From: Lactobacillaceae bacterium
GTDB lineage: Bacteria > Bacillota > Bacilli > Lactobacillales > Lactobacillaceae
Assembly: GCA_031289615.1 (NCBI GenBank)
Contig: JAITPD010000047.1
Location: forward strand, 32,763 to 96,762
Direction of reading: 5' to 3'
DNA: 64,000 nt
This document shows positions 1 to 64,000 of this stretch, piece by piece. Both the position numbers and the translations under genes were made by a program. Position 1 is the first letter of the stretch. Every line of letters begins with the position of its first letter. The notes under the pieces are model-generated. The model saw nothing but the letters and a program-made list of their open reading frames with translations. It had not been told where the DNA came from and did not search any database.

Positions 1-118
1 ATTCATGGATTCCCTCCCTTAATCACATATGTGTTCCTATAGGCCTTTGCCAATGTGTAGGCCTATATGTTTGCCTAGACCTAGGTGTATATATAGGCCT
101 ATGGTTTATATAGGTGAT

Positions 119-2401
119 TTACTTGCCGGCTTTAGCAGTAAGTTCAGCGATATACGCTAACAAACTTTGGTTATGACCTTGGTTGGCATTCGCTAAACTC
201 AAAGCATCGGACGTCTGTCCATTCATAATCAAAACTTTTCCAACTGCCAAGACACGAGCATCAGTTTGCAAATCTTGATTCTTAAAACTAGTGTCATAAA
301 CGCTCAACTTATTAGCTGCGATGTCCGTATCTAATGGCGTGTAATCTGTTGTGTCAGTAGTCGCTGTTTGCGCAGTTGGTGTTGTAGTTGTATCGGCTGA
401 CTTAGCTTTAGTGCTCTTTTGTAAAGTAATTTGCTTTGCTTGTAGTTCACTGACTTTGCCTGCCATCTCCTTCACATTGGCATCAGCCTTGGATAGTTGT
501 GCTGCTTGTTGTTCAAAACTATAAGCACCACCAGCAATCAATAGTAATGTTGCTGCTGAAGCAATCCCGATTCCAGCTGCTTTAACCCCAGACATGCTTG
601 CTTTAGATACGTTAGCCTTAGCATTGTTTTCAGCTTGTAAATCTTCAATCCGCTTGTTCAAACGTGTAACTTCTTGCACTTGTTCTGGCGAAACAACATT
701 TTGATTCAAGGTGCGAATCTCGGCTTGCTTACTAGCAACTTCATTCTTTAATTGAGCGTTTGCTTCACCCATGGCATAAAGTTGATCTTGTAAATCACCA
801 AAGCGTTCACCAGATTCATTTAAAGATTCATTTTTGTTGGCTAAGGTTAAGCGTTGATTTTCTAATTCCATTGCTTTTTGATGATCCATCGCATAAATCC
901 TTTCTTGACGTTGCATTTCCTCACTTTGTGAATCAATTAATGCATTCATGTATTGAGCTGAGGCAGCTTTTAATTCAGTCATGATTGGATTTAAGGCTGC
1001 TTGTGCGTGTTGATTTGCTTCATCAATCATCGCTTGTTTATCGTTTTGAACTTGAGTTTGGACTTCAACAATCTTTTCAGCGTAGCGATCACGGCGAATA
1101 TCAATATATTCTTGTTCAATCGCTACTTGCAGATTATCTCGTTTTGCTTGTGCTGCATTTTGAATCTTAGTAATTTCAGCGCGATGACGTTGGTCTTCTG
1201 CTTCTTTATCATCAAGTTCTTTTTGATCAAGCATGGCTTTACGTTCCACATACGCTGCATTCTTATCAACCTTTAGTTGCTCATCTACCTTAGTAGTAGT
1301 AACCTCGGCTACATTATTGTCGGCATCAAATGCTTTTACATCGTTCAATAATTGGTTATTGCGTGTTTCTAACTCTTTGGCCAAACGCTCTTGCGCTGAT
1401 GTGTTCAACGTTGCTTGAGCACTTAATCGTTGTTCATTGAATTGACGCTTTAATTCATTCAATTTGAAATCAACATAATCTGCACTGAGTTCATCAACCT
1501 GATTCAAGCGCTTAGTTTCAAGCTCTGGAATCTTAATACCCGCATCATCAGTTGGAATTGATACCAGTGGTTCACTAGCAATTGGTGTGACAGGAGCGAC
1601 GGGCAATACAGGACTAGAAACTTTTACAGGCTTTTCCACAGGTTGTGCCACTGAAGTAACATCAACAGCTTGGCTTACTGGTTCAGCCACCACAGGAGTT
1701 TGAGTAGCTTCTGAAATAATTTCAGCTTGTTTTGGTGCAGGAACTGGAACTTCAACCGGTTCAGGATCAAGATCTTCTTCAATGCCAGTAACTCCAACTA
1801 CGTCAACATGCTTTTCAGCTTGGAAATTCTTATTCCAAACATTAGCTCCCGGATATTCAACAGAATCCATGACGTCAATTTGATAAATCTCATAGAATAA
1901 TGGTCCGTATGCCTTTTCATACATCTTAAGAATGCTATCGGTATACTCAGAACGAGCATCGTAGTCAGCTTCTGCTAAGGGCATGTTAAACATGTATTCA
2001 GCAATTACTTGTGGTAAATGTACAATCCGATCATTTAAAGTCACATCAATTGGATGACGATCTACAATTTCTTTTGCTGGTTGCACATTCTTTTTAGTCC
2101 GTGCACCAATTTGTGGGTAGTCGTATTCAACTAACGTCAATTGATCGAGTTTTAAATTATCGAACTTCATCCGCAGATTAATTAACAACCATTCAGTAAA
2201 GTACAAACTTGCAAATGGTTTGGTTTTATCGAAACTTTCAACTCCAGTTGTCTCAATCTGGTCTTCAGTTTCTTCTAGAATCTTGGACCAGATAGAATCT
2301 GTTTCAAACTTGGCGATAAATGCACTCAAATCAAATTGAAATTTGTCGTCGAGAATCATCTCATCGACTGGTGCACTTTTTTTACTAAATGGTAACTTCA
2401 T
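119..2401 (-). CDS. Element-encoded coiled-coil protein with C-terminal TM segment, unknown function (conjugation-associated by context)
   Basis: Long ORF; start reassigned to MKLPFSKK with SD GAGGGAAATT; Q/E/K-rich coiled coil then hydrophobic AAGIGIASAATLLLIAGGA. Confidence 0.7.
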   Translation of the reverse strand: MKLPFSKKSAPVDEMILDDKFQFDLSAFIAKFETDSIWSKILEETEDQIETTGVESFDKTKPFASLYFTEWLLINLRMKFDNLKLDQLTLVEYDYPQIGARTKKNVQPAKEIVDRHPIDVTLNDRIVHLPQVIAEYMFNMPLAEADYDARSEYTDSILKMYEKAYGPLFYEIYQIDVMDSVEYPGANVWNKNFQAEKHVDVVGVTGIEEDLDPEPVEVPVPAPKQAEIISEATQTPVVAEPVSQAVDVTSVAQPVEKPVKVSSPVLPVAPVTPIASEPLVSIPTDDAGIKIPELETKRLNQVDELSADYVDFKLNELKRQFNEQRLSAQATLNTSAQERLAKELETRNNQLLNDVKAFDADNNVAEVTTTKVDEQLKVDKNAAYVERKAMLDQKELDDKEAEDQRHRAEITKIQNAAQAKRDNLQVAIEQEYIDIRRDRYAEKIVEVQTQVQNDKQAMIDEANQHAQAALNPIMTELKAASAQYMNALIDSQSEEMQRQERIYAMDHQKAMELENQRLTLANKNESLNESGERFGDLQDQLYAMGEANAQLKNEVASKQAEIRTLNQNVVSPEQVQEVTRLNKRIEDLQAENNAKANVSKASMSGVKAAGIGIASAATLLLIAGGAYSFEQQAAQLSKADANVKEMAGKVSELQAKQITLQKSTKAKSADTTTTPTAQTATTDTTDYTPLDTDIAANKLSVYDTSFKNQDLQTDARVLAVGKVLIMNGQTSDALSLANANQGHNQSLLAYIAELTAKAGK

Positions 2402-2445
2402 AATTTCCCTCACTGCTTAAATTTATGTGAACAATATTTTCGCCT

Positions 2446-2484
2446 ATCATAAGTTGATTTTTAGTAATAACAAAAAGTAGCAAG
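2446..2484 (-). promoter_or_regulatory. Shared promoter P1
   Basis: CTTGCTACTTTT-N21-TATGAT (minus strand). Confidence 0.65.
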
Positions 2485-2624
2485 TTTTTTCGCCATATTT
2501 CGTTCACAACTTGAACATATTTAAAAATCACCATTTATGAAATTTTGAAAGATGGTGTTTTTTAATTACTATCGATGTGATAACAAAACAAAAACCATCA
2601 ACATTTCTGTCAATGGCTTTCAAA

Positions 2625-4781
2625 CTAGATATTCAATTCTTTGTTTTGATTAATTTCTGGTCCGTTATCAATTTGCTGATCAATCTTTGGATATTCCTTA
2701 GTTAGTCTTTTTGAAATACTAGTAAACACGTCTTCATCATTTTGGAGTGCACCAAGAAATTCAGATGGTGTAAACTTGTTACGTTCTGCAAATTCAGGTG
2801 ACCAGATTTCGTTGAACGTCTCATTCGCTGAGAAACTATCCAATGCTTCTTTTAAGCCCTTGGCAACTTCTTCTGGATGAACATTTTGATGAAGAATGAA
2901 AGGTTCATAGTCATCTGGATCATAAACAGATACCATAGAATGATTTGGCCCTTCAACATAGATCCCCATGTTCCCATCTGAGTCTGCTGAACGTTCACCA
3001 TATTCTGCATTACCAAAATCAAGAGGATATTCGTCAAGCATTGCCGGAACTAAATATTTCGCAGCAACTGTCATATCAGATAAATCACGTTTCTCGTGAA
3101 TTTCTGTCAGAAGCTTTTTAATATCCATCTTTGATTCGTTTTCTTGACCCCTGAATGACACAAATGTTGTATCATACCTACCACTTGATCGATTAAATTC
3201 AATAGGGCTCACATCAATTGCAGTCTTAGCGTTATTTTCATCTACTTCAGTGGCTGTAAGTGTAATGTCTTTTGGAAATCCATCTATATTGTCATCTTTA
3301 TTAAACGACATGATAAGGTTATTTTCTTTATTGAGAATATACTCAACACCGTCTGGCAGTCTTTGTACTTGTGAGCTGTTTAGATAATCATAGAATTCAT
3401 CAGTTGCCGCATCAAGTAAAATATCAGTCCTTGGCGTGATTTCGTGTTTAACTGGTTCAATATTATCGTATGCTGTAGCAATACCAAGTTTGTTGAGCGA
3501 TTCTTCAGAGAAACCACCGTGCTTAGTTATCAAGGCTGCCAGTTCATCGGCCTCAGGACTGAAGTGCTCAAAGTCTTCAACAAATATTTCATCACTGATT
3601 TCATAATCATATTCACCTACAGACATAAATGATAGCCTGAGGTTTGATCTGTCACCATCCGCATCAATATAAACGGATTGTTCCACAAATGTTTCGTCAT
3701 TGAAGTACAAATCATTTTTTGAAGGATCCCCGATAGCATGCTTTTCGTCGTCATCATGCGAGTGAGGCCAAGGATAGTAGTTTCCGCGGTTTGATAACAT
3801 TTCCTGCCATGCAGTAACAGTGCTATCTAGCTTATTTTCATTTTGGGTCATTTTATTTCCTCCATTTCTACGTGCATTAATAATATTTGATATTGTTCCA
3901 AAGGGGCGTTCAAGTACTGGGTTAGCATATGGTACCGGATTGATTTTGTTTTGAATATCAGAAACTAAATTAGTAATCATATCTAGCTCACTTAAATTAC
4001 TAATTTGGTACAAATCATTTATTGCGAGAATTTTTACAAAATGTGGATTAGATTCCGATATTTGCATAACTGCAAGAATTTGTTTCTCTGGCAGGCTATC
4101 GTAAGTGCTGCGATTCGTTGTATTTAATATAGAAACAGGAATTGAGAAAGCATCTTTAATATCTCTTAACGCAATCAACATGTCATTAGGATTTTTCAAT
4201 GCATTTTGGAAGTTCATATTTTGGGGTTGTTTAATGTTTTCAAAATCGCTTAAAATTGTGTTGTTAGTACCAGAAAGGTCTGTTATATTTTCTAACACTG
4301 CTAACTTTTGAAAAGTTGCTCCAAAATTGTGAACGAGAATATCATTTTGCTTTGTATTACCATCCACAATATTAGACAGTGTTTGTTCTGCTGACATTCC
4401 GTCAAAATAGACACCAGATAAATGAGAAAATTGTCCTTTTTTAAATGTTACTGGTAAATCAACCAGGTTTTCTTCGTCTTTATAAATATAATGAACCGTA
4501 GTATTTGCTAAATTGCTTTGAAAATAATCGGCTGTGTTTTTCAGAATATCTGAAAATTGGTTTAGTTGCTCTAATTCACTAGTATTTATACTGTGGAAAC
4601 CTTTTCTTAACACTGTCTTTTTATCCTTAGTTACGCTATAATGTAAATAAGGATGTGTCGTGTTAAATGCTTGTCCGTTAGAGGATAAGGGGTAGCCATT
4701 GCCATCGGATGTTTCATCTGTAAATTCTGGCGTACTAATTGACGACATGTCTTTTTGTTTGTCTTCATTATCGTTATTCAT
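2625..4781 (-). CDS. Polyvalent-type protein with PBECR4-like N-terminal domain and C-terminal module shared with the next gene
   Basis: ADYFQSNLANTTVHYIYKD...FKKGQFSHLSGVYFDG...ATFQKLAVL resembles phage-BECR nuclease domain 4; SD GGAGGGAAATAAA-ATG. Confidence 0.65.
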   Translation of the reverse strand: MNNDNEDKQKDMSSISTPEFTDETSDGNGYPLSSNGQAFNTTHPYLHYSVTKDKKTVLRKGFHSINTSELEQLNQFSDILKNTADYFQSNLANTTVHYIYKDEENLVDLPVTFKKGQFSHLSGVYFDGMSAEQTLSNIVDGNTKQNDILVHNFGATFQKLAVLENITDLSGTNNTILSDFENIKQPQNMNFQNALKNPNDMLIALRDIKDAFSIPVSILNTTNRSTYDSLPEKQILAVMQISESNPHFVKILAINDLYQISNLSELDMITNLVSDIQNKINPVPYANPVLERPFGTISNIINARRNGGNKMTQNENKLDSTVTAWQEMLSNRGNYYPWPHSHDDDEKHAIGDPSKNDLYFNDETFVEQSVYIDADGDRSNLRLSFMSVGEYDYEISDEIFVEDFEHFSPEADELAALITKHGGFSEESLNKLGIATAYDNIEPVKHEITPRTDILLDAATDEFYDYLNSSQVQRLPDGVEYILNKENNLIMSFNKDDNIDGFPKDITLTATEVDENNAKTAIDVSPIEFNRSSGRYDTTFVSFRGQENESKMDIKKLLTEIHEKRDLSDMTVAAKYLVPAMLDEYPLDFGNAEYGERSADSDGNMGIYVEGPNHSMVSVYDPDDYEPFILHQNVHPEEVAKGLKEALDSFSANETFNEIWSPEFAERNKFTPSEFLGALQNDEDVFTSISKRLTKEYPKIDQQIDNGPEINQNKELNI

Positions 4782-4808
4782 TTTATTTCCCTCCAATTAC
4801 TCCCACAG

Positions 4809-7382
4809 TTAAATGCTTTTATCCTTCTCCTGGTCAATTTGAGGTGCAGCAATATCTAATACTGGCATTCCAAAATCACGGCTAATTTCATTCGCCTTAT
4901 TCTCAAAGAATACTTGATCTTCTTGTAGCTCTTTCAGGTACTCATCAGCAGGATGATAATCTGCAAAAGTTGCGCCATACATATCAGGCTCTTGATCTTC
5001 ATCATATAAACTTGCCATATTGTTAAATGTTTTGTTGGCGTCAAAATTTTCCAATTCACTAACAATTACGTCTGCTAATTGTCCAGGGTGAATTTGCTGC
5101 TCAAGGCCGATGCCATTATTTTCAGCGAAAAAGTCATTTGAATTATATACGGTTATTGGCGTTTGATCTTCACGCCCAATTTCCAGTGAATGTTCAACCT
5201 CATTTAAACCAGCGTCCAGAACAAATGCTTGATCTAAGCCATACATATCAGCCATTGGTTGCAACAAGTACTTAGTTGCAACTGTCATATCAGATAGATC
5301 TTGATATTTATTAGTTTTAATTAGCAATGCTCGAATTTGTTTTGATGAGTTGGTTGATTCGGTTATATGTTCAAATCCATACCTCTGCACGGGGTTTTGA
5401 ATCATGAATGCTACTGCATTCGTTGATGTATCGAAGGGTTCATTAGCCGTGCCTGACGCATAAACATGAACTTTGTCGTTAAGTTTAAGATGGTTATCTT
5501 CCGAAGATCTGTTGTCATCCATTAACCAATCATGAATTTCAGCAGCCTTTGCTGTTAACAGTACATCCATTTGCGTTGTAATTTCAGGTGTTACAAGCTT
5601 CTTTTCTGATACTAAGTTGGCTTCAATTGATTCTTGCTTATTAAGCCTAAATGTCAATAATTCAGCAGTTGGTGCCTTAACATCAACCATCATTGCATCA
5701 TTACCATAATATTCACGTGATACATTTCCAATTTCGTCAAGGTCCACACCATCTTTAAACATCCGATCTGACACTTGAGCTAATGCTGATTGAAGTTGAT
5801 CTGGATCTTCTGCAATCCAACCTATTTGGTTTTCTTTTATCTCATCACGTTCGTTCCAAGCTTGATCCGCAATATCGTATGCTAAGTCACCAAGGACCGC
5901 TTGTGAATAAGGATCAACTTTGAACACCTCCTTAATTTCTAAAAAATCTTCAGGCTCCCATGTTCCATTATCAATTTTTTCTGTTAGTTCATTTTTAAAC
6001 TCAACCCACTTTTCACGATGTTCAGTGGTATTCAGTGCTGCTAACTGTTCATAAAATCCAAGCGTTTCTGGATATTGTTCAAGAATGTTATTCTTCAAGA
6101 TTTTAGTAGGATCACCATTAGCAGTAATATCTCCCTCTTCACCATTCCAAGAATAAACTGGATCATCCGCTTTGCTCATATTGTCCTCCCACAAGCGAAC
6201 ACCAATATAGCCATCTTCATCTGGTTCTGCATCTGTTACTAATCGCTCATGTTGTGAAACTGGAATGTCTTCAATCCCATCAGACTCCACAAACTGTTTA
6301 ATTGTTTCATCAAACAGTTTGCGACCTGGTGTTTCAAATACAACGCTATCTGGGATAATCTGTAATCCATCGGGTGATTCTTCAACAACTGGTAAAGTGG
6401 TCCTCCATTCATCAGTTGCTTCTTCCCGTGCAGTGTCTAGCTCATCATTGAACTGGTCACTAACACGTTCAACTTCAGCTTGAGTATTTTCATTGGTATG
6501 CTCCTCTAACCAGGCATCAACATCCGAATCCATTGCCCAACCAAACCAGTCTTCTAGGTCAGGACCAGGCATCGGATTGTCTGAAAATTCTGGTTCTTTG
6601 GTATACCAACCAACATAATTTTGAATTTCATCTAGAAATTCATGTTCTTCAAGTGGGCCACCATAGTTCAAAACAAACTCGTCTTCTAGTTCTTCTGGAA
6701 TGTGGCCAAAATCATATGGCAAATCAAAATCATTTTTTTCAAAAACGGCTTTTTGACGAGCTGCAACTCTGTAATTTAAATTATCATCGTCATTGGATAG
6801 ATCAACATACTTTGCCTCAGACATATCTGTAATCCTTAAATTAGCTGGATCAAAGACGACAATTTCTTGATCAATGACGCCATTGCCATTGTCATGCTTG
6901 GTAATTACATGCGTCCGGCCAAGCTTGGTCAATTCATTAGCAACCAAATCTCCACTTCGACCTGTTAAATTATGAAGTTCATTAACAATATCAATGTCAC
7001 TTGCATTACCTAACAATTGATTGGCCAGATCATATGTCAAGCCATGATTAATCGCACTCCATTCCTCAGTGGTATTTTCAAAAAAATCTGACAACAAATA
7101 TGGATACCCATCTTCTTCAATCTGGCGCATTGTAATGCCTTGTACGATTGATTGAATATCATTGGGGGATAAAGTGCGTTCTGTTCCCGAAATTGAATCC
7201 TGCAAGTTTGCCCGTACTTCATAAACATACCCATCCTCATGCTCCGAGTATGCATATGCTCGCGTCATTGAATCGGTTAAATACGTTCCAAAACCATTTT
7301 GTCGACCGGAACGGGCCTCATATTCGTTATTAAATGAATCAAATTTTGTTGGACTACCATGATATAGTGTTCGTGTTGTCAT
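4809..7382 (-). CDS. Polyvalent-type protein with N-terminal ADP-ribosyltransferase-like (ART) domain
   Basis: N-terminal LYHGSPTKFDSFNNEYEARSGRQNGFGTYLTDSMTRAYAY typical of ART-PolyVal domains; shared C-terminal module (DLSDMTVATKYL, HPGQLADVIVSELENFDANKTFN). Confidence 0.65.
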   Translation of the reverse strand: MTTRTLYHGSPTKFDSFNNEYEARSGRQNGFGTYLTDSMTRAYAYSEHEDGYVYEVRANLQDSISGTERTLSPNDIQSIVQGITMRQIEEDGYPYLLSDFFENTTEEWSAINHGLTYDLANQLLGNASDIDIVNELHNLTGRSGDLVANELTKLGRTHVITKHDNGNGVIDQEIVVFDPANLRITDMSEAKYVDLSNDDDNLNYRVAARQKAVFEKNDFDLPYDFGHIPEELEDEFVLNYGGPLEEHEFLDEIQNYVGWYTKEPEFSDNPMPGPDLEDWFGWAMDSDVDAWLEEHTNENTQAEVERVSDQFNDELDTAREEATDEWRTTLPVVEESPDGLQIIPDSVVFETPGRKLFDETIKQFVESDGIEDIPVSQHERLVTDAEPDEDGYIGVRLWEDNMSKADDPVYSWNGEEGDITANGDPTKILKNNILEQYPETLGFYEQLAALNTTEHREKWVEFKNELTEKIDNGTWEPEDFLEIKEVFKVDPYSQAVLGDLAYDIADQAWNERDEIKENQIGWIAEDPDQLQSALAQVSDRMFKDGVDLDEIGNVSREYYGNDAMMVDVKAPTAELLTFRLNKQESIEANLVSEKKLVTPEITTQMDVLLTAKAAEIHDWLMDDNRSSEDNHLKLNDKVHVYASGTANEPFDTSTNAVAFMIQNPVQRYGFEHITESTNSSKQIRALLIKTNKYQDLSDMTVATKYLLQPMADMYGLDQAFVLDAGLNEVEHSLEIGREDQTPITVYNSNDFFAENNGIGLEQQIHPGQLADVIVSELENFDANKTFNNMASLYDEDQEPDMYGATFADYHPADEYLKELQEDQVFFENKANEISRDFGMPVLDIAAPQIDQEKDKSI

Positions 7383-7555
7383 TATCTTTACCTCAATTTC
7401 TTTGATTGAGGCTAGTATCTAATGAATCCACGAATTTTCTATAAGTCGTAACGACCGCTAAATTATTATTATTAGTTAATAAAACCCGCCAGCCAAAAAT
7501 GGGCCAACGGGTCTGTATTTATCATTTCTTGTTTGAAAATATATATGTTTTTTAA

Positions 7556-8161
7556 CTAATCAGCAACTGCTACACTCGACGCCATTGGATATTCCGTGCC
7601 AACATAAGTGACATTACTGATTTTATTTAACTTGCGATCATAAGTGACATTCCAAATCATTTGGCCAGTACTAGCACCTTTGTCTTTGAATTCACCTGTA
7701 AACTCCATTACGGTCAAACCACTAGTGGTAGAATCATTACTGCTAGATGGATAGAAATCCACTGCTGTTGTCTTAACATGTAGTCCAGAGGTATCAATAT
7801 AACTATTACCCGACACATCTTTATCACTCCCAAAAAGTTTTTTATTCTCCAATACAGCTGGGACCGCCACATTGGCCAACTTTTTAGTACGTGCATAATA
7901 TTCAGTTGAAGTTCCATATGTTTCATACACAGTAAAAAACTTATTGATCAACGGTTGTGCTAACTGAATCGTTGTTTGTTCACTCGCCTTAACCTTGATC
8001 TTACTGTTAGTCTTTGGCAACTTCATTTTTAACGCTGTATTTTTAGCCTGAATAGTCTTAACTTGTTGATTATTTGGTAGTGCCACGATCAATGCATAAG
8101 CTAAAGTCGTAATAGTAATTAACCCCAAAATACTAACTAGTACTAATTTCTTGATACTCAT
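7556..8161 (-). CDS. Single-pass membrane protein, putative T4SS component
   Basis: N-terminal TM then NTF2-like-sized soluble domain; 4-nt overlap with upstream gene. Confidence 0.5.
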   Translation of the reverse strand: MSIKKLVLVSILGLITITTLAYALIVALPNNQQVKTIQAKNTALKMKLPKTNSKIKVKASEQTTIQLAQPLINKFFTVYETYGTSTEYYARTKKLANVAVPAVLENKKLFGSDKDVSGNSYIDTSGLHVKTTAVDFYPSSSNDSTTSGLTVMEFTGEFKDKGASTGQMIWNVTYDRKLNKISNVTYVGTEYPMASSVAVAD

Positions 8162-8742
8162 TCTGCTACCCCCTTTTCAACCTTTAATTCCGAAATCTGA
8201 AACGATTGAATTTGTTGGCCCTTTGGATCATACGACACATGAATGTACTTAGTATTTGTATAGCCACCTGAAGTTGCATCAAAAGTACCAAAAGCTTTAA
8301 TCAAGTCACCCGTGTCCTCATAATGAATATTAAAGTTTGATAACTTAGTTGCTGTCGTTGAAGTACTATCTGCGGCCTTAGCAAATATTTGTGGCGTTGA
8401 AGAAGCCACTTCATCTGAAACATGCAACTTTAATTGTTGTTGTTTGGTCATCGTTTTCCTAGTTGCGCCTAATTGAGTCGCTGTTTGTAACCAATTCTCT
8501 ACCAACGTATTGACTTTTTTATAAGCAGGCAAAGTGTTGTTAACTGAAACCGCTTTGCTATCCTGCTTTGTTGGCTGTACTTTTGCAGTACCATTCAACA
8601 CCGATTGTGTGACCTTTAACTGCTGTTTAGCGTTGCTTAATTGATTATGTGAATTAAACACAAAACCCAATCCAACCACCGTGACAATAGTAAACACTCC
8701 AATTGCGACATTCCCTAGCCGATTAATACTTGCCTCATTCAT
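8158..8742 (-). CDS. Single-pass membrane protein, putative T4SS component (VirB8/TcpC-like by size and position)
   Basis: N-terminal TM plus extracytoplasmic domain, in transfer operon. Confidence 0.5.
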   Translation of the reverse strand: MNEASINRLGNVAIGVFTIVTVVGLGFVFNSHNQLSNAKQQLKVTQSVLNGTAKVQPTKQDSKAVSVNNTLPAYKKVNTLVENWLQTATQLGATRKTMTKQQQLKLHVSDEVASSTPQIFAKAADSTSTTATKLSNFNIHYEDTGDLIKAFGTFDATSGGYTNTKYIHVSYDPKGQQIQSFQISELKVEKGVAE

Positions 8743-8776
8743 ACTCTTGCTCCCTTAGAATTGATTTTAAAACATG

Positions 8777-8860
8777 TAGGCCTATACCGAGGTATATATA
8801 AACCATGGGTAACATATAGGTGATTTGTCTCACTGTGAGACAAATCACCTATATGTTTTT
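8777..8860. repeat. Palindromic repeat R2 (45-nt perfect hairpin plus flank); inverted copy at 36440-36526
   Basis: ACATATAGGTGATTTGTCTCACTGTGAGACAAATCACCTATATGT, 8812-8856. Confidence 0.95.
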
Positions 8861-9324
8861 TACTTACCCTCTCCGTATAGTTTACGCCAATCAGACCAAT
8901 CTAACTCAATCACTGAGGAAATCTTTTCGGCATTCGTCCCAGAATATAGTCGGGTGACCTCTCGATGCTTAACCTCGACAAATGTGGGAGTTTCAGTAAT
9001 GTTAAATTCTTTAAAGTATTTATGCGTTTGCTTATCTTTATAATCAAGCACGACATAATTAACTTTAGGATAATTAGACTTACCAGTCTTTAACGACTTG
9101 ACAACTTGTTTTTGGGCCCGCTTGCAATCAATGCAGCCCGTCTTATGGAAAATCAAGACTGAAATGCCCCGTTCTTTTGTTCTCGCCATCTTACTGGCTA
9201 ATTCTGAATCAGGTGTGTTTGGATACCCATTTTTAGCCGTTGAGTTCAAAATAACAAACCCGACCCCTAAAACCATTAGCGTAGATAAGATCGACATGAT
9301 AATTACTTTAATTTGATTGCTCAA
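8860..9324 (-). CDS. Membrane-anchored thioredoxin-like protein
   Basis: ISVLIFHKTGCIDCKRAQKQVV CxxC motif, TETPTF cis-Pro region; probable TTG start with SD GGGAG. Confidence 0.65.
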   Translation of the reverse strand: MSNQIKVIIMSILSTLMVLGVGFVILNSTAKNGYPNTPDSELASKMARTKERGISVLIFHKTGCIDCKRAQKQVVKSLKTGKSNYPKVNYVVLDYKDKQTHKYFKEFNITETPTFVEVKHREVTRLYSGTNAEKISSVIELDWSDWRKLYGEGK

Positions 9325-9371
9325 TGTTCTACTCCCTCGTTCAAAAACATATATCACATACTGCTACTTGA

Positions 9372-10733
9372 TTATGGTTGTGAAGGACCAATTGCTGGCC
9401 CTGCATCCTTATCTGTATCAGCTGAATTAAATTGAGTGACAAACCCAGAACCAATTACTTTATCATTCACACCACCAGTTGTACCATCTGGCAAAACTGA
9501 CTTTGGTAATGGCAAATAATCAGCTGGACTCAAAATACTTGGATCGTTTGGTCCAAAATTCAGACCAGTGGTTGCAATTCCAAAATGCACGTGAGCCGCT
9601 CCGATATTTTTAGGCTCAACATCACCACCATAACCTTGATGTGTAATTAATTGACCCCGTTTTACCGTATCACCTTCTTTAACTGGTGGAGCAACCATGG
9701 CATGCCCATAGTATGTGTACTTACCGTCAGTTCCCTTGATAATTACCCACCACTCATCATCACTATGTGTAACGTTTGTGACAGTTCCGTTGTGTACTGC
9801 GTAAACCCCAGCCTTCACAGTTCCAGATTTAACATCATCCTCAGTCAATCCCTTACTTTGGAAATCAACCCCATTATGATCATGAGCATCACTACCAACT
9901 GTATATGATGGATAAGTTCCAGTCCCCAGGGAATATGATCCTTTAACTGGTAGGCCATAACCATCTGCACCCGAACCATTGTCGGTCGTCGTTTCACAGT
10001 CTTGAGCTTCTTCTGCGTTGGCATTCGTAATTCCGTCAGTTCCCTGATCGGTACCACCAATTAATCCCGAATCAGCTAACTGGCTTGAACCATTAAATTC
10101 CGTATAGAACGCCACTGCGTCTGCATCCAACTGAGCCAATTTAGACTGGCTATCAGTTAACGCGACGCCTTCGTAGTATTGAGACCAATCATGTGCAGCC
10201 GTCACTGGATCCGTTGCATTTCCAACCAATTCCTTTGCATGATGATATTTACCATTCAATTCATAATCCATTAGCTTCAGCTCATTGTCTAGTGTCAGCG
10301 TTGACTCGTCCATAGGTTTAATTGATCCCTCTGAACCAATCCGCGATCCATTCACATTACTGCTCCACCCAGACCATTGCAATGCACCAGCAACACCACC
10401 ACTATCATTGACAGCTTTTAAATTACCACCAGATTCACGTTTTAGCACTGCAACCATTCCAGCTGCACCAGCTCCAGAAAAGCCGTCAACTTGAACCGCA
10501 TGATCATAGAACTGTTTGTACGTCGCAACATTGTCTGACGCTTGGTCATTTAGTCCAATTTCGTCATGCACATACGTCGAACAATCGCTACTGTCGTCCA
10601 TACTAAACATCATAGTAACAACACCAACAAAGATTAGTACGCCCATTAAAGCAATTGCAATCCCAGTTGTAATCCATCCTAGTGGGCTAATCATGAAAGC
10701 AATGAAACCACCTATTTTTTTACCTGTTTTCAT
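9372..10733 (-). CDS. VirB1-like cell-wall hydrolase: phage-tail-lysozyme-type domain plus M23 peptidase
   Basis: MVAVLKRESGGNLKAVNDSGGVAGALQWSGW and HNGVDFQSK...GHAMVAPPVKEGDTVKRGQLI...HVHFGI. Confidence 0.85.
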   Translation of the reverse strand: MKTGKKIGGFIAFMISPLGWITTGIAIALMGVLIFVGVVTMMFSMDDSSDCSTYVHDEIGLNDQASDNVATYKQFYDHAVQVDGFSGAGAAGMVAVLKRESGGNLKAVNDSGGVAGALQWSGWSSNVNGSRIGSEGSIKPMDESTLTLDNELKLMDYELNGKYHHAKELVGNATDPVTAAHDWSQYYEGVALTDSQSKLAQLDADAVAFYTEFNGSSQLADSGLIGGTDQGTDGITNANAEEAQDCETTTDNGSGADGYGLPVKGSYSLGTGTYPSYTVGSDAHDHNGVDFQSKGLTEDDVKSGTVKAGVYAVHNGTVTNVTHSDDEWWVIIKGTDGKYTYYGHAMVAPPVKEGDTVKRGQLITHQGYGGDVEPKNIGAAHVHFGIATTGLNFGPNDPSILSPADYLPLPKSVLPDGTTGGVNDKVIGSGFVTQFNSADTDKDAGPAIGPSQP

Positions 10734-10753
10734 CTGCTGTCCTCTTTCATTGT

Positions 10754-12775
10754 TTAATCTCCACCATTAAAGCGTTTTAATTGTTCCTGACTAACCGTTA
10801 CATTTACCATAATGTTTTGATCTGCTTGAATGTTCATCAAAGTCTTATACTTAGGAAATTTAGAAATTTGATGCAGTTCAGCAGGTGTGATTGAATTACC
10901 TAAAACCGTTCCCAGCGCCTGTAAATCATTATCTGGTAAATTAAAGAAGAAACGATATTGCAACAAGTCAAACATTTTTCGAATGTTGGCATAAAATGCT
11001 TTAGCCATCGGATCACTTGTATTGGTATCAGTTAACACTAAATCTTTAATTGTTGGCAAAGCCATCATCAAAGCCGCATAGTTTTTACGCATTTGTTCCA
11101 TCAACTTAACGATAAAATTAAGGTTATACGCGTTCGTCATTGAAAGGTAGTTTTGCGCCTCATCCAAGACTAATACCGTGTGCTTAACGTCTTGTAAGTC
11201 AACCTCACCATTACGGCGGGCAACCCGTTGTCGCTTCCCATTATTAATAATATTTGGTTGTTCCATCGCTAACGCCGAATAAACCATGGCATTAAAAATA
11301 TCAGGAGTATTCATCAGGCTTTGGACGTCATACACAACAAATTGTTCCTGACTTAATTCTGGAATCGTCGTATGTCCATCAAACTTTGATCCATGTAAAC
11401 GGCGCATATTTTCAAACGTCCCAATAATCCGGATAATTGATTTATCCGTTGCTGGTAAGTCATCACTATATTTTCCTTTAGTTGCACGTGCCTGGCTATT
11501 TAACCAAACCACAAATTCCCGCAGGGTTGGATACTCATCATGTTCCAACCCAATCAAATGCACTCGTTCTGGAAAACGATCTGGTGCCTCTGTCCACATC
11601 TCTTCTTGAATGTAATAGCGAGTTAATAGGTTTTGCAGCACGATTCGGTCTTCTGAAATCTGCTCTTGCGACAACCCTTGGCTCATAAAGCCATAAATAG
11701 CTTGGAGTTTCTCAATATGTGACGCAAAGGAAGCAACTAAATCAACTTCTTCACCGGCTTCGCCCTTTGTCACGGTTGCAAAGACTTCAAATGGATTAAT
11801 CATGCCGGCAGATCCATCCAAAGTAACCGTTACTCCACCAGCGTATTTGGCCAAACCACCATACTCCATTGATGGGTCAAAAGCTGCCACTCTGTGTCCT
11901 CGTTTTAATGCATCTTCAATCAACATCTTTTGTAAAGTTGACTTACCAAACCCTGGTTGTCCCAGGAAAACCGCAAACGGACGTGATCGGAAGCCACTAT
12001 CACGTAAATACATGTTGAAATTAACAACGCCACCTGTGAATGTTGTGCCAATAACCGTTCCAAATGGATCCTCAAGTTTGGTGTGATCGGCCCAAAAGCT
12101 ACCACCTAAATCGGCTGACGACATTGACAAACCTTGTTGATGCTCATCTAAGAACAAGTATTGTTCATTAGCTGCCACCCACATCGAACGCCATTCCTCA
12201 TATTGAAAATCACGTAATGTTGCAAATTTAAATTGCGTAAATTCACCCTCAATACTAGTGACCGCTTGTGTAAGTTCACGCCTTGAACCAGCAAAGACTA
12301 ACAACCGAATATACACCCGCATGGCTAATTCATTATGCCGTTTCAACTGATTCATTAAAACCACATACATATCTTGAGAATCATCAAACCCATCTGATAG
12401 TTTCCCACCACCGGCTTTTTCTTCTACGTTCGCATCAGCCTTATTCAGCCGTTTAATAAAATCTTGTTTATCTTCTACACCAGTAGAAATTTGTAAAATT
12501 GTATTAGGTACTGATGCTAAATCGCTCAGCCAATGATTCTGGAGACCAAACGCTTGTACTTCGTGCACATACATCATTTGTGCATAACCATTGGGCAATT
12601 TTGTGTAATTTGCATGATGTTCCACATTGCCATCGGGTTGCGTATCTAAAATGGTCTGAAAATTATATTCATTAGCTTCATAACCTGGGACGTAATAACG
12701 TCCATTCACCTGCTTGTCAGCATTTACTTTATTCGTTTTTTTAGTCTTCTTGGATTTATCTTTTTTAATACTCAT
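10754..12775 (-). CDS. VirB4-like T4SS ATPase
   Basis: Walker A FLGQPGFGKSTLQK; Walker B TVLVLDEAQNYL; in T4SS cluster. Confidence 0.9.
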   Translation of the reverse strand: MSIKKDKSKKTKKTNKVNADKQVNGRYYVPGYEANEYNFQTILDTQPDGNVEHHANYTKLPNGYAQMMYVHEVQAFGLQNHWLSDLASVPNTILQISTGVEDKQDFIKRLNKADANVEEKAGGGKLSDGFDDSQDMYVVLMNQLKRHNELAMRVYIRLLVFAGSRRELTQAVTSIEGEFTQFKFATLRDFQYEEWRSMWVAANEQYLFLDEHQQGLSMSSADLGGSFWADHTKLEDPFGTVIGTTFTGGVVNFNMYLRDSGFRSRPFAVFLGQPGFGKSTLQKMLIEDALKRGHRVAAFDPSMEYGGLAKYAGGVTVTLDGSAGMINPFEVFATVTKGEAGEEVDLVASFASHIEKLQAIYGFMSQGLSQEQISEDRIVLQNLLTRYYIQEEMWTEAPDRFPERVHLIGLEHDEYPTLREFVVWLNSQARATKGKYSDDLPATDKSIIRIIGTFENMRRLHGSKFDGHTTIPELSQEQFVVYDVQSLMNTPDIFNAMVYSALAMEQPNIINNGKRQRVARRNGEVDLQDVKHTVLVLDEAQNYLSMTNAYNLNFIVKLMEQMRKNYAALMMALPTIKDLVLTDTNTSDPMAKAFYANIRKMFDLLQYRFFFNLPDNDLQALGTVLGNSITPAELHQISKFPKYKTLMNIQADQNIMVNVTVSQEQLKRFNGGD

Positions 12776-12801
12776 TTAACTCTCTCCATAACATCAGCCA
12801 T

Positions 12802-13476
12802 TTATTGATCCTTTTCTGCTAAATACCCAGCCGGATTATTTAGAGTATACAAGCGTTGAACTTTTTGTTCAGTGTTCAATTCATCAAATTTAAAAGGACC
12901 AGTACCGTGTTCAGATGATGTTTTAACGGTCTTCATGGTGTTTTCTAGGGCTCCCTTAGTACGCCCAAATACCTCCATCAAATACTCACGATTCCATAAA
13001 TGTTTTTCAGCACGCTTTTGCATTCTTAATTCATCATTAATCATGACCAATCGCCGCTTTAGTTGTCTAATTTTACGTTCATCATTAGTGTGCTTTAATT
13101 CTTCTTCAACTCGTTGTTTCGTTCGTTGCCAATCGGCTTGTTGAGACTGCGTATTCACTCGGAAACTATACGCAAAGAAAGAAATATTAGTCCCTTGTGG
13201 CAAGCTCTTAAAAAAATCTCCAGCATCTTTAACCAGTTCATTGCTCAAACCTGAAGTTAAATTTTTAACGCCATGCCCGCGCATTAAAACCAATTGTGCA
13301 AACCAACCATTCTTCATCGCTAAATACGAATGAATATCACGGGTAAGCCCCTTATAGCCAACAAAATCCAAATTAGTAAACGCTTTTTGTGCTTTCTTTG
13401 GGTCTTTGAAATCAAAAGGCTTTGGTTCAAAAATCTTATTCTGAATCTTCTTAATGTTTTCTGATACTAATGGCAT
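12802..13476 (-). CDS. Conserved transfer-operon protein, unknown
   Basis: ORF between virB3-like and virB4-like genes. Confidence 0.5.
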   Translation of the reverse strand: MPLVSENIKKIQNKIFEPKPFDFKDPKKAQKAFTNLDFVGYKGLTRDIHSYLAMKNGWFAQLVLMRGHGVKNLTSGLSNELVKDAGDFFKSLPQGTNISFFAYSFRVNTQSQQADWQRTKQRVEEELKHTNDERKIRQLKRRLVMINDELRMQKRAEKHLWNREYLMEVFGRTKGALENTMKTVKTSSEHGTGPFKFDELNTEQKVQRLYTLNNPAGYLAEKDQ

Positions 13477-13825
13477 CGCTATTCCCTTTCAAATCGCTAA
13501 TAGTTAATTTTTTAAATTTCCGATGGGGTTTTCCTACAAGATGTGCCATCATCATGTCCATGTTGCTTTTCTCTGGATTAGCACTCGATCGCCACAGTAG
13601 ATAAATCGTCATTATAAGTGTCGCAATGACCGCAATAACAGCCTCTAGTATCTGATCACTTGGGAAAAAAGAAAAAGTCCACAATGCGATTCCAACCCCT
13701 AAGACGCCTGTCATGATCTCTTTTCCAGTAAACTTGACATCGACATACTCGCTAATCACAGGAACATTTGAAAACGTAATTCCCTTACGCACCTTTGACG
13801 CAACACTCCAATTATTTAATCCCAT
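13451..13825 (-). CDS. Small two-TM membrane protein, PrgI/VirB3-like by position
   Basis: Two hydrophobic segments; SD GGAGGTAAATCAA-ATG. Confidence 0.5.
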   Translation of the reverse strand: MGLNNWSVASKVRKGITFSNVPVISEYVDVKFTGKEIMTGVLGVGIALWTFSFFPSDQILEAVIAVIATLIMTIYLLWRSSANPEKSNMDMMMAHLVGKPHRKFKKLTISDLKGNSDAISIRKH

Positions 13826-13861
13826 TTGATTTACCTCCAGTATCAATTGATGTATGAATTA

Positions 13862-13900
13862 ATAATAAGCGCGATGATATTAATTTCTAAAAGTAGCTAA
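13862..13900 (-). promoter_or_regulatory. Shared promoter P2 (T4SS operon)
   Basis: TTAGCTACTTTT-N21-TATTAT. Confidence 0.65.
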
Positions 13901-13920
13901 TAAAAACAACTATTTAAACA

Positions 13921-13963
13921 GCAAAAGGCCCCTCTACTCATTTGAGCAGAAGGGCCTTTTGCC
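13921..13963. terminator. Bidirectional intrinsic terminator
   Basis: GCAAAAGGCCCCTCTACTCATTTGAGCAGAAGGGCCTTTTGC. Confidence 0.8.
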
Positions 13964-13972
13964 AATTACTGA

Positions 13973-16312
13973 TTAATAACTATTCTTGCCTTTTGGCTTG
14001 CTTTCAACGTCATGCTGAACAAATTTAGCATTTTGTTCAAGCTTTTGATAAGCCTTTTGTCCTTTTTGCAAAACCGTCTTACCTTGTGCTTTGCGTTGGA
14101 CACGGCGATTATGATTAGCGTTCACCTTTTGACGAGCTTGATTTAACCGATTGTTATAGTCAACCTGGTCTTGTCCTTGCTGCAATTGTTGAACCTGCCG
14201 TGCTAGCGCACCACTGTATCCTTGTGAACTCCGTTGAGATGAACTAGTTGGTTGAGCATCAGAACTGTTGTCAGTTAAATTATCATTTTGATAACTTGGT
14301 TGATTGTCGGCACCCTGATTGTTATCATCAATGGCATCTGCTCCATAATTGTTTAGAGCTCCGTTGTCTGAATCAGACCCATCATCGTCAGCAGAAAGCT
14401 TTTCAGCAGCATCCATTCCAGGATTATTACCAACCGATGAATCTCCAGTTCCACTTGGATCATCACCTGAATTGATACCACCGCCAGAACCATTAGCACC
14501 AGTATCTGATGAGTCATCATCCAAAGACGATGCCCCACGATTATCAGATGAACCAGTATCTACATTTGAGCTATTGGTACTATCAGAACCATCGTTTCCT
14601 TGCAGGCCATTACCGTCATCATCATTTAGTCCAGGACCACCATCATCAGCACTAGCATTTCCGTCGTAGACGTCAGCACCACCCTCAGCATCAATTGATC
14701 CTGAATTTGGCCCACCACTTGGAGCTGTTGCATCATCGAAAGCACCGCTTAATTCCTTAGCTGCATCTTCTCCGTGATTGGTGTAATTTTCACCTTGGTC
14801 TTTATTAGCATCTGGCTTGTCACCAGCTAACTTTTGGGCCTTGCCTTCGCGGAAACGATCACCAAGTTTAGCACCCATACCGCCAAGTAAAGCACCAGCC
14901 ATCACGCCAGGTGCAGTCATTAGATTCAATGCACCACCTTGTCCCTTTGAACCACTAGTAATTCCAAATGACTTCTCGATTACAGATGAACCATTAAACA
15001 TTGCAACCGCCATCACACCAAGTACTAAGACATAAACGACTCCACTTAAAATCGGATCTGAAAAATTGCTTTGCACTTGTGCGGGGACAATTGGCATTAA
15101 GTCAGTAAATAATACTAGCATCAAAATATCCAATAAGACTCCTAACGCTGAATTGATGTTTTCCATTAACATTGAACGCGCTGCATCTGTACCTTGGACA
15201 TCACGGCTCGCAGCAATGATACCCCCAAACATATTCATGTATGAGCTTAATGCTGCACGAGCCACTTTAATCGACATCAGAAAACTAAATATGATCAAAA
15301 TTGCATATGATGCTATAACAACTAAATTCTGAACCCGATAGCGCTTATACACTTCGTCATTAACATGTAGAACCCCACTTTTGAAGCTTACATCCTTCAA
15401 TGTGTACGCAGGTGAGCTGTCCGTGTTTCCCATTTCATTGTATAAATATTTTTGAAAAACATTTCCCACATCCTTAAACTTATCATCACCAGGATGTTTT
15501 GCATTAACAATTTTATTTATAGTACTAATATCATCCGCTTGGACAACTGTTGTATAGTCAGGAATTGGATAATTACCATCCTTATCAGATAGATTATTAC
15601 GCATTTTTTCATTTGACTGAGCATATGGCTCTGCCGACATTCCAGTTATTGCCCATGTTTCAATATCGATCGTATTGTTTAGTAATGGCGCTGCGGCCAA
15701 TGATGGCGTTCCAGAGACGCCACTTGTTCCCAAAATACCTTGTTGCATGGTAAATCCCTGAAACGATCCACCATTGATTACAACTCCTAATAAACCACCA
15801 ATCGTAAATGTGATAAATGGGATTAAAGCCATCATTCCGATATTAGTCATTGCACTTTGTAACATTTTACTGACATTGTGCATTTGTGATCCTGTTACAT
15901 AGTGAAACAAAAACATCACTATCGATATGACCATCATAGCTATACCAATCCCAAACACAAAGACAAATAACATATGCAATGGGCTGTTGGGGTCCAACAA
16001 AATGTCTGGCAAAACCGTAAACAGCCAAACGGCACCTTTAATTAATCCAGTTGAAATGTTTGCCAACCAATACAATGCATTATATATAAAGTTTTGCAAC
16101 CCACCAGAAATACTTGAGAAAAACCCAGGCATGTCTGTCATATATGGGTTATTAGTGAGATAAAATTTAACTACCTCATTTGAGCTATTGCCAGAGTCTG
16201 CTCCTCCCTGGTTTATATTTGACAGTATGTTATCCAACCCTGTTTTAGCAAAATCCATAAACTTTTCCGTTCCAGGGTATGCTGATCCTAATATAAATAA
16301 TTTATCTAACAT
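13973..16312 (-). CDS. VirB6/TrbL-like polytopic membrane protein with low-complexity D/S/G/N-rich tail
   Basis: Multiple TM segments followed by about 250-aa acidic low-complexity region. Confidence 0.7.
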   Translation of the reverse strand: MLDKLFILGSAYPGTEKFMDFAKTGLDNILSNINQGGADSGNSSNEVVKFYLTNNPYMTDMPGFFSSISGGLQNFIYNALYWLANISTGLIKGAVWLFTVLPDILLDPNSPLHMLFVFVFGIGIAMMVISIVMFLFHYVTGSQMHNVSKMLQSAMTNIGMMALIPFITFTIGGLLGVVINGGSFQGFTMQQGILGTSGVSGTPSLAAAPLLNNTIDIETWAITGMSAEPYAQSNEKMRNNLSDKDGNYPIPDYTTVVQADDISTINKIVNAKHPGDDKFKDVGNVFQKYLYNEMGNTDSSPAYTLKDVSFKSGVLHVNDEVYKRYRVQNLVVIASYAILIIFSFLMSIKVARAALSSYMNMFGGIIAASRDVQGTDAARSMLMENINSALGVLLDILMLVLFTDLMPIVPAQVQSNFSDPILSGVVYVLVLGVMAVAMFNGSSVIEKSFGITSGSKGQGGALNLMTAPGVMAGALLGGMGAKLGDRFREGKAQKLAGDKPDANKDQGENYTNHGEDAAKELSGAFDDATAPSGGPNSGSIDAEGGADVYDGNASADDGGPGLNDDDGNGLQGNDGSDSTNSSNVDTGSSDNRGASSLDDDSSDTGANGSGGGINSGDDPSGTGDSSVGNNPGMDAAEKLSADDDGSDSDNGALNNYGADAIDDNNQGADNQPSYQNDNLTDNSSDAQPTSSSQRSSQGYSGALARQVQQLQQGQDQVDYNNRLNQARQKVNANHNRRVQRKAQGKTVLQKGQKAYQKLEQNAKFVQHDVESKPKGKNSY

Positions 16313-16351
16313 TCCTTCCTCCTTAAATCATATATGATTCATAGACATACA

Positions 16352-19300
16352 CTAAGCAGTACTATATTTCTTTTTAACAACATCCAAGGCATGAATTTGA
16401 GTGCCACCAATTAACGTGATTAAAGCTTTACGCGTTACATAGTCTCCCACAAATGGGAACTTGCCACTTTGTGCTAACTTAATTAATGTATCCAAATCAT
16501 GTGCCTTGGCTTTTTCAGGGTTAACAGCCGCTACCTTCTCTAGTAATGGGACGATTGCCTCACTTAATTGCTGTACCAATTTTGAATCGTTACTTTCAAC
16601 ATCAGTTAAATAATTATCTTTTGAACTTTCAAAAGCTTCAATTTGATTAGCTTTATCTTTTGCGTCTTTGTCTGCTCTATTTTTCATTACTTGAGCATAT
16701 GCTGGATCATTTTCTGCGTAAATACCATCAAGCAACGCATAAAAATCAATCGCATACTTATCAAGATTCAAATAACGTTGTGGGCTATCCACTTGAATCT
16801 TAGACAGCTCTGGTGTGTCATTGATATAGCCTTTTAACAGGTTAAAGGCGAATGGCATCGCCGTCCAACCGTAATTGTAAATTGGGTTTGTATCAACTTG
16901 ATGGCCCTTTAAGTCATCATTCTTGGCTGCACGGAAGAATAGCATTTGTGATGGCCTAAAGCGCATCAATTGCACTGGTGATAACAAGGGCTGCTCTTTC
17001 ATCGAACGGCTCCGACTATCTGAATTAGATTGGTCACTACCAGGCGTGCTATATGTGATAGTCCGATCACCCAACCATTTGCTAATTTGTTCCGCAGTCG
17101 CTTGTGAACTCGTCTTGATATAGCCGAAATTAGATGAATTAGCCCGAATGGTTCCAGCAGTATGTTCGCCATAAACATCAGTTAATTGCTCCATGTTTTG
17201 TAAAATCATCGTAAAAGCAAAATTGTAACCCAACGCTGCTGAAAGCTTGGTTGAAAGGCCTGACCACTTTGGAAAATTACCAAATTCATCTAACAGGAAA
17301 TGAATACGATTAATGTTGTAGTTCTTATTTCGATTCGCCCAATCATAGTTTTCTTGATAGAGCTGCTCCATAAAGAACATGGCCAATTGATTGTATTGCG
17401 CATTCAGTGGTGGTAAAACCACAAAAATCGCCGTTCTTTTTTCTGAATAATCAAAACTTACTTCTGTATTGCCAAGTGTAATATCAGTGGTCATCTCAGA
17501 TAGTTCATACCCATTGATGATTGGTAATCCGCTATACGGATCCAACTTTTTCTGCTTAAGACCAACACGCTCATATTTTTTACGTGCTTCAATGGTAATA
17601 GTTTTATCAAAGATTGTTGTCCCGTTTAGCGCTTCTTCATGATTCTTATTCTCTGGATCATCAAAGTGAACCAAAAATGTTGTGTACTCATCTAATTTAG
17701 GTTCAATCGCAAATTGCACAAGGCCCATTTCGTCCGCAATCACAATTTCGGAATAATGTTTCCCGTTAGCATCAAAATCAATCAAAACTTTCCGATTTTG
17801 GAAGTAAACTGGTAGTTGCAGTTCCATCACTCGTGGGAACCCAACTGATGAATACCGAAAGTCGCCAATCGTAGTCAATTTACGAACTGAAATGTCTGAG
17901 GTAAACAACTCCACATCAGAAAACATTGATGAATAGATGTTTCGCTTAGTCTCATTACCACCCATTCCAGCCTGGTTAAACGCAGAAATGGCCATTTGTA
18001 GCAAGGCGTCTTGAGGCTTGCCACTTTCTTGATCACTTTGCATACGAGCCTTCATTGCATCAATTAAAAGATCCAATTTTGACATTTGCTTGGTTTTATC
18101 ATTTGGCCCTGGAGTCCGTGTTAAGCGGTTTCCGTTCACGTCAACCGTTTCTTCTTGTGTCCCGAGCCGTTCCAGCATTTCTGTCACGTTACCGACCGTC
18201 ACTTTATCCCAACGATTTTCCTTGCTCATGAACCACATTGTGGCTAAAATCAAGCCAGTATACGTAGCTGAAGATCCATTAGTCCAGAAACGATTTTTAA
18301 AATCATTATCTTCTGACGGGAAAATGGTGTTAGTCAACTGACTAATTTTCGTCCGTGCTCGTGGATAATTACCACGCTTAGCAAAGAAAATTGCTTGATT
18401 CAAGAAATTAATCGGCATTGAATAATTCAAATTATCAAAATTGACAATTTTAACGTCATAATTATGTCGTCTCAATAAATCAGTGGTCTTAGTTGCAAGT
18501 TCGCCTTTCATGTCGCCAACGACAATCGATTGATCTTCTTTCCCACGAGCAATCAAATCTATAGTAGCAAGCACCACGGTTTCACCCTTACCAGAACGAG
18601 TGTCTCCCAGAATAATTGTATTAACAGCTTTGTTGTCTAAGTAATATAGTCCAGGAACATGAATCGGGTTTGGATTTCCAAGTGCGCTAGAACTATATTT
18701 CAAAAATTGACTAGGAATTGTCTTTGGCCTAATCGTGGCCAGATACAAACCTATACCCTCACCATTCAAATTAAACCGATGAGAAACCGGTACGCCACCA
18801 TAGCCGTCAAATGTTTTACCACGATCTGGAACAGCAAGATATTGTTGTTTAACCTCAAATGGCTCCGTAAATGTTGCACCGCCATACTCGTCTTGTTGTC
18901 GATTACGCATGTTGGCATAGCGTTGGTACAAATAATAAACACCAGCGCCTAGGAACAATACGAACGTTGGCAACCATGCCATTGGTAAAATACTCATTTG
19001 TTTTACCCAATTTAACGGATTGATCATATAGATGGTGTGGGGAATATCATAATAATAACCACTGATGGTTTGTGAAAGCCGATCCCCAATTTGTAAAAAC
19101 GACCCCCGACCAATACCAAAGATTTCAATGTAGAATGCTTGAAAAATTGGAGTAAATGCGTTCGCTGCCATTAAGGCAATTACTAATGTAGTAATTAGAC
19201 GCCTTGTAATCCATGCTGGACTGCCCTCCTCAAGGACCCGTCGCCAAAAATATGGATCGCGGTGGCTTTTGAATATTTTTAATTTGGCCAAAAACGGAAA

Positions 19301-19378
19301 GACTAGTAAAAAAATGAAAAATGCAATCATCGCATTATATCCAATGCCAGTCATAAATTTTTGAATTGTTTGTATCAT
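16352..19378 (-). CDS. VirD4/TraG-type coupling ATPase
   Basis: ILGDTRSGKGETVVLATIDLIAR Walker A; IHFLLDEFGNFPKW; N-terminal TMs; ILQNMEQL motif. Confidence 0.92.
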   Translation of the reverse strand: MIQTIQKFMTGIGYNAMIAFFIFLLVFPFLAKLKIFKSHRDPYFWRRVLEEGSPAWITRRLITTLVIALMAANAFTPIFQAFYIEIFGIGRGSFLQIGDRLSQTISGYYYDIPHTIYMINPLNWVKQMSILPMAWLPTFVLFLGAGVYYLYQRYANMRNRQQDEYGGATFTEPFEVKQQYLAVPDRGKTFDGYGGVPVSHRFNLNGEGIGLYLATIRPKTIPSQFLKYSSSALGNPNPIHVPGLYYLDNKAVNTIILGDTRSGKGETVVLATIDLIARGKEDQSIVVGDMKGELATKTTDLLRRHNYDVKIVNFDNLNYSMPINFLNQAIFFAKRGNYPRARTKISQLTNTIFPSEDNDFKNRFWTNGSSATYTGLILATMWFMSKENRWDKVTVGNVTEMLERLGTQEETVDVNGNRLTRTPGPNDKTKQMSKLDLLIDAMKARMQSDQESGKPQDALLQMAISAFNQAGMGGNETKRNIYSSMFSDVELFTSDISVRKLTTIGDFRYSSVGFPRVMELQLPVYFQNRKVLIDFDANGKHYSEIVIADEMGLVQFAIEPKLDEYTTFLVHFDDPENKNHEEALNGTTIFDKTITIEARKKYERVGLKQKKLDPYSGLPIINGYELSEMTTDITLGNTEVSFDYSEKRTAIFVVLPPLNAQYNQLAMFFMEQLYQENYDWANRNKNYNINRIHFLLDEFGNFPKWSGLSTKLSAALGYNFAFTMILQNMEQLTDVYGEHTAGTIRANSSNFGYIKTSSQATAEQISKWLGDRTITYSTPGSDQSNSDSRSRSMKEQPLLSPVQLMRFRPSQMLFFRAAKNDDLKGHQVDTNPIYNYGWTAMPFAFNLLKGYINDTPELSKIQVDSPQRYLNLDKYAIDFYALLDGIYAENDPAYAQVMKNRADKDAKDKANQIEAFESSKDNYLTDVESNDSKLVQQLSEAIVPLLEKVAAVNPEKAKAHDLDTLIKLAQSGKFPFVGDYVTRKALITLIGGTQIHALDVVKKKYSTA

Positions 19379-19413
19379 AAAGCACTACTCCTTCAGATAA
19401 ATATCTGATATGA

Positions 19414-19452
19414 GAATAACGCTGATTAGTTTGCTTACCAAAAGTGGCAAGT
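19414..19452 (-). promoter_or_regulatory. Shared promoter P3 (VirD4)
   Basis: CTTGCCACTTTT-N21-TATTCT. Confidence 0.65.
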
Positions 19453-19514
19453 TTTTATGTATTCTGTCAAAAATTAGCCTATATCTCGTGAATGAGAAAT
19501 AGACTAATTATTAA

Positions 19515-19844
19515 TCATCGGTTTTGAATGAACTCAATCAAGGCAACTCGATCTGCTTGATGTAACGACCCAATTGAGGTAATTTGATTCTCAAACTTTG
19601 AGCGCAACAATGGCTCTACTTCACCTACATCAATATATGATAGTTGATTCAGCCCCGCTTCACGCCAATTATCTATTTTAAAATAATTAGCCTGAATTTG
19701 TGGTGATTTATTAGCGAACTTAGTTGTGATCCGCAAAACGTAAATATACTTTTCATCAAGTTTGACCACCAAAACTGGCCGACGCTTTCCACCATGTATA
19801 TCACTGTACGCTATATACACACTTACCACGTCATTACTCTTCAT
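19515..19844 (-). CDS. Type II toxin, PemK/MazF-like
   Basis: GGKRRPVLVVKLDEKYIYVLRITTKF; overlaps upstream antitoxin by 11 nt. Confidence 0.7.
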   Translation of the reverse strand: MKSNDVVSVYIAYSDIHGGKRRPVLVVKLDEKYIYVLRITTKFANKSPQIQANYFKIDNWREAGLNQLSYIDVGEVEPLLRSKFENQITSIGSLHQADRVALIEFIQNR

Positions 19845-20109
19845 CTAACCACTCCTCCAACCCTTTATCAGTTGTAATTGGTGAACCAACAGGCAATGTA
19901 TTAAGTGCACTACGTAAGCGTTGATTAATCAATTCCTGATCAGTCATTTTGAAGTCAAACGGAATTCCCCCGTTAGCTGCAATTCTAGTATATAAAGCCG
20001 TAATGACTGCCGTTGGAGAAAGTCCGAGCGTGTTTAAGACATCATCAACTTCCTCTGTTAAATGACTATCAATCTTAACCTGAATTCGTTTCTTATCACT
20101 TAAAGCCAT
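19834..20109 (-). CDS. RelB/DinJ-type antitoxin
   Basis: RIQVKIDSHLTEEVDDVLNTLGLSPTAVITALYTRIAANGGIPFDF; SD GGAGGACAGTGAA. Confidence 0.85.
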   Translation of the reverse strand: MALSDKKRIQVKIDSHLTEEVDDVLNTLGLSPTAVITALYTRIAANGGIPFDFKMTDQELINQRLRSALNTLPVGSPITTDKGLEEWLDEE

Positions 20110-20455
20110 TTCACTGTCCTCCATATTTATTATGAGCCTTATTATACTATAAAATGTAACAATTAACTACCAATAGGCTCATGATGAACTACCAACATGT
20201 ACTTTCCAACCCACACAGCCACACGCTTCAATTTTGGTTGTTTTGGATCATATGACCATAAATTCAATTACCTTTTATAAGCGTATAATAATATTTATCA
20301 AAATAAATAAAAACCACAACAGTCTATAATTCTTGCCGGAATCACTGATGTGGAAGAGCTTTTATAAGTAATATTATAGTCTCATTATGACTGTAATTCA
20401 ATCCTTTTTGACTTATTGAAGCTCCTCCACCTGTTGCGGTAGAAGGAGTTTTTGA

Positions 20456-21085
20456 ATGTCTATTATTAACACAACATCTGTATACGAAATGGTAGAGAAG
20501 CAAGTTCTCACTTCCAACCTTCAGATTAAATTAGCATCATTTACATTTAATTATGGAGAAGTTCGAGTTTATGCCAAGCGAGATCAACAGGGCTACATCT
20601 CAATGACAATAATTGTTGATAATCCTGGTAAACTTAGCAGTGCTATTAATACAATTATCTTTGACAAACAAGATGATGGCCAAATGACATTCAAACTGTT
20701 TTGGCCCAAAGAAACATTTCCAGCAATTGCTGACACAATATTAGTAAACAAATCATTAGATTCATTTTGGCAAACAGTATATAAAAATTTAGTGTCTAAC
20801 AATATTTGGCAGAATTCTTCTGAATCACAGCTCCAAAATAATGTGATTACATCAAATAATCAATCTATAAATACCGACAAACCAATTTATCCATCGTACT
20901 TAAGGAAACGTGGCGGTAAGTTAGTTTCGCCACGGCAACAAGCTAAAATTTTACAATTCATATCAAAAAAATCTATGTGGCGTATTATTAAACGAGGGTT
21001 TACGGTTATTTTTACAAAGAACCCATTACGCGCTAGGAGCATTTTTATTGACGATTTCGACGTTGTTGACGATGAAGCGAATTGA
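20456..21085 (+). CDS. Hypothetical protein, unit 1 of convergent gene-pair array
   Basis: SD AAGGAG; paralogous features with 21583-22185 (FWPKET..FWQTVYKNL). Confidence 0.7.
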   Translation: MSIINTTSVYEMVEKQVLTSNLQIKLASFTFNYGEVRVYAKRDQQGYISMTIIVDNPGKLSSAINTIIFDKQDDGQMTFKLFWPKETFPAIADTILVNKSLDSFWQTVYKNLVSNNIWQNSSESQLQNNVITSNNQSINTDKPIYPSYLRKRGGKLVSPRQQAKILQFISKKSMWRIIKRGFTVIFTKNPLRARSIFIDDFDVVDDEAN

Positions 21086-21334
21086 TGGATTAAATGTATC
21101 ATCAATAATAAAATGACCGGATAACTTGACACTTTTCCCTTGTAGATCTAGATAAAAATTTTCTGGTTGATTAGGCTCCTCAATTTCAAATGATTGAAAT
21201 GAATTCACACCTGATTTTTCATCAGTGTAGTCAAGAACTAATTCAATAACCTTATTACTAAATGAACTAGATTTGCTTTGAATGACTCTGACCTCTTCAA
21301 TCGTGCTTGTGATTGTAAAACTATTGTTTATCAT
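21026..21334 (-). CDS. Small hypothetical protein, possible OB-like fold
   Basis: Start reassigned to MINNSFTI; convergent with 20456-21085, 60-nt 3' overlap. Confidence 0.6.
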   Translation of the reverse strand: MINNSFTITSTIEEVRVIQSKSSSFSNKVIELVLDYTDEKSGVNSFQSFEIEEPNQPENFYLDLQGKSVKLSGHFIIDDTFNPSIRFIVNNVEIVNKNAPSA

Positions 21335-21402
21335 GTTCTTTATCCTCTTTTCATAATTATGTATGCCGGCCAATTGGCCGGCTTTTTCATTCTCTCTAAC
21401 AC

Positions 21403-21582
21403 CTTCCAACCCACACAGCCACACGCTTCAATTTTGGTTGCTTTGGCCCAAAATACGCAATTGACGGCGTATAATTGACCTTATATATGGTACTAATCAT
21501 AAGTTTTAGACGACCTAATTTGTACCGTGCAAAATCAACAGAAGCGCGCAGCTGTGTGCGCTGGAATAAGAGGGAACATAAA
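21403..21582 (+). promoter_or_regulatory. Repeated intergenic cassette and structured 5' leader, copy A
   Basis: CTTCCAACCCACACAGCCACACGCTTCAATTTTGGTT...GCGTATAATTGACC...AGCGCGCAGCTGTGTGCGCT; near-identical to 22629-22813. Confidence 0.85.
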
Positions 21583-22185
21583 ATGGATTTCACTGAAGCA
21601 AGTACCCAAGCATCAAATATGCTCAAATTATTGAATCATGATTTTGAAACATCATACATTTTCAACAAAACTAAGATACGTTTATTGGTTTCAAACCAAG
21701 ACTCATCCTCCGATTTGCCATTAATATTTGTAATAATAACAGTAAATTCAACTGAAATAATGCGCATGATTGAACTATATTCATCTAACGGATCAATCCG
21801 TTATAATCCATATTGGCCAGATGAGACCAAAGACATTGTGTTGCCAATTATTCGAGATAAAAACTTTTCTCCCATGCCTTTTTGGAATGATTTAAAACTT
21901 AGAATAGAATCACTAACATTAAACGTCTTAACGAAATCCGATGTCTCTAGTGGATCTTCTGGGACCACCTCGGCATTTGGAAATATTGACGATGTCTATC
22001 CAATGACCGTTGCCAACTGGACTAAAACACAAGAAAAAATCGGGCCAAATCAACAAAAGAGAATTTTAAGAACCTACGATAAATGGCACTTAGAACAATT
22101 AATTGCTCATCGTAAAACTATCCGCTTTACCCCTACAATTGAAAAGGCGAAAACAATTAACTTTTCTGATGTTTTTAAGAAATAA
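21583..22185 (+). CDS. Hypothetical protein, unit 2 of array
   Basis: Start MDFTEAST with SD AAGAGGG; YWPDETKD..PFWNDLKLRI shared with unit 1. Confidence 0.7.
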   Translation: MDFTEASTQASNMLKLLNHDFETSYIFNKTKIRLLVSNQDSSSDLPLIFVIITVNSTEIMRMIELYSSNGSIRYNPYWPDETKDIVLPIIRDKNFSPMPFWNDLKLRIESLTLNVLTKSDVSSGSSGTTSAFGNIDDVYPMTVANWTKTQEKIGPNQQKRILRTYDKWHLEQLIAHRKTIRFTPTIEKAKTINFSDVFKK

Positions 22186-22558
22186 TAGTCAATTCTTTGG
22201 CAATAATATCATTGCCATCTAATTCATCAGAAACTGAACCAGCACGTAGAACAGCCTTAACGTGTACATGTTTGCCAAGTAATCCAGATACTTCATCAGA
22301 ATTCCATGGAATTAATTTTTCACCATGCGGATTTATGGAAACGATGACAACTTCTTCAAAATAATAATCGACCTCAATTATCAAATAAGTATACGGAATG
22401 TCGTCCAGATCAACTCTCACTAGTTTTACAATCCCTTCAAATTCAACGCTTGGCAACTTTAAATCGGCTACGCCTAGATTAGTCACGTTGTGTGCTTGAA
22501 TTAATTCAGGTTCGTTTCTTTGCTGATGCATTAATTTCTTATCTAATGCTAAGTCCAT
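22175..22558 (-). CDS. Small hypothetical protein, possible OB-like fold
   Basis: Convergent with 21583-22185, 11-nt overlap. Confidence 0.6.
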   Translation of the reverse strand: MDLALDKKLMHQQRNEPELIQAHNVTNLGVADLKLPSVEFEGIVKLVRVDLDDIPYTYLIIEVDYYFEEVVIVSINPHGEKLIPWNSDEVSGLLGKHVHVKAVLRAGSVSDELDGNDIIAKELTIIS

Positions 22559-22628
22559 AACACTATCCTTCTTTCTATCAAGTTATGTATGCCGGCCATT
22601 CTAGCCGGCTTTTTTACTCTATCTGACA

Positions 22629-22813
22629 CTTTCCAACCCACACAGCCACACGCTTCAATTTTGGTTACTTTGGCCCAAAATATGCAATTGACGGCGTATA
22701 ATTGACCTTATCACAGTACTAATCCAAGTTTTGGACGAACTAATTAGTACCATGCAAAAAGAAAATACAAACAGAAGCGCGCAGCTGTGTGCGCTGGAAT
22801 AAGAGGCTTAAAA
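22629..22813 (+). promoter_or_regulatory. Repeated intergenic cassette and structured 5' leader, copy B
   Basis: Same order of elements as copy A. Confidence 0.85.
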
Positions 22814-23437
22814 ATGTTATTTACACTAACCAATTTACGTAACACGTACGCAACGATGTTACTCCCCAACAGTGAAGAGACTGGATTCTTTGAATTCATG
22901 TATAATAAACGGGACTTTTCTCTACTCTTAACCGTTACATCAACAGGCGAAAGAGGGTTACTTTTTAATAAGCGGGGAACCCTTGATGAATTGGAATTAA
23001 CTCTTTCTAAAAGCTTTCAAATGGACTCATTCGTAAAACAAAAGAATTATTGGTTCAAAATACGCGATTTCTTTGAGATTCATGAAGGTGTTGGTGAATC
23101 TTATTTAACGCCGATTGAGTTATTTAAAACGATCGATAAGAAGTTAGCACTTAAAAAATTTGATCGCACAAACCGAATAACTAGTTCGAGTTTGTATCAC
23201 CTCCCAAATCCAAATGCAGTATATTTTAAAACATTAATCTTTTGGAAATTGGTGAATTCTGAATATCCTGGTAAAAAACCAAGGCACTATACTGTTGACA
23301 ATCGCGATAAAGTGGCAAAATTATTACCAGATTTAGCAAAAAGTCTTAAAGATCAAGATGTCACAGTTGTTTTTCAAGAAGAATCCATATCTCAAGTTGA
23401 TGAGCAGATCAAGTATTCAGAAGCCCTAAACGGTTAA
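22814..23437 (+). CDS. Hypothetical protein, unit 3 of array
   Basis: Start MLFTLTNL after conserved leader and SD AAGAGG. Confidence 0.7.
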   Translation: MLFTLTNLRNTYATMLLPNSEETGFFEFMYNKRDFSLLLTVTSTGERGLLFNKRGTLDELELTLSKSFQMDSFVKQKNYWFKIRDFFEIHEGVGESYLTPIELFKTIDKKLALKKFDRTNRITSSSLYHLPNPNAVYFKTLIFWKLVNSEYPGKKPRHYTVDNRDKVAKLLPDLAKSLKDQDVTVVFQEESISQVDEQIKYSEALNG

Positions 23438-23445
23438 GCACTAAG

Positions 23446-23760
23446 CTAATCCCAAATCGTAATCTCTTCATTTGGTTCGATAAACCCTGTTTGGGGCTCA
23501 ATTTTAATAGCTGAATTTTTCATGAACATCCAAAATTGTTCCGCTGATACTGCAAAATATTTACCAGTAGTCAACTCCATTAGAACAATTAACCCAAATT
23601 CTAACTTATCAACCGGAACAAACCGAACTAACGCAAATTCATTTTGATGTTCGTCCTTGATCACACTCACTATTTCAGGAGTTTCTAAATATCCATTTAA
23701 TGACTTTGCAATTGGCTTATTTTGTGCTGTGATTGTCTCAATCAATGTAGTTTGTTCCAT
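23446..23760 (-). CDS. Small hypothetical protein
   Basis: Convergent with 22814-23437; conserved leader hairpin upstream. Confidence 0.6.
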   Translation of the reverse strand: MEQTTLIETITAQNKPIAKSLNGYLETPEIVSVIKDEHQNEFALVRFVPVDKLEFGLIVLMELTTGKYFAVSAEQFWMFMKNSAIKIEPQTGFIEPNEEITIWD

Positions 23761-23901
23761 AATGTTACCCTTCTTTCTATCAAGTTATGTATGCCGGCCA
23801 ATTTGACCGGCTTTTTATTACTTATTTGTCTGTTTTGAACGATTTACTAATTGTAAGCGCGTATAATTAATTTTAAAAAGTATCCTGGGGGAATGATAAA
23901 C

Positions 23902-24837
23902 ATGACTGAATTAATGAAAGAAGTGGCCCATACTTCAATTAAATATTTAAAAAGTAAATTACAAATTGAAATATGGACAGTACTAAACGTTGTCTTATAT
24001 ACAATATATTTTAATCCATTCAAAATTAGTCATTCTTTAATTCAATCATTTTCTAACACGATTGCACCTACTATCAGGAAAGACCTACTTGTGTGCATCA
24101 ATCATATAATGGATAATCTGTTAACCATATGGGAATTGTTAGCGGTTATTTTTTTAATCCTTCTTGTCATCATAATGCTTTTAGATAAATATAAAATTGA
24201 TCTAGTAAAATATACGTGGCTTTCGGATGGCCGTTCAAATAGCATAGCTCCAGTTAATGGGTTATACAAAATCGCAAATTTATTCACCTTTACTGCAACC
24301 AAATTCTGGACCCTTTGGTTCTTAGTAAACATTTTATTCAAATTCAAAAAATTCCCAACAAATCTACCATTTGTTACTGTTTATGTTAATCCTAATACTC
24401 TTGTTACCAGTATTTCATTCAATGTATCAACGTTATTATTCTGGACCAATCTAGTAATAGTTTTGGTAAAAATTGTACAATCGATATTTTATCAATCTTA
24501 CAAATCAAAAAATGGTTGGGCCAAGTCTTTTGACAATATTACCCGAGAGCTAGATTATGAATCCATCTTAAAGTTACCTTACTCAAAAAATAAATCTTCT
24601 GAAGAAATAACGTACTATCTGATGAAGTATAAAACGTTAATTAATGACAAACAAATATTTATAGTGGCTCAAGCCGTTACAACAAAATATTTTCCCGATG
24701 GTGTTCATAAAATAGATCCAGATAAATTAACTTACAATGTACTAGGCTATTATTACTCCATCTCTGAAGCTCACCTTCATTTTAAGCTAATTACCGACAA
24801 TCCTACTGCATTTGCGACTATCGATGATTTTGAATAA
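23902..24837 (+). CDS. Polytopic membrane protein, unit 4 of array
   Basis: About four hydrophobic segments; SD GGGGGA. Confidence 0.65.
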   Translation: MTELMKEVAHTSIKYLKSKLQIEIWTVLNVVLYTIYFNPFKISHSLIQSFSNTIAPTIRKDLLVCINHIMDNLLTIWELLAVIFLILLVIIMLLDKYKIDLVKYTWLSDGRSNSIAPVNGLYKIANLFTFTATKFWTLWFLVNILFKFKKFPTNLPFVTVYVNPNTLVTSISFNVSTLLFWTNLVIVLVKIVQSIFYQSYKSKNGWAKSFDNITRELDYESILKLPYSKNKSSEEITYYLMKYKTLINDKQIFIVAQAVTTKYFPDGVHKIDPDKLTYNVLGYYYSISEAHLHFKLITDNPTAFATIDDFE

Positions 24838-25033
24838 TCGCGCGTATATATAAAATAATAAAAGTAATTAATATGAATCCCAGCATCGAAATTAACTGAA
24901 CAACCCCATGCGGAAAATTTGCAAAATCACTAAACATGGTTAATATTAACAACGCCATGACCCCAATTAATACCCATTGGACACCAATAAGATCCTTTTT
25001 GCTTACCTTGATGTCATTGTCTTCATTGTTCAT
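24818..25033 (-). CDS. Small two-TM membrane protein
   Basis: MNNEDNDIKVSKKDLIGVQWVLIGVMALLIL...; convergent with 23902-24837. Confidence 0.6.
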   Translation of the reverse strand: MNNEDNDIKVSKKDLIGVQWVLIGVMALLILTMFSDFANFPHGVVQLISMLGFILITFIILYIRAIIQNHR

Positions 25034-25089
25034 TATCACGTTCCTCTTTTCATAGTTATGTATGCCGGCCAACTTGACCGGCTTTTATT

Positions 25090-28000
25090 TTACTTATCTG
25101 AATCTTGACGCTTCTTAGCAAGCAGTCCCGTGATTGCCAACAAGAAGGCACTCAACCCAACCATTACTAACTCTGGGCGTTGTTGCATTGCAGCTCCCGT
25201 GTTAGGTAAGACCGCAACTCCATTATCTAATGAATCCTCGATTTGTGTTAAACTAGCGCCTTGTTTAGGTTCAGTTTCAACTGGAATCAAAGCATCTTTC
25301 AATGTTGGTTCATGCGTTTCTGTTTTGATTGGCTTAGGATCAACAGGCGATACTACCTGTTTAGCTGTATTGTCGTAGAAGTCCTTTGCATTCACGCTCA
25401 AAGGTGCTCCAACCGCCGTCTTAGTAATTTGGCCGTCACCATTTTGATTAGTAACGCCCCCATCGTCAGTAATGACTTGGCTTTGAATCTTAGTTACTAA
25501 GACTTGTTGGTGATCTGTGCCATCATTAATTAGCACATCACTGGTATACGTTCCGTCATCGTTTAAGTGCGAGTAACCCGTTGGCACATTCACGTTCACG
25601 TCTTGGTGATTAGTGATTTTAACATCACTGGTTCCAATCACATTGCCGTTTTGATCCACGAATTCAACGGTGACTGTTTGATAGAAATCATCAGGGTTAA
25701 CTGAGATTGGGTCATCAACGACATCTTTTTGAACCACCGCTGCCCCAACTGATTGTTGGTTTGCATCAGATACGTTACCCGCATCATCGGTTGCTGTGAC
25801 AGCAATTACATCACCAATCTGAGCACTTGGTACGTCAATGCTATAAGCTCCGTCATTACCAGTTTGTTGTGTCAGCTTAGAACCATCCGCAGTAATCACC
25901 GTGACTAATGAATTAGGTTCAGCGGTTCCAGAAACGGTGGTTGTACCACCATCTGGACTAACCGGAGTCACCGCTTCACTTGGCATGTCGGGCGCTGTAA
26001 TGTCTGAGTAAACAACCGACACAACATTATTGATTGAATCACCAGTTAATGTCTCGGCAGCTGCGCCATTTTGATCAGGTGTTAACCCGCTCAATGCTGG
26101 GGCGTTCACTGCGTTAAGCTCAGCATTATCTGAAACCCATGCTGTGTAACTAACTAAACCAGTTGCAGCATCCGTGGTTGCCACTCGCGTGAAGTTCGCT
26201 GTTTGCAAGACACTTGGCAATAAATCATTACCCTTAGCGTCCACGAACTTAACTAATCGTGAAATCGTCTTAGCTTCATCTTGTGAGCTCGTCTTGTGTG
26301 TCAAATGCACTGTAATGACTTGTCCACCGTCAGCGCTGAATGTGCTTGGAATCTCAGTTCCAGCTACTAAGTTATAATTGGCTGGTGCACTTGGGGTAAA
26401 CTCAACCGCTTGGTCAGTTACACCATTAAGTGTATTTGAATCAACGATTGCACTGTTATCATCATCGTCTACATAATTTACTGTAATCGTTTGGGCATTT
26501 GGCGTATACGTTACGGTTGTATAACGATCTGAAATCAAATCTTCTGGTGAAACACTATAATCATACTGATTGGTCAATGGGAAAAATTCATCGTAGTCAA
26601 CACTAGTCGTCAATGCTGTATATCCTGCTATTTCAGGGGTTGCAGTAGTCATCCAATCGGTACTTGTCATGCGTTCACCATTGACTGACCTTAAATCATA
26701 CAAACCAACACCCGACACATCATCACGCTCTTCATCTAATAATAAATTATAAACAACGTCCACTGGTGTTTGATCACCAGCACCAACATAATGAATTGTA
26801 AATGTCCGCGTAAATTGAGAATCTGTCATGTGGTGGTAATAGTGAACTGTAATTACTTGACCACCGTCAGAGCTAAATGTTGCCGGTTGGCCAGTTACAT
26901 TTACAAATACATAACCAGCTGGAAGATAATCAGGTGTAAACACAACTGCTTGATCTGTAATTCCATCTAGTGTTTCGGTTTTTATCAATGAACTAGTCTT
27001 AAGATCCAAACTATGCCGGTCTGTTAGTGTGCTAAAATCATCGTCGACATAGTTGACGGTAATGCTTTGAGCATTCGCTGCGTAACTCACGTTGACCGTT
27101 TGGTCAGCTGGTGCAGTTGTGCTAGTTGCATCAAGATTAACAGCGCCGATTGTTGCTGTATAACCGGCCACGTCTTGAATGTCACTATCTTGCATTAGTC
27201 CATACTTACCAAGCGTGTAAGTCGTTACACCTGTGACCAGGTTTGTGTCGGTATCATAACCGACTTTACTTGCGTCATAACTAACATTTTTGGCAGTTGG
27301 CAATCCAGTTGCGACATAATTAATCGTTTGGACATAACTACCGGTCGTGTGCTTTTCAGTCACCGTCATCTGATAGATGTTACTTGCTGGGTCCGCCTTA
27401 AACGTTGTCCCCATTCCACCACTCGTAAAGTTGTACTTGTCTGTTAGCGCAACGATTGCATCGTTGACACTACTCCAGTCAATCAATCCGTCAACCACAC
27501 CACTCACTTCAAAGCTTTGCACAACCTTATTGCCATTATCAGTATCGACAATGTTCAACGTAGCTGTCGTTGCATTGGCTGTATATGTGACTGTCACGGA
27601 ACTAATTGTACCGTTAGTTGAACTTGTTGCTGCCACAGAACTTTGATTTGGCGTATAACCTGCTACAGCTGGGCTATTAATCGCGTCAAATTGCGCTTCA
27701 GTCCAAGTAATCGCTCCCGTCACCAAGTCAGTAATCTTAGTCGCGTTCACTGTTTGGTTTTGACTTGCGACAGCTTTGTCACTTGGCAAACCAGCATAGT
27801 TGACCGTTTCAGTGACGGGCACTAATTCACTCGTCGTGGCGTGCTTTAGAAGCACTTGATACGTTTGACCATTAATTGTTCCATCAGACCCAACCACTTC
27901 ACTAAACGTTTGGGTGGTAATTCCTGTTACTTTGGTTCCATCAGCTAATTGATAGCCGACTAAGACATAATTATCTGGGATGGTGACTGTACCGTCGTAC

Positions 28001-30870
28001 TTCGTTCCAATTGCGCCGGTATCCGTTACTGTTGAAAGCACTTTGTTACTATCATCTGAATCAATCAAGTTATAAGATGCTGTCACTGTGCGTGTCGCTT
28101 TAATCGTGTTGGTCGTTGACAAAGCGGTTGAAATGGCTGAACCATCGGCGTTCAATGGTTGGGTAGTCCATGTCACAGCTAGTGACTTACCAGTCACAAT
28201 CGTTGTATCAGGATCATCTAATGAGACGGTTGCAATAATCTTGGCAATCTTAGCTTGAGCAATTGAAACCCCACTAATTTGGATCGAAACAGCTTGGTCA
28301 TAGGTCGTGACAATACCTTGCGCTGTTAGATAAACAATTGTTGCGCCAGTAATTGGGTTACCGTCTACATCAACAATTTGAATTGGGGCGGTTAAATGCA
28401 CGCCTAATTGATTAGTACTATCGCGCAAATTCAAAGTCGTTAGTGTATCTGGCACATCACTCTTCATTCCGTCATACAAGATGTCAGAAATGGTGAGTGT
28501 GTTACTCTTTGACAAATCAATGGTCCCAGTTGAAGCTTGTACTGCTGTGTCACCAGAACCTTGAATGCTGGTTTGTTGATAATATGTGGCTGGTGCAACA
28601 ACCGTACCTAGCATTCCTTGTGCACCATCATAAATAATTGTAGTTCGATCACCATCAGTTGAAAAACTATCTCGAGCCAATGCCGTTGCGTTTGTCACTG
28701 TCTCTATATTCAAGTTTTGAACGATTGTGTTGTCAAATGTTAACGTGACATTTGGTTGCCCAATCACTTCACCTGGATATGCTGAAGGCAACGGCACTAG
28801 TGTATAAGTGACCGCTAAGGAGTTGTTTTGAGATGTGGTCCCTGCGTATTGGACCGTGGTGGTTACAGCGGTTGGGTCGTATGTGATGGTTAAAGTTTTC
28901 ATATCAGCAGAATACGTGTACACAAGACCTTTGGTCGGAATGCCATTAGATCCAAATATTGTGTCCTTTGGCGCCGTTAGTACCCAAACCGGATTAGCTA
29001 CTGCAATTGCTTTTATAAATGGTGTTGTGAGCAATCCAGTCTCAGACACGGTTATATATATAGTAGACCCAGTACCCGCCCCGACAGTCATTGCGGCATT
29101 ATAGTCACTTTGCACCATTCCACTATTGGTCATTTGATAAGAGGGCGCTGTAATAAACTTAATACCCGAAAGGATGTCACCTGGTAACAAATTGCTGGCT
29201 CTTGTCGCACTTAACCCTGAATTATTATCTACCGCTGAATAACTATTGTATGTCCTTGACATGTATCCTAATTGCGATGGATCAATCAATGAAACATTAC
29301 CATACAAAGCCCCTTCTGTTGACCAAATCATAGTTCCGCTATTTAGTGCTAACGTTGCAATGTTTTTAATTGGGTCCACCGTTGAATCAATCGCAAGTGT
29401 CTGCATGGTCCCGTCACCAACAATTGTAATCACCTGACCCGATGCAAGTGTAATCGTATAAGTCACACCGTTTGTCGTTTGAATACCGGTAATATTGTAA
29501 TTCATATTAGTCGTTGAAAAATCTTCTGAATCAGAAAGCGTATTATCTGGATTTGGATCAATGTAGTTTGCTGTAGCAGTTGCGCCGATTGTAATGACCT
29601 TTGTCGTATTTCCGGCTTGTGCAACCTCCGTTAAAGCACTCACGTGGGAACCATCGTTGATATTATATCCACCTGCAATGCGTGCTAATGATACATTTGT
29701 TCCAATTTGTCCAGCCGTACCAGTATAGCTAAAAGATTGCTCATCAAGCGCTCCTGTTATAATCGCTCCGGTCCAAGGAGTTGACTCTTTTGTTGAACCG
29801 TCAATCGTGTGCCAGTTGACCTGTACTGATGAGCTTGACATCGATACAATTGTTGAATATGGTGTCCCAGCGGCGATCGTGATGGTCACCGTATTATCAG
29901 TATTGGTATAACTGACACCGGCTGGTAATGTTCCTAACCACGTCACGCTGTCGATTTGAACATTAGTCAAGGCACTGTATGTGAACACAATGTCTTGCGA
30001 CACAACTGCTGAAGAGCGCGTGAATGCGTTACCCCCATTGCTGAGAATTTGATACAATCCATATGGATTAAGGGATAATATTCCGTCCGACACAACGGTT
30101 CCATTTGATGTAATGGCCTCGTTGGCAACTCCATAAGAACTGCCAACGTTTTTAATATATATAGCTGGATTTTTGAATGTATATACTTTGTTGACGGTGA
30201 TGTCTAAATCATCCAATGCCGCTCCATTAAGAATTGTACTAACCGTTGAGGTGGCTGACTGTAGTCCGTTGGCCCAACTTGAAGTCGCCTTAGGAAGATT
30301 GTTATATTTTACATAAATCGCGATTGACGCCGTCATGTCTTGGGTAAACGTATAGGTTACAGTTCCTGCAGTTGTATTAGTTGAAACAGTTGTTCCTGCT
30401 ACTGTATCATTTTTAACCCAGGCAAAATCATTTGGATTATAGTTAAACGTCAATTTGTCACCCGCTTTAAAAGTTCCAGTCTCTGTCACCGGAATAAAAC
30501 TGGCGGTTGCTAAATCAGTGTCAGTCCAAGTCTGTTGACCCGTCAATGAATGTGTCGCCACTGCGGGTGCATCACTCGTTGCCGAACTAGCGGTACTATC
30601 TGCCGCTGAACTGGCGGTTGAATCAGCTTCACTAGCAGCCGAGCTTGAATCGTCAGCTGTTGAATCGGGAATACTTGCTGATGATAATGCGACCACATCA
30701 CCATCATCTGGGGTATCAGCAGTTACTTCGCTCACAGGTGCCCCGCTATCAGTATCATCAGCATGGGCTAGGCTAACACCACCCATTGTCATTAATGTTG
30801 CACTTGCAATTCCTGCAAAGAGCCACCGCTTGCCTGCTTTATACATCTTAAAGTGTAAATTCTTATCCAT
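25090..30870 (-). CDS. LPxTG-anchored mucus-binding/MucBP-like adhesin with KxYKxGKxW-type signal peptide
   Basis: FKMYKAGKRWLFAGIASATLMTMGGVSLAHA; repeated YVDDD...LNGVTDQAVEFTP..Y modules; C-terminal LPNTGAAMQQRP...LLAKKRQDSDK. Confidence 0.92.
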   Translation of the reverse strand: MDKNLHFKMYKAGKRWLFAGIASATLMTMGGVSLAHADDTDSGAPVSEVTADTPDDGDVVALSSASIPDSTADDSSSAASEADSTASSAADSTASSATSDAPAVATHSLTGQQTWTDTDLATASFIPVTETGTFKAGDKLTFNYNPNDFAWVKNDTVAGTTVSTNTTAGTVTYTFTQDMTASIAIYVKYNNLPKATSSWANGLQSATSTVSTILNGAALDDLDITVNKVYTFKNPAIYIKNVGSSYGVANEAITSNGTVVSDGILSLNPYGLYQILSNGGNAFTRSSAVVSQDIVFTYSALTNVQIDSVTWLGTLPAGVSYTNTDNTVTITIAAGTPYSTIVSMSSSSVQVNWHTIDGSTKESTPWTGAIITGALDEQSFSYTGTAGQIGTNVSLARIAGGYNINDGSHVSALTEVAQAGNTTKVITIGATATANYIDPNPDNTLSDSEDFSTTNMNYNITGIQTTNGVTYTITLASGQVITIVGDGTMQTLAIDSTVDPIKNIATLALNSGTMIWSTEGALYGNVSLIDPSQLGYMSRTYNSYSAVDNNSGLSATRASNLLPGDILSGIKFITAPSYQMTNSGMVQSDYNAAMTVGAGTGSTIYITVSETGLLTTPFIKAIAVANPVWVLTAPKDTIFGSNGIPTKGLVYTYSADMKTLTITYDPTAVTTTVQYAGTTSQNNSLAVTYTLVPLPSAYPGEVIGQPNVTLTFDNTIVQNLNIETVTNATALARDSFSTDGDRTTIIYDGAQGMLGTVVAPATYYQQTSIQGSGDTAVQASTGTIDLSKSNTLTISDILYDGMKSDVPDTLTTLNLRDSTNQLGVHLTAPIQIVDVDGNPITGATIVYLTAQGIVTTYDQAVSIQISGVSIAQAKIAKIIATVSLDDPDTTIVTGKSLAVTWTTQPLNADGSAISTALSTTNTIKATRTVTASYNLIDSDDSNKVLSTVTDTGAIGTKYDGTVTIPDNYVLVGYQLADGTKVTGITTQTFSEVVGSDGTINGQTYQVLLKHATTSELVPVTETVNYAGLPSDKAVASQNQTVNATKITDLVTGAITWTEAQFDAINSPAVAGYTPNQSSVAATSSTNGTISSVTVTYTANATTATLNIVDTDNGNKVVQSFEVSGVVDGLIDWSSVNDAIVALTDKYNFTSGGMGTTFKADPASNIYQMTVTEKHTTGSYVQTINYVATGLPTAKNVSYDASKVGYDTDTNLVTGVTTYTLGKYGLMQDSDIQDVAGYTATIGAVNLDATSTTAPADQTVNVSYAANAQSITVNYVDDDFSTLTDRHSLDLKTSSLIKTETLDGITDQAVVFTPDYLPAGYVFVNVTGQPATFSSDGGQVITVHYYHHMTDSQFTRTFTIHYVGAGDQTPVDVVYNLLLDEERDDVSGVGLYDLRSVNGERMTSTDWMTTATPEIAGYTALTTSVDYDEFFPLTNQYDYSVSPEDLISDRYTTVTYTPNAQTITVNYVDDDDNSAIVDSNTLNGVTDQAVEFTPSAPANYNLVAGTEIPSTFSADGGQVITVHLTHKTSSQDEAKTISRLVKFVDAKGNDLLPSVLQTANFTRVATTDAATGLVSYTAWVSDNAELNAVNAPALSGLTPDQNGAAAETLTGDSINNVVSVVYSDITAPDMPSEAVTPVSPDGGTTTVSGTAEPNSLVTVITADGSKLTQQTGNDGAYSIDVPSAQIGDVIAVTATDDAGNVSDANQQSVGAAVVQKDVVDDPISVNPDDFYQTVTVEFVDQNGNVIGTSDVKITNHQDVNVNVPTGYSHLNDDGTYTSDVLINDGTDHQQVLVTKIQSQVITDDGGVTNQNGDGQITKTAVGAPLSVNAKDFYDNTAKQVVSPVDPKPIKTETHEPTLKDALIPVETEPKQGASLTQIEDSLDNGVAVLPNTGAAMQQRPELVMVGLSAFLLAITGLLAKKRQDSDK

Positions 30871-30912
30871 TATGTTTATCTCCATTAAAAAAACGTTATT
30901 TTGCTCTTATAC

Positions 30913-30951
30913 AAAATAACGCTCATTAATTTACTTTCAAAAAGTAACTAT
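30913..30951 (-). promoter_or_regulatory. Shared promoter P4 (adhesin)
   Basis: ATAGTTACTTTT-N21-TATTTT. Confidence 0.65.
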
Positions 30952-31397
30952 TAAAATGGAAGTTGATCATCTGGAATTTCAACAACATTTCCTTTGCTAA
31001 ATGGATCATTTGCATCAGGTGTTGGAATTTGATTTTCTGGAATGGCGACTGATTGACGACGAGCATCAGTTTCAGCCTTTGTTTCTAACAAAGTAAAGTT
31101 ATCAACAACAACTTCAGTAACAAAGACATGTTGTCCTTGTTGATTATCGTATTGACGAGTATTAATACGACCAGTAATGGCAACTTGTGATCCCTTGGTT
31201 GTCATGTTAACAAAATTTTCAGCGGCTTTACGCCAAATCACAATATTGATGAAATCAGCCTCTCGCTCCCCATTTTGGTTTGTGCGATTACGTTCAGATG
31301 CCAAAGTAAATGTCGCAACTGCTACTCCTGTTGGTGTATATCGCAGCTCTGGTACTCGGACAATCCGTCCTGTTAAATTAACACTATTCATGCTCAT
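30951..31397 (-). CDS. ssb: Single-stranded DNA-binding protein
   Basis: MNSVNLTGRIVRVPELRYTPTGVAVATFTLASERNR...; C-terminal tail IPDDQLPF. Confidence 0.93.
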   Translation of the reverse strand: MSMNSVNLTGRIVRVPELRYTPTGVAVATFTLASERNRTNQNGEREADFINIVIWRKAAENFVNMTTKGSQVAITGRINTRQYDNQQGQHVFVTEVVVDNFTLLETKAETDARRQSVAIPENQIPTPDANDPFSKGNVVEIPDDQLPF

Positions 31398-31650
31398 GAT
31401 TATTCTCCATTTCTGTTTCTTGCTTAACACCACTAATCAACGCAGCTAACTTTTCAAGATCATCAGTTCCATACTTAGACTTCAAACTCTCTACAATCGC
31501 GTTAGCTTTTGCTGATTCAATTTTTTCAATTTGATCATCAAGCTTAGCTAACTGCTTATCACGCTTTTCGTTAAGTGCTGCAACCTTTTCATTGTATGAT
31601 TGAACGATACTTTCACGTTCTTGTTGTAATTCAATCAATGTTTTTGCCAT
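31384..31650 (-). CDS. Small coiled-coil protein
   Basis: Heptad-rich E/K sequence, overlaps ssb start. Confidence 0.6.
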   Translation of the reverse strand: MAKTLIELQQERESIVQSYNEKVAALNEKRDKQLAKLDDQIEKIESAKANAIVESLKSKYGTDDLEKLAALISGVKQETEMENNHEHE

Positions 31651-31673
31651 AATCTACCTCATTTCTGCCATTA

Positions 31674-32933
31674 CTATAACCCGATTTCTTTATCAACTGA
31701 AATGTCACCACGTGAAGGTCCAAAGTTATCGTGGTTCATTGATAGACCATAAATTTCAGCATCAAAATGTGTTAAAATATCATTTAATCCAGTATTAGCA
31801 TTTAATCCTGAGAAAAACTCATGTGATCCTTCATCAATTAAGATGTTTGGTTGGTTACTTTCATTCACTTCATACAAACTCAGGTATTGTGAGCCGTGTT
31901 CGTCGTCGTTTTTCCAAACCAACAATTGGATTTCATGAGGTGCCTCTTCTGTACCAAGATTGATTGAAGCAATATCACTCTCATTATCAACAAACTCGTC
32001 ATCAAACTTTGACAAATCACCAAGATGTTCTCTGTATTCGTCAGCAATGAATTTCTCTACTCGATCTAATAATTCACCTTTTAGTTGATGTTTTTGTGCT
32101 TGATCATAACTGGGGTAATTTGCATTAATTGAATCGACAATCGCCACAATATCATCAGCATTATCAAACTTAAGATAGTCATATGCAGGCATAGACGTTC
32201 CATCAAAATGCTTGAATTCATCCAGGAAGCGCCCACCCATATCGAATGAATAAGGGCGAGCAGTTAAGCCGACATTATCTGCATAAAGTGTTTTAGTCGA
32301 ACGTGGTTGCAAGTAATCAGCATAGCCAACCTGAATACCACGTTGTGTTTTATCATCCCAAATATTCATGGTCTTAAGTGGTTGGTCCGAATCCTTGCTG
32401 TTGACAATTTTCCACCAGGCTTCACTAATGTTATTAGCCCGATCTTTATTATTGGTATCAAGATCAAGTGCTGATTTTTCTACTTGAATATTTTTAATCT
32501 TTTCCATACCCTTAGGAAAGAGCAAAGGTGTTGCAAACTTCTTTTCATTACTATAATCAGGCAATTCTTGCACCCAATTGATATATTCAACAAATTTATT
32601 TTCTATCTCGGCAAAATTATTTTCAATAATCTGCTTTTGCTTTTTAGGAAGACTAACTATTTCGTCACCAACCATGTTTTGATTTCTTACAAATACGGCT
32701 TTTTGAAAATCTAATCCTGGGCGTTTGAAATGAGTATTATTGGTTGAAAATACAGTTAAATATTTACTTTTATCTGATGACTTTTTTGATAAATTACTTC
32801 TTAAGGGAATGAACCAACCACTTTCGTCTAAGACACCTAAATATGGTCTATCATCCTTAGCTAATAATTGTTCACTACCAGTTTCTGCATAAGCATTAGC
32901 AAAAAATTCTGTCGTTAAATAAGTAAAACGCAT
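31674..32933 (-). CDS. TenpN/AbiQ-like (type III toxin-like) N-terminal domain fused to unknown C-terminal region
   Basis: DRPYLGVLDESGWFIPLRSNLSKK...RPGLDFQKAVFV...LPKKQKQIIENNFAEIENKFVEYI; paralogous N-terminus with 33251-36226. Confidence 0.55.
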   Translation of the reverse strand: MRFTYLTTEFFANAYAETGSEQLLAKDDRPYLGVLDESGWFIPLRSNLSKKSSDKSKYLTVFSTNNTHFKRPGLDFQKAVFVRNQNMVGDEIVSLPKKQKQIIENNFAEIENKFVEYINWVQELPDYSNEKKFATPLLFPKGMEKIKNIQVEKSALDLDTNNKDRANNISEAWWKIVNSKDSDQPLKTMNIWDDKTQRGIQVGYADYLQPRSTKTLYADNVGLTARPYSFDMGGRFLDEFKHFDGTSMPAYDYLKFDNADDIVAIVDSINANYPSYDQAQKHQLKGELLDRVEKFIADEYREHLGDLSKFDDEFVDNESDIASINLGTEEAPHEIQLLVWKNDDEHGSQYLSLYEVNESNQPNILIDEGSHEFFSGLNANTGLNDILTHFDAEIYGLSMNHDNFGPSRGDISVDKEIGL

Positions 32934-33054
32934 TGTAATATCTCCTTAAATTTTGTATAATTAACGTAGGGTTCCGGGCAAGGCATGCCTTGAATGTCTC
33001 ATGAGTTAGCGAACCCCCTACATAATTTTTAGCGCTGTTATTAGCGCTTTTTTT
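32933..33054 (+). ncRNA. Candidate ncRNA 1 (promoter TTGTAA-N17-TATAAT; RNA about 32968-33054)
   Basis: -35 32933-32938, -10 32956-32961; stem GTAGGGTTC/GAACCCCCTAC; terminator AGCGCTGTTATTAGCGCTTTTTTT. Confidence 0.55.
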
Positions 33055-33058
33055 GTTG

Positions 33059-33245
33059 TATAATAACTTTGTAAAGCCGGCAGCTCTAGCTGTTAATGAG
33101 AGCCATTAAATCCTCCACAACACTGTTTTGAATCCGAGTTTGGGTGTTAAATAGCGGGTACAGGGACGCGTAACCCTTGATTGCGCCATAGAGCAGGCCC
33201 GCTATCCATAAACAAAGTCACCAATTCTGGTGGCTTTTATTTTTG
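33059..33245 (+). ncRNA. Candidate ncRNA 2 (-10 TATAAT 33059-33064; RNA about 33071-33245)
   Basis: Stem ATAGCGGG(33151)/CCCGCTAT(33198) enclosing possible pseudoknot; terminator AAAGTCACCA-ATTC-TGGTGGCTTTTATTTTT. Confidence 0.5.
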
Positions 33246-33250
33246 CTTTG

Positions 33251-36226
33251 TTAAATGTCCATTGCCTTATCAACAATTTGTTGGTTATTTGCAACTTCAA
33301 CCTGTGGTTCTGACATAAACGTCTCATCGCCACGGACCCATGCTGCCAACTCAGGAACCGTGTATTCTTTAACAGATTCAAGGTTTTCAGCGCTCGTCCG
33401 GACCAAAATTGATCCAGATTCACCTTGTGAATAACCAATCCAGTCATCAGCAGCAATTCGAGCTGTTTCCCCAGCTTCTTCTAACGCCTTATTCACACTG
33501 TCAGCAAGTTTAGAAACACCAGTATATTTAATGTAACCTGCCATTGACTCAACCAAATCATTCTTCAAATCTGAATATTCAATTTGCTTAGCAACTTCAT
33601 TTGAAGTCAAGTTACTCATTAGTTCATCCCAGTTATCAACCATGTTGCCCATGCCTTCAACTAATGGCGTTCCATCATATTTCTCGTCAACTTGTGGGTA
33701 AAAATCCATTTGGGTTAAAGTCCAAACACGTTTGTTTTCGGAATCAATTGTTGAATTAGTTTTAATTGAACCAGCAAAGTCCTCAAAATTGTCTTTCAGT
33801 ATGTCTGGATAATCTTCAATCATGGCCGTAATGACCTTTTCTTGAATATCCTTTCCCCAATAATGAGCAAGATGTTCAGGGTCATATGCATAACCTTGTT
33901 CATCACCGTATACCAACATTTCAGCCATATTCTTCTCAACGTCATTTGAATATTTTTGGAATGACGATACCATTGCGCTAAACTCTGAGGGCTCAAGGTT
34001 TGAGTCGACGTCATATTCAGTTGGTACATTAGCCATTGGTTTTGCATTTTCTTGAATTTGCTCCAACATTTTAGCGTTCCGATTAACGGCTGATGATGTC
34101 ATAATTCCAGCTTGTTCAAGATCAACGCTGGTAAATGCGGCTAAGTTAATAAAGACTGACTTATCCTCATTTCTATACTGAGGTTGAACCAAACTTTGAT
34201 GACGATCATAAGTCGCATCTTCACCGATAGCAGCAAACACATCATGATGTACTTCTTCAATTTGGTCATTCTCCCAGGTAAATGTAATGTTACCCTTCTC
34301 GTTTACTGCAACTTCTTTCACTTGAATATGCTTGTTTTGAGAAGGGGTTACACAATCTTCTGGATTAGTGGCAGGTTCCTTTAACAATCGTTCTTTCAAC
34401 CATCCAACACCATTATATGTTGAATCTAAATTACCATCATCGATGTCAACATATTCCAGTTTTGAGCCATGCTTTAGCACATGATTTCCAGACCCAATCT
34501 CCATTAAATTAGCAACGTCATGTTCTGCAATTTCTCGATAAATTTGATCTCGATCTTGAATTTGTTCCAGGGTTGGTTCGATTAGTAAGAAATCATCATG
34601 TTTATCATTAGGCTTAATGTACCAGTTCCCAACAGCAACATCGCTTGTTTCCAACAGCTCTTGAATACCATCTACTCCTTCTACATTGATTTGCGGTGTT
34701 TGCTTCATAAAGACCATTTCATTCGACATGGACAGCATTGAATTTTCAGTATAAAAGTCCGCTACTGTATCGGTTAATGCATCACTCTCATGATATAAAC
34801 TAACTGGTTGTGCAAAGTTTTGATCTGTACTCATTTCTTTAACCTCTTCTATTTCTTTAGTTAGTGTGACTAAGCTGACATATGAATCGTTAGCATTCCA
34901 ATTCTCAATTTCACTATTAAGAAAACTTGTCATCATTTCTTTTTGAAAATCCCAATCTGGGTGGAATTCATCAGCGTCTGTTGCATATCTTGCTGCATTG
35001 ACGTGTAGTAACATTTCATCTGGAATTTTAACGCCTTCTTGTTCAGCCTGAATTACATTGTATTTAGTCAAAAATTCCCCCAACATTGCTAATTCGTCAC
35101 CATCGATATGCCCGAGGCGTGATCCGAAATCGAGGCCACGGTCTAAAGCATCACCATCTACTCCATAAATGATCAAACCCTCCACTTCTCGATCAGTATC
35201 TTTGTATCTAGTTGCACGAAGATCACCATTGGTCATTGTTTCTAAATTTTGTTCTAAATCTGAGTAAACACCCTCAACTAAATCACCAACATTTTTGTAT
35301 TGTGCTAACGTTTTAAGTTCAATTTTCTCTGCCATGTTGTTATCTCCGTATGCTTGATTATATTCATCTAAAAATTGGGTTATTTCTTGCTCTTCTACCT
35401 TTAAATAATTGGTTGTTGATTGCATGAAGTTTTCCCGCTCTCCGTACCGTTTATAAAGATTAACCAATTCAATCTGTTTTTGTGGTGTTAAATTGATAAT
35501 TTCATTTGACGGTTCAGGTCCAAAACCGTGATACCAAAAATCATCTTCATCTCGGGGTTCATCAAAGCCCAATGCACCATAGTGTTCACGCTCATTAACA
35601 TAATCTGGAACGAATTGCTTTGCTTCATTGTTGAGTTGATGTTCAATAACGTTTCGATGCATTGAAGAATACCAATATAAATCCTGTCCATTTGCCATTT
35701 GTGCTTGCTCCATTTCTAACTGATTGGGATCCTTATATTTAACGACATCACCCTCTAACCCAAACAGATCAACTCGTTGTCCTATCAATCTTTCTATTCC
35801 TTCTGGATAAAATGGGATGGTACTCATTACTACATTGGGATGTGTTGGTGGCAGCTTAAGGATTCTCTTTGTATATTTAGTGAATTGCCTCTCCAAATTT
35901 AAAATATTATTTTCTATATATTGATACTGCAATTTTGGAACGGTGTTTTTAATATCCAGTAACGCGCTATTATCAGTTATATAAATAGCCTTTTGTAAAT
36001 TCAATCCTGGTCTTTTTAGATGTGGATTGTTGTTCTTAAAAGGTGTTTCAAACACACCATCTTTTGGTGCCTTCAATGTGAGCTTTCCTTCTAACGGCAC
36101 AAACCAATTTGTTTCTTCATCAAATATACCTACATAAATACGATTATTTTTTTCATCGAACTGATTAGAGCCAGTTCTTGCCTTTTCTTCTGCCAAAAAA
36201 CGTGGGTTTAACCATTTGACTTTCAT
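33251..36226 (-). CDS. Giant polyvalent-type protein with TenpN/AbiQ-like N-terminal domain
   Basis: NRIYVGIFDEETNWFVPLEGKLTLK...HLKRPGLNLQKAIYI...VPKLQYQYIENNILNLERQF aligns with 31674-32933 N-terminus. Confidence 0.55.
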   Translation of the reverse strand: MKVKWLNPRFLAEEKARTGSNQFDEKNNRIYVGIFDEETNWFVPLEGKLTLKAPKDGVFETPFKNNNPHLKRPGLNLQKAIYITDNSALLDIKNTVPKLQYQYIENNILNLERQFTKYTKRILKLPPTHPNVVMSTIPFYPEGIERLIGQRVDLFGLEGDVVKYKDPNQLEMEQAQMANGQDLYWYSSMHRNVIEHQLNNEAKQFVPDYVNEREHYGALGFDEPRDEDDFWYHGFGPEPSNEIINLTPQKQIELVNLYKRYGERENFMQSTTNYLKVEEQEITQFLDEYNQAYGDNNMAEKIELKTLAQYKNVGDLVEGVYSDLEQNLETMTNGDLRATRYKDTDREVEGLIIYGVDGDALDRGLDFGSRLGHIDGDELAMLGEFLTKYNVIQAEQEGVKIPDEMLLHVNAARYATDADEFHPDWDFQKEMMTSFLNSEIENWNANDSYVSLVTLTKEIEEVKEMSTDQNFAQPVSLYHESDALTDTVADFYTENSMLSMSNEMVFMKQTPQINVEGVDGIQELLETSDVAVGNWYIKPNDKHDDFLLIEPTLEQIQDRDQIYREIAEHDVANLMEIGSGNHVLKHGSKLEYVDIDDGNLDSTYNGVGWLKERLLKEPATNPEDCVTPSQNKHIQVKEVAVNEKGNITFTWENDQIEEVHHDVFAAIGEDATYDRHQSLVQPQYRNEDKSVFINLAAFTSVDLEQAGIMTSSAVNRNAKMLEQIQENAKPMANVPTEYDVDSNLEPSEFSAMVSSFQKYSNDVEKNMAEMLVYGDEQGYAYDPEHLAHYWGKDIQEKVITAMIEDYPDILKDNFEDFAGSIKTNSTIDSENKRVWTLTQMDFYPQVDEKYDGTPLVEGMGNMVDNWDELMSNLTSNEVAKQIEYSDLKNDLVESMAGYIKYTGVSKLADSVNKALEEAGETARIAADDWIGYSQGESGSILVRTSAENLESVKEYTVPELAAWVRGDETFMSEPQVEVANNQQIVDKAMDI

Positions 36227-36335
36227 AGGTATTCTCCTTATAATTAAAGTATTAAGAATTCAGTCGGTACAAGCAGCAGGTGCTTAGAAGCCTGTCATAG
36301 ATTAGGCCGTTGGATTCTTTTTATTTTGTCTTTTT
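36216..36335 (+). ncRNA. Candidate ncRNA 3 (promoter TTGACT-N17-TATAAT; RNA about 36251-36335)
   Basis: -35 36216-36221, -10 36239-36244; H-type pseudoknot candidate AAGCA/TGCTT with CAGG/CCTG; U-rich 3' end TTTTTATTTTGTCTTTTTT. Confidence 0.5.
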
Positions 36336-36439
36336 TAATATCTATACATAATGCTTCTTTCAATGATTTAAGTATCTGACAAAACCAAACAAGTTCTAAA
36401 AGACATCAAAATTGCAAAATTATTGTTATTATTTGATAA

Positions 36440-36526
36440 AAAAACATATAGGTGATTTGTCTCACAGTGAGACGAATCACCTATATGTTACCCATGGTTT
36501 ATATATACCCCGGTATAGGCCTAGGC
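36440..36526. repeat. Palindromic repeat R3, inverted copy of R2; terminator for topB
   Basis: ACATATAGGTGATTTGTCTCACAGTGAGACGAATCACCTATATGT (36444-36488), T tract on minus strand. Confidence 0.95.
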
Positions 36527-36534
36527 CTATATGT

Positions 36535-38607
36535 TTACTTATTGAAGTTTGGTTCAAACCCCACAAACTGCCTGTCTTTATACTCTTTGTCTTTCAATGA
36601 ACCTCTTGCCGTGAATGACTTACCTTTCTTAGAAATAGCATCAAATTCAATTTCTCGCCCCGCTAACAACTCGTCTACTTCATAATCACTAAACACATGT
36701 CCGCCGAATTCTTTGTTAAATTGAATTGTTTTCCCATTCCATTCGCCACTGGCCTTTTCTTTTTCAACAAAGTCTTCTTTGGATTTAACAATTAAAGCTC
36801 CAGTTGGTTCACCAATTGTTGAAACCAACGACTTACCATTTTCAATAATGATTGGCATATCATTTCTAATCGTCTTAGTGACTGAATCTAATGCTTCATC
36901 GTCACTGATTGTAAATTTTCCAACACCATCAAACAAATCAAAGACCCGTTTAGTAATTTTAGGATCCGCAATAAAAGTACCTTTGACCAAATAAGCGCTA
37001 ACTTTCCCAGCTGAGGTTAAATCAATCTTTCCCTTAGTATCTTTAATGTACGCGTTTTTACCTGAACTGAGTTCGGCATACGTGCTGGTTCTTGTTGCAC
37101 CAGTTCCAATATCATACTTTTCAAGAAACGTCTTTAACCATTTCCATGTCGGTTGTGTGGGCTTACTGTTCGCTCCCTCAAACAAAAATGGAGCAGCCAC
37201 GGTCCCAATTACGTTAGCATCGTCTTCAGTTGTTTCCTGGTCATCATCTTGATAGATCAATTTCCAATTCATATTCACTGGAACCGTATAACTAGTTTTG
37301 AAATCAGGATATTCTTGTAATTCTGCGGTCACTTGATTATATTCATAATCTTCACCCAACATAGCTAAATAATTTTGTGCTAATGTCATGTAAATTGCTT
37401 GTGCTGATGGGCCATATTTATTCAAACTTTCTAATGACTTTGGAATCACAAGGCCAGGGCGGTTTGCTCCGTGCGCCCCTTGTTCTTTAACATGGGTTTT
37501 ACGTGGCTCTCGATGCTTCAATAAGCCTAAATCAATACTGATTAGACTCGCGATCTGATCCACAAATGGTAACAAATCATTGAATTGTTCAGGCGTGATC
37601 GTTTTATCTTCTGTTCGTGGGTACGAAACAATTTGCGCTTCATACATATTTTGATAAGTATCTAACACTTCTTTGGCTTCATAACCGTCCTTAGCTAAAA
37701 TTGCAGACAATGATGACAAATCTAGTAGCTTAAGTGGTGCTTGTCTCTTGAGCGTTGTCACAACATTTGTAACGCTACTTTCGTGATAATTTGTTAAATC
37801 ATTTTGACCATCCGTTTCTTGATCAAAACGAAATGCAACATTATCTGCATCTTCAACAGCTCGCTTATAAATATGCTTTCCATCATCTGTAAATCGGACT
37901 TCATAAAATGGTTTCTTGACATAGGCTTTAATCGCCTGCAGCTGTTCAAAGATGTGCCATAACATGGCAGACTTTAACCGTCCTTGTCGAGCCACCACGT
38001 TATAGCCATTATCACGTGCCGTAATTGTAGCAATTCGAGTTAGTTGCATTGACAAAAAATCCCAACGATTGCGTGCAAACCCTTTGGCAAAATCACCATC
38101 ATTTGTAAATTCTGATACGTCACGCAATTTAGATAGTGCTGCTTTAATGCTCTTTTCTGATTCGTCCATGAAATTAGCCCGTAAAACAGTCTTATTCCAA
38201 CCAATTGTTAAAATCGCCTCCCATGCTAATAATTCACCTTCTCCAGACGGGTCTGTATCAGTGGCAATGATGATTCCGTCAAATCCACTCTTTGCTTTCT
38301 TTTTTAAATCGTCCACCAATTGTTTAGTGGATTCCATTCTATTTGTCCGTGGATTCTTACTTTTAATGTATGTGTATTGCCAATTAAAATCTGTGGTATT
38401 CCATGGTAATCCGTTCATTTTCCATGTTTTATATTGTTCTGCCAATTCTTTGGCAACCATTTCTTCTGGTTGTTTCAGGGTCATAACGTGCCCACGTAAA
38501 TTTGTCAGTTCAAAATCATAATCGCCAAATGTGCCCGTTGCACCACCTAATGCCTTTTCAAAGTTGCGGCGTGCACTTGGTTTCTCTGTTAAGATTAAAT
38601 ATTTCAT
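36535..38607 (-). CDS. topB: DNA topoisomerase III-like (plasmid type)
   Basis: MKYLILTEKPSARRNFEKALGG TOPRIM start; IIATDTDPSGEGELLAWE; VSYPRTEDKTI active-site Tyr region. Confidence 0.9.
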   Translation of the reverse strand: MKYLILTEKPSARRNFEKALGGATGTFGDYDFELTNLRGHVMTLKQPEEMVAKELAEQYKTWKMNGLPWNTTDFNWQYTYIKSKNPRTNRMESTKQLVDDLKKKAKSGFDGIIIATDTDPSGEGELLAWEAILTIGWNKTVLRANFMDESEKSIKAALSKLRDVSEFTNDGDFAKGFARNRWDFLSMQLTRIATITARDNGYNVVARQGRLKSAMLWHIFEQLQAIKAYVKKPFYEVRFTDDGKHIYKRAVEDADNVAFRFDQETDGQNDLTNYHESSVTNVVTTLKRQAPLKLLDLSSLSAILAKDGYEAKEVLDTYQNMYEAQIVSYPRTEDKTITPEQFNDLLPFVDQIASLISIDLGLLKHREPRKTHVKEQGAHGANRPGLVIPKSLESLNKYGPSAQAIYMTLAQNYLAMLGEDYEYNQVTAELQEYPDFKTSYTVPVNMNWKLIYQDDDQETTEDDANVIGTVAAPFLFEGANSKPTQPTWKWLKTFLEKYDIGTGATRTSTYAELSSGKNAYIKDTKGKIDLTSAGKVSAYLVKGTFIADPKITKRVFDLFDGVGKFTISDDEALDSVTKTIRNDMPIIIENGKSLVSTIGEPTGALIVKSKEDFVEKEKASGEWNGKTIQFNKEFGGHVFSDYEVDELLAGREIEFDAISKKGKSFTARGSLKDKEYKDRQFVGFEPNFNK

Positions 38608-38656
38608 TTTCACTCCCTTGTTCAACTTGATGTTTTTAAAACTATATATATCACCT

Positions 38657-38696
38657 ATATATTCTATACACCTATATATAGGTGTATAGAATATAT
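38657..38696. repeat. 40-nt perfect palindrome
   Basis: ATATATTCTATACACCTATATATAGGTGTATAGAATATAT. Confidence 0.95.
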
Positions 38697-38753
38697 GTTT
38701 TGTGAATATGAAAATAAAACAGCCAACCGATCGCCGGCCGGCTGCTCTATCTA

Positions 38754-39011
38754 CTACTGAATAACTGAAGTAACGAATGCAGCGAATGCACTGAAAATAA
38801 CAGATGCACCAACTGCGACGATAATTGTGGTTCCAACTCGCATTAATCCACCCTTACCTTCTTCAGAACCACGTTGGTCCTTCTTCAAAAAATAAACTCC
38901 AGTAATGATCCCAACTAACAATGCAAGTCCAACAATAATGGCTGTTGCAATACCGCCCAATTGTGTCAGCGCATTAATAATTAAATCCTTTACACTATCT
39001 AATTTCGCCAT
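38754..39011 (-). CDS. Small two-TM protein, VirB2-like pilin candidate
   Basis: 85 aa, two hydrophobic helices, in conjugative element. Confidence 0.5.
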   Translation of the reverse strand: MAKLDSVKDLIINALTQLGGIATAIIVGLALLVGIITGVYFLKKDQRGSEEGKGGLMRVGTTIIVAVGASVIFSAFAAFVTSVIQ

Positions 39012-39055
39012 GGATAATTCCTCTTTCCTAAAAATATATTTTTAAATCATGTCAC

Positions 39056-39094
39056 ATTTTATACTTATTTTTCATTGGTACAAAAAGTAACTAT
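39056..39094 (-). promoter_or_regulatory. Shared promoter P5 (pilin-like)
   Basis: ATAGTTACTTTT-N21-TAAAAT. Confidence 0.6.
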
Positions 39095-39096
39095 AT

Positions 39097-40893
39097 TTAT
39101 GCTGATTCATGCTCCAAAACGTTTAGATAAAAGGCTAATGTCCGATTATCAAAACGTTCACTTCGTTTTTCAGGTTCTTCTACTGTAATCGTTATTTGAT
39201 GTGCTACATTAGGTGCAATCTGTTGTTCTTTAAGCATCAATGTGGCAATTGGATCATCTAACTTTAAATTAATCGCCCTGGCGATTGGTCTAGCTCCGTT
39301 CGCTGGATCAAACCCTTCATTGGAAATATAATCGACCAAATCATCAGCATAATCAAGTTCCCATCCATTCTCACGTTGAATCATGGCCTGATACTGCGAT
39401 AATTTTAATTCTGTGATGTGCTTAATATCTTCTCGATCCAATTGATTAAAGACCACTATTTCATCTAACCGATTGACAAATTCTGGACGAAAACTATTTT
39501 TTAGTTCAGTCGAAACATTATTCATGAATGACTTGTCAGAATGCCCAAAATCATCATGGGTTAAACCAACTAGTTCATTTTGTTGATTAATTAACTTGTA
39601 TCCTAAGTTAGACGTCATAATAATTAACGCATTCTTGAAACTACGAGTTTTACCAGTGGAATCAGTTAAAATTCCATCTTGCATAATCTGAAGCATTAAA
39701 TCAAAAACAGCACTGTGCGCCTTTTCAATTTCATCTAGTAAAACAACCGTATAAGGATTGTCCTTAATTTGACGGGCTGCTCGATCTGCAAACACAGTAC
39801 CTGAACTCTCCTGGTTAAATTCAGACATGTCAAACCGAATCATCTTATTTTCATCATCAAACAACGCTTCTGCCGTGGCCTTGGCTAATTCTGTCTTGCC
39901 GACCCCAGTAGGGCCCATAAACAACAAACTAGCTAATGGCTTGCCGTAGTCATTATGATTCACCAGTGTTCGTCTAATGGCACGGGCAACTGAATTGATT
40001 GCTCTTTGTTGTCCCAATACTCGTCTTGATAAAACACTCCGTAAGGCAAGACCTCGTTCAGCACTCGTTTTAGTTAATGACGAAGTTGGAATGCCTGTAA
40101 TAATTTCCAATTCTTTTAAGATGTCATCAGCGGTCAATACATCTTGTTTGGCCAATTTAATTCGCGCACTTGCACCATCTAATAGATCAATAGCTTTGTC
40201 CGGTAAAAAACGATCATTAATATAACGAACTGATTTTTCTACCGCTGATTTAATCGCATCAGATTCTACTTTGATACTATAGAATTTTTCAAAACGGGGC
40301 TTCATTTTATTCAAAATATAAATTGTCTGATCAATTGATGGTTCATCGACCATGATTGGCTGGAAACGTCTCTCTAAAGCACCATCTTTTTCAATAAATT
40401 CATGATATTCATCAAGAGTTGTCGCACCAATCACCCGAAAATCACCACGGGCTAAAGCTGGTTTTAAAATATTACCGGCATCCAACGACCCATTACTATC
40501 ACCTGCTCCCATGATCATGTGCAATTCGTCAATGAATAAAATATAATCATCTCGTTTTTCACTTAATTCATGAATCAAGGCGTCAATATATTCCGTGAAG
40601 TGTTCACCTACTAATGCGGCAATGTTCAATGAAACCACATGCACATTAGCAAACGTTGCCAAAGTATCTGTTTGCAAAATTTCTTTAGCAAATCCTTCTA
40701 CCACTGCGGTTTTACCCACCCCTGGTTCACCCAACAGTACTGGTGAATTTTTAGTCAATCGAGTCAATGAAGTAATTACTTTTTGAATCTCTGGATCGCG
40801 TCCAGTAATGACGTACTTATCAGGATTAGCACTAATCCTTTCCGTTACATCATCGGTAAAACGGTCGATGTAGCTTTTAATTTCAGTTGTCAT
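39097..40893 (-). CDS. ClpB/ClpC-like AAA+ ATPase with two AAA modules
   Basis: [66 protein letters not shown]. Confidence 0.9.
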
Positions 40894-41558
40894 TATGCCT
40901 CACCTTGTGGCTGATTAAACATATTTGTCACAACTGCTTTATTGGTTTGACGAGCTTGTTCCAATATTTTTTGTTGTGACAATATTTTATCAGTTTCGTC
41001 CTCAGTTACATCAACATATTCTGATACCAATTCTATTCCCATGGCTGGTGTTTCTTCATCAGTATTTAGGTTTCTTTCTTCAATTGCTGGTTTTGCCTCA
41101 ATCGTCCGTTCTTCAACACTTTCATCTACTGAATTATGTTCATCAATGTCAATAGTAGATTGAGTTGATACCTCAACAGGACTTTCTATAGCAGCATGAA
41201 CAGCATTTATATCGGGTAACTTAGTTGCTTTCCCCGCTTCTGTAATGACATTATTTTCGTCAATATTATTGTTGTCATCAGATACTATTTGTTCGATTTG
41301 CTCTTTTTTAGCGATTTTTTGCTTTTCTAATTCAATAGCAGATGTGAAACTAACGTCTTGTGATTTTGCTAAATGTTTATTCATATTTAGGGTATGGACT
41401 AATAAGCGAGAAACATCAAGGACATCTTCTAAATACAATTCAACAGCTGTGACATCGTTCTCATCATCAACTAATTGTGCCGATAACAACAAGTGCTCCT
41501 GTTCATCTGCTGTGATTGCAGTATTGATTAAGTGATACCGATTATAATTATCTAACAT
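40893..41558 (-). CDS. Hypothetical acidic protein
   Basis: ORF coupled to AAA+ gene. Confidence 0.5.
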   Translation of the reverse strand: MLDNYNRYHLINTAITADEQEHLLLSAQLVDDENDVTAVELYLEDVLDVSRLLVHTLNMNKHLAKSQDVSFTSAIELEKQKIAKKEQIEQIVSDDNNNIDENNVITEAGKATKLPDINAVHAAIESPVEVSTQSTIDIDEHNSVDESVEERTIEAKPAIEERNLNTDEETPAMGIELVSEYVDVTEDETDKILSQQKILEQARQTNKAVVTNMFNQPQGEA

Positions 41559-41575
41559 GTTTATTTTTACCTCCC

Positions 41576-42946
41576 TTAGAACACCATTTCAGGTGCTGTT
41601 TGTGGTTGTTCCACACTATTGTTTTGTGGTTCGTAATTTTCAATTGATTCAGCAGTAAATTTTTGCGTTGGTACTGGCCGACTGTGTTGAACCACCCGCT
41701 TTTCTGCTTCTCGCTGTTGTTTTTGTTCAGGGGTCATTTCAGCTTTAATAATCTCTGGGATCTTAACAACTGATGGATCATTTGAAACATTTTGATCAAT
41801 TTGCTTAGTGACTGTATTTTGAATTTGCTTTGGCTGTATAACTTCAACCTTTACTGGCTCAATATACAAAGGCAATTCGTCTAATTTATTTAATGATACA
41901 GAAAGAGTTTCTAGTGTATCACCATAGCGCAATTGATCATTCCAATCCTTAGTACGAATGTCAGATGGTACATCAACCATCATCTTGGTGTCATCAAAAA
42001 GATTAATGTTTGAAAAGGTATCAGTAAACTTATGAATCATGTCCCGCCCTGGTTGGTCATTATCAACTGCAAAATGTACCTCTGCTGGCAAATGCCAACC
42101 CGTATCTTGTTCTTCGTCAAAATAATGGTCATGCATGAATTTCCAAACGGCAGCACCATTTCCAACACCTGACATTGCAAAGAATTGAACATTTTCTTTA
42201 CTATTGTGAATTTCAGCAAAGTGTAACTGCCAATAACTAATCGCATCTAATGATGCTTCAAAGATAATTAACTTATCAGGAGTTTCCTTTTTTGGCCCAA
42301 CCCTAAAATTAAACCCAGCTTGATCAGATGGTGATCCGAGCACGTTACCTTTCCAGTAACCATCATGCTTAGTAATCTTTTTGCTTTTGTGAGTAGCTTG
42401 AGCATTTGCTCCAACCATAATTCCATCAGAATCACGCCATGGGTACCAAATGTTACGAGACTCAAAACTATGATTGCTATTTTTTGATTGAACGGTTTTA
42501 ACTTCATCTCGTAAAAGGCCACCACGTGCTAATGCATTTACAATCCCTGGATCAATTCCTCGAACATCCGTTAAAAACTTCTTGGATTGATCTGACAAAT
42601 CAGCTAACTCATGCTTATTCACATCAAATTGCTCTTTAGGACCACGTTCATGCATGATTTGCTTATAGGCACCCGTTCTGTCGATTTGAATTTTGTGTAG
42701 CGTTGATAAACGGTCTTTGTATTCTTCAATACCATCAACCTCTTTCATGTAATTAAATAAGTTACCGCCCAATGAATGTGCATGCCACGCAAAACGATTG
42801 TCGTCTAAGTTAACATATAAGCTATCGTGACTATCTAGTTTAGCCCATCCACTCCGATCAACCTTTCCCCATGATTCTCCTACGTATTCTAAATATTCTT
42901 GTAACGACACTTTTTGTTTTGTAAAGTCATCTGTTTTATTTGCCAT
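41576..42946 (-). CDS. TOPRIM (DUF3991-like) primase-related protein
   Basis: KLIIFEASLDAISYWQL...VHFAVDNDQPGRDMI. Confidence 0.75.
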   Translation of the reverse strand: MANKTDDFTKQKVSLQEYLEYVGESWGKVDRSGWAKLDSHDSLYVNLDDNRFAWHAHSLGGNLFNYMKEVDGIEEYKDRLSTLHKIQIDRTGAYKQIMHERGPKEQFDVNKHELADLSDQSKKFLTDVRGIDPGIVNALARGGLLRDEVKTVQSKNSNHSFESRNIWYPWRDSDGIMVGANAQATHKSKKITKHDGYWKGNVLGSPSDQAGFNFRVGPKKETPDKLIIFEASLDAISYWQLHFAEIHNSKENVQFFAMSGVGNGAAVWKFMHDHYFDEEQDTGWHLPAEVHFAVDNDQPGRDMIHKFTDTFSNINLFDDTKMMVDVPSDIRTKDWNDQLRYGDTLETLSVSLNKLDELPLYIEPVKVEVIQPKQIQNTVTKQIDQNVSNDPSVVKIPEIIKAEMTPEQKQQREAEKRVVQHSRPVPTQKFTAESIENYEPQNNSVEQPQTAPEMVF

Positions 42947-42980
42947 TTCTTATTGTCCCCTTCTGATAATTTGTAGTACT

Positions 42981-43019
42981 AGCATAATGCTATAATCAAA
43001 TTTTCTGAAAAGTTGCAAT
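42981..43019 (-). promoter_or_regulatory. Shared promoter P6 (primase/AAA+ operon)
   Basis: ATTGCAACTTTT-N21-TATGCT. Confidence 0.65.
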
Positions 43020-43021
43020 AA

Positions 43022-43050
43022 AAAAGGTGTTCCTCGTTTGGGAAACACCT
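43022..43050 (-). terminator. Intrinsic terminator downstream of relaxase operon
   Basis: AGGTGTTTCCCAAACGAGGAACACCTTTTTT on minus strand. Confidence 0.75.
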
Positions 43051-43056
43051 GATTAA

Positions 43057-43182
43057 CTATTTGAATTTGCATGCCTCGATCTTCTTGATCGTATACTTGT
43101 GTTTGTGCATTGAATTTACGTTCTTCAATACTATGAAAATCTCTCGGACTACTAATTGTTCTTGATTAACCCATGAAATCAT
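43057..43182 (-). CDS. Possible 41-aa small protein
   Basis: MISWVNQEQLVVREIFIVLKNVNSMHKHKYTIKKIEACKFK in gap downstream of relaxase; no strong SD. Confidence 0.3.
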   Translation of the reverse strand: MISWVNQEQLVVREIFIVLKNVNSMHKHKYTIKKIEACKFK

Positions 43183-43199
43183 TGATTGAAAGTACTGAT

Positions 43200-45287
43200 T
43201 TACAATCCCATTTCAGCTTGTTGTCGTTCAATCTCTTGCTCGTGCAACTCACGTGTTTGTTGCTCAATGTCATTTGATTGCTCCATTGAATAAGACAGAT
43301 TGTTAATAATACGTTTAACTTCAATGCCATTCAATTTACGACCACGGAAACGTTGCTTCATTCGTTTCTTTCGTTTATTTTCTTGAAACCTTTGGGCAGT
43401 CTTTCTCTCATGTTTTTCAAAAGTATTTTCGCGGCCCTCAATTTCTGCAATCTTTCCAAACAGCGCGGCATTGGATTGCTTTAGTTCTTGTTGCTCATCA
43501 TAACTCAGACCAGTTTGCGCAAGCTTATCATTATTGTTAAACACTTCACCTTTAGCCTCGATTAACTTCAACTCTTGTTTAAGCTTGTCTACCACATCTT
43601 TGCGTTTAATGATTAAATCTGGTGTTCCATAAGCTAATTGAAGACTATCTTGTGATGCATTCGTCACCAATTCTAACTCTGTTTTACGCTGTTCGCTTAG
43701 CTCATTCGCATAATCAGTTGTAAAGGCCTTAATGGGTGTTTCTGACAAGTTAGGGTATTTTATGGTAAACTGTCTGATTCGTTCTTCATCGTCCTCAGAA
43801 CGCTTAAATGATGGCTTCTGCTGTAATTCTAGTAATTGATCTTGGTCTACAAGTTGCTCATGAATATACACAATTAATGGATCATTGAAATTATAACTAA
43901 TTAGGTCTAAATTATCTTCATCATCATAGGTTTTTTGATAATCTAAGCGCTGTTTAATTACCACTTGCCTTGCAGCTAAGTTACCTTGACGAATGGCGCG
44001 TTTACGCAGCCCTAATTCTTTAGTAACCTCTTTGGGTGGGACCAAATCCTTAGACCGCATTAATTTCACCTGGCTGTCCAATAAATCTTTCAATCTAATT
44101 TGTTCGTCCATGGGGGTATCTTGAATTTCGATCGTTTTGCTAACGGCTAACGAATTCGGATCAATTTCACGTAAATTTTGATATAGTCGATTAACCAACT
44201 GTTCTTGCAACTGATCACGGCGATTTTGAACGTAATCACTAGCTTGATCGTTGTCGCCCATTCCAGTCTTATAAATATTGTTTAACTCACTAGTATTAGA
44301 GATAAAATCGTGTAGTAACTCTTTCCCATTTGTCTCTAAATAACGATTAATAAATTCATTGGCCAATGCGTTGGCAGCTTTCATAGGTACTGCATTAGAC
44401 TTTGCACGCCACTTCGTTTCCTTTTCATCTGGTAAAGTTCGTAATAAAGTGTTGATAAGGTGCGTTTGTTCCTTCATTAATTCGAGTGAGGAAACAGCCG
44501 ATAAGACTTGTTTAGAAGTTTTACTAACATTAACTTCAAGTTCAATTTCATGTTCTTTATTCTTATCTAAGCGCATGTCGCGCCAAATTTTCTTTTTAAG
44601 TCGATCAATCGTACGTTGTTTAAACAGCCCCTTTGGTTCCATCCGATGTGTCACTGGGTTAAATTTATCTGGTCGCTTTGTAACTTGTTCAAACGTTGCG
44701 ATGTGCACATGGACGTGATTCTTATTTCGATCACCATGTAAATGAATATCCGCAAACCATTCCGCTGATTCACTAATTCCTTCAGACTTTAACATACCTG
44801 GCATGGCTGCTTGAATCACCTGTTTGATCCGCCTCTGATCTAAATTCCGATCCTCTACATTGTCCATCAACCCTTCACGAATTAAAAAATCATCCGAGAA
44901 TGACACCACGGTTTTCCACATTAGATTATGATTTTTAGCAGCCATGTTAATATGATCCTGTAATTTTTTAATCTCTTTTGAATTAAGATTAAAACTATCT
45001 TTTGTAAATGTAGGGGTTAAATCATTTGCGACACCATCTTCAGTTGACGTGACATCCGCCCTGGAAGCGTATTCTAAATAATCACCAAACTCGCCTTTTT
45101 CTTTGGCAACACGTTCGCCAACGATGTTGTGATCGTTACTAGCGTCAGTCACCTCTTTGTCCTTACCATTGTGATCAATTAGGTATCTCACATAATATGA
45201 CTTGGCCGGATCAAAACGATGTTTAATGATAATATCTGGATTAGATCCTGTAGTTGCTGATTCTAGTGTTGTTTTGTTTTCAGTCAT
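43200..45287 (-). CDS. MOB_P-type relaxase
   Basis: WFADIHLHGDRNKNHVHVHIATFEQ histidine motif; EYASRADV. Confidence 0.85.
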   Translation of the reverse strand: MTENKTTLESATTGSNPDIIIKHRFDPAKSYYVRYLIDHNGKDKEVTDASNDHNIVGERVAKEKGEFGDYLEYASRADVTSTEDGVANDLTPTFTKDSFNLNSKEIKKLQDHINMAAKNHNLMWKTVVSFSDDFLIREGLMDNVEDRNLDQRRIKQVIQAAMPGMLKSEGISESAEWFADIHLHGDRNKNHVHVHIATFEQVTKRPDKFNPVTHRMEPKGLFKQRTIDRLKKKIWRDMRLDKNKEHEIELEVNVSKTSKQVLSAVSSLELMKEQTHLINTLLRTLPDEKETKWRAKSNAVPMKAANALANEFINRYLETNGKELLHDFISNTSELNNIYKTGMGDNDQASDYVQNRRDQLQEQLVNRLYQNLREIDPNSLAVSKTIEIQDTPMDEQIRLKDLLDSQVKLMRSKDLVPPKEVTKELGLRKRAIRQGNLAARQVVIKQRLDYQKTYDDEDNLDLISYNFNDPLIVYIHEQLVDQDQLLELQQKPSFKRSEDDEERIRQFTIKYPNLSETPIKAFTTDYANELSEQRKTELELVTNASQDSLQLAYGTPDLIIKRKDVVDKLKQELKLIEAKGEVFNNNDKLAQTGLSYDEQQELKQSNAALFGKIAEIEGRENTFEKHERKTAQRFQENKRKKRMKQRFRGRKLNGIEVKRIINNLSYSMEQSNDIEQQTRELHEQEIERQQAEMGL

Positions 45288-45445
45288 GACTAATCACCTC
45301 TTTCAATATATGCTGCAATTATGTATTTCTTCATTCTTGATAATCAATCTAACACTACTCTGACGATATTAAAAAACACGTCAGCTAATAAGGCTAACGT
45401 ATCGTTGTATACTATAAATAAACTAATTAATTTGGAGCTAAACCC

Positions 45446-45772
45446 ATGCCTTTGAAATATTCAAATATAGAAATTAGTAAAACACAACGTAAAATTTTAG
45501 ATGAACTCATTAAGAACAATGGCAGCTTAGCGCTTAATGATTTTAAAAATTCTTATGTTAAAGCACATGGTAATATTCCAGATATGGTCCAAAAAGATCT
45601 AGTTACTGTTGTTTTCGACGACGAACTAATTGTCAAAATAACTGACTTTGGATACCGCTGGGACAGTTATCAGGCTTTACTTAAAGAAAAAGAATGGAAG
45701 AAATCGGTTGTTACTCCAATTCTTTTAACATTGTATGCGGCATTTCTCACGCTTTTAACAAAATTATTTTAA
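45446..45772 (+). CDS. Hypothetical, C-terminal TM
   Basis: Plus-strand ORF convergent with 45747-45947. Confidence 0.5.
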   Translation: MPLKYSNIEISKTQRKILDELIKNNGSLALNDFKNSYVKAHGNIPDMVQKDLVTVVFDDELIVKITDFGYRWDSYQALLKEKEWKKSVVTPILLTLYAAFLTLLTKLF

Positions 45773-45947
45773 ACGCTCGAATTATCAAAAACGTTACAGT
45801 GGCCAAAAATGCGGCTTCAACAACTGTAAAAACAATTGTTAAAATTGTATATTCTAGTCCTCTTAGATTACTTATCACTCTTGAAATAACAATAAGCGGT
45901 ATTAGTAGAACCACCATCATAATCAACAAAATCCAAGTCACACTCAT
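45747..45947 (-). CDS. Small two-TM membrane protein
   Basis: Highly hydrophobic ORF. Confidence 0.45.
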   Translation of the reverse strand: MSVTWILLIMMVVLLIPLIVISRVISNLRGLEYTILTIVFTVVEAAFLATVTFLIIRAFKIILLKA

Positions 45948-45998
45948 TTATAACCTCCATAGGTATATCATTGATGAATTTTTGAGAAAGTATCGTTT

Positions 45999-46406
45999 TT
46001 AACCTTCTCCAACTACATTTAACTGATCTTGAATGAATAAAATAAGATACGCTGCATTCATAATATCATCAGCCTCATTATCTTTATTTATAAGTGCTAA
46101 TTTTGCTTCAATTTCTTTATATCTTAATAACCCATCATCAAAACCAACCAAATAATCCATCGAAATTCCATTAGTGAATTTTTTTAAGGCAGGAACTATT
46201 TCTACCATTTTTGAATCAATTTTTTCACCAAAATATATGGTCAAATTTATAATATCTGGAATTGAAGGATCGTTATTCCCTCTTTCCCAATTAGCATATC
46301 TTGCTTGAGATATTTTTCTATCTGGAAATTTTTCAGATAATTCTTCAGCTGCTAAATAAGTGGTCATCGATAGTGTTTTTCTAATCAATCTTAAATTTTT
46401 AATCAT
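45999..46406 (-). CDS. XRE-family regulator
   Basis: ISQARYANWERGNNDPSIPDIINLTIYF HTH pattern. Confidence 0.75.
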   Translation of the reverse strand: MIKNLRLIRKTLSMTTYLAAEELSEKFPDRKISQARYANWERGNNDPSIPDIINLTIYFGEKIDSKMVEIVPALKKFTNGISMDYLVGFDDGLLRYKEIEAKLALINKDNEADDIMNAAYLILFIQDQLNVVGEG

Positions 46407-46415
46407 TGGTCCCCC

Positions 46416-46745
46416 TTAGAATAATGCAATCTGATCCACAGTATCATTCATAATAATCGTATCCACATCAAACAGTTGTTGATCACGATTGACGTACACT
46501 TGAATTGCTGTCAGTGGTTCATACGACTTCATGGAATGATATAGCGCATGGTAAGGACTGTTGATCGAATTTTTACCACGCCATACTACCAGTTCAACTA
46601 AATCAGTATTGTCGATACAGTCTAAATCATGAAGGTCATGAGAAATCCGTACAGTCTTTATTTTAGGCTTTGAAATTTTAAAACCCCACTGATATTTATT
46701 TGTTGTTAGATGCTCAATTAAATTTGTAATTAACGATTGTCCCAT
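46416..46745 (-). CDS. Hypothetical protein
   Basis: ORF in operon. Confidence 0.5.
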   Translation of the reverse strand: MGQSLITNLIEHLTTNKYQWGFKISKPKIKTVRISHDLHDLDCIDNTDLVELVVWRGKNSINSPYHALYHSMKSYEPLTAIQVYVNRDQQLFDVDTIIMNDTVDQIALF

Positions 46746-46770
46746 TTTAATTTCCCCTCAATTTTTTGTT

Positions 46771-46798
46771 TTAAACTGGTCGAATTCGACCAGTTTAA
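46771..46798. repeat. 28-nt perfect palindrome
   Basis: TTAAACTGGTCGAATTCGACCAGTTTAA. Confidence 0.95.
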
Positions 46799-47070
46799 CC
46801 AATCAACATTGAATTAACAATACCACTAGTTGGATCCTGTAAAACACCAATAAGCCGGCGTACACTTTGATCAGTCAATTGCCAATTATTTGCAATGAAT
46901 TCAACAAGACCATCAAAATTATCGAATGATAAAATATCGTGATCATTGATCCACTCGCTAATCTCAAACGCAATTTGTGGCGGTGGTAACTGTTTATACT
47001 TGTTTACGTCTGTCAAACTATCACGTTCCCAAGCAATTTCGTAAGTTGTAACGTCCATAAAGCACCTCAC
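46795..47070 (-). CDS. Hypothetical protein
   Basis: ORF, 4-nt overlap with upstream gene. Confidence 0.5.
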   Translation of the reverse strand: MRCFMDVTTYEIAWERDSLTDVNKYKQLPPPQIAFEISEWINDHDILSFDNFDGLVEFIANNWQLTDQSVRRLIGVLQDPTSGIVNSMLIG

Positions 47071-48182
47071 AATGCCCTTAGATATTCTGATCCATCAGAA
47101 TCACTAGCACTGATCATCGTGTCAATCCGACTCGCTAACCCGTTGGTAAAATATTCACCAAAATAACGATTGTCAGCCAAATGATTTTTCATGTACGTCA
47201 GCTGACGACTAGTTGCGTCAAATAAAATTTTAATTACAGCTTTGCTGCCACCATACAATTTTTGTTCGTCACTGAGGACAGTATTCCCCTGGTCAGCAGC
47301 AACACGCAAGGCCCAATAATTACTGTCAATTGACTCAAGCACTATTGCTGCTTGTTGTGGATTGTCCACACACAAATCAGCTACCATGTTCACCACAGGA
47401 GCAATATCTGGGTTATTTTCGATAACTTGACCAATTCGAGCTGATGCATCGTCATTTGTTTTTGCAGGATTTGAAATTGACAAATTGTTTTGCGCTGCCG
47501 TCACGCGCTCGCGTTCCTCCTCATCGCTTTTCTTAATCTCTGTCGTAGTCTTTGTAGTAGTCTCTGGTATTGTTCCGACATTTTGTCCACTTAGATCCGA
47601 CATTTTGACATTTCGATCCGTCATTTTGTCCATTCGATTAGGAAGGTTTGTCCACATCGTTCCGACATTTTGTCCATTCGATGAGACACCGGGTTCAGCC
47701 ACGTTTTCTTCAACAATCTCAAAATCATTTTGTGTTTCTTCTTGTTCACCTTTGATCATCGTGTACCCATTCAAAACATATCCATGTTGAGCCAAAATAT
47801 TTTGAATTTTCACCAAATTTACACGATATTGCAAAGTGTGATCATACGCATGATCTGGATTTTGACGCTTATCTAAAAAGCCTAATTCAATTAAAGTTTT
47901 GAATGCACGACCAAAAGTTTTTTCAGATGCCATGTTCATTAAATCATTCGCAGCATCGGCAGCAGTTTTATAAATCCAACCATAGTTAAGAATCTGATTC
48001 CCAGTATTTCCATCATCTTCCATTCGTTTATTTTCTTCAGCAGCAAACTTGTCAGCGTCACGCACGCGTTCTGACCAATAAATCATTTGATTCAATAACA
48101 TTGCAACAGTGACGTTACCAGTGATCGCTAGGTACTCTTCTCGCAGCACAGCTGTTTTAGTTTTAATAGGTTGAATCATCAT
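47067..48182 (-). CDS. Putative replication initiator-like winged-helix protein
   Basis: REEYLAITGNVTVAMLLNQMIYWSERV... resembles N-terminus of phage/plasmid replication proteins. Confidence 0.5.
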   Translation of the reverse strand: MMIQPIKTKTAVLREEYLAITGNVTVAMLLNQMIYWSERVRDADKFAAEENKRMEDDGNTGNQILNYGWIYKTAADAANDLMNMASEKTFGRAFKTLIELGFLDKRQNPDHAYDHTLQYRVNLVKIQNILAQHGYVLNGYTMIKGEQEETQNDFEIVEENVAEPGVSSNGQNVGTMWTNLPNRMDKMTDRNVKMSDLSGQNVGTIPETTTKTTTEIKKSDEEERERVTAAQNNLSISNPAKTNDDASARIGQVIENNPDIAPVVNMVADLCVDNPQQAAIVLESIDSNYWALRVAADQGNTVLSDEQKLYGGSKAVIKILFDATSRQLTYMKNHLADNRYFGEYFTNGLASRIDTMISASDSDGSEYLRAL

Positions 48183-48225
48183 AATAGCTACTTCCTTTTT
48201 TTTGTTTGAATAAAATTATGTGAAA

Positions 48226-48335
48226 TGAATGTTATCGGAATCGAACCAACGTTCAAGGATGTGATTTAAGTGATTACACTTCTAAAAAATTTGTAGGTTG
48301 TTTTAGGAGCCAAGAACCGACGCCAGCCACATTCA
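48226..48335 (-). ncRNA. tRNA-like structured leader (candidate)
   Basis: TGAATGT/ACATTCA 7-bp closing stem; T-loop consensus GGTTCGATTCC; extra hairpin AAGTG-TAAT-CACTT. Confidence 0.4.
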
Positions 48336-48344
48336 AAATTGGCT

Positions 48345-48860
48345 TTAAGCCAAATTATTTTTGATAGAAAGTTTATTTAAATATTCTTCTTTTTCACCAA
48401 GTACAACTGAAATTTGATGCATTGTTAAGCCGAATCTTTTGGCCCAATCAACATTTTTCCTTAGCTCAATTTGTTCTAATTCTGAACGGTGATATTGTGT
48501 AGCTTCGTGATCATGTCTGTGTAGCAAACGAATTTTTGAATAAATGCTCCGTTCAGCTTTAACAATTTTTAAATCAGTTTTATTATTTGTGATTAATTCA
48601 GCTGGTAATTTAAAATTACCAAGCTCATCGGATTCCCCAATTTTAAAATTCCATCGATCATGTTCTTCAATTTGTTCAAATGGTTGAATGCCTTTACCCT
48701 TCAAAATTAAATGCGCTTCATCAATCGAATCTAATTCTTGCAACAAATAAAAAGTAAAACTTTCAATTTGCTTTTTAATCGAACTGTCCCACTTATTTGC
48801 ACCTAACTTAACCATACGCACTAGTAATTTTTCGTACTCAATTTCATGTTCCTTATCCAT
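48345..48860 (-). CDS. Hypothetical protein
   Basis: ORF; followed by TTGGCTTAAAGCCAATTTT terminator. Confidence 0.55.
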   Translation of the reverse strand: MDKEHEIEYEKLLVRMVKLGANKWDSSIKKQIESFTFYLLQELDSIDEAHLILKGKGIQPFEQIEEHDRWNFKIGESDELGNFKLPAELITNNKTDLKIVKAERSIYSKIRLLHRHDHEATQYHRSELEQIELRKNVDWAKRFGLTMHQISVVLGEKEEYLNKLSIKNNLA

Positions 48861-48890
48861 TTTTCTACCCCCTCTAATAACCAGTTATGT

Positions 48891-49355
48891 TTAAAATTTA
48901 TTATTTTGTTCTGCCAACGTTGACTTAATGTCATTGCTAATTAATTTTTTAATTTGTTTATCAATCAAAACAGTAATTCCTTTTGCGTCATCAAAGTGAT
49001 CCATTTGTGCTAACCAAGCGCCGTTTTCATCACCAATCATAAATTTGAAAATATTTAAAATAGCAATATATTCTTTTTCTTGCTCTTTAGACATATTTTT
49101 CAAAATTTTTAGTGTTGGATCGTCAGAAGATTTTGAATCAGTCAAATATCTTTTCAACATTTTTTCATAACCATTCTGATCGTTTTTCTTAAATGGTTGG
49201 ACGAAAAGTTGGTGGGTTAATTCAATTGCCAATGCAACTGCGTCTGAGGTTGAATTATTACGTTCAGATAACCTATTAAACGTATTTTGTTTATAATCCA
49301 TCAGTTCAACTAATCTAGCTTCATTTTCATCTGAAAGTCTGATTGATTTTTTCAT
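48891..49355 (-). CDS. Ribbon-helix-helix-like DNA-binding protein
   Basis: MKKSIRLSDENEARLVELM...; SD GGAAGGAAAACAAG. Confidence 0.6.
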   Translation of the reverse strand: MKKSIRLSDENEARLVELMDYKQNTFNRLSERNNSTSDAVALAIELTHQLFVQPFKKNDQNGYEKMLKRYLTDSKSSDDPTLKILKNMSKEQEKEYIAILNIFKFMIGDENGAWLAQMDHFDDAKGITVLIDKQIKKLISNDIKSTLAEQNNKF

Positions 49356-49602
49356 TCTTGTTTTCCTTCCTACCATTAAGATTTACGCTTGAATATATGC
49401 TGATCATTTCTTCATAATTATTTTGAGAATCAAATTCAAACGGCTGAATTAATAATTGATATGTCAATTCAATTGCAAAATTTATTGCATCAGTATTAGT
49501 ATCGTTTCGATTTACCAAACCGTTATTAATGTTCTTTTTATATTCTTTAATTTTCAACAAACGATGTTCAATATTTTCAGTTAATCTGATTGATCTTTGC
49601 AT
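49327..49602 (-). CDS. Ribbon-helix-helix-like protein, paralog of 48891-49355
   Basis: MQRSIRLTENIEHRLLKIKEYKKNINNGLVNRNDTNTDAINFAIELTYQLLIQPF. Confidence 0.6.
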   Translation of the reverse strand: MQRSIRLTENIEHRLLKIKEYKKNINNGLVNRNDTNTDAINFAIELTYQLLIQPFEFDSQNNYEEMISIYSSVNLNGRKENKNEKINQTFR

Positions 49603-49617
49603 GCCAAATTATCCTTT

Positions 49618-49890
49618 CTAAATTCCAAAATTTTCAGCCAGTAATTCAATTACCTGACCCAAAAGTTTTTTATTTTCTGCATTTGATTTTAAAATTTCTG
49701 ATTGAAGCTCAGACAAGCGCTTTGAGAATTTGTCAAAAGAATCAGAAGAAAGTTGTCTATTTTTTCTTAAAATTTCAATTTCCGATCGTAGCAAATCTTG
49801 ATAATTTACATAGCCATTTTCAGCAGCAATTATTTTTAAATCTTCAACAGTTCCAGGATCAACACGACGAATTCTAATGTCACTTTCCAT
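49618..49890 (-). CDS. Small RHH-like/coiled-coil protein
   Basis: DIRIRRVDPGTVEDLKIIAAENGYVNYQDLLRSEI. Confidence 0.5.
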   Translation of the reverse strand: MESDIRIRRVDPGTVEDLKIIAAENGYVNYQDLLRSEIEILRKNRQLSSDSFDKFSKRLSELQSEILKSNAENKKLLGQVIELLAENFGI

Positions 49891-49945
49891 AAATACTCTC
49901 CTCTTAAAAAAATTAATTGCCAGATATTTTTATCTAGCTATGTAT

Positions 49946-50280
49946 CTGGTAGGACAACTGTCCCACCAGCAGTTAAAATCAACTATTTTTAACTGAGTAA
50001 ATGATTCTCGCACACCACAGAGCATAAGGTAAAACTATCCCACGCAAGCGTGAGACCTTGCAGTGCAAGGGTTTTTATATGTCCCAATTTTTGTCAGGTG
50101 TCCCACCTTTGTCCTACCGACGGTCTTTTAAGGTAGGACACTTGTCCCACCCGAACATTAACAGCTTGGTAATATTGACTTCGTTAAGGTAGGACAGCTG
50201 TCCTACCTAATAGATTGACTAGAATTATAGTAGGACACTTGTCCTACTATGTTAGACAAAGTACTACTTTTGTCCTACCA
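49946..50280. repeat. Cluster of palindromic operator/iteron-like sites, consensus GGTAGGACA-N2-TGTCCTACC
   Basis: Sites at 49946-49969, 50132-50151, 50188-50207 (perfect), 50228-50249 (perfect arms), half-sites 50099-50107, 50110-50118, 50270-50280. Confidence 0.85.
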
Positions 50281-50282
50281 CA

Positions 50283-51209
50283 CTATTTTGAAGGATTACT
50301 CTTCTTAATTACACCAGTTTCAATCTTTGCTGGGAAATCAAACGAGCCATTTTTTATAGCCGTTTGCTTGTCAGTTAATTGGGAAATAGTTTTTATTTTT
50401 GATGCTATCTTTGAATTTGAAGTATCAATTGTTCCATTCGTTGCAGCAATTTCCTGATTCAAATTTCGAATTGTATCCGCTGCATTGTTTGCTTCAGAAT
50501 TTGTTAAAGTATCTGCATTCTGTTGAAGCTTTTGAATTTGATTTTGATCAAAGGTAATTAATTTTTTACCATCAGAAATTTTCTTTTTCAAATTCTTAAT
50601 TGAATTTTCTTGTTTAACAATTTCTGTTTTTACTGCCGTTAACGCAACAGATTTGATTGATTGTTTAACCAATTTATTATCAACTCGAACATGCTTTTGT
50701 GTGATAGCAAATTCTGGTTTTGCGTTTGTTACTTGTGTACTTGTGAGCGATGGTTTAACTGGAATGTTTGATTTTGTTTTAATTTCTAACGCTCCAAAAT
50801 CTTTTTGCAATCCAGTTACCAAAATTGTCCAATGATTGTTTATAGTAGGAATTACACTAATTTCTGCATTGCCACGGACAACATTCCCAGTAAAACTAAC
50901 CTCATTTCCGGTTAGTGTTGTTAAACCGTTTGAACTCTGAGCAGAAAATTCTAATTGCATCATATGCTTTGATGGATTGTATGACTTGCTGACCAATGCT
51001 ACGTTGACTGTTCCGTCTCCAACGGCTTGATACGTTTGTAGTTTTGTATCTGAAATATTGACAGGTTCTTCACGCCGTCCAATCATTGCACCAACTAGAA
51101 GCGAAACCATTAACAAAACATAAATGATCACATACGCCCGTTGACGCCAAATTGTTCCGTCCTCCATCCAAAAAGCAATTTCTGCACTTGAAGGTATTTT
51201 AAATTTCAT
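50283..51209 (-). CDS. Membrane-anchored coiled-coil protein
   Basis: N-terminal TM YVIIYVLLMVSLLVGAMIG. Confidence 0.55.
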   Translation of the reverse strand: MKFKIPSSAEIAFWMEDGTIWRQRAYVIIYVLLMVSLLVGAMIGRREEPVNISDTKLQTYQAVGDGTVNVALVSKSYNPSKHMMQLEFSAQSSNGLTTLTGNEVSFTGNVVRGNAEISVIPTINNHWTILVTGLQKDFGALEIKTKSNIPVKPSLTSTQVTNAKPEFAITQKHVRVDNKLVKQSIKSVALTAVKTEIVKQENSIKNLKKKISDGKKLITFDQNQIQKLQQNADTLTNSEANNAADTIRNLNQEIAATNGTIDTSNSKIASKIKTISQLTDKQTAIKNGSFDFPAKIETGVIKKSNPSK

Positions 51210-51210
51210 T

Positions 51211-51735
51211 TTAATTCCCCCAATTTGCTGTAAAATAAACATCTAAATAATTTGTTTGAATAGTTACTTTATTCCCATTGTCAGATGTTAAATCTGTTCG
51301 ACCAATTGGGATATTATCATTTTTTTCACTGACAATCGAGACTTGTTCAGAGCCACCTTTTAAAACTGGCACAGCTTGTACGGCATCAGAAATTCCTATA
51401 CCAAAATGATTTAAGATTGATGCATTCTTCTTGTCATCTTTTGCAAGATAGACAACTTTTGGAGCAGTTGTTGATCCAGCGTTTAATTGAGACCTTTTTG
51501 TCATTTCAGGCTTTAATAACTTTGTTGATTTTGCATCAGGTTCATAGAAAATCAGTAACAAATTATCTTTTTTCGCCTGAGCCTCAATTGCATTCATGGT
51601 TACGCCTGGTGTTGGTGTAAAGTTACCAGCAGTCGAATCCGAATACAAAATTTTTCCTGTATAAACAAGAATTCCCGCAATTAAAGCAAAAACAAATACG
51701 GCAAAGACTTTCATACCAAACTCAATTCTTTTCAT
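51211..51735 (-). CDS. Membrane-anchored thioredoxin-fold-like protein lacking CxxC
   Basis: NLLLIFYEPDAKSTKLLKPEM...HFGIGISDAVQAVPVL. Confidence 0.5.
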   Translation of the reverse strand: MKRIEFGMKVFAVFVFALIAGILVYTGKILYSDSTAGNFTPTPGVTMNAIEAQAKKDNLLLIFYEPDAKSTKLLKPEMTKRSQLNAGSTTAPKVVYLAKDDKKNASILNHFGIGISDAVQAVPVLKGGSEQVSIVSEKNDNIPIGRTDLTSDNGNKVTIQTNYLDVYFTANWGN

Positions 51736-52075
51736 AAGAATGCCCTGAGCTTTCTTCAGCAATTCTGGTTTTAGCACGTCCGTGTTGCAATGCCATTAAT
51801 GCAACATAATCGGTCAAGTTGTTTCTTGATGGAACCCAAATTTTGATCATATGTCCATTTAAATCAGAGTTTGCATTTACGTTCACAACAACAGCTAGTT
51901 GCAGTGGCTCAGTTAAACTTTTTGGACTTTTAGTTGCCAATAAAACATCGTTCTTACGCACTTGATCTTTGGTGATTCTTGCAGGTAATCTACCGACATG
52001 GATAACTAGCTCCCCATTTTCATCAACTTCCAATCCATCAGGAGTGACAAAAGAAAATTCTATATTACTACTCAT
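51722..52075 (-). CDS. Hypothetical protein
   Basis: ORF in operon. Confidence 0.5.
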   Translation of the reverse strand: MSSNIEFSFVTPDGLEVDENGELVIHVGRLPARITKDQVRKNDVLLATKSPKSLTEPLQLAVVVNVNANSDLNGHMIKIWVPSRNNLTDYVALMALQHGRAKTRIAEESSGHSYEKN

Positions 52076-52084
52076 AAAGCCCCC

Positions 52085-53188
52085 TTATTTAACCTCTGAC
52101 AATCTTGACGACATTGTTTGTGACCAATTATTAGTACGCTGTTGTAAATCCACTAGAGCACTATATAAAGGTGAATCAGACTCAAGTTCATCAGGATTAA
52201 TTTGTACTAACAATGGTGATAATGTTGCATCCAGTGATTGATTTGCTTGGGAAATATAATTGGTTGCCGATTCAAATTTTGCTAATTCTAAATCCTTTTT
52301 ATTTAGATCATTTTCTTGAGCTTTTAATTTAAAGTTGGCTTCATCCAATTGATTTTTTAAATATTCATAATTATCATCGTTTTCGGATGTTGTAGACAAC
52401 CGGAGTTCTAAGTTGTGTGATCGTTCTCTGGCAGCATCGCGCTGATTTACTAATTCTTTTCGCAAATTTGTTTCCGCATTTAGCTTACTTGATAGTTTTT
52501 CAAGTTTGGCAACCGCTGCATCATGCTCAATTTTTAAACGCTTATAATCATCCGGATACCGTTCAACTTCGCGAATAATCGGATTAGCCTCCTTTTCCGC
52601 TAAAGCTTCTTGAGCATCTTTCAAAGCGGAATTAAGTTCGTCATAATCATTTCTTAAACTGATTACTTCAACTTTCCAATTCTCAGCATTTTCGATTGAG
52701 TAATTCAATTCAGCATCTTTGGAAGCAATTTCTTGATTCTTTTCAGCAAGTGCTTCTTTAAATTCTGGAAGGCTTTTAATGTCTCCGTCAAAAACAGATT
52801 CAAGCGCTTTATTTGTTTGTTCACTACGTTGTTCTTTGTCCTTAATCAAAACATTACTGACGGCGTATGCTAAAGACTTTGGAAGGGCATCTAACAAATT
52901 TTGATTATCTTCATCTAATCCTAAACTTGCCTCATAAAGATTAATCTGGCGATATGCTGTTGCTCTTGAAATACCAATTGTTTTAATCCACAGATCAAAG
53001 CTATCGTCTGAGTTCAGTGATAATAAAATACTCCTGGCTTCAGAAAGTTGTTGACCAACTGCTCGTGCCGACAGCAAAACGATTTGTTGAATATTTTGTT
53101 CGTGAATTTTCAATTCATTCACAATATCGTCAGAACCATTAGCTGATAAAGAATTATAGAAGTTTACATTTAAATCATTTTCACTCAT
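52085..53188 (-). CDS. DUF3102-like N-terminal DNA-binding region plus coiled coil
   Basis: LSARAVGQQLSEARSILLSLNSDDSFDLWIKTIGISRATAYRQINLYE. Confidence 0.5.
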   Translation of the reverse strand: MSENDLNVNFYNSLSANGSDDIVNELKIHEQNIQQIVLLSARAVGQQLSEARSILLSLNSDDSFDLWIKTIGISRATAYRQINLYEASLGLDEDNQNLLDALPKSLAYAVSNVLIKDKEQRSEQTNKALESVFDGDIKSLPEFKEALAEKNQEIASKDAELNYSIENAENWKVEVISLRNDYDELNSALKDAQEALAEKEANPIIREVERYPDDYKRLKIEHDAAVAKLEKLSSKLNAETNLRKELVNQRDAARERSHNLELRLSTTSENDDNYEYLKNQLDEANFKLKAQENDLNKKDLELAKFESATNYISQANQSLDATLSPLLVQINPDELESDSPLYSALVDLQQRTNNWSQTMSSRLSEVK

Positions 53189-53406
53189 CGATAAATCCTC
53201 CCAGTTTTATTTACAGCATCAATAAGGTCTTGCAACGGAATGTCGTACCCTTTTGCTATTAAAGGTAGTTCGTACGCGTATGCGTCCGTAAAATCACGCT
53301 CAAGCCGACTCAATCTTTGTTCTGAAACACCAGATATTCCGCTAATATAAGCTTGACTTATCTTTTTTTCCTTGCGGGTTTTGAGTAATAATTCTCCAAG
53401 TTTCAA
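53185..53406 (-). CDS. XRE-family HTH regulator
   Basis: MKLGELLLKTRKEKKISQAYISGISGVSEQRLSRLERDF. Confidence 0.8.
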   Translation of the reverse strand: MKLGELLLKTRKEKKISQAYISGISGVSEQRLSRLERDFTDAYAYELPLIAKGYDIPLQDLIDAVNKTGRIYR

Positions 53407-53584
53407 AATAACACCTCCAAAATTTTTAATAATTACAACAAAAAAGAGAATAGATTTCTCTATCCTCTTAACTAAATTATTGCTTTTGGTGGCTCTAACT
53501 AAATTCTAGACACTTACCCGTTATTATCACTTTTAATTTTAAAAAGTGGACCGTACTAGTACTAACAATGACCATCTATTAGCG

Positions 53585-54346
53585 TCATTTATCGCTTTGA
53601 ACCCGATTGCGCCGGATTCTAATGAGTAACAGGCTCACTGGTAATACTAATATCACTCCTAAAAATGCATATAACATTGCAAGCATTGATGCAACGAATA
53701 ATTTTGAATTTAAAATATCACCAAAACTATAATTTAACTTGGCAAACATCACGCCAAGGCTCAAAAAATCTGCCATAAAACCAAATAAAACTGTGTTGAC
53801 TGCTGTTCCCACGATTTGCTGTCCTAAATGCGCGCCGGCCTTTAACAGATCAACCAAGCGCATCTCAGGATGATGGCTCGCAATTTCATCAAAGCCAGAA
53901 GTGATAGCAATTGACGCCTCTGCAATTGCTCCCAATGTTGCTAAGAGCGCCGCCACGATTCCAATATTGACAAAGTTCAGGCCAATTTGCAGAGACAAGC
54001 TTTCTAACTCTTCTGAATTTTCAACCGCAAAACCTTGCGCCAGATTAAGGTGCTCCATTGGAAAAATAATTGCTACCAACACGACCATCACAATCATACT
54101 GGCCAGCATCGCAATCGTCGTTGTTTCCTCATCCGCGCCAGCACTCAAAATTGTAATCAACAGAACTAACAGGCTTCCAATCAATAAGATCACAAAAATA
54201 TTGAAGCCCCAATTGATCATCATAATCATGGCAAATAAAATCCCAAAATTGATCCAAAGACTAATGAATGCGCCAAAGCCTTTGACCCCACCAATTCCGA
54301 TCATTAAAAGAAATAAGATTAAAGCTAAAATCATCGTGACTGTCAT
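53585..54346 (-). CDS. YibE/F family membrane protein
   Basis: AIAEASIAITSGFDEIASHHPEMRLVDLLKAGAHLGQQIVGTAVNTVLFGF. Confidence 0.85.
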   Translation of the reverse strand: MTVTMILALILFLLMIGIGGVKGFGAFISLWINFGILFAMIMMINWGFNIFVILLIGSLLVLLITILSAGADEETTTIAMLASMIVMVVLVAIIFPMEHLNLAQGFAVENSEELESLSLQIGLNFVNIGIVAALLATLGAIAEASIAITSGFDEIASHHPEMRLVDLLKAGAHLGQQIVGTAVNTVLFGFMADFLSLGVMFAKLNYSFGDILNSKLFVASMLAMLYAFLGVILVLPVSLLLIRIRRNRVQSDK

Positions 54347-55461
54347 GACTTATTCCTCAACTTTCGATGTTCAAAGAATTGCGAAATTAGGACCCACATA
54401 ATTCCGGCTGGGACCGTCAAGACAATTCCGATCGCACTAATCATCGTTTGCGCCATTCCAAGAGCCATATTCATATCATAAGTATAGCCAAGATTATTAC
54501 CGTTTCTAAGATACAACAGCGCCATAGGAACTTGAGCCGCAATGAAAATCAAGAACAGCACATTGCTGAGCGCTCCAAAAATCTCTTGGCCCACGTGACG
54601 ACCCGCTGTAATTAATTCACGTGTTGAAACGTCCGGATTCTCTTTCTTCAAAGAAAATAACGTTGCAATCATGTCTGTTGATTCGTCCATCACAGCGCCC
54701 AATACCCCGACCAAAGTAATCGCAAAGAACATCGGCTTAGGAAGTTGCGTGATAAATTCCAACAACTCAAAGTGAATTCCAGCACCATTCGTCGTGGCAA
54801 AAACCAATGCTGCAATGCCCATCGCGCTCAGAGTGGCCGTCATGACGGTTGCAAAGACGACCCACGTTTGCCGGTTTCTAAAGCCCATGACAAGACCTAG
54901 CGTTGTAACAGAGGTGATGATGCTAAAGCCAAAGAACAACTTAACAATCCAGCCAGTTCCTAATGCTAGATCGAGCCAGACCGTCAACGTGAACAGAGCT
55001 GTGTTGATTCCTAATGATAATGCGGTAAGTCGGCCAGCTTGGCCCATCAAGATTAGCAACGTTCCAATCAGCGCCACTAAAAATGGCACCCAGGTCGAAT
55101 CCCGCTTTAAATTTGCAAAGCCCCACGAATCATCTCCTTGATGCACCAAAAAGATCTGCATCCCCGTTTTTAATTCTTGCGTCATGGCTCGACTGGTATC
55201 GTAATCATTTTTGACAGTCACAATTCTACCAGCTTGCCCGTCATTTAAAAATTTAACTCGGGCGACTTGATTTTTATTTTCCACCTTGTTGTCAAAGGAA
55301 TCAGTTGACTCATTTTGACTAGTTTGTTTAACCGAAACAACTTGGGCAATTGGTTTTTGATATAGAAATGAATCATTGCGCAAGGCAAAATAGGTAGCCC
55401 CAACCGTTAAAGCCAGTGCTACCCACAACATTATTTTATTGTTTGTGATGAATTTAATCAT
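54343..55461 (-). CDS. YibE/F family membrane protein
   Basis: GAVMDESTDMIATLFSLKKENPDVSTRELITAGRHVGQEIFGALSNVLFL. Confidence 0.85.
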   Translation of the reverse strand: MIKFITNNKIMLWVALALTVGATYFALRNDSFLYQKPIAQVVSVKQTSQNESTDSFDNKVENKNQVARVKFLNDGQAGRIVTVKNDYDTSRAMTQELKTGMQIFLVHQGDDSWGFANLKRDSTWVPFLVALIGTLLILMGQAGRLTALSLGINTALFTLTVWLDLALGTGWIVKLFFGFSIITSVTTLGLVMGFRNRQTWVVFATVMTATLSAMGIAALVFATTNGAGIHFELLEFITQLPKPMFFAITLVGVLGAVMDESTDMIATLFSLKKENPDVSTRELITAGRHVGQEIFGALSNVLFLIFIAAQVPMALLYLRNGNNLGYTYDMNMALGMAQTMISAIGIVLTVPAGIMWVLISQFFEHRKLRNKS

Positions 55462-56429
55462 GATTCTAACCGTCGATTAACTCCGCTTACTGGTATTTCG
55501 CGCGCCAAATACATGATGCGTTGAAGCAAACGAGCAGCTTTAACTGGCTCAGCTCCACGATTTGACATTGCAAAGTGCTCCTCTTCTAGTTGCTTCATTG
55601 AAAAATTAGAGGTAAAGAAAGTTGTCAGACCGTTTTGCATACGATAATCCAAAATCACGCCCAGCACATCGTCACGAATCCAACCAGATCCATCTGTTTC
55701 TGCCCCAATGTCATCAAGCACCAAAATCGCCACCGTCTTCATATCAGCACGAACGTCATCCATATTTTTACTAGGATCGTTGATTGCTTCTTTCATGTTG
55801 GCCGCCAACGTTGGATAATGAATCAGCATTACCTCAATCTCATCAACAGCCAACTGATTAGCCATTGCTCCCATCAAATATGTCTTACCAACTCCATATG
55901 GTCCTTGTAAATACAGCCCTTGATGGAATTCATTTGGCTCTGCAACGTATTCTTCAATAAACTGAGCAACTGCGATCACAGCAGATGTCATCCCCAAATC
56001 AGCGTGAGCAAAATCGTCCATTGTTGCACCCTTCAATTGCTTAGGCATCCCGATTGACTGAACCCGGCTCGCCACTCGCAGCTTATTATGCAAATTAAGA
56101 GTGTCTTCTGTCGCGCGATATTGAACCACAATTTGGTGATCAACAAATAACAATTCTGGAATGTAGCCAGGATGAACATCATTTTCACCTTGAACCGCCT
56201 TCTTTTGTTGCAAATAATATTCGTAAACCGTTGCTAAATCCCGCTCGAAAATGGCAGACGTTAACTCTGGCTGGTTTTCTTGTACAAAAGCTTTAATTTC
56301 TTTGTCAGCTAAAATCTCTGCCTTCACTTTTGCAAATGTTTCTTGGAGCTTGGGGTTTTCCATAATATTTCGCATTGTCGCACCTACACTTTTAATCCCG
56401 TCTTGACTCTGTAAATTAATCTCTGGCAT
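55458..56429 (-). CDS. dnaI: Primosomal protein DnaI (helicase loader)
   Basis: GLYLQGPYGVGKTYLMGAMANQLA; VAILVLDDIGAE. Confidence 0.93.
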   Translation of the reverse strand: MPEINLQSQDGIKSVGATMRNIMENPKLQETFAKVKAEILADKEIKAFVQENQPELTSAIFERDLATVYEYYLQQKKAVQGENDVHPGYIPELLFVDHQIVVQYRATEDTLNLHNKLRVASRVQSIGMPKQLKGATMDDFAHADLGMTSAVIAVAQFIEEYVAEPNEFHQGLYLQGPYGVGKTYLMGAMANQLAVDEIEVMLIHYPTLAANMKEAINDPSKNMDDVRADMKTVAILVLDDIGAETDGSGWIRDDVLGVILDYRMQNGLTTFFTSNFSMKQLEEEHFAMSNRGAEPVKAARLLQRIMYLAREIPVSGVNRRLES

Positions 56430-57722
56430 CTACTTGCCCTCTTTTTCTTTACGTTTGGCGGCCATGTTGGCTAACATTGCATCCAAATTAGCTTGTTCTT
56501 TCTCGCTCACCACCGTCACAGGTTGATTATCCCAATCTGGCTTGGTTTCACGCGGCGGCAATTGCTTAGCATACGAACCACGACGAGTCCCGCTCGTTTT
56601 AATCTTTTGATCTCGTTCTTGGATGTACTTAATCACGTCGGCTGGAGTCTTTAGTTTCGCTTGGGCCCAATCCGTATACGTGGCTTCAAGTAACGCCTTT
56701 GACAAATTCGTGCGCTTTTCTTTCACTGCCAACACATATAGCTCCATATTGATCACTGCTTTAGGCAATTTGTCATAGCGCATCAACTGCTCAATCGCGT
56801 ATTGTTCGCTCGCGGTCACGATTCCACCTGTTTGCTCACGAATATCAGCCAGGAACTCAAGTGGCCCCATCTGATTAGCCTTATCAACCAATGGATTACC
56901 AGTTGACTTAGGTGGAGTCTGCGGTTGCGTAGTATTTTCAACCGTTTGCTGCTTTTGGAAATCAACCGTCAATTGCTTTTCAATCTGCTTCAAATCAATC
57001 GTGTGGTTTGCGCTGACGTTACCTTGAATGACACGTACCAATGCGATTTCATCTAGTGCATACAATTGTTTTAATATTAACAAGTCACTCTGTTGCTTTA
57101 AGAGCTCTGTTTTATCAACTCCAAAGCTCTGCAACAACTCGGCCATTAAGTCCAAATCAAGTTGCGGTGTCGACTTGGTGATTGCTTCTTTTAGTGGTGC
57201 TTGTACTGGTTCAACAAGCTGCACTTCATCCACCGTTTTGAAATTATCTTCGTTCACGACATCAAAAAAGCCTTTGGAAACATTCTTGCCAGTAATCGGT
57301 TGATACTTTGGAAGCATTTGAGCACGCAATATTTCGAATTCATCTGATCCTAAAAATAATTTCAATAATTTCACTAAGAGCTTATCGGACAAGAAGTTTT
57401 GCTTTGAGACGGGAAGAAAAATTTCATAAACCCACTGCGAACCAAGCGTCAACGTTTGTTCATATGACTTGACCAAACCGAAGCCTTCCAACTTTTCACG
57501 CGCCTGTAAAAAGCGTTGTCCAGAAAGGCCTACTCGATCAATCAGAGTAATATGGCTGTGCATCTCACTCTCGTTGCCAAGTGTGTTGGCAAGTGCTAGA
57601 TAAAGCGTCAACGCCTCAGTTCCAATCAGTGGCAAATACAAATTAGTAAGAACTTGTAAGTCTTGTGGCTTCAGCTGTTCATGAATAATCGTCTTATATT
57701 TATGGTTAAGACTAAATGGCAT
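56430..57722 (-). CDS. dnaB: Replication initiation/membrane attachment protein DnaB (DnaD domain)
   Basis: Adjacent to dnaI; ASEQYAIEQLMRYDKLPKAVINMELYVL DnaD-like region. Confidence 0.88.
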   Translation of the reverse strand: MPFSLNHKYKTIIHEQLKPQDLQVLTNLYLPLIGTEALTLYLALANTLGNESEMHSHITLIDRVGLSGQRFLQAREKLEGFGLVKSYEQTLTLGSQWVYEIFLPVSKQNFLSDKLLVKLLKLFLGSDEFEILRAQMLPKYQPITGKNVSKGFFDVVNEDNFKTVDEVQLVEPVQAPLKEAITKSTPQLDLDLMAELLQSFGVDKTELLKQQSDLLILKQLYALDEIALVRVIQGNVSANHTIDLKQIEKQLTVDFQKQQTVENTTQPQTPPKSTGNPLVDKANQMGPLEFLADIREQTGGIVTASEQYAIEQLMRYDKLPKAVINMELYVLAVKEKRTNLSKALLEATYTDWAQAKLKTPADVIKYIQERDQKIKTSGTRRGSYAKQLPPRETKPDWDNQPVTVVSEKEQANLDAMLANMAAKRKEKEGK

Positions 57723-57774
57723 AATTGAGCTCCTTTCTGGTAAATTTATTGGTGATGCAGGTGTGATTCCGTGG

Positions 57775-58377
57775 TCATGAATTTTTTAATTGTAAAGCAT
57801 GTAAAATTGCATCGACTTGTTGTTTGGTTTCTTCAATCGAGCCAGCATTTGAGATTACATAATCAGCCAACTCTTCTTTTTTTGACATCGGCATTTGTGC
57901 ATTAATTCGTTTATTGGCTCCATCTTGGGACAATCCATCACGTTCCATCAAACGTTGTAATTGCATTGCTGGTGGAACAGTCACGACGATAATCTTTTCA
58001 GCACCCATAGCATTGCCAGTTTCTAATAGCAACGGTACTTCGTAAACAATCGCCTTAGCCCCTTGTTTTTGCGCTTCTTCAGATAATTCTTGCATCATTG
58101 TGTGAACGCGCGGATGTGTAAAATGATTTAACATGTTGAGCTTGGCTGGATCAGAAAAGACGATTTGACCTAGCTTTTGCCGGTCTAGCTCACCATTTGG
58201 CAAAAGAATATCTGGCCCAAACTCATTTTTAATATCTACCAATGCTGGCATTCCAGGCTCGACAACCTTGCGCGCAATTTGATCTGCATCTATAACTGTA
58301 ATCCCTAGTTCCCGAAAATAATTAGCAACCGTTGATTTACCAGTTGCAATTCCACCAGTTAACCCAAGTTTCAACAT
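57775..58377 (-). CDS. coaE: Dephospho-CoA kinase
   Basis: MLKLGLTGGIATGKSTVANYFRELGITVIDADQIAR. Confidence 0.97.
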   Translation of the reverse strand: MLKLGLTGGIATGKSTVANYFRELGITVIDADQIARKVVEPGMPALVDIKNEFGPDILLPNGELDRQKLGQIVFSDPAKLNMLNHFTHPRVHTMMQELSEEAQKQGAKAIVYEVPLLLETGNAMGAEKIIVVTVPPAMQLQRLMERDGLSQDGANKRINAQMPMSKKEELADYVISNAGSIEETKQQVDAILHALQLKNS

Positions 58378-58399
58378 CTCATTCTCCTAAAAACTAATT

Positions 58400-59227
58400 C
58401 TATACCTTTAAAACTTGGCACTTTGGGCAATAGGTTGTTCCCCGTTGCGCCACCTTCGTCTTGACTAACTCAGTCCCACAACGTAAACACGGCTGTCCCA
58501 CGCGTCCATAAACTTGCAGTTCATTTTGAAATCCACCGGCTTCACCAAATGCATTGGTAAATGAATGCACCGTAGTTCCGTGATGCTCAGTAGCTCGCGC
58601 AAGTTCTTTGATAATGTTTTCTCGTAACACGCCCAATTGTTTCTTTGTGATGGTGTTGGCAGGTTGCAACGGATGAATCTTTGACATCCATAACGTTTCG
58701 TCCACATAAATATTTCCCAGACCGGCAATATGGCTTTGATCCAACAAGAACGGCTTGATTGCCCCCTTACGCTTGAACTCCTCCACCATATAATCCAGCG
58801 TCAACGTTTCTTCAGTCGGTTCTGGACCAATCTTTGCCAGCCCAGTGAGGTGCATGGCATCCTTTGTATCAACCAGATTCATCCGGCCAAACTTACGGGT
58901 GTCGCGATAAAATAGGTCATTGCCATCATCCAAATGAAACGTGACCAAATCGTGTTTTCCAGGTGTAGTATCCGCTGGCACGGTATAATAAGCCCCTTCC
59001 ATCCGTAAATGCGAAACGAGAGTCTTGTCCCCGCTCAGGCGAAACATCAGATACTTGCCGCGACGATCAATTTTTTCAATCTTGCGGTCCGCCATTTCAG
59101 CGTCAAATTCTTCTGCTGACATGCCCACGATCTTTTCCCAACGCACTTCAACACTTTTAATCGTCCGTCCGACTACAAGTTTGGTCAAACCTCTTCTTAC
59201 AGTTTCTACTTCTGGCAGTTCTGGCAT
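58400..59227 (-). CDS. mutM: Formamidopyrimidine-DNA glycosylase
   Basis: MPELPEVETVRRGL start; C-terminal zinc finger CLRCGTELVKTKVAQRGTTYCPKCQ. Confidence 0.97.
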   Translation of the reverse strand: MPELPEVETVRRGLTKLVVGRTIKSVEVRWEKIVGMSAEEFDAEMADRKIEKIDRRGKYLMFRLSGDKTLVSHLRMEGAYYTVPADTTPGKHDLVTFHLDDGNDLFYRDTRKFGRMNLVDTKDAMHLTGLAKIGPEPTEETLTLDYMVEEFKRKGAIKPFLLDQSHIAGLGNIYVDETLWMSKIHPLQPANTITKKQLGVLRENIIKELARATEHHGTTVHSFTNAFGEAGGFQNELQVYGRVGQPCLRCGTELVKTKVAQRGTTYCPKCQVLKV

Positions 59228-59454
59228 TACGTCCCCTAACCGTTGATATGTCAACGTTTTTATGATTTGTGATGCACTCTGTGGTGCAGTTTTATTTTTT
59301 TCTGTCAAATTCCAGTGGCACATGAATTTTTTCATCACCATAATAGAACTTGATATAAACTATTTCTTATTTTACAGCATTCAATAGCACTTTACCAATT
59401 ATCAATAATGTTTTTATCCATCAAAAAACGGCTATCATTGCCGCTTATCTTTAT

Positions 59455-60336
59455 CTAGAAAAATGTGAGTGCATAAATTCCTTGCATGGTCTCTGTTGGC
59501 TGCAAATGATTAATCCCCAACTTGTCCGTCAAATCACCACTAGCGTCCACTGTATCAGCAATTCCCCACCACGGTTCGACACACAAGAATGGTGCCTCAA
59601 CATCGGCTTTTGTCCATATTCCTGCATATTGCGCATTTTGAATATCCACCATTACTCCATGTTCATGCTTTTGGTCGGTCACCTCGATACTAATTGGTTC
59701 CTGCTTTAATTCAAGAATAATCGCATCGTTTTGATAATCTGACCGACGCACTGGCAATGCAACAGATGCATCAAAGGTTGTGTCTTTAGCAAAGTCCACA
59801 AATGGACCACTCAAAACCTTGCGCCCGAATTCTTTGGCTGGAGTTATGTTGACAAGATAGTCATTAAACGTTTGTCCCGCTTGCAATGGCAAATTGATGC
59901 CAGGATGACCACCCACTGAGAAATATAACTCTTTTTGATCCAAATTTGTCACCACATACTGCACTTCCAACGAATCTTCCGTATCAAGACTGAAAACTAC
60001 ATCAAACTGAAACTTGAACGGATAAATTTGTCGAGTTTCTTTTGAATCAGTCAAGCGCAACCGAACAGCTGTTTCAGACTGCTCAATCACTTCAAATTCA
60101 GAATCACGTGCAAAACCATGTTGCGTTAAATGATAATCTTTGCCAGCATAACGATACGTATCTCCATGCAACCGCCCAACAATCGGAAATAAATTAGGTG
60201 CATGCCGACCCCAAATTTTAGGATCACCCTGCCAAATATATTCGATCCCTGTTGCTTGATTTACAACACTTGTTAACTCTGCCCCAAGTTCGTTAATCTT
60301 AACCTGGATTGAGCCATTTTCAATTAAAATAGCCAT
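59455..60336 (-). CDS. Aldose 1-epimerase family (LacX-like)
   Basis: MAILIENGSIQVKINELGAELTSV; VGGHPGINLPL; SD GGAGG. Confidence 0.85.
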   Translation of the reverse strand: MAILIENGSIQVKINELGAELTSVVNQATGIEYIWQGDPKIWGRHAPNLFPIVGRLHGDTYRYAGKDYHLTQHGFARDSEFEVIEQSETAVRLRLTDSKETRQIYPFKFQFDVVFSLDTEDSLEVQYVVTNLDQKELYFSVGGHPGINLPLQAGQTFNDYLVNITPAKEFGRKVLSGPFVDFAKDTTFDASVALPVRRSDYQNDAIILELKQEPISIEVTDQKHEHGVMVDIQNAQYAGIWTKADVEAPFLCVEPWWGIADTVDASGDLTDKLGINHLQPTETMQGIYALTFF

Positions 60337-60420
60337 TTGATCCTCCATAAAAGCGCTTTCACTTATTGCTTTAAGTGTACCAAATTTTCATGTTAAATCC
60401 CACCATTGATTCACATGATT

Positions 60421-61323
60421 CTACGCGCGAGGAAAGAAATTACGATAGCTTTCCTGCAAATTTTCTCTCGTCACGTGCGTATAAATTTGAGTGGTGCTCA
60501 AGCTACTATGGCCCAAAAGCGCCTGTACATTTCGTAAATCTGCACCATTATTCAATAGATCCGTGGCGAATGTGTGCCGGAACATGTGCGCAGAAACATT
60601 TTGGGTAATTCCGGCCTTTTTCGCAATTTGCTTTAACACATATTCGATCCCACTCGCAGACAAAGGTTCGCCATTTTTATTGACCAATAAATTATCGTGT
60701 GACCGTTTAGCATTTTTCATCAACGCCGGGCGCACTGTTTTCAAGTACACATCTAGCGCATGCTCCATATATTTACCATACGGAACAACGCGCATCTTAT
60801 TTCCCTTACCAGTAATATGCACAACGCGTGGCCCACGATCAATTTCACCAAGCGTTAAGCCAGCAGTTTCGGACACACGCGCTCCAGTATCATATAAAAT
60901 CTCTAGCAACAGTTGATTACGAATGCCTAAAGCTGAGTTATCAGTCGCCACTTGATCAAAAAGCTTTGTTAATTCTTGCTCATAAAAATAACGAGGCAAA
61001 TGCTTGCCAGCCTTGTGAAGTTGCACATCTTGAAACGGATTTTGGATAACTTTACCATTGTTATACAAAAAGCCATAAAAACTACGGAGCGAACTGACTT
61101 TTCGCGCAATCGTTCGTCCTCCATCACCATGATCAAAGAGATAACTTAAAAAAACGCGGACATCTAAGTGATCCACGTTTTCTAGAGCTGATTCGCGTCC
61201 AGTCTCAGCCAAAAAACGCCGTAATTCATCCAAATCAGACTGATAAGCCCGAATCGTGTCTTCCGAATATTGGCGCTCTCCACGTAGATATTTTGTGAAT
61301 AATTCTACGTTGTCTTGGCTCAT
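60421..61323 (-). CDS. xerC: Tyrosine recombinase XerC
   Basis: [13 protein letters not shown]...[39 protein letters not shown]. Confidence 0.93.
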
Positions 61324-63491
61324 TTTTTAGCTACCGCCTTTTTAGTTGTACGGTTTCGGGTTGTCGCTTTCTTTGTTGCTGTCTTCTTAGTTGTTGCTTT
61401 CTTAGCAGTGCTTTGCTTAGTGGCTTCTTCGCCTGCTTTAGGAGTTGTCCCGTCAGCTAAGGTCTTTTCAGTTGGCTTGTCCCATGAAGTAAAGTCACAG
61501 TCAGGATAACGCGAGCAACCGTAGAATGTCCGTCCACGCTTGGTTTTGCGCTCAATAATTTGTCCTTGATGACACTTAGGGCATAGTAACCCAATTTCTT
61601 TAACGATTGTCTTGGTATTACGGCAATCTGGGAAACGTGAACAAGCAAAGAACTTTCCATAGCGACCCAAACGTTCCAACATTGGTGCTCCACAAATCTC
61701 ACAGTTTTCACCAGCAAGTTTGTCCTTAACCACCATTTTTTCCATTTCGACTTCAGCCTTGGTCAGCTCAACCCTAAATGGCTTATAAAATTCGTCGACC
61801 ACGCGCACCCATTCTTCAGAACCGGTTTCAACGTTGTCTAATTCACCTTCAATTTTAGCTGTGAATTTCAAATCAGCGACATCTGGGAAATAAGCGCGAA
61901 CGGCATCTTGCACCATTTTCCCGATTTCAGTCGGAATGAACTTCTTTGCATCAATGCGCACGTAGCCACGAGTTTTAATCGTCTCAATTGTCGCTGCATA
62001 TGTCGAAGGACGCCCAACGCCGGCTTCTTCCAACGCCTTGACGAGCGCTGCTTCAGTATAACGCGGCTTTGGTTGCGTGAACTTTTGCTCAGGATTGATG
62101 CTAGCCATTGTGACAGTATCACCTTCGTCCATCTCTGGAAGAACGTTATCCTTGGCCTTGGCTGCTGGATACGCTTTGGTATAACCAGCGAACTTGGTTG
62201 TAGCACCATTGGCCCTAAACATGACACCATTTTGCTCAATCGTCACGCGAACTCGATCAATAATTTCAGGAGTCATTTGTGAAGCAACAAATCGTGACCA
62301 AATTAATTGATACAACTTGAACTGGTCGTTGGTGAGTTTATCCTTAATTGAAGCTGGCGTACGGTAAACAGAAGTCGGACGAACTGCTTCGTGGGCGTCT
62401 TGGGCCCCTTCTGGCAACTTGCCTTGGACCGGCTTAGTTGCAGCGTATTCTGCTCCGTATTCTTCATGAATAAAGTGCGATGCATCATTTTTAGCAACTG
62501 AAGAAATCCGGGTTGAATCAGTTCGCATATAGGTAATCAACCCAACGGAACCATCCCGGCCACCCAAATTAATTCCTTCATACAATTGTTGAGCAGTTGA
62601 CATCGTGCGTCGAGCCTGGAAATTAAGCTGTGTGTTTGCTGTTTGTTGCAAAGTTGATGTGGTAAACGCGGGGCTTGGATTATTCTTTCCTTCGCTCTTA
62701 ACTACGCCAGTGACATCAAAGAGTTCGGCCTTGTTGAGTCGCTTCATAATTGCTTGAACTGCTTCGTTGTCCGGAACTTTGTCCACACGCTTGTCGTCTA
62801 AGCCATAAAAATTAGCCTTGAACTTTTTAGCACCCTTTTTAAACTCAGTTGGGAATTCCCAATATTCTTCGGGTTCGAAGGCTTGAATTTCATTCTCACG
62901 ATCAATAATCAGACCCAGCGCCACAGATTGAACTCGTCCGGCACTTAAACCTTTTTTAATTTTCTTCCACAACAATGGCGAAATCGAATATCCCACAAGA
63001 CGATCCAAAATCCGTCGAGCTTGTTGCGCATCGACAAGGTCCATATTAATTTTACGAGGGCGCTTAAAAGCATCTTTAACTGTATCCTTTGTGATTTCGT
63101 TAAAGACCACCCGATTTTCATCAGAGCTAATATCTAATTCCAAAATATGCGCCAAATGCCACGCGATTGATTCTCCTTCACGGTCCGGGTCGGAAGCAAG
63201 ATACACATGTTTAGCAGCTTTAGCATCCTTTTTTAGGCCCTTGATAATGTCGCCTTTTCCGCGGATGTTAATGTATTTTGGTTCGTACTCATTTTCAGTG
63301 TCAACACCCATCTGTGACTTAGGCAAATCGCGAATATGCCCGATACTAGCAACTACCTTATAGTTTGGCCCCAAATACTTTTCAATTGTCTTTGCTTTTG
63401 ATGGTGATTCGACAATGACTAAGTTTTTTTGCTTTGCCGATGATGTTGTACGCCTTTTCTTGGTTACTTTTTTTTCTGTTTTTTCTACCAC
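61320..63491 (-). CDS. topA: DNA topoisomerase I
   Basis: [35 protein letters not shown]; zinc-ribbon C-terminus. Confidence 0.97.
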
Positions 63492-63600
63492 GTACTCATC
63501 CTCTTTTCATTAGTTTATATTTTCCTAACTAGTTATGCTAGTTACGAAACATCTTTGGCCATTTTTCACTGGCGTGGTGGGTTTTCAATAATGATAGAAA

Positions 63601-63973
63601 GTGGCGACACGGTTCCATTCGACTACACATTTTTACAAAATGAGTCGAATTGGTGCCGCTACCTCGCTTTAAGGAGTGTGCACAAAGGCGTTTTGAGCTG
63701 TCGGGATAAGATTATTTTCCAATTTGCTACCAAAGCGTAGCGACGTAGTGATTTGGAAAAGAAGCTTATAACCGAAGCTCAGCCTTTGTAAACACGATGA
63801 TCACCTACTATCATCATATCAATCCAGCACCCCTCAAATTAAATGACAAAGATGTTACGTACTTTGATTAATCTGCGAAGCGATTCTGTCGTCGGATGAC
63901 CAGTCCCTTGCCGAATCAAGGCGAACCTTTTCACGCGGGCTTTAGCACCGTGAAATTGGCAAATTATTTTGCC
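63601..63973. other. Highly structured non-coding region upstream of topA
   Basis: Nested stems including ATTCGACT/AGTCGAAT, ACAAAGGC/GCCTTTGT, GAGCT/AGCTC, TTTTCCAA/TTGGAAAA, GCTAC/GTAGC, GGCAAA/TTTGCC. Confidence 0.6.
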
Positions 63974-64000
63974 ATTCGCCGTGACTCGTGCAGGGCCATC

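Follow-up and report, generated by a model that had tools for sequence, protein, structure and literature searches.

The window, a stretch of 64,000 nucleotides of Lactobacillaceae DNA, probably carries a type III-like toxin-antitoxin system whose antitoxin is a divergent, separately transcribed and mostly single-unit pseudoknot RNA. In relatives of this system the toxin-like domain is fused to ArdC and metallopeptidase modules. A type III-like variant with divergent RNA had been proposed in a sequence-only reading of the window, and it is supported by structural models with the ToxN fold and by a conserved, covarying RNA on the opposite strand.

Toxin-like domain of the two proteins

Two open reading frames on the minus strand encode protein 1 (31674..32933) and protein 2 (33251..36226). 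Their boundaries were confirmed, and the chains are 419 and 991 amino acid residues long, so the description of both as giant proteins does not suit protein 1. The N-terminal segment of about 150 residues is common to the two proteins; the alignment of its motifs noted earlier was reproduced, with an identity of about 34-35%. Residues ~1-150 are TenpIN/ToxN-like in each protein. Protein 1 contains the canonical IPLRSN motif, while in protein 2 the IPLRS sequence is replaced by the divergent VPLEGK. Against the NCBIfam TenpIN model protein 1 gives E=8e-14 and 52 bits, below the cut-off of 90, and protein 2 gives E=3.7e-4, also below the curated cut-off.

The AlphaFold models of the N-terminal domains have pLDDT values of 87.8 (protein 1) and 87.0 (protein 2). 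Type III toxins were the top PDB matches of both models in Foldseek, as the earlier reading anticipated: AbiQ (4glk, rank 1), ToxN (2xd0, rank 2) and CptN (4rmo, rank 4) for protein 1, and ToxN (4ato, rank 1) and CptN (4rmo, rank 3) for protein 2. The Foldseek probability of the type III toxin matches is 0.90-1.00, yet their E-values are only about 0.01-0.06. With protein 1 as the query, a profile search of solved structures found ToxN 4ato at E=0.0085, whereas a single-sequence search gave no relevant match. As judged from these models, the domain that begins both proteins is of the ToxN/AbiQ/CptN/TenpN fold. PADLOC matched neither protein.

No Pfam match was found in protein 1 or 2, including the C-terminal parts (~270 residues in protein 1 and a long segment in protein 2). 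The suggested fusion to polyvalent conjugation proteins is seen in relatives, where ArdcN (ArdC-N) and MPTase-PolyVal domains follow the toxin-like domain. A second conflict-related domain is present in the same polypeptide in six loci (L003, L004, L005, L011, L014 and L018). The polyvalent proteins surveyed in phages and conjugative elements (PMC5512222) are similar in having ArdC-N and MPTase-PolyVal fused, but the C-termini of proteins 1 and 2 have no recognised domain; the words ToxN, AbiQ and RNA antitoxin are absent from the main text of that survey. The phage records searched contained neither a homologue of the domain nor one of the RNA. Elsewhere in the window there are a PBECR4 match and a weak ART-PolyVal match.

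Other plasmids, from lactic acid bacteria and relatives of these, show the same pairing of domain and RNA. The loci are located in mobilisation regions, and the window genes are part of a conjugative element. Four weak protein matches (L020-L022 and L024) were dropped as homologues because their sequences resemble tRNA methyltransferases, and the partial matches L041-L057 (E about 5e-4) were left out of the family.

Residues Arg29 and Lys78 are invariant across the family domain. The canonical TenpN Ser/Thr of the IPLRS motif is retained only in protein 1 and in L009; this position is Ala in most members, and protein 2 and its relatives have EGK or EGR. With the canonical Ser missing in most members, some of these domains may bind RNA and yet be non-toxic. 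Extended to the whole family, this would mean that the ToxN-like domain has lost its toxin function and become an RNA-binding module, tethering a pseudoknot RNA that regulates, or rides with, the fused anti-restriction/metallopeptidase protein. The retention of the RNA and the pairing after loss of the Ser, and the fusion to ArdcN and MPTase-PolyVal, are in favor of such a module. However, the full canonical motif is present in protein 1 and L009, and the RNAs in genomes lacking the domain, described below, fit best with a harmful domain. The change from Ser to Ala may also be tolerated, since a mapping of the catalytic residues of TenpN itself was not found in the literature. We consider loss of toxin function throughout the family unlikely.

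Predicted RNAs encoded in the window

RNA1 (32966..33054, plus strand) consists of a closing stem P0 and an H-type pseudoknot with the stems S1 (GGGC/GCCT) and S2 (AGGCAT/ATGTCT). Its predicted promoter, TTGTAA-17-TATAAT (32933..32961, plus strand), has a -35 element that begins on a base of the protein 1 start codon. The intrinsic terminator on the plus strand (33031-33048, followed by a T run) is separate from P0. The covariance model matches positions 32969-33016 with 21.9 bits, and the pseudoknot template gives P=0.008. Single-strand minimum free energy folding was uninformative (z=-0.3), as is expected of a pseudoknot.

RNA2 (about 33065-33241, plus strand) is located between the two protein genes and has two pseudoknot units. 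Unit 2a (33059..33115, plus strand) includes the -10 element TATAAT (33059-33064) and has S1 CGGC/GCTG and S2 GCTCT/AGAGC; the template gives P=0.012, a closing 3' arm is not evident, and the unit was missed by the covariance model. Unit 2c (33150..33241, plus strand) has P0 and a pseudoknot with S1 AGGG/CCCT and S2 GCGTAA/TTGCGC, and is matched by the covariance model at 33153-33203 with 42.4 bits. It is followed by an intrinsic terminator (33214-33237, plus strand). RNA2 adjoins no 5' end of a toxin gene, unlike RNA1 and RNA3.

RNA3 (36254..36325, plus strand) has S1 AAGC/GCTT and S2 GCAGGT/GCCTGT, and its P0 also serves as the terminator. The covariance model matches 36262-36312 with 36.5 bits, and the template gives P=0.004. 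The -35 element of the predicted promoter, TTGACT-17-TATAAT (36216..36244, plus strand), is just within the start of the protein 2 reading frame.

The promoters of RNA1 and RNA3 thus have the sequences, spacing and positions at the divergent start codons given in the earlier reading, and its hairpin/U-tract ends are found as intrinsic terminators in RNA1 and RNA2 and as the closing stem and U run in RNA3. Its three RNAs are indeed structured, but they comprise four pseudoknot units, since RNA2 holds two. The S1/S2 template exceeds dinucleotide shuffles in each of the four (P=0.004-0.012). At gathering scores Rfam has no match in the window, and in lax searches of two RNA regions all matches were far under these scores.

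Conservation and covariation of the RNA

The divergent RNA was found on the opposite strand in 11 distinct loci, its start lying 29-43 nt away from the start codon of the toxin gene. It is absent beside two homologues, L013 (a MAG) and the remote relative L040. Twelve loci were scanned for sigma-70-like promoters; in each, the top match places its -35 element at -8 to +2 of the start codon, and in ten of them 10-12 of the 12 bases match. The number of units is one in all loci except for window RNA2 (two dissimilar units) and L068 (three).

The common fold, as predicted computationally, is an H-type pseudoknot of interleaved S1 and S2, closed by P0. The H-type pseudoknot is the form of the known type III antitoxins. 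Covariation was found for 16 pairs: over 21 RNAs 95.8% are standard pairs, versus at most 50% for slid structures, both sides change in 14 of the 16, and the covariation score is 0.756 versus 0.05-0.14. The alignment used (A8) was registered by hand with N placeholders and was checked on the covariance-model alignment A9; S1 and S2 are identical in the MAFFT alignment A5, while the whole-unit MAFFT alignments A4 and A6 were not used because the closing stem is out of register. Eight RNAs found by the covariance model alone retain both stems, although S1 was left out of the model; in the held-out RNAs S1 pairs in 31 of 32 cells and S2 in 47 of 48. There are 30 G-U pairs versus 4 A-C pairs, which suggests that the RNA has the sequence of the plus strand. 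The conservation and covariance proposed earlier as a check are therefore observed beside the homologous genes in nearly every locus. The distances of RNA and domain correlate modestly (Mantel r=0.39, P=0.011, n=11), a value that shared ancestry could explain.

The L1 loop is one base in most of these RNAs, and the single-stranded segments TAC, TTGA and CATTAGGT-type are conserved. A cis antisense regulator of type I-like kind, pairing with the complementary leader of the toxin-gene mRNA, would require neither such segments nor compensatory changes that keep a pseudoknot. The RNA gene does lie opposite the presumed leader, and terminator-like hairpins cut off upstream genes in several loci, so the protein mRNA may begin in or near the RNA gene. 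In the window, a strong terminator-like hairpin with a U run (36443..36489, minus strand, z=-7.1) separates protein 2 from the topoisomerase gene; it would split the two mRNAs unless read through. However, the RNA stops short of the ribosome-binding site and start codon, and a genome without the toxin offers no leader as a target, making antisense control improbable.

It is even harder to regard the RNA as a cis-regulatory or transfer structure (a terminator, ssDNA promoter or oriT-like element) unrelated to the domain. P0 with its U run is terminator-like in several loci, and the mobilisation regions would suit a transfer element, but termination needs neither the core sequence nor the pseudoknot, and the correlated distances link RNA and domain. 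Orphan copies away from transfer genes also retain a nearly unchanged core with a different P0. We regard this explanation as very improbable.

RNAs without the toxin-like domain

Five genomes that lack the toxin-like domain carry orphan RNAs, on chromosomes as well, and three of their loci adjoin cas9 or cas1. L068 is a toxin-less cluster of three separate RNA units, to one of which window unit 2a is 90% identical over 51 nt. The 36-bp repeats of L068 were considered as dif/Xer sites and scored no better than shuffles.

The conserved pairing and these stray copies suggest that a toxin-antitoxin system has been rewired and that its antidote RNA also exists as orphans. It is conceivable, though we hold it doubtful, that the orphans provide trans-acting RNA immunity to conjugative elements by binding and disarming the ToxN-like domain of incoming proteins. 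If so, the lone RNAs and small clusters of toxin-less genomes, some near CRISPR-Cas, would be kept against incoming toxin domains. Orphan anti-addiction antitoxins are similar in lacking a toxin and in being close to defence-related genes. They have been reported in plasmid leading regions, where the example discussed is the protein antitoxin hipB (PMC11541004), whereas the orphan here is a pseudoknot RNA and is chromosomal too.

Comparison with known systems and proposed mechanism

The closest known system is TenpIN (NCBIfam NF047358), which shares the homologous toxin domain, the IPLRS...GLDFxKA motif and an RNA partner. Type III systems typically have a single promoter for RNA and toxin, with a terminator separating the two. 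In the canonical TenpIN control loci the RNA is upstream on the same strand, and the covariance search gave no R1 match there. Here, in contrast, the RNA lies opposite to the toxin gene and has a separate promoter. Nearly all loci have one unit instead of a tandem array, and the accompanying domain is fused to larger proteins and often lacks the canonical Ser.

AbiF is a toxin of a different family. AbiF with its RNA resembles the present pair as an RNA-controlled toxin in a defence context (PMC12373285). ToxIN, AbiQ and CptIN share the domain fold and the H-type pseudoknot RNA, but identity to the domain is only 14-19% in the structural matches. Their RNA and toxin genes form bicistronic operons on one strand, and the repeats are processed (PMC5086642); the CptI antitoxin has a one-base L1 loop (PMC4627078).

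For the type III-like system, we propose that the domain at the front of each protein has the ToxN fold, belongs to the TenpIN lineage and is putatively an RNase. A promoter at the start codon of the toxin gene would drive divergent transcription of the small RNA, which would fold into the stem-clamped pseudoknot, bind the domain and keep it inactive. With a promoter of its own and usually one unit, the antitoxin dose would be uncoupled from toxin expression and its mRNA, and the toxin would not need to cut repeats. As the domain is the front of larger transfer-region proteins, it would most likely serve to maintain the plasmid, to act in a recipient that has not yet made the RNA, or both.

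Searches for type III systems have relied on same-strand tandem repeats 5' of the toxin, a definition that misses a divergent single unit. This branch may consequently be unannotated, in line with the missing Rfam match and the TenpIN scores beneath cut-off. The covarying pseudoknots, about 20 in number and 11 of them paired with a domain, form a natural collection for specificity studies. The toxin-less RNAs, some of them near CRISPR-Cas genes, make RNA-based anti-addiction directly testable.

Toxin-like domains of proteins 1 and 2

Proteins 1 (31674-32933, 419 amino acids) and 2 (33251-36226, 991 amino acids) occupy real open frames on the minus strand of a conjugative element, where SSB, topoisomerases, a MobL relaxase and a T4SS coupling protein are encoded alongside them. 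The source contig has 96,762 bases and the genome 2.0 Mb. The window also encodes polyvalent-type proteins (2625-4796(-) and 4809-7382(-)), in which a PBECR4 nuclease domain (1.4e-21) and, weakly, ART-PolyVal are matched, and a cell-wall-type protein of 1931 residues (25090-30885(-)) with repeats and an LPNTG-like anchor at the C-terminus.

The alignment of the two N-termini noted in the sequence-only reading was borne out for residues 1-150. Relatives of this segment occur in Lactococcus, Enterococcus, Fructobacillus, Leuconostoc and one Erysipelotrichaceae MAG; the domain was found in none of 28 other genomes of the window's genus. The NCBIfam TenpIN model matches protein 1 with E=8e-14 and protein 2 with 3.7e-4, both under the curated 90-bit cut-off. 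The AlphaFold models of the domains are confident (pLDDT 87.8 and 87.0, respectively). Their best PDB matches in Foldseek are type III toxins, AbiQ (4glk), ToxN (2xd0) and CptN (4rmo) for protein 1 and ToxN (4ato) and CptN for protein 2, with probabilities of 0.90-1.00 at E-values of only about 0.01-0.06. MazF-like folds rank after these. The models point to the predicted similarity to ToxN-fold nucleases.

In an alignment including canonical TenpN, R29 and P43 are present in every row and G73, L74, K78 and T135 in nearly every row. The active residues of E. coli ToxN are Lys33, Thr52, Ser53 and Lys55 (PMC8860590). R29, which is invariant, would by its place in the alignment be the counterpart of Lys33, itself Arg in some ToxN. 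The Ser/Thr following IPLR is found in all seven canonical TenpN sequences aligned, and within the divergent-RNA family only in protein 1 and the L009 toxin; it is replaced by Ala in most members and by Gly (EGK/EGR) in protein 2, L011 and L012. Retention of this residue makes protein 1 and the L009 toxin plausible RNases.

The proposed fusion to polyvalent proteins was seen in relatives; in the window, the C-termini of proteins 1 and 2 have no Pfam match. At six loci (L003, L004, L005, L011, L014 and L018) the domain lies upstream of ArdcN and MPTase-PolyVal in one protein; at L012 ArdC is encoded in a frame of its own, and at L006 the domain gene is followed by another gene without a recognised match. 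The words ToxN, AbiQ and RNA antitoxin are absent from the main text of the survey that defined polyvalent proteins (PMC5512222).

Structure and conservation of the RNAs

The pseudoknot RNAs are conserved beside the homologous genes at nearly every locus, as had been anticipated. On the strand opposite each gene the order is promoter, closing stem P0, TAC, helix S1, A, helix S2, S1', TGA, S2', CATTAGGTxAGG and P0' (primes mark 3' arms), with a U run immediately 3' of P0' in many loci. The promoter -35 overlaps or adjoins the toxin start codon: in 12/12 loci measured, the best sigma-70-like match places it at -8 to +2 of that codon, and P0 follows the codon by 29-43 nt. Ten of the 12 predicted promoters have 10-12 of 12 consensus bases; those of L011 and L018 have 9/12, no better than shuffles.

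In alignment A5 (MAFFT, 13 cores) 96.7% of the S1 and S2 cells are standard pairs, falling to 33-45% when slid. In A8, registered by hand with N placeholders inserted, the three helices pair in 98.4%, and both sides have changed in 13/16 pairs. The 21 rows of A9 are paired in 95.8% of cells, with a covariation score of 0.756 vs <=0.144 when slid. Its eight rows outside model building pair in 31/32 cells of S1 and 47/48 of S2; several are near kin of L003/L006, and their independence is therefore incomplete. With 30 G-U vs 4 A-C pairs, the RNA is probably the plus strand. The pseudoknot template beats dinucleotide shuffles in all four window units (P 0.004-0.012 each).

The covariance model R1, built from P0 and S2 with S1 left out, matches every toxin-linked locus used in building it, and none of 13 stand-alone TenpIN/ToxN-like loci (L025-L037). 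Scans of sampled genomes, about 500 in number with some genomes repeated, gave hits at only some fifteen places; the E-values of R1 are rough.

RNAs without a toxin

R1 and BLAST also located the RNA without the domain at L068, L064, L069, L073, L076, L077 and L078. At L068, which adjoins a type II cas1, three RNA units can be made out by eye, and R1 scores one of these. Three exact 36-bp repeats (138-173, 632-667 and 1181-1216) lie about 500 bp apart beside this cas1, the first two flanking the segment with the three units, each of which has its own -10 box; as dif sites they were rejected, their dif-likeness being not above chance. The L073 RNA adjoins a Fic gene. The RNA lies near cas9 in L076 (1-982(-), RNA 1501-1551(+)) and L077 (1955-3051(+), RNA 1501-1551(-)), from two related Enterococcaceae genomes, one matching Enterococcus cecorum. 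In both it is divergent to a small ORF without assignment and Cas9 (TIGR01865, 7e-82 in L076), and a Band 7 protein flanks it on the opposite side. A small plasmid of Lactococcus lactis carries the L078 RNA (3000-3050), which has a plasmid recombination gene to one side and a lactococcin-family bacteriocin gene to the other. At L065 (1390-1560, G099:C9) the RNA is upstream of an ArdC gene; a 17-codon open frame lies between, with no recognisable toxin domain.

The toxin domain is absent at E<=0.01 from genomes G023, G173, G326, G923 and G935; G530, which holds L077, carries the L009 toxin elsewhere. In six orphans the core diverges by 0-10% from the RNA of the L006 plasmid or that RNA's neighbours, despite a different P0. 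This would fit a core under selection for a role in trans, with immunity against incoming elements; the simpler alternative is that the orphans are remnants left after toxin loss.

Possible mechanism and relation to type III systems

The RNA would be produced independently from its own promoter and would bind the toxin-like domain, with toxin expression grouped with the transfer genes. Behind the topoisomerase gene the minus strand carries a strong, nearly perfect 47-nt terminator-like hairpin with a U run (36443-36489, z=-7.1). Since it stands between that gene and protein 2, the mRNA of protein 2 may have a start of its own, within the RNA3 gene or close to it; its leader would then be complementary to RNA3 and could conceivably sequester the antitoxin. 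Between the two genes lies the second unit of RNA2. It most resembles the RNA of L011, where the toxin belongs to the protein 2 type, so this unit may serve protein 2 as an additional antitoxin.

Across the whole order, the TenpIN model matches 12 stand-alone toxins (L025-L036) of about 160-200 amino acids, and one further protein weakly. Upstream of these there are repeats or single hairpins on the same strand, followed by a terminator. Four of these Lactobacillales loci of canonical type (L028, L029, L030 and L034) apparently have one stem-closed unit upstream on the same strand, not repeats; it is possible that they are a bridge between both arrangements. Type III systems are defined as a same-strand bicistronic operon with one promoter, a terminator and tandem repeats (PMC5086642; PMC8860590). 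The divergent-RNA loci have components like these but lack two of the defining features, and should therefore be filed as a variant of type III, not as canonical members.
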